Below are positions 1-13,379 of a DNA stretch of 13,379 nt, piece after piece. Origin of the DNA: Lysobacterales bacterium UBA5700 (GTDB lineage Bacteria > Pseudomonadota > Gammaproteobacteria > Xanthomonadales > Xanthomonadaceae); NCBI GenBank assembly GCA_002420085.1, contig DIHI01000012.1, forward strand, positions 1-13,379, in the 5' to 3' direction. Positions within the stretch are counted from its first letter, which is position 1. Each line of letters starts with the position of its first letter. The position numbers were made by a program, and so were the translations under genes. A model generated the notes under the pieces. That model was given only the letters and a program-made list of their open reading frames with translations, was not told the DNA's origin and made no database searches.

Positions 1-1
1 T

Positions 2-29
2 CTCGAATGCCGAATCTCGAATCTCGGCT
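2..29. repeat. Short 7-bp tandem repeat at the window edge
   Basis: The first bases read as consecutive heptamers ctcgaat, gccgaat, ctcgaat and ctcggct, so CGAAT recurs every 7 bases at 4-8, 11-15 and 18-22. It lies just downstream of the stop of the minus-strand HypB-like gene. It may be the end of a longer intergenic repeat that continues to the left; only about four imperfect units are visible. Confidence 0.45.
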
Positions 30-41
30 CTTCACCGTAGG

Positions 42-776
42 TCAGTATTCGGGGCGGGTGGTCAGTTGGCGGGCTGCCAGGAGTGTGCGCAGCCAGGACA
101 GCCAGCGCGACATGCCTTCGCCGGTGCGAGCCGAGAGTCGGATGACGGCGATCTCGGGGTGCAGGTGGCGGGCGGCGGTGATCAGGGCTTCGACGTTGGC
201 GCTGGGGTGTGGCAGCAGGTCGATCTTGGAGACCAGCAGCAGGTCGGTGGCCGGCCATACGACCGGGTTGTCGAGCAGGGTGGTCGGTGGGTCGATCGCT
301 GGGCAGACCACGATCCGGATGGTTTCGCCGAGATCGATTTCCGTGGGGCCGATGGGTTCGCCGAGATCGTCGATGAACAGCAGGCCGCACTCCGGCAGTG
401 ACAGGCGATCGATGGCTTCGGCGATCCGGGCGGCGTCCAATCGTCGTGCCGGGCCGGGGTCGATGCTCAGAATCGGCATGCCGGTGGCGTGCAGGCGTTG
501 CAGGTCGTTGCTGGGGCGATCGCGGTTGAGGATCACCGCTGCCGGTGAGTCGGACCAGCGGCGGAAGGTTTCGATGACCAGGGTGGGGGTGCCGGCGCCA
601 GGGCAGGAGACCAGGTTGAGGGCCAACAGCCGCGCGGCTTCGAACCGGCCGCGATTGCCGGCGGCGATGATCGCATTGCCGCTGTGGACGAATGCCGGGT
701 GCGGCTGCGGCGATGGCGGTCGTGGTGCGCTCATGGCCGATCGGCTTGGAGGTCGATGGTGCTGGGCATCGGTCAC
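42..776 (-). CDS. HypB-like protein with degenerate GTPase and metal-binding sites
   Basis: The 244-residue product aligns along its length with HypB, the GTPase that delivers nickel to [NiFe]-hydrogenase and urease. Shared landmarks are NRxRFxAA before the P-loop (41-49), LNLVSCPGAG (53-62), an ATGxP segment (97-101), LLFIDDLGEPIGP (132-144) where HypB has the FIENVGNLVCP region, a SKIDLLP G4 motif (183-189) and SARTGEGM (215-222). Key residues are missing. The Walker A sequence is GAGTPT instead of GxGKTT, so the lysine is gone. The HypB Cys-His pair is Arg111-Arg112, and the third metal ligand Cys is Gly143. The N-terminal CxxCGC/His-rich region is absent. The frame is intact, so it is probably a non-canonical paralogue rather than a decayed gene. 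The start is uncertain: GTG at 776 is used here, and ATG at 734 would give 230 residues; neither has a good ribosome binding site. Partners may lie left of the window. Confidence 0.8.
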   Translation of the reverse strand: MTDAQHHRPPSRSAMSAPRPPSPQPHPAFVHSGNAIIAAGNRGRFEAARLLALNLVSCPGAGTPTLVIETFRRWSDSPAAVILNRDRPSNDLQRLHATGMPILSIDPGPARRLDAARIAEAIDRLSLPECGLLFIDDLGEPIGPTEIDLGETIRIVVCPAIDPPTTLLDNPVVWPATDLLLVSKIDLLPHPSANVEALITAARHLHPEIAVIRLSARTGEGMSRWLSWLRTLLAARQLTTRPEY

Positions 777-944
777 GGTCTCGGTGCTGGCATGGGCCGA
801 TCCGGTCGCCCGTTTCGCCGTCGATCGTCATCTGGCCACAGTTCGCGCCGGGTCGGCATGACCGAAATCAAAAATCATGCGCGGCTGGAATCGTTTGCAG
901 GTGGCGGGTGATGTTGCACATGGCCGAGGGGCCGGAATTTGTGG

Positions 945-973
945 TTGACAATCCCCTGGTATCGGCATAGTGT
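945..973 (+). promoter_or_regulatory. Putative sigma70 promoter for the lanthipeptide operon
   Basis: A perfect TTGACA -35 hexamer lies at 945-950. After 17 bases comes TAGTGT (968-973), a weak -10; CATAGT (966-971) matches TATAAT better but with a 15-base spacer. Transcription would start near 980 and run into the synthetase gene with a leader of about 140 bases or more. The -35 is striking in such GC-rich DNA; the -10 is the weak part. Confidence 0.45.
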
Positions 974-1063
974 CGGCTTCAGGGCCTGGGGAGCCGGTGT
1001 GACGCATCTGATCATGATCGCGTTGCCGGTAGGTCCGAACAACAGCGTGTATGGCTTTTGCAC

Positions 1064-1081
1064 CACCGTCGGACGACGGTG
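1064..1081 (+). promoter_or_regulatory. Hairpin in the leader before the LanM gene
   Basis: CACCGTC (1064-1070) pairs perfectly with GACGGTG (1075-1081) around a 4-base GGAC loop. It lies 37 bases before ATG 1119 and directly before an in-frame GTG at 1086. There is no following T-tract, so it is not a classic terminator. It might affect translation initiation, or be chance in GC-rich DNA. Confidence 0.3.
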
Positions 1082-1118
1082 ACGGGTGTGTGTTGCCCGG
1101 CGTCAGAGCTGTGCGCGG

Positions 1119-4007
1119 ATGGATCAGGATCAGGACGACGGGGAGCGTCGGATACGGATGGAACGGGCAACGGAAGTGGCGGAGTGGAATCCGGGAACGG
1201 ACGGAACCGATGGAGCGATCGACAGCCTGTTGAAGCTGTCGGTGCCGGAGGGGCTGATTGGTGATGGTGCGCCGATTGCGCAGCGCATCGGTCGATCGTT
1301 GCTGGCGAGGGTGTCTGGCGACGTCGATCAGGCGCTCGGTCGGGTGCTGGATGCCGATGAGGCGGCGGCGTTCCGGGCGGCGGCGCTGTCCTATGCGCGG
1401 GAGCGCCTGGACCGCTGGCTGGTCAAGACTGCCGTGTTCGAGATCAATCTCGCGCGTGAGGCGGGTCGTCTGCATGGCGACAGCAGCGAGGCACGGCTGC
1501 GGGCCTTCGTTGCCCTGCTCGACGATGTCGGGTTCCAGCGCGAGTTGATGCTGCGTAATCGGGTGCTGTTCGAGCGCGTCGAAGAGCACTTCCGGCTGCT
1601 GGTGGGTTTTCTGACCGATGCGGCAGCGCGACTGGGCCGCAGACGCCCCCGCCTGCATGCCAGCTTCGGCGATCTGGGTCGGCTGGTCGAGGTCGAGATC
1701 GGCAAGGGCGATTCCCACTTCGGCGCCAGGCAGGTGCTGATCCTCCGCTTCACGGACGGTGCGCTGGTGTTCAAGCCGCGTTCGCTGGCGGTCGATCGCT
1801 TGTACGCGGAGCTGATCGAGCGAGCCAATCGACACCTCAGGTTCGCACTGAGGGCACCGGTCTCACTCGACGACGATGACGCCGGCTGGCAGGAACTGGT
1901 GGCGTCCGGGATCGCCGATGGTGCGGTCGAGGCCGAGCGCTTCTACTACTCGATCGGTGCTCATCTGGCCTTGATGCATCTGGTCAACGCAACCGATGTC
2001 CATTTCGAGAACATCCTGACCACGCCGGCCGGCGAGCCGATCTTCTTCGACATGGAGACCGCTTTCGCCAACATGGTCGCGCCGGATCCGGCGCGCATAC
2101 GGCGGGCCGGCTTCGATGCGGTGATGCAGCAGTTGCAGGCCCTGTCGCGCAGTGTGCTGATGGCCGGCATCCTGCCTTCCTACTCGAACCAGCAGTCGGG
2201 CCTGAGTGCGCTGACCGAGGCCGATGGCCGTGAGACTCTGACCAGTGTCGATCACGTGGTGGACAACGGTACCGATCGGGTTCGCCTGGAGCGCAAGCCG
2301 GCACGGTTCGAGATTCGCAGCAGTTTGCCACGCATCAAGGGCGTGCCGACCCGACCAGCCGAGTTCGTCGAGACCATCCTGGCCGGGTTCGACGATGCCT
2401 ATCGTTGGATACGGACGCAACGCGACGACCTGCTCGCCTGGCTCGACGGCCATGGCCGTGTGCAGGTGCGGGCGGTTCTGAGAAACACCTCGATCTACGG
2501 GATGTTCCTGTCGGAAAGCACCCATCCACGTTTCGGGGCCGATCCCGACGGTCTGCGCCGGTTGCTCGGCAAGCTGGCGATCGGTGCCGAGTTCCTGCCG
2601 CCGCTGGCCAATGTCCTCGATGAGGAGGTCGAGCAGCTTCTGCGCATGGACGTTCCGGCGTTCCGCTGTCGCCTCGATCAGCCGACCCTCGACGGGTATC
2701 GCACGTCCGACCTCCCGTTCTATGGCCGTTCGGCCCTTCAGAACCTGCACGACAACGCCGCCCATCTGTCGGACTCGGACCAGCGCTTCCAGCAGATGCT
2801 GATTCGCCGCATGCTCGGGGTATCCAGCTATCCGCGCGGCCCCTGGTGCGGGCGGCCGGACGACGCCGCGCCGGCATCGATCGCGGCGATCGTGGCGTTT
2901 CTGCGCGCGGCAGCCAGCGAGTCGTCGCGCGACGGCAGCGTGTCCTGGCTCAACATCAATGTGCCCGAGGAGGGCGGCGAGATTCAACCGGTCACGCCGA
3001 CGCTCTACGGGGGTCTGGCGGGAATCTTCCATTTTCTCTCGGCAGTCGAGCGCGAGACTTCCCTGCTGCAGGGTTCCGATCTGGTCGACCGGTTGCGCCG
3101 GATGGTCATGGTCGATGCCGAGGAAATGGCTCGCGAGCAGCGCAATCCCGGATTCTTCAATGGCTTGGCCGGGTTGCTGTTCGCGCTCCAGCACGATGCC
3201 CTGGCGCGCAATGACACCGTCGGGCTGGCGGCAGTGGTCAGGATGGTCGATCGCCTGGAGCCGGCGGCGTTTGCCGGCAAGACCGATATCGTCGATGGCC
3301 TGGCCGGCACGGTGCTGTTTCTGTGCGGTCTGCATGAGGCGAGTCCGGTGCCGGGTGTCCGGGCGAGGCTGGTGGCGATGGCCGAGGCGCTCGATCTGGC
3401 CTGTCGGGATGGTTTCGCCTGGAGCGAGGCGCATCAGCAGTTTCTCGGGGGCTTCGCGCATGGCGCGTCGGGAATCGCCCACGCACTGTTGTCTGCCGGC
3501 CATGTGCTCGGCAGCGAGGCGCTGGTCGCGCGTGGTCGTGCGGCGATCGTGTTCGAGGACGCGCGGTTCGAGCCACGGCTGGAGAATTGGCCCGACCTGC
3601 GGGTCGGTACGGCGGCGATCTACAACCGCACCTGGTGCAATGGTCGGCCCGGTTATCTGATCCCACGCGCGATCTGGTCGGATGTGATGACACCGGATGA
3701 TCGTCGGATCAGCGATCTGGCCTTGCGCCGCCAGTTGGAGGGGGTCGATTACGACGATGACAGCCTCTGCCACGGCAGTGCCGGCGGCCTGGATGTGGCG
3801 ATCACGCTCCGGCGCTGGTTGCCGGATCGGATGGCCGAGTTCGATCTGGGCCGGGCGCTGACCGCGCTGTCGTCGCGCGTGAACCTGCGATCCGGCAGCA
3901 TCGATCGGGACGCTCCCGGCCTGATGTCGGGGGCTGCCGGCTTCGGCTATGCCCTGCTCAGGGCCAGAAATCCGGCGCTGCCCAGCGTTCTCAGCATCTA
4001 TCGGTAG
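1119..4007 (+). CDS. lanM: Class II lanthipeptide synthetase (LanM family)
   Basis: This is a bifunctional enzyme that phosphorylates and dehydrates Ser/Thr of a precursor peptide, then cyclises Cys onto the dehydro-residues to form (methyl)lanthionine rings. Numbered from ATG 1119 (962 residues), the N-terminal DUF4135 kinase-like dehydratase has the VFKPRSL lysine K219, NATDVHFENIL with D293, H295 and N298, and FFDMET with D311 and E313; these correspond to the catalytic residues of CylM-type enzymes. The C-terminal LanC-like cyclase begins near LYGGLAG (about 629). It has GFAHG with H781, the zinc ligand C840 in TWCNG, and zinc ligands C884-H885 in LCHG. Both active sites therefore look complete. 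Length is near the usual 900-1,050. The start is uncertain: an in-frame GTG at 1086 and an ATG at 1158 (GGGGAG 12 bases upstream) are alternatives. The exporter gene starts 6 bases after its stop, and the likely substrate is encoded at 7107-7292. Confidence 0.93.
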   Translation: MDQDQDDGERRIRMERATEVAEWNPGTDGTDGAIDSLLKLSVPEGLIGDGAPIAQRIGRSLLARVSGDVDQALGRVLDADEAAAFRAAALSYARERLDRWLVKTAVFEINLAREAGRLHGDSSEARLRAFVALLDDVGFQRELMLRNRVLFERVEEHFRLLVGFLTDAAARLGRRRPRLHASFGDLGRLVEVEIGKGDSHFGARQVLILRFTDGALVFKPRSLAVDRLYAELIERANRHLRFALRAPVSLDDDDAGWQELVASGIADGAVEAERFYYSIGAHLALMHLVNATDVHFENILTTPAGEPIFFDMETAFANMVAPDPARIRRAGFDAVMQQLQALSRSVLMAGILPSYSNQQSGLSALTEADGRETLTSVDHVVDNGTDRVRLERKPARFEIRSSLPRIKGVPTRPAEFVETILAGFDDAYRWIRTQRDDLLAWLDGHGRVQVRAVLRNTSIYGMFLSESTHPRFGADPDGLRRLLGKLAIGAEFLPPLANVLDEEVEQLLRMDVPAFRCRLDQPTLDGYRTSDLPFYGRSALQNLHDNAAHLSDSDQRFQQMLIRRMLGVSSYPRGPWCGRPDDAAPASIAAIVAFLRAAASESSRDGSVSWLNINVPEEGGEIQPVTPTLYGGLAGIFHFLSAVERETSLLQGSDLVDRLRRMVMVDAEEMAREQRNPGFFNGLAGLLFALQHDALARNDTVGLAAVVRMVDRLEPAAFAGKTDIVDGLAGTVLFLCGLHEASPVPGVRARLVAMAEALDLACRDGFAWSEAHQQFLGGFAHGASGIAHALLSAGHVLGSEALVARGRAAIVFEDARFEPRLENWPDLRVGTAAIYNRTWCNGRPGYLIPRAIWSDVMTPDDRRISDLALRRQLEGVDYDDDSLCHGSAGGLDVAITLRRWLPDRMAEFDLGRALTALSSRVNLRSGSIDRDAPGLMSGAAGFGYALLRARNPALPSVLSIYR

Positions 4008-4013
4008 GACGCC

Positions 4014-6113
4014 GTGCGCATCGTTTATCAGACCCGCGAAAACGACTGTGCCCTGGCCTGCCTGGCGATGATGCTGGGTCATCACGGCCGGACGGTGTCG
4101 CTGTACGACCTGAAGATGCGTCATCCGATCGGTGCCGCCGGGGTATCGGTGTACGACCTCAAGGTGATCGCCGAGGCCAATCGGTTATCGACTCGGGTGC
4201 TGCGGTTCAATGGCAGTGCGGATGATCTGGGTGGCCTGCCGACGCCCTTCGTCGCGCACTGGGGCGGCTGTCATTTCGTGATTGTGGAGGCGATCGAGGA
4301 CGGCCACATGCGGCTGCTCGATCCCAAGGAGGGGCCACGCAGGGTGAGCTTCGCCGAGGCGCTGGCGCTGTGGACCGGGGTCGGCGTGTTCCTGTGGCCG
4401 GGCGAGGGTTTCAGGACCGACGATCGGGCCTCGCCGCTGGCCCGCTGGGCGCCGGAAGCGATCCGGCACTGGCGCTTGTTCGCGGGGCTGATGGCGGTTT
4501 CGGTCCTGCTGCTGGGGGTCGCCTACGGGGTTCCTCTGGCGATCTCGCGGGTGGTCGCCAATTTCATCGAGTTCGGAACCCTGCCGTATTCGATCGAAGG
4601 CATGCTGGCGCTCGCGGCTGGCTTCCTGGCCTCGTACTTCCTGTTCAACTGGAGCAAGCAGCGTCTGCTGCTGGCGGTGCGGGTCCGGTTGGAGCGACAG
4701 CTCAGCGAGACCTTCGTCGGTGGGTTGTTCCGTTTACCGGTGCTGTTCTTCACCCGCATGCCGTTCGGTGATCTGCTCGATCGGCTCAGTTCGGTCGGGG
4801 CGATTCGGGAATTCGTCAGCACCCGGCTGGCCGCATCGCTGATCGACCTGTTCCTGCTGCTGGCGCTGGCGGTGTTGATCTTCATCACCGACCACAAGCT
4901 GGCGATCGTCTACCTGTCGTGTGCCTTGGCGGTCGGCCAGCTCATCTACCTCCAATGGCCGACGCTGCGCGATCGCTATCGCGATGAGGTGCTGTCGTAT
5001 ACCAGCACGTTCGATGGTTTCTCCGATGCTCTGCTGGGCATCCAGGAGATCAAGGCGAGCCGGCTGGAGGCCGTCTTCCATGCCCGCTGGTTCGCGCGTT
5101 TCACGGAGTACCTGGGTGCCGTCCATGCGCGCGGTCTGTTGTCGGCGCGGTTGGAGGCATTGCTGGCGATGCTGACCGGTGGCGTCCCGGTGGTGGTGCT
5201 GCTGACCGCGCTGTGGCTGGTGCAGAACGCGCAACTGGCACCTGGCGATGCGCTGCTGGCCTACCTGCTGACCCAGTTCTCGATGGCCTCACTGGTCGGC
5301 CTGCTTGGCACCGGCCTGGCCATGCAATACCTGGTGATCCACACCGATCGGGTCGATGGCATCACCGAGTTCATCGCGGAGAATGGCCGCGAGCCGGCCA
5401 GGGCGGAAACGCCGCGGCAGGTCGAGCAGATCGTGTTCGAGGACTGCGGCTTTCGCTACAGCCCGAGCGGTCCGGATGTGCTGGCCGGGATCGATCTGCG
5501 CATTGATGTCTCACGGCCTGGTTTCCATGTCGTGGTCGGTCCGTCCGGGGTCGGCAAGAGCACCCTTCTGAAGTTGCTCACCCACATGGTCAGGCCGACT
5601 TCGGGGCGCGTGCTGTACGCAGCCGCTGGCCGTGATCTGGCGGATCACGAGGTCGAGCATCCGACGGCGGTGATCCAGGATTCGGCGATGTTCCGGGGCA
5701 CGATCCTGGAGAACATCACGATGTTCGCCGAGCAGTTCGACCTGGTGAAGGTCGCCGATGCCTGTCGCAAGGCGCGCATCCACGATGAAATCCTGGCGAT
5801 GCCGATGGGTTTCGGCAGTGCCGTCGAGCGCGGCGGCCAGAATCTGTCCGGCGGCCAGAGGCAGCGGATCGCACTGGCTCGCGCGCTGTACAAGGAGCCG
5901 AAGGTGCTGATCCTCGACGAGGCCACCAGCCATCTCGACATGGAGGCCGAGCGGCACATCATCCAGCACCTGCGGGCCTTGCCGTGTGCCGTGATCGTTG
6001 CCACCCACCGCACCGGTTGGATCGATCCCCGCGACACCCTGATCCAGATTCGCGACGGCGGTGTCCGTCTGCAACGTCCGGCCGTGGAAAACCTGGAGAG
6101 CCAGCATGCCTGA
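4014..6113 (+). CDS. lanT: C39 peptidase-containing ABC exporter (LanT/PCAT type)
   Basis: This inner-membrane transporter removes double-glycine leaders and exports the modified peptide. The N-terminal C39 cysteine protease is complete: oxyanion Gln6, catalytic Cys12 in NDCALACLAMML, His87 in GCHFVIV and Asp103 in LLDPKEG. A transmembrane domain spans about 150-440. The C-terminal ATPase has Walker A GPSGVGKST (509-517, K515), a Q-loop in VIQDSAMF, the LSGGQRQR signature (611-618), Walker B LILDEATS with D635-E636, and the H-loop His665 in ATHR. The 699-residue length is typical. The GTG start is 6 bases after the LanM stop, with AGGA at 4006-4009 overlapping that stop, and it places Gln6 and Cys12 correctly. 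Tight spacing implies co-transcription and translational coupling with lanM. The matching substrate is the GG-leader peptide at 7107-7292. Confidence 0.95.
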   Translation: MRIVYQTRENDCALACLAMMLGHHGRTVSLYDLKMRHPIGAAGVSVYDLKVIAEANRLSTRVLRFNGSADDLGGLPTPFVAHWGGCHFVIVEAIEDGHMRLLDPKEGPRRVSFAEALALWTGVGVFLWPGEGFRTDDRASPLARWAPEAIRHWRLFAGLMAVSVLLLGVAYGVPLAISRVVANFIEFGTLPYSIEGMLALAAGFLASYFLFNWSKQRLLLAVRVRLERQLSETFVGGLFRLPVLFFTRMPFGDLLDRLSSVGAIREFVSTRLAASLIDLFLLLALAVLIFITDHKLAIVYLSCALAVGQLIYLQWPTLRDRYRDEVLSYTSTFDGFSDALLGIQEIKASRLEAVFHARWFARFTEYLGAVHARGLLSARLEALLAMLTGGVPVVVLLTALWLVQNAQLAPGDALLAYLLTQFSMASLVGLLGTGLAMQYLVIHTDRVDGITEFIAENGREPARAETPRQVEQIVFEDCGFRYSPSGPDVLAGIDLRIDVSRPGFHVVVGPSGVGKSTLLKLLTHMVRPTSGRVLYAAAGRDLADHEVEHPTAVIQDSAMFRGTILENITMFAEQFDLVKVADACRKARIHDEILAMPMGFGSAVERGGQNLSGGQRQRIALARALYKEPKVLILDEATSHLDMEAERHIIQHLRALPCAVIVATHRTGWIDPRDTLIQIRDGGVRLQRPAVENLESQHA

Positions 6114-6201
6114 TCACGAATTCATCGATTCGGTTGGTTGTGGCAGGTCGGGCAGGTCCGGAGCGGTCCGCATCCGGCACGGCGGCAGGCGATCGGATTG
6201 A
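6106..6201 (+). CDS. Possible 31-residue ORF bridging the exporter and DsbA-like genes
   Basis: An ATG at 6106 lies inside the last codons of the exporter gene in another frame, with GGAGAG 5 bases upstream (6095-6100), the best-looking ribosome binding site in this part of the window. The frame runs 31 codons (begins MPDHEFIDSVGCGRSG, ends RRSD) to TGA at 6199-6201, three bases before the next gene's ATG. The peptide is Arg/Gly-rich in its second half with one Cys, resembles nothing I know, and has no leader or core pattern of a lanthipeptide. Its likeliest role is as a coupling ORF carrying ribosomes across the 91-base gap to the DsbA-like gene, which lacks a strong site of its own. It could also be a chance reading frame. 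Confidence 0.3.
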   Translation: MPDHEFIDSVGCGRSGRSGAVRIRHGGRRSD

Positions 6202-6204
6202 GCC

Positions 6205-6843
6205 ATGCGATCAGGGCGCCTGATTTCGACAGTGATGGTGGCCGGCCTGGTGGTGGCTGGTTTGGCCTACGTTTTTCTGTCCGGCGGACGGACGGTCTCC
6301 GGGTTCGATGTGGCGAGCCTGCCCGGTCACGGCAGCGCGGATGCGCCGGTCACCGTGGTCGTGGTCGAGGATTTTCGCTGTGCGAGTTGCCAGACCTTCC
6401 ACACCGATGTGGTGGCCGAACTGCTTCGTGGCCACGTTGCTGCTGGCCGGGTCCAGCTTCGCTTTGCCGTGCTGCCGGCGGTACGCAAGGACTCGCTCGA
6501 TCTGGCCACGCTGGCCTTGCTCTATTCGCGCTACCACGCGCTGCCGTTCGCGACGGTGTCGGCTCGGCTGTTCGAGGCCGATTCACCCCGAATCGATCTG
6601 GCGCGGGCCGATCTGGTGCTGGCCGAGCAGTTCGGGCCGATCGATCCGGGCCGGCGCCCAGCACTGGAGGTGGCGGCGCGAACCCATTTGAAGGAGGGCG
6701 GGCGGTATCTGGTCGGTCGCGATGTCGATCGGGTGCCCAGTGTTCTGGTCGGTGAGGTGCTGCTGTTTGCGCCGGGCCGCGACATCGTTTTCAGGGAGAT
6801 CGAACGGGCGCTGGCACAGGCGACCGGCGATGCCGAGCAGTAG
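6205..6843 (+). CDS. Membrane-anchored DsbA-like thiol:disulfide oxidoreductase
   Basis: This 212-residue protein has an N-terminal hydrophobic helix (about 7-25, no obvious signal-peptidase or lipobox site) and should be tethered to the inner membrane facing the periplasm. The thioredoxin-like part opens with GSADAPVTVVVVEDFRC, the usual start of DsbA/DSBA-like thioredoxin domains. The active site is C59-A-S-C62, and the cis-proline loop is VDRVPSVLVGE with V177-P178. The insertion between them (about 85-165) fits the DsbA helical domain. It lies between the exporter and precursor genes, which suggests it acts on the exported Cys-rich peptide or keeps exposed cysteines in a defined redox state; that role is inferred. 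It lacks a strong ribosome binding site and starts 3 bases after a small ORF. A general disulfide catalyst unrelated to the peptide remains possible. Confidence 0.85.
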   Translation: MRSGRLISTVMVAGLVVAGLAYVFLSGGRTVSGFDVASLPGHGSADAPVTVVVVEDFRCASCQTFHTDVVAELLRGHVAAGRVQLRFAVLPAVRKDSLDLATLALLYSRYHALPFATVSARLFEADSPRIDLARADLVLAEQFGPIDPGRRPALEVAARTHLKEGGRYLVGRDVDRVPSVLVGEVLLFAPGRDIVFREIERALAQATGDAEQ

Positions 6844-7106
6844 CGGGGCGCTTTCGGGCGCTGCGTGAGCATCGGGCAGGGACGCTCGATGGGTGGTTCG
6901 GGTGTGCGCGCCCGAATCCATCCGTGCGGAGCCGGCGAGCCGCCGGAACCGCCAGGCCGGGGGGCGTCGGAGGACGCCCGCCCGGATGCCGCCAGGTGCG
7001 GTTGCCGATCCGGAGCCATGGGTTTCGGGGCGGTCATCGGGCCGGGTGGTCGTTGTGTCAACCAACCATGCGTCATTCACAATCCAATCCAATGGGAGAA
7101 ACAGTC
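6844..7106 (+). other. Intergenic region upstream of the lanthipeptide precursor
   Basis: This 263-base gap has no convincing gene. It contains a perfect 7-bp hairpin (GGGCGTC 6962-6968, GACGCCC 6973-6979, loop GGAG) without a T-tract. Its final 50 bases are much more AT-rich than the rest and include TTGTGT (7053-7058) and CACAAT (7078-7083), a weak promoter-like pair with a 19-base spacer. A separate promoter for the precursor here is plausible but not demonstrated. The precursor's ribosome binding site GGGAG (7094-7098) lies 8 bases before its ATG. Confidence 0.4.
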
Positions 7107-7292
7107 ATGAACAATCAGCACATGGAAAACGCTCTGAAGGCCGTTCCGGCGATGGAAGAGCTGTCCGACGAGAGCCTGCGCGCCATGATGGGCGGCTGGA
7201 GCGGCGGCTACTGCACCATCACCTGCGAGTGTGGCTGCACGCTGTGTACCTCGACGATCTACAGTTGCACCCGTGAGGTCATCGCGCTGTGA
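7107..7292 (+). CDS. lanA: Class II lanthipeptide precursor with double-glycine leader
   Basis: This 61-residue peptide is the likely substrate of the LanM and C39-ABC proteins. The leader is residues 1-30: acidic, with the EELSDESL (17-24) recognition-type stretch of class II leaders, and ending MMGG, so cleavage is expected after Gly30. The core (31-61) opens WSGGYCTITCECGC, continues TLCTSTIYSC and ends TREVIAL. It has six Cys (36, 40, 42, 44, 47, 54) and nine Ser/Thr (32, 37, 39, 45, 48, 49, 50, 53, 55). Residues 36-42, CTITCEC, match the CTxTxEC lipid II-binding motif of mersacidin-group lantibiotics. The ATG is supported by GGGAG 8 bases upstream and by the complete leader. A strong hairpin follows the stop by 7 bases. 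Ring topology cannot be read from the sequence, and some Cys may end in disulfides given the neighbouring DsbA-like gene. Confidence 0.9.
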   Translation: MNNQHMENALKAVPAMEELSDESLRAMMGGWSGGYCTITCECGCTLCTSTIYSCTREVIAL

Positions 7293-7299
7293 TGCACCG

Positions 7300-7327
7300 G
7301 ACTGCCCCGGCTCCGGCCGGGGCAGTC
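7300..7327 (+). terminator. Strong hairpin after the precursor gene (terminator or attenuator)
   Basis: Bases 7300-7311 pair perfectly with 7316-7327, a 12-bp stem with a 4-base TCCG loop beginning 7 bases after the precursor stop. The following bases are only mildly T-containing (tcctgatg), so it is not a canonical intrinsic terminator. It may partly terminate, or it may protect the precursor mRNA 3' end, giving more precursor than downstream pump message, as seen in many lantibiotic operons. Confidence 0.6.
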
Positions 7328-7455
7328 TCCTGATGCTGGCCTGACGCCGGCGTGTCGCCGGTCTGGCGGCGGTGTGTGGCGGCTGCGCTGCGTGCCGTGC
7401 GGCAACCGGTCGGCCGGACCGCACACGATTGCCGGGTCTGGCTGGATTGTCGCTC

Positions 7456-7476
7456 GTCGAGCGCGGTTCGCTCGAC
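7456..7476 (+). promoter_or_regulatory. Inverted repeat upstream of the efflux adaptor gene
   Basis: GTCGAGCG (7456-7463) and CGCTCGAC (7469-7476) form a perfect 8-bp inverted repeat with a 5-base spacer. It lies 33 bases before the adaptor ATG, just upstream of an AT-richer patch (TATTGGTATCGTAT, 7492-7505) that could contain a -10 element. It could be an operator for a dimeric regulator or an RNA hairpin; no matching -35 is clear. The rest of 7328-7509 shows no gene I can support. Confidence 0.35.
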
Positions 7477-7509
7477 TGCACCGGTCACGAGTATTGGTAT
7501 CGTATCGAG

Positions 7510-8850
7510 ATGTTTCGTCTAGTTCGTTCCCGACGCATGCTGATCCTGGCCGGGCTGGTCCTTGCCCTGCTGCTGGTGCTGGCGTTCCGGGCGCTGTTCG
7601 GTTCGGCCGGGGCCGGGGCGGGTGACCGCCAGCCGTTCCGTTATCCGGTCGATGCGGTCACCATGCGCCGGGCTGAGGCACAGCCGGAACTGGAACTGGC
7701 CGGTCGGGTCACTGCCGGGCGCAAGGTCGCGGTGGTGGCGCCGTTCGATGGCCGGGTCGAGTCGGTCGCGGTGTCGGTTGGTCGTGAGGTGGCGGCCGGC
7801 GATGTCCTGCTGCGGCTCGACCGGCGCTTGATCGAGTTGTCGCTGAACGAGGCACGTCGCACGCTCGACAATGCCGAACTCGAAATCGAGAAATCCGACC
7901 GCCGCCGGGCGTACCTCAAGGAGCGGCTGGTCATCGAGGAGGATGCCCTGGCCCGGGCCAGCCGAGTCAAGGAACGGGCGATGCAACTGTTCGAGCGCAA
8001 GCTGATCACGGTCATCGATTTCGAGAACTACGTGGCGGCGGTGGACAGCGCGCGCTTGCAGATTCTCGAACTGAATCGGGAACTGGGCCAGTTGCAACTG
8101 GATCGTCGCAGTCTGGTCAATGATCGCGATACCTTGCGTGCTCAGGTCGCCGATCTGGGTCGCAATCTCGACGCGGCCGAACTGGTCGCCACCGTCGATG
8201 GCGTGGTGTTGGATGTCCAGGCCACACCGGGCGGCCATGTCGCCTCGGGGGTCGAACTGGTTTCGGTGGCGCCACGGGAGGTCATGGAGGTCGAGATTCC
8301 CTGGCCGAGCGCGGCCGGTAATGGCGACCGGGTTTCCGCCTGGGCGCTGTTTCCCGAGGGGGCGCTGGCGGTCGAGATCGCCGAGGTCGGTTCGGTGGTG
8401 GTCGCCGGTCAGGCCAGTCCGACGGCTACGCTGATCGGACGCGGGCCATTGGCCCGGCGGGCGGTGGTCGGCGGTTTCGTGCCGATCCGACTGCGCCTGC
8501 CAGCGGTTGCCGATGCCTTCCTGGTGCCTTCGCGTGCCCTGTATCCGGGCGATCGGGTGTTTCGCATCCAGGGCGAGCCGGCCAGTCTGGTCGGTGTGCC
8601 GGTTGCCGTATCCGGTCGTGTCTATGATCAGGCCGGCGATCCGCACTGGATCGTTCGGGCCGAAGCGTTGGACGACGGTGACCAGGTGCTGGCCAGCCGT
8701 CTGGCTGCTGCCAGCGATGGCCTGCCGGTCGAAGTCGCCAATCTGATCGAGGTCGAGACGGCGCGGCTGACGGTCGAGCCGACGGCGGCAGCGGTCGCGC
8801 TCGACGCTGCGTCGGGTGGCTCCGGGGCGACGGATCCGCAATGGCGCTGA
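7510..8850 (+). CDS. Efflux RND/HlyD-type periplasmic adaptor subunit
   Basis: This membrane-fusion protein would link the inner-membrane pump to an outer-membrane channel. Numbered from ATG 7510 (446 residues), a basic start is followed by a transmembrane anchor (about 10-30). The first lipoyl half-motif is VTAGRKVAVVAPFDGRVESV, with GREVAAGDVLLRLD (about 66-105). A long charged alpha-helical hairpin spans about 107-223. The second lipoyl half is VATVDGVVLDVQATPGGHVASG (about 226-247), and the beta-barrel and membrane-proximal domains make up the rest. The frame is open upstream to a GTG at 7372, but that extension is Cys/Arg-rich and unlike an adaptor, and the ATG places the anchor at the N-terminus; no strong ribosome binding site supports either. 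The gene overlaps the RND permease gene by 10 bases, so the two are coupled. Its cargo is unknown; adjacency suggests the lanthipeptide. Confidence 0.88.
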   Translation: MFRLVRSRRMLILAGLVLALLLVLAFRALFGSAGAGAGDRQPFRYPVDAVTMRRAEAQPELELAGRVTAGRKVAVVAPFDGRVESVAVSVGREVAAGDVLLRLDRRLIELSLNEARRTLDNAELEIEKSDRRRAYLKERLVIEEDALARASRVKERAMQLFERKLITVIDFENYVAAVDSARLQILELNRELGQLQLDRRSLVNDRDTLRAQVADLGRNLDAAELVATVDGVVLDVQATPGGHVASGVELVSVAPREVMEVEIPWPSAAGNGDRVSAWALFPEGALAVEIAEVGSVVVAGQASPTATLIGRGPLARRAVVGGFVPIRLRLPAVADAFLVPSRALYPGDRVFRIQGEPASLVGVPVAVSGRVYDQAGDPHWIVRAEALDDGDQVLASRLAAASDGLPVEVANLIEVETARLTVEPTAAAVALDAASGGSGATDPQWR

Positions 8851-11800
8851 ACGCGGTTCTCGGGTATTTCCAGCGACATGTGGTTGCCGCCAATGTCCTG
8901 GCGCTGCTGGCGGTGTCACTCGGGCTGTTCTTTGCGCCGCGGATCAAGAACACGCTGACCCCGGACATCCATTTCCCGGCCATCGAGTTGAATCTGAGCT
9001 GGCCTGGCGCCGGGGCCGAGGCGGTGATGAGCCAACTGGTCGAGCCGCTCGAACAACGGCTGCTCCAGATGCCCGAGGTCAAGAGCGTCGTCGCGCATGC
9101 CGAGCGTGGCCAGGGCAGTCTGCTGGTCTCGCTGGCGGACGAGGCGGCGGTCGATCGGATGGAACGCTTCGCGGTGGCCAGCGCCGAGGAGATCCGGCGT
9201 CATGCGCCGGGCAGTGAGCCGGCCGTGGCGACCCGGATGCGTTTCGAGGAGCGGGCGTTCCGGGTCGGTCTGAATGGCCCGTCGCGCGAGGCGCTGTATG
9301 AAGAGGCGATGCAGTTGCGAGGTCGCTTCCTGCGGCAGGGGGTGCCGCTGGTCGAGATCGAAGGCTGGACCACGCCCGACCTGGAGATCGCGATTCCGGC
9401 TGCCCGCCTGAATGCGCTGGGCGTGTCACTGGAGGCGATTGCCCGGCAGATCCGGCCGCAGTTGGATGTCAGTGTCGCCGGCAATGTTCGTCGGGAAAGC
9501 GACGATCTGGTGGTCAGCAGCCGTGGCACCCGACTCGACGAGCGCGCCCTGGCCGATCTGGAAATCGTCGATGCCAGTGGCGTCGCCATGCGCCTCGGTG
9601 TGCTCGCCGAGATCGGTTGGCGCAGCGAGGATGCCCGGCTGGCTCGGGTCAACGGTCGCGACGGGCTGGTGCTGAGCCTGATGCGTTCGATCGAGGTCGA
9701 TACCATCGAGGTGTCGCGGCGTGCGCGTGAAGCGCTTGCCGAGCACGTCCGGCGCAATCCGGCATCGACTGCAACCGTGATCGAGGATGTCGCGATCACG
9801 GTACTGGCCAATCGCAGCATGCTGATCGAGAACGCGCTGTTCGGACTGCTGCTGGTGTTCGTCTGCATGTGGCTGGTGCTGGGTGCGCGGGCGGCATTCT
9901 GGGCCGCTGCCGGCATTCCGATCGTATTGGCATTGACCGCCCTGGCGATGCTGTTCACCGGACAATCGGTCAATCTGTTCACGGTTGCGGCCTTCATCAT
10001 GGTGATGGGCGTGATCGTCGATGATTCGATCATCCTCAGTGAGGAGGCGGCATCGCTGGCGCGCACCGCTGGCCTGGGTGAGGACACCAGTCTGGCGGCG
10101 GCCCAGCGCATGTTCGCGCCGATCATGGCGGCCGGGCTGACCACGGTCGCGGCCTTTGCCCCGCTGCTCTGGCTGCCGGGTTTCTACGGCGCGATGATCG
10201 CGCCGATCGCGATGGTCGTGGTGGCGGCGATTCTCGCCTCGCTGTTCGAGTGTTTCGCGATCCTGCCGGCCCATTTGCGCGGATCCGGGTCGGCTGCCGC
10301 TGAGCCGTTCGACCGTCCGCACCTGCGGCGTATCGGCGATCGCTGGCTGCGTCGCCTGAGCGTGGCCAAGGTGGTGCCGGCGATGCGTGCCAGCCTGCGG
10401 CATCGACGCCGGACCGTGCTGACTGCGGTCGCGGCCTTCGTGCTGTCGCTGCTGGCCATGGTCGCCCTGTTCGAGGGCGAGGGGCCGGCGGTCGATAACG
10501 ACACGTTGCGGGCCTTCGTGTTCCTGGAGCCGGGTACGCCAGCCGATGAGCGCGAGCGGATCGCCGACACGTTCGAGGCATCGCTCCGGCAGGCGGCCGA
10601 GGGGCTTGCCGCGTTCGACGACATCGTCAGTGCCTGGACCCTGGTCGAACGCGATTCCTCCGGCAATCCCTGGTTCGAGGTGGTGGTGGCGTTGACACCG
10701 AGCACCGAGCGGGCGATCACCAGTGCCGAATTGCTGGAAGCCTGGGGTCGGCACGTGCAGCCCAACTCCTGGGTGCGTCGGTTCGGCATGGAGGTCGATC
10801 GTGACAAGCCGACCACCGCGATCAGTTGGCGGCTGGCGATCGGTTCCGATATCGAACAGGCGCGGGCGGCGGTCGAGGAGTTGCGCGGCCGCCTGCTGGC
10901 GCTGGAGGAAGTGATCCGGGTCGAGGACGATTTCAGTTCGGGCGCGCGGGCCGTCGAATTCACCCTGACCGCTCAGGGCCGAGCCCTCGGGCTGGACGAG
11001 CGCAGTCTCGCCGAGCAGTTGCGCGCCGGCCTCGAAGGCGCCCAGGTTGGACGGGTCGCTCACATCGGCGGTGAAGCCGAGGTGTTCGTCCGGTTGCCGC
11101 AGGGTGAGCGTGAGCGCGAAGATCGGATCGAGCAGTTCCCGATCGTGCTGCCCGAGGGCGGTTCGGTACCACTGTGGAGTGTGGCGCGCCTGGACGAGCG
11201 CGCCGGTGCCGCCCGCCTGGGCCGGATGGATGGCCAGCCACAGATCCAGGTGACCGCCCATCTGGCACCGGCGTTCATGGCCCAGCGGGCCGCGATCAAA
11301 CGCACGGTCGATCGCGAAATCCTGCCTGGCATCAAGAGCCGCTATGACTTCAAGACCAGCCGCTCGCCGCTCGAACAGGAGCAGCACGCCTTGCTGACGG
11401 CATTGGCGGGTGCCTTCTTCGTGGGCGTGATTGCCATCTACTTCGTGCTGGTCTGGAATCTGCGGTCGTTCTGGTGGCCGCTGCTGATCGTCGCGACGAT
11501 CCCACTCGGGATTTCCGGGGCGGTGTTCGCACACCTGCTGCTGGGCATCGCGCCGACCGTGATGAGCCTGTTCGGGATCATCGGCATGGCCGGGGTGGTG
11601 GTCAACGACACCATCGTCTATCTGGCCCGCTATCGCGAGTTGCGTGGTCGGCTTGGCTACCGTTCGGCGGCATTGCGCGCCGGTCGCGATCGCTTCCGGG
11701 CAATCGCACTGACCACCCTGACGACCGTGATCGGGGCCATGCCGCTGCTGATCGATGGTTCGCCGAACGCTTACGTGTTCAAACCCGTGCTGGTGAGCTT

Positions 11801-11924
11801 CTGTGGCGGCATTCTGGCCGGTTCGGTGCTGTTGCTGCTGGTGTTTCCTTCCGCCCTGACCCTGCTGGAAGAATACCGCGACCGCCTGCGCGCGCGTTTC
11901 GTGCCGGTGCTCGGTGGTGGCTGA
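8841..11924 (+). CDS. RND-superfamily efflux permease (AcrB/HAE type)
   Basis: This 1,027-residue inner-membrane proton-driven transporter has the normal RND length and internal duplication. It has TM1 (about 14-33), a first large periplasmic loop beginning with the VEPLEQRLLQMPEVKSV porter pattern, TM2-TM6 (about 327-485), TM7 (about 524-548), a second periplasmic loop and TM8-TM12 (about 852 to the end). The TM4 proton-relay aspartates D394-D395 are present in MVMGVIVDDSIILSEEA. In TM10 the usual drug-RND Lys appears replaced by Asn922 (GVVVNDTIVYLARY), as in divergent RND clades. The gene overlaps the adaptor gene (ATGGCGCTGA shared), so they form one pump. No outer-membrane factor is encoded nearby, and a TolC-like protein elsewhere would be needed. 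Its position after the precursor suggests self-protection or export of the lanthipeptide, which is inference; general efflux is the alternative. Confidence 0.92.
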   Translation: MALNAVLGYFQRHVVAANVLALLAVSLGLFFAPRIKNTLTPDIHFPAIELNLSWPGAGAEAVMSQLVEPLEQRLLQMPEVKSVVAHAERGQGSLLVSLADEAAVDRMERFAVASAEEIRRHAPGSEPAVATRMRFEERAFRVGLNGPSREALYEEAMQLRGRFLRQGVPLVEIEGWTTPDLEIAIPAARLNALGVSLEAIARQIRPQLDVSVAGNVRRESDDLVVSSRGTRLDERALADLEIVDASGVAMRLGVLAEIGWRSEDARLARVNGRDGLVLSLMRSIEVDTIEVSRRAREALAEHVRRNPASTATVIEDVAITVLANRSMLIENALFGLLLVFVCMWLVLGARAAFWAAAGIPIVLALTALAMLFTGQSVNLFTVAAFIMVMGVIVDDSIILSEEAASLARTAGLGEDTSLAAAQRMFAPIMAAGLTTVAAFAPLLWLPGFYGAMIAPIAMVVVAAILASLFECFAILPAHLRGSGSAAAEPFDRPHLRRIGDRWLRRLSVAKVVPAMRASLRHRRRTVLTAVAAFVLSLLAMVALFEGEGPAVDNDTLRAFVFLEPGTPADERERIADTFEASLRQAAEGLAAFDDIVSAWTLVERDSSGNPWFEVVVALTPSTERAITSAELLEAWGRHVQPNSWVRRFGMEVDRDKPTTAISWRLAIGSDIEQARAAVEELRGRLLALEEVIRVEDDFSSGARAVEFTLTAQGRALGLDERSLAEQLRAGLEGAQVGRVAHIGGEAEVFVRLPQGEREREDRIEQFPIVLPEGGSVPLWSVARLDERAGAARLGRMDGQPQIQVTAHLAPAFMAQRAAIKRTVDREILPGIKSRYDFKTSRSPLEQEQHALLTALAGAFFVGVIAIYFVLVWNLRSFWWPLLIVATIPLGISGAVFAHLLLGIAPTVMSLFGIIGMAGVVVNDTIVYLARYRELRGRLGYRSAALRAGRDRFRAIALTTLTTVIGAMPLLIDGSPNAYVFKPVLVSFCGGILAGSVLLLLVFPSALTLLEEYRDRLRARFVPVLGGG

Positions 11925-12004
11925 GCAGCGGGCCACGCAGCGCCGATCCGGGTGACCAGGCGCCCCGACACCGTCGAGATCGACCGGCGATCGCATCCCG
12001 GTGC

Positions 12005-12033
12005 TTGGCCGCAGCCGGCCGGGTTGGCACAAT
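12005..12033 (+). promoter_or_regulatory. Putative sigma70 promoter for dnaX
   Basis: TTGGCC (12005-12010) and CACAAT (12028-12033) match 4 of 6 consensus bases each, with an ideal 17-base spacer. Transcription would start near 12040, about 20 bases before the dnaX ATG. This suggests dnaX is expressed independently of the RND genes that end at 11924. The 136-base gap shows no clear terminator. Confidence 0.5.
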
Positions 12034-12060
12034 AGCCGCTTGCTCCCACGGCCCCGCGCA

Positions 12061-13379
12061 TGTCCTATCTCGTCCTCGCCCGCAAATGGCGGCCGCGCCG
12101 CTTCGCCGAGTTGGTGGGCCAGACCCATGTGGTGCGGGCATTGACCAATGCGCTGGCCTCCGGGCGGGTGCATCATGCCTTCCTGTTCACCGGGACGCGC
12201 GGTGTCGGCAAGACCACGATCGCCCGCATCTTCGCCAAGAGCCTCAACTGCGAGCAGGGTCCGAGCACGGAGCCGTGTGGGCAGTGCAATGCCTGTCGCG
12301 ACATCGATGCCGGGCGGTTCGTGGACCTGCTGGAAATCGATGCCGCCAGCCACACCGGGGTGGACAATGTTCGTGATCTGATCGATAACGCCCAGTACAT
12401 GCCGGCGCGCGGGCGGGTCAAGGTCTATCTGATCGACGAAGTCCACATGCTGTCGAAGCCGGCCTTCAATGCCTTGCTGAAGACGCTCGAAGAGCCGCCA
12501 GGGCATGTCAAGTTCCTGCTGGCCACCACCGATCCCGAGAAGTTGCCGGTGACGGTGCTGTCGCGTTGCTTGCAGTTCAATCTGAAGCGCCTGGACGTCG
12601 AGCAGATCGAGGGCCAGATCGCGCACATCCTGGACGCTGAAGGGATCGCTTCCGATGGCCCGGCACGCCGCCTGCTGGCCAAGGCCGCCGACGGCAGCCT
12701 GCGCGATGCCCTGTCCCTGCTCGATCAGGCGATTGCCTATGGCGGTGGCACGCTGGCCGAGGCGTCGGTGCGCGAGATGCTCGGCAGCGTCGATCGCCAC
12801 CGGGTCGATGCCCTGTTGCGCGCGCTGATCGCCGTCGATGGTCCGGCCCTGCTGGCCGAGGTGGCGGCCCTGGCGGAACTGGCCCCGGATTTCGGGTCGG
12901 TTCTCGATGAGATCGCCTCTGTGCTGCACCGAATCCAGGTGCGGCAACTGGTGCCCGAGACGGGTGAGCGCGACGGTGACTCGGAACTGCTGGCCATTGC
13001 CCAGTCGGTCGAGCCGGAGCTGATCCAACTCTGGTATCGAATGGCCCTGGAGGGTCGGAGCGAGTTGCCGATGGCGCCGAGCCCGCAGGTCGGTTTCGAG
13101 ATGGCCCTGCTGCGCATGCTGGCCTTCTGCCCGCGCTCGGGCGCTGGTACGCCGGTGGCCTCGCCGGCTTCGCAGGCGGCCACTCCGACGGCTGGTTCGC
13201 CAGCACGGGGCAGGGGCGCGGTTGAGGCGGTCGGGCCTTCGGCTTCGACCGAGCCCCGGTCGATGACCGGTGTGCCGGCTGCTCACCCGGCGGCCGACGC
13301 CGGCAACGCGACGAATGCCGGTCCCGGCGGCCACGATTCGACGCGATCGGCTGCCGGCACCGCGTCCGGTTCGGGTTCG
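12061..13379 (+). CDS. dnaX: DNA polymerase III subunit tau/gamma (3' end beyond window)
   Basis: This is the clamp-loader ATPase of the replicative polymerase. The 439 visible codons start MSYLVLARKWRPRRFAELVGQ, the classic DnaX opening. Walker A is GTRGVGKTT (45-53), and the zinc-binding cysteines C64, C73, C76 and C79 match the E. coli positions. Walker B is LIDEVHML (125-132), LLKTLEEPP follows at 140-148, and the sensor/arginine-finger SRC is at 169-171. Domain III follows to about residue 360. An Ala/Gly/Pro/Ser/Thr-rich linker then begins (from PRSGAGTPVASPAS) and continues off the window, where the tau C-terminal domains should lie. No A-rich slippery sequence like the E. coli frameshift site is visible in the portion present. 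It is unrelated to the lanthipeptide genes and marks the housekeeping boundary. Confidence 0.97.

Follow-up and report, generated by a model that had tools for sequence, protein, structure and literature searches.

A conserved mersacidin-type motif in an apparently new form of class II lanthipeptide from a member of the Xanthomonadaceae

The stretch of DNA analyzed here (13,379 nucleotides from Lysobacterales bacterium UBA5700, hereafter the window) carries the gene of a class II lanthipeptide precursor whose core contains a mersacidin-type CTxTxEC motif. The form of this motif that is constant across both subfamilies of its relatives, [TS]xTx[ED]CxC, occurs in all 29 complete precursors that were collected by similarity, the window's included (alignment A4). 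The feature is real, the motif is common to the collected family, and the window peptide appears to be a new form of class II lanthipeptide of the mersacidin/lacticin 481 type. The genes, the motif and its conservation, a coupling between two of its residues, and the set of genes around it are direct observations. A lipid II-binding function is plausible, and we lean, by a modest degree, towards a mersacidin-like class II lanthipeptide that binds lipid II; the rings, disulfides, target, and pump role of that proposal are all inferred.

The precursor gene (LanA; 7107–7292, forward strand, as are all genes of the cluster) encodes 61 residues, a double-Gly leader and a 31-residue core, and its translation reads MNNQHMENALKAVPAMEELSDESLRAMMGG / WSGGYCTITCECGCTLCTSTIYSCTREVIAL. 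It matches PF04604 (E 8e-7; 29.3 bits against a cut-off of 21.7), with positions 1–40 of the 50-position model aligned to residues 1–44, that is, to the leader and the motif, and another 29 precursors, of which one is incomplete, are related to it. Shine-Dalgarno-like GGGAGA lies 5' of its ATG (7094–7099, +). The leader (residues 1–30; 7107–7196, +) ends in Gly-Gly, and from the invariance of GG29-30 in the 30 rows of alignment A4, together with the C39 domain of LanT, we infer that a C39 protease cuts after Gly30, so that the predicted core spans residues 31–61 (7197–7289, +). The sequence-only reading had given C-T-I-T-C-E-C as core residues 36–42 within 7206–7235. Its letters agree with the translation, but the numbering is that of the precursor (residues 36–42, core residues 6–12), and the motif itself, C36-T37-I38-T39-C40-E41-C42, fills exactly 7212–7232 (+), the broader span having taken in G34, Y35, and G43. 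A 13-bp hairpin (7299–7328, +) follows the precursor stop, the folding energy of 7285–7345 being -34.6 kcal/mol (z -4.1 versus shuffles). It is placed between the precursor and the pump genes, carries no T run, and is possibly a terminator or a stabilizer of the transcript end.

A degenerate DNA pattern for C-T-I-T-C-E-C occurred once in the organism's 3.44-Mb assembly, and the reversed control pattern did not occur in that genome. When the 31-residue core was shuffled 400,000 times, CTxTxEC arose in 0.22% of the shuffles, [TS]xTx[ED]CxC in 0.34%, and CTxTCEC in 0.03%. Conservation speaks more strongly against chance: all 29 complete precursors keep the motif, and on this ground we reject a chance origin, with the caveat that the relatives were collected with motif-containing profiles.

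The earlier assignment of the gene to the lanthipeptides is borne out, with class II supported both by the PF04604 score and by the adjoining LanM gene (1125–4007, +; an alternative upstream GTG lies at 1086). LanM combines DUF4135 and LanC-like domains and scores 511 bits against a TIGR03897 cut-off of 304; the precursor that it adjoins is rich in Ser, Thr, and Cys, and TxTxEC in the core places that precursor with the mersacidin type. The motifs KPRS, DVHFEN, and DMET (kinase-like) and WCNG and LCHG (cyclase and zinc site) are present in LanM, residues to which we presume these respective roles belong. LicM2, of lichenicidin, was the better of two LanM matches among solved structures and aligned over nearly the full length. 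On the same strand follow LanT (4014–6113, +), which domain scans identify as a C39 peptidase-ABC exporter; a thioredoxin-fold protein (6205–6843, +; PF13462, E 5.5e-11, residues 43–117 only) with an N-terminal hydrophobic stretch and a CASC active site, presumably periplasmic; the precursor; an HlyD/MFP-type periplasmic adaptor (7510–8850, +; its start is uncertain, with an upstream GTG possible at 7372); an RND pump of the AcrB family whose gene overlaps that of the adaptor (8841–11924, +), both from domain scans; and then a dnaX-like frame, so named from its sequence. Upstream of the cluster, a HypB-like hydrogenase nickel-insertion protein above the TIGR00073 cut-off is encoded on the opposite strand (42–776, -).

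Domain scans of three clusters, the window's among them, showed thioredoxin-fold and adaptor-plus-pump genes in each. The other two, L015 (Lysobacter-type) and L018 (label f12), carry on one strand a precursor, LanT, an adaptor, a MacB-like ABC pump, a thioredoxin-fold protein, and LanM. The thioredoxin-fold proteins of the three are weak homologues (24–29% over the aligned part), and in BLAST the window adaptor matched that of L018 (27%) but not that of L015. The window's LanM is 31% identical to that of L015 and 27% to that of L018, both of which belong to subfamily II described below, and its LanT 32% and 30%, respectively, so the motif has outlived a large divergence.

A precursor search, which the sequence-only reading had advised, is what yielded the 29 further relatives; the strict CTxTxEC form is not constant among them. 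The first protein search returned 2 further proteins, the next brought the number to 14 in all, and the last gave 32 rows, of which we kept 28, with E values no higher than 6e-9; P0015 and P0016, added from loci, completed the 30 rows of alignment A4. Motif counts and the tree used the 29 complete rows, the window's among them, since P0030 ends inside its core. P0031–P0034 (E 0.96 and worse) were excluded, and five weak relatives (E 0.03–0.09) entered a motif scan only. Because the collecting profiles contain the motif, the sample is biased, and members without it could be missed. Pfam at E 0.01 gave no match for P0010, P0015, or P0017, the three scanned, and precomputed PF04604 assignments were present only for P0001 and P0006.

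With profile A2, related precursors were found in four of 395 same-family genomes besides the organism's own (genus label g16) and in one of 398 same-order genomes besides its own. Among 369 same-class genomes (profile A3), the own genome aside, only a false match appeared (L020 in G789, E 3e-4), which crosses a stop in a frame without the motif and was rejected; none was found besides the own genome in 378 same-phylum genomes (profile A4, E 1e-4). About 15–17 candidates were scored per genome in these samples, and rare weak relatives may be missed. Searches of genome contigs with LanM and with alignment A1, plus one scan of viral contigs, confirmed no locus; a plasmid protein search with P0010 gave no match; and against solved structures profile A4 matched nothing beyond stretches that resemble bacteriocin leaders (best E 0.15). 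The core of P0015, from one g16 genome, equals that of P0021, listed under Lysobacter sp. CA199, and on these grounds the host was read as Xanthomonadaceae-like.

Two subfamilies can be told apart. Subfamily I (17 members, including the window's) follows [CPF][TS]xTC[ED]C[GS]CxxCTSxxYxCT, while subfamily II (12 complete members: Lysobacter-type, f12, and metagenome proteins) follows CGxxCSxTGEC[GT]C and then NGx[ST]xC. The position marked x in CTxTxEC is Cys40 in the window (7224–7226, +). All 17 members of subfamily I have Cys there, and all 12 complete members of subfamily II have Gly. The earlier remark that this variable position is itself a Cys thus holds beyond the window for a whole subfamily, and, being invariant there, Cys40 is a defining trait and no oddity. 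The CTxTxEC match, which likewise holds for the window, does not hold as the conserved form, since subfamily I has C, P, or F first (three of the 17 lack the Cys that opens the motif), T or S at 37, and E or D at 41. Residue 41 is acidic in 29 of 29: Glu in the window and eight other members of subfamily I, Asp in the remaining 8 of 17, and Glu in 12 of 12 of subfamily II. Subfamily I also keeps Ser or Thr at 37, 39, 48, and 49, and its second block past the motif, [G/S]-C-x-x-C-T-S-x-x-Y-x-C-T (7233–7271, +; alignments A2 and A4), matches the motif in strength of conservation.

The reach of this block opens a different account of the conservation, because another target could explain a conserved stretch that extends so far past the motif. 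The peptide would then be a class II lanthipeptide that acts on membranes or on a receptor and does not bind lipid II, its TxTx[ED]C rings an easy scaffold for LanM and its CTSxxYxCT block the acting part. There are precedents for such action: the cyanobacterial class II lanthipeptide nostolysamide C is described as membrane-active without lipid II and without a LiaRS response (PMC13060382, whose accessible text does not state that it carries the motif), and Dyella and Scytonema are reported to make class II lanthipeptides with selective activity on Klebsiella, which hints at other targets (PMC9576775). However, subfamily II retains [TS]xTxEC without the CTSxxYxCT block, which marks the motif as the wider constraint, and the acidic residue at 41 in every complete precursor also argues against a reading without lipid II. 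We regard this account as a real, though clearly minority, possibility.

Within the motif, positions 37 and 41 vary together in subfamily I: Thr37 goes with Glu41 in nine members and Ser37 with Asp41 in eight, with no mixed pair among the 17 (Fisher's p 4e-5, descent being ignored). The coupling is not universal, as all 12 complete members of subfamily II have Ser-Glu. With columns 37 and 41 left out of the tree building, each position changed on the best tree at least four times within subfamily I; with 4 of 26 inner branches starred, however, the independent supported 37/41 pairs number two, which is too few for significance, and the coupling is only suggestive. The same longest-contig value is listed for P0013 (Thr-Glu) and P0020 (Ser-Asp), 1066 bases, and for P0005 (Thr-Glu) and P0007 and P0019 (Ser-Asp), 376495 bases. 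On these equal values, Thr-Glu and Ser-Asp precursors probably share contigs, and both states would then occur in one cluster. Such neighbors might act as a pair, in the manner of a two-peptide lantibiotic, with the window peptide as one half or as a streamlined single form. We think this unlikely: equal longest-contig values are the whole basis for the shared contigs, and the window's own genome yielded a single precursor of the family (this genome has a completeness of 92.7%, and the start of the window is also the end of a contig).

The number and placement of Cys residues suggest that thioethers are not the only bonds in the family. Four residues before Cys36, subfamily I has Cys in 12 members and Ser in two (the window, as Ser32 at 7200–7202, +, and P0008), and both Cys36 and its partner are missing in three; the two are therefore present or absent jointly in 17 of 17. 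This suggests that Cys36 and the residue at -4 form one small ring, which would be a disulfide in most members and a lanthionine in the window. In the 12 members with CGxxC, neither Cys has a Ser or Thr ahead of it in the core; this leaves no conventional thioether to an upstream residue and makes a disulfide the simplest choice, while the window's Ser32 could form a lanthionine of the same span as its relatives' Cys-Cys disulfide. Subfamily I members contain seven Cys (12 members), six (two), or five (three). If T37-C42, T39-C44 (or C47), S49 (or T48)-C54, and, in the two Ser members, S32-C36 are assumed, the leftover Cys are even in number in 17 of 17, which would leave Cys40 to pair with C47 or C44. 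Moreover, Cys outnumber Ser plus Thr in 14 of the 29 complete cores, so some Cys in those 14 are not in thioethers; the window's own core has six Cys against nine Ser and Thr. A thioredoxin-fold protein in all three clusters fits a need for disulfides of the kind proposed.

The same wealth of Cys, the thioredoxin-fold neighbor, and a scan of seven window proteins that showed neither LanFEG nor LanI could also be taken to mean that the product is a signal or metal-binding peptide with no antibiotic function, its Cys binding metal or staying reduced. A LanM with the expected motifs, the Ser/Thr positions kept in subfamily I, and pump genes adjoining the precursor all speak against this, and we consider it very improbable.

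For the lipid II reading, which we favor, the following course may be envisaged. LanM would dehydrate and cyclize the core, and LanT would cut after Gly30 and deliver the peptide to the periplasm. Two rings would make up a mersacidin-like pocket: a T37-C42 methyllanthionine ring with acidic residue 41, and another that joins T39 to C44 or C47. A C44-type partner for the second ring is that of mersacidin, and a C47-type partner that of actagardine. The small Ser32-Cys36 ring would cap the N-terminus, as a Cys-Cys disulfide would in most relatives, S49 or T48 would close on C54, and Cys40 would form a disulfide with C47 or C44, aided by the cluster's thioredoxin-fold protein. In competitors, most simply Gram-positive ones, the pocket would bind lipid II by its pyrophosphate at the outer side of the cytoplasmic membrane, and the adaptor-RND pump would move the peptide out of the periplasm, thereby protecting the producer.

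Published work bears on this proposal from several sides. TxTxEC is given as the lipid II motif of mersacidin (PMC7268733), and CTxTxEC is used for the alpha peptides of two-peptide systems (PMC9431498). Replacing Glu17 of mersacidin by Ala is reported to abolish or markedly reduce activity; in a simulation of lichenicidin alpha, however, Glu26 made no pyrophosphate contact, and the role of the Glu is disputed (both PMC9863751). Nukacin ISK-1 is described as binding lipid II through ring A, Abu9-Ala14 (PMC6156582), and since Asp13 lies within that ring, Asp in place of Glu appears compatible with lipid II binding. Within the family, points that weigh against the proposal are the Asp of eight subfamily I members, the absence of the first motif Cys in three, the limits of the 37/41 coupling, and the weak likeness of the thioredoxin-fold proteins and adaptors between clusters.

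The sequence-only reading had placed the gene in an outer-membrane host. LptD in the genome supports this (289 bits against a cut-off of 22.4; two of 14 control genomes, those of E. coli and Caulobacter, also gave a score), and an outer membrane is therefore expected. It had also seen a puzzle of target access and self-protection, which weighs less given Gram-positive targets and the adaptor-RND genes. Access is no paradox, because lipid II of Gram-positive competitors can be reached without passage of an outer membrane. Delivery by LanT, as predicted, would place the peptide in the producer's periplasm, where it would face the producer's own lipid II, and the adaptor-RND pump is a candidate for self-protection. 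We judged it unlikely that the pump belongs to the dnaX neighborhood: any match at E 1e-50 was found in 3 of 23 same-family genomes, at 24–28% identity and none of them close, which makes an association with the cluster the likelier one. Over the 40 genomes searched, and leaving the own copy aside, pump matches at E 1e-50 had 24–29% identity. Adaptor-RND in the window and adaptor plus MacB-like ABC pump in L015 and L018 presumably share a role, either in carrying peptide through the outer membrane or in keeping the periplasm clear of it.

CTxTxEC-type motifs are known mainly from Gram-positive producers. If lipid II is bound, the family would show the motif at work in outer-membrane bacteria, with another route of export and of self-protection. 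Its members are natural experiments on Glu versus Asp in the binding ring, on a possible swap of the N-terminal bond, and on Cys versus Gly at x, and with such variants one can test directly how much change the motif tolerates and what the conserved acid, whose role is disputed, contributes. The fullest picture would be a Gram-negative lipid II-binding family with a small ring that is a disulfide in most members and a lanthionine in the window (a Cys-to-Ser bond swap), with coupled Thr-Glu and Ser-Asp rings made together as complementary peptides, and with adaptor-RND or adaptor-MacB self-protection in place of LanFEG. Taken whole, we hold this to be improbable.

No description of the family was found in literature on Lysobacter and proteobacterial class II lanthipeptides, the lipid II motif, or disulfides with thioredoxin, a search whose scope excluded supplements and most subscription papers. 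Searches on the letters TCECGC, CTSWIY, and CTITCEC returned no paper, and TCDCGC returned, by title, mostly hepatitis E virus work. Several uncharacterized families appear to carry lipid II motifs according to PMC7268733, and the window's family may be among them. For Lysobacter, 27 class II precursors have been counted, six of them not DUF6229 (PMC11451712); clusters like L015 may be among those precursors.

Compared with known systems, the window family has relatives in several directions. The Xanthomonadaceae are, as we assume, of the same order as the Rhodanobacteraceae. The rhodanocins and other DUF6229 lanthipeptides are likewise class II and come from Rhodanobacteraceae and Lysobacter (PMC9576775, PMC11451712); however, the window precursor has no DUF6229 match at E 0.1, and the rhodanocin ring pattern is called unique in PMC9576775, the accessible portion of which does not mention a lipid II motif. 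Two-peptide alpha peptides (lichenicidin, vagococcin T) share CTxTxEC (PMC9431498), and LicM2 is the best structural match to LanM, whereas the window has no known beta peptide, a Cys-rich tail, and a Gram-negative host. Likeness to the lacticin 481/nukacin group (PF04604) lies in the precursor's score for that model, in the TxTx[ED]C motif, and in Asp13 of nukacin ring A, and the window peptide is presumably richer in Cys than members of that group. The mersacidin/actagardine group is alike in its T-x-T-x-E-C core motif, class II LanM, and double-Gly leader, and in mersacidin a Cys stands two residues past the motif Cys, as in the window peptide. In the mersacidin group, an upstream Ser or Thr serves as lanthionine partner for the motif's first Cys; that partner for Cys36 would be Ser32 in the window and Ser in P0008, and the 12 CGxxC members have none within the core. 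In contrast to this group, the window has adaptor-RND pump genes and no LanFEG among the proteins scanned, and its family has an outer-membrane host, Cys at x throughout subfamily I, an Asp variant tied to Ser37, a Cys or Ser placed four residues ahead of the motif, and a longer C-terminal block.
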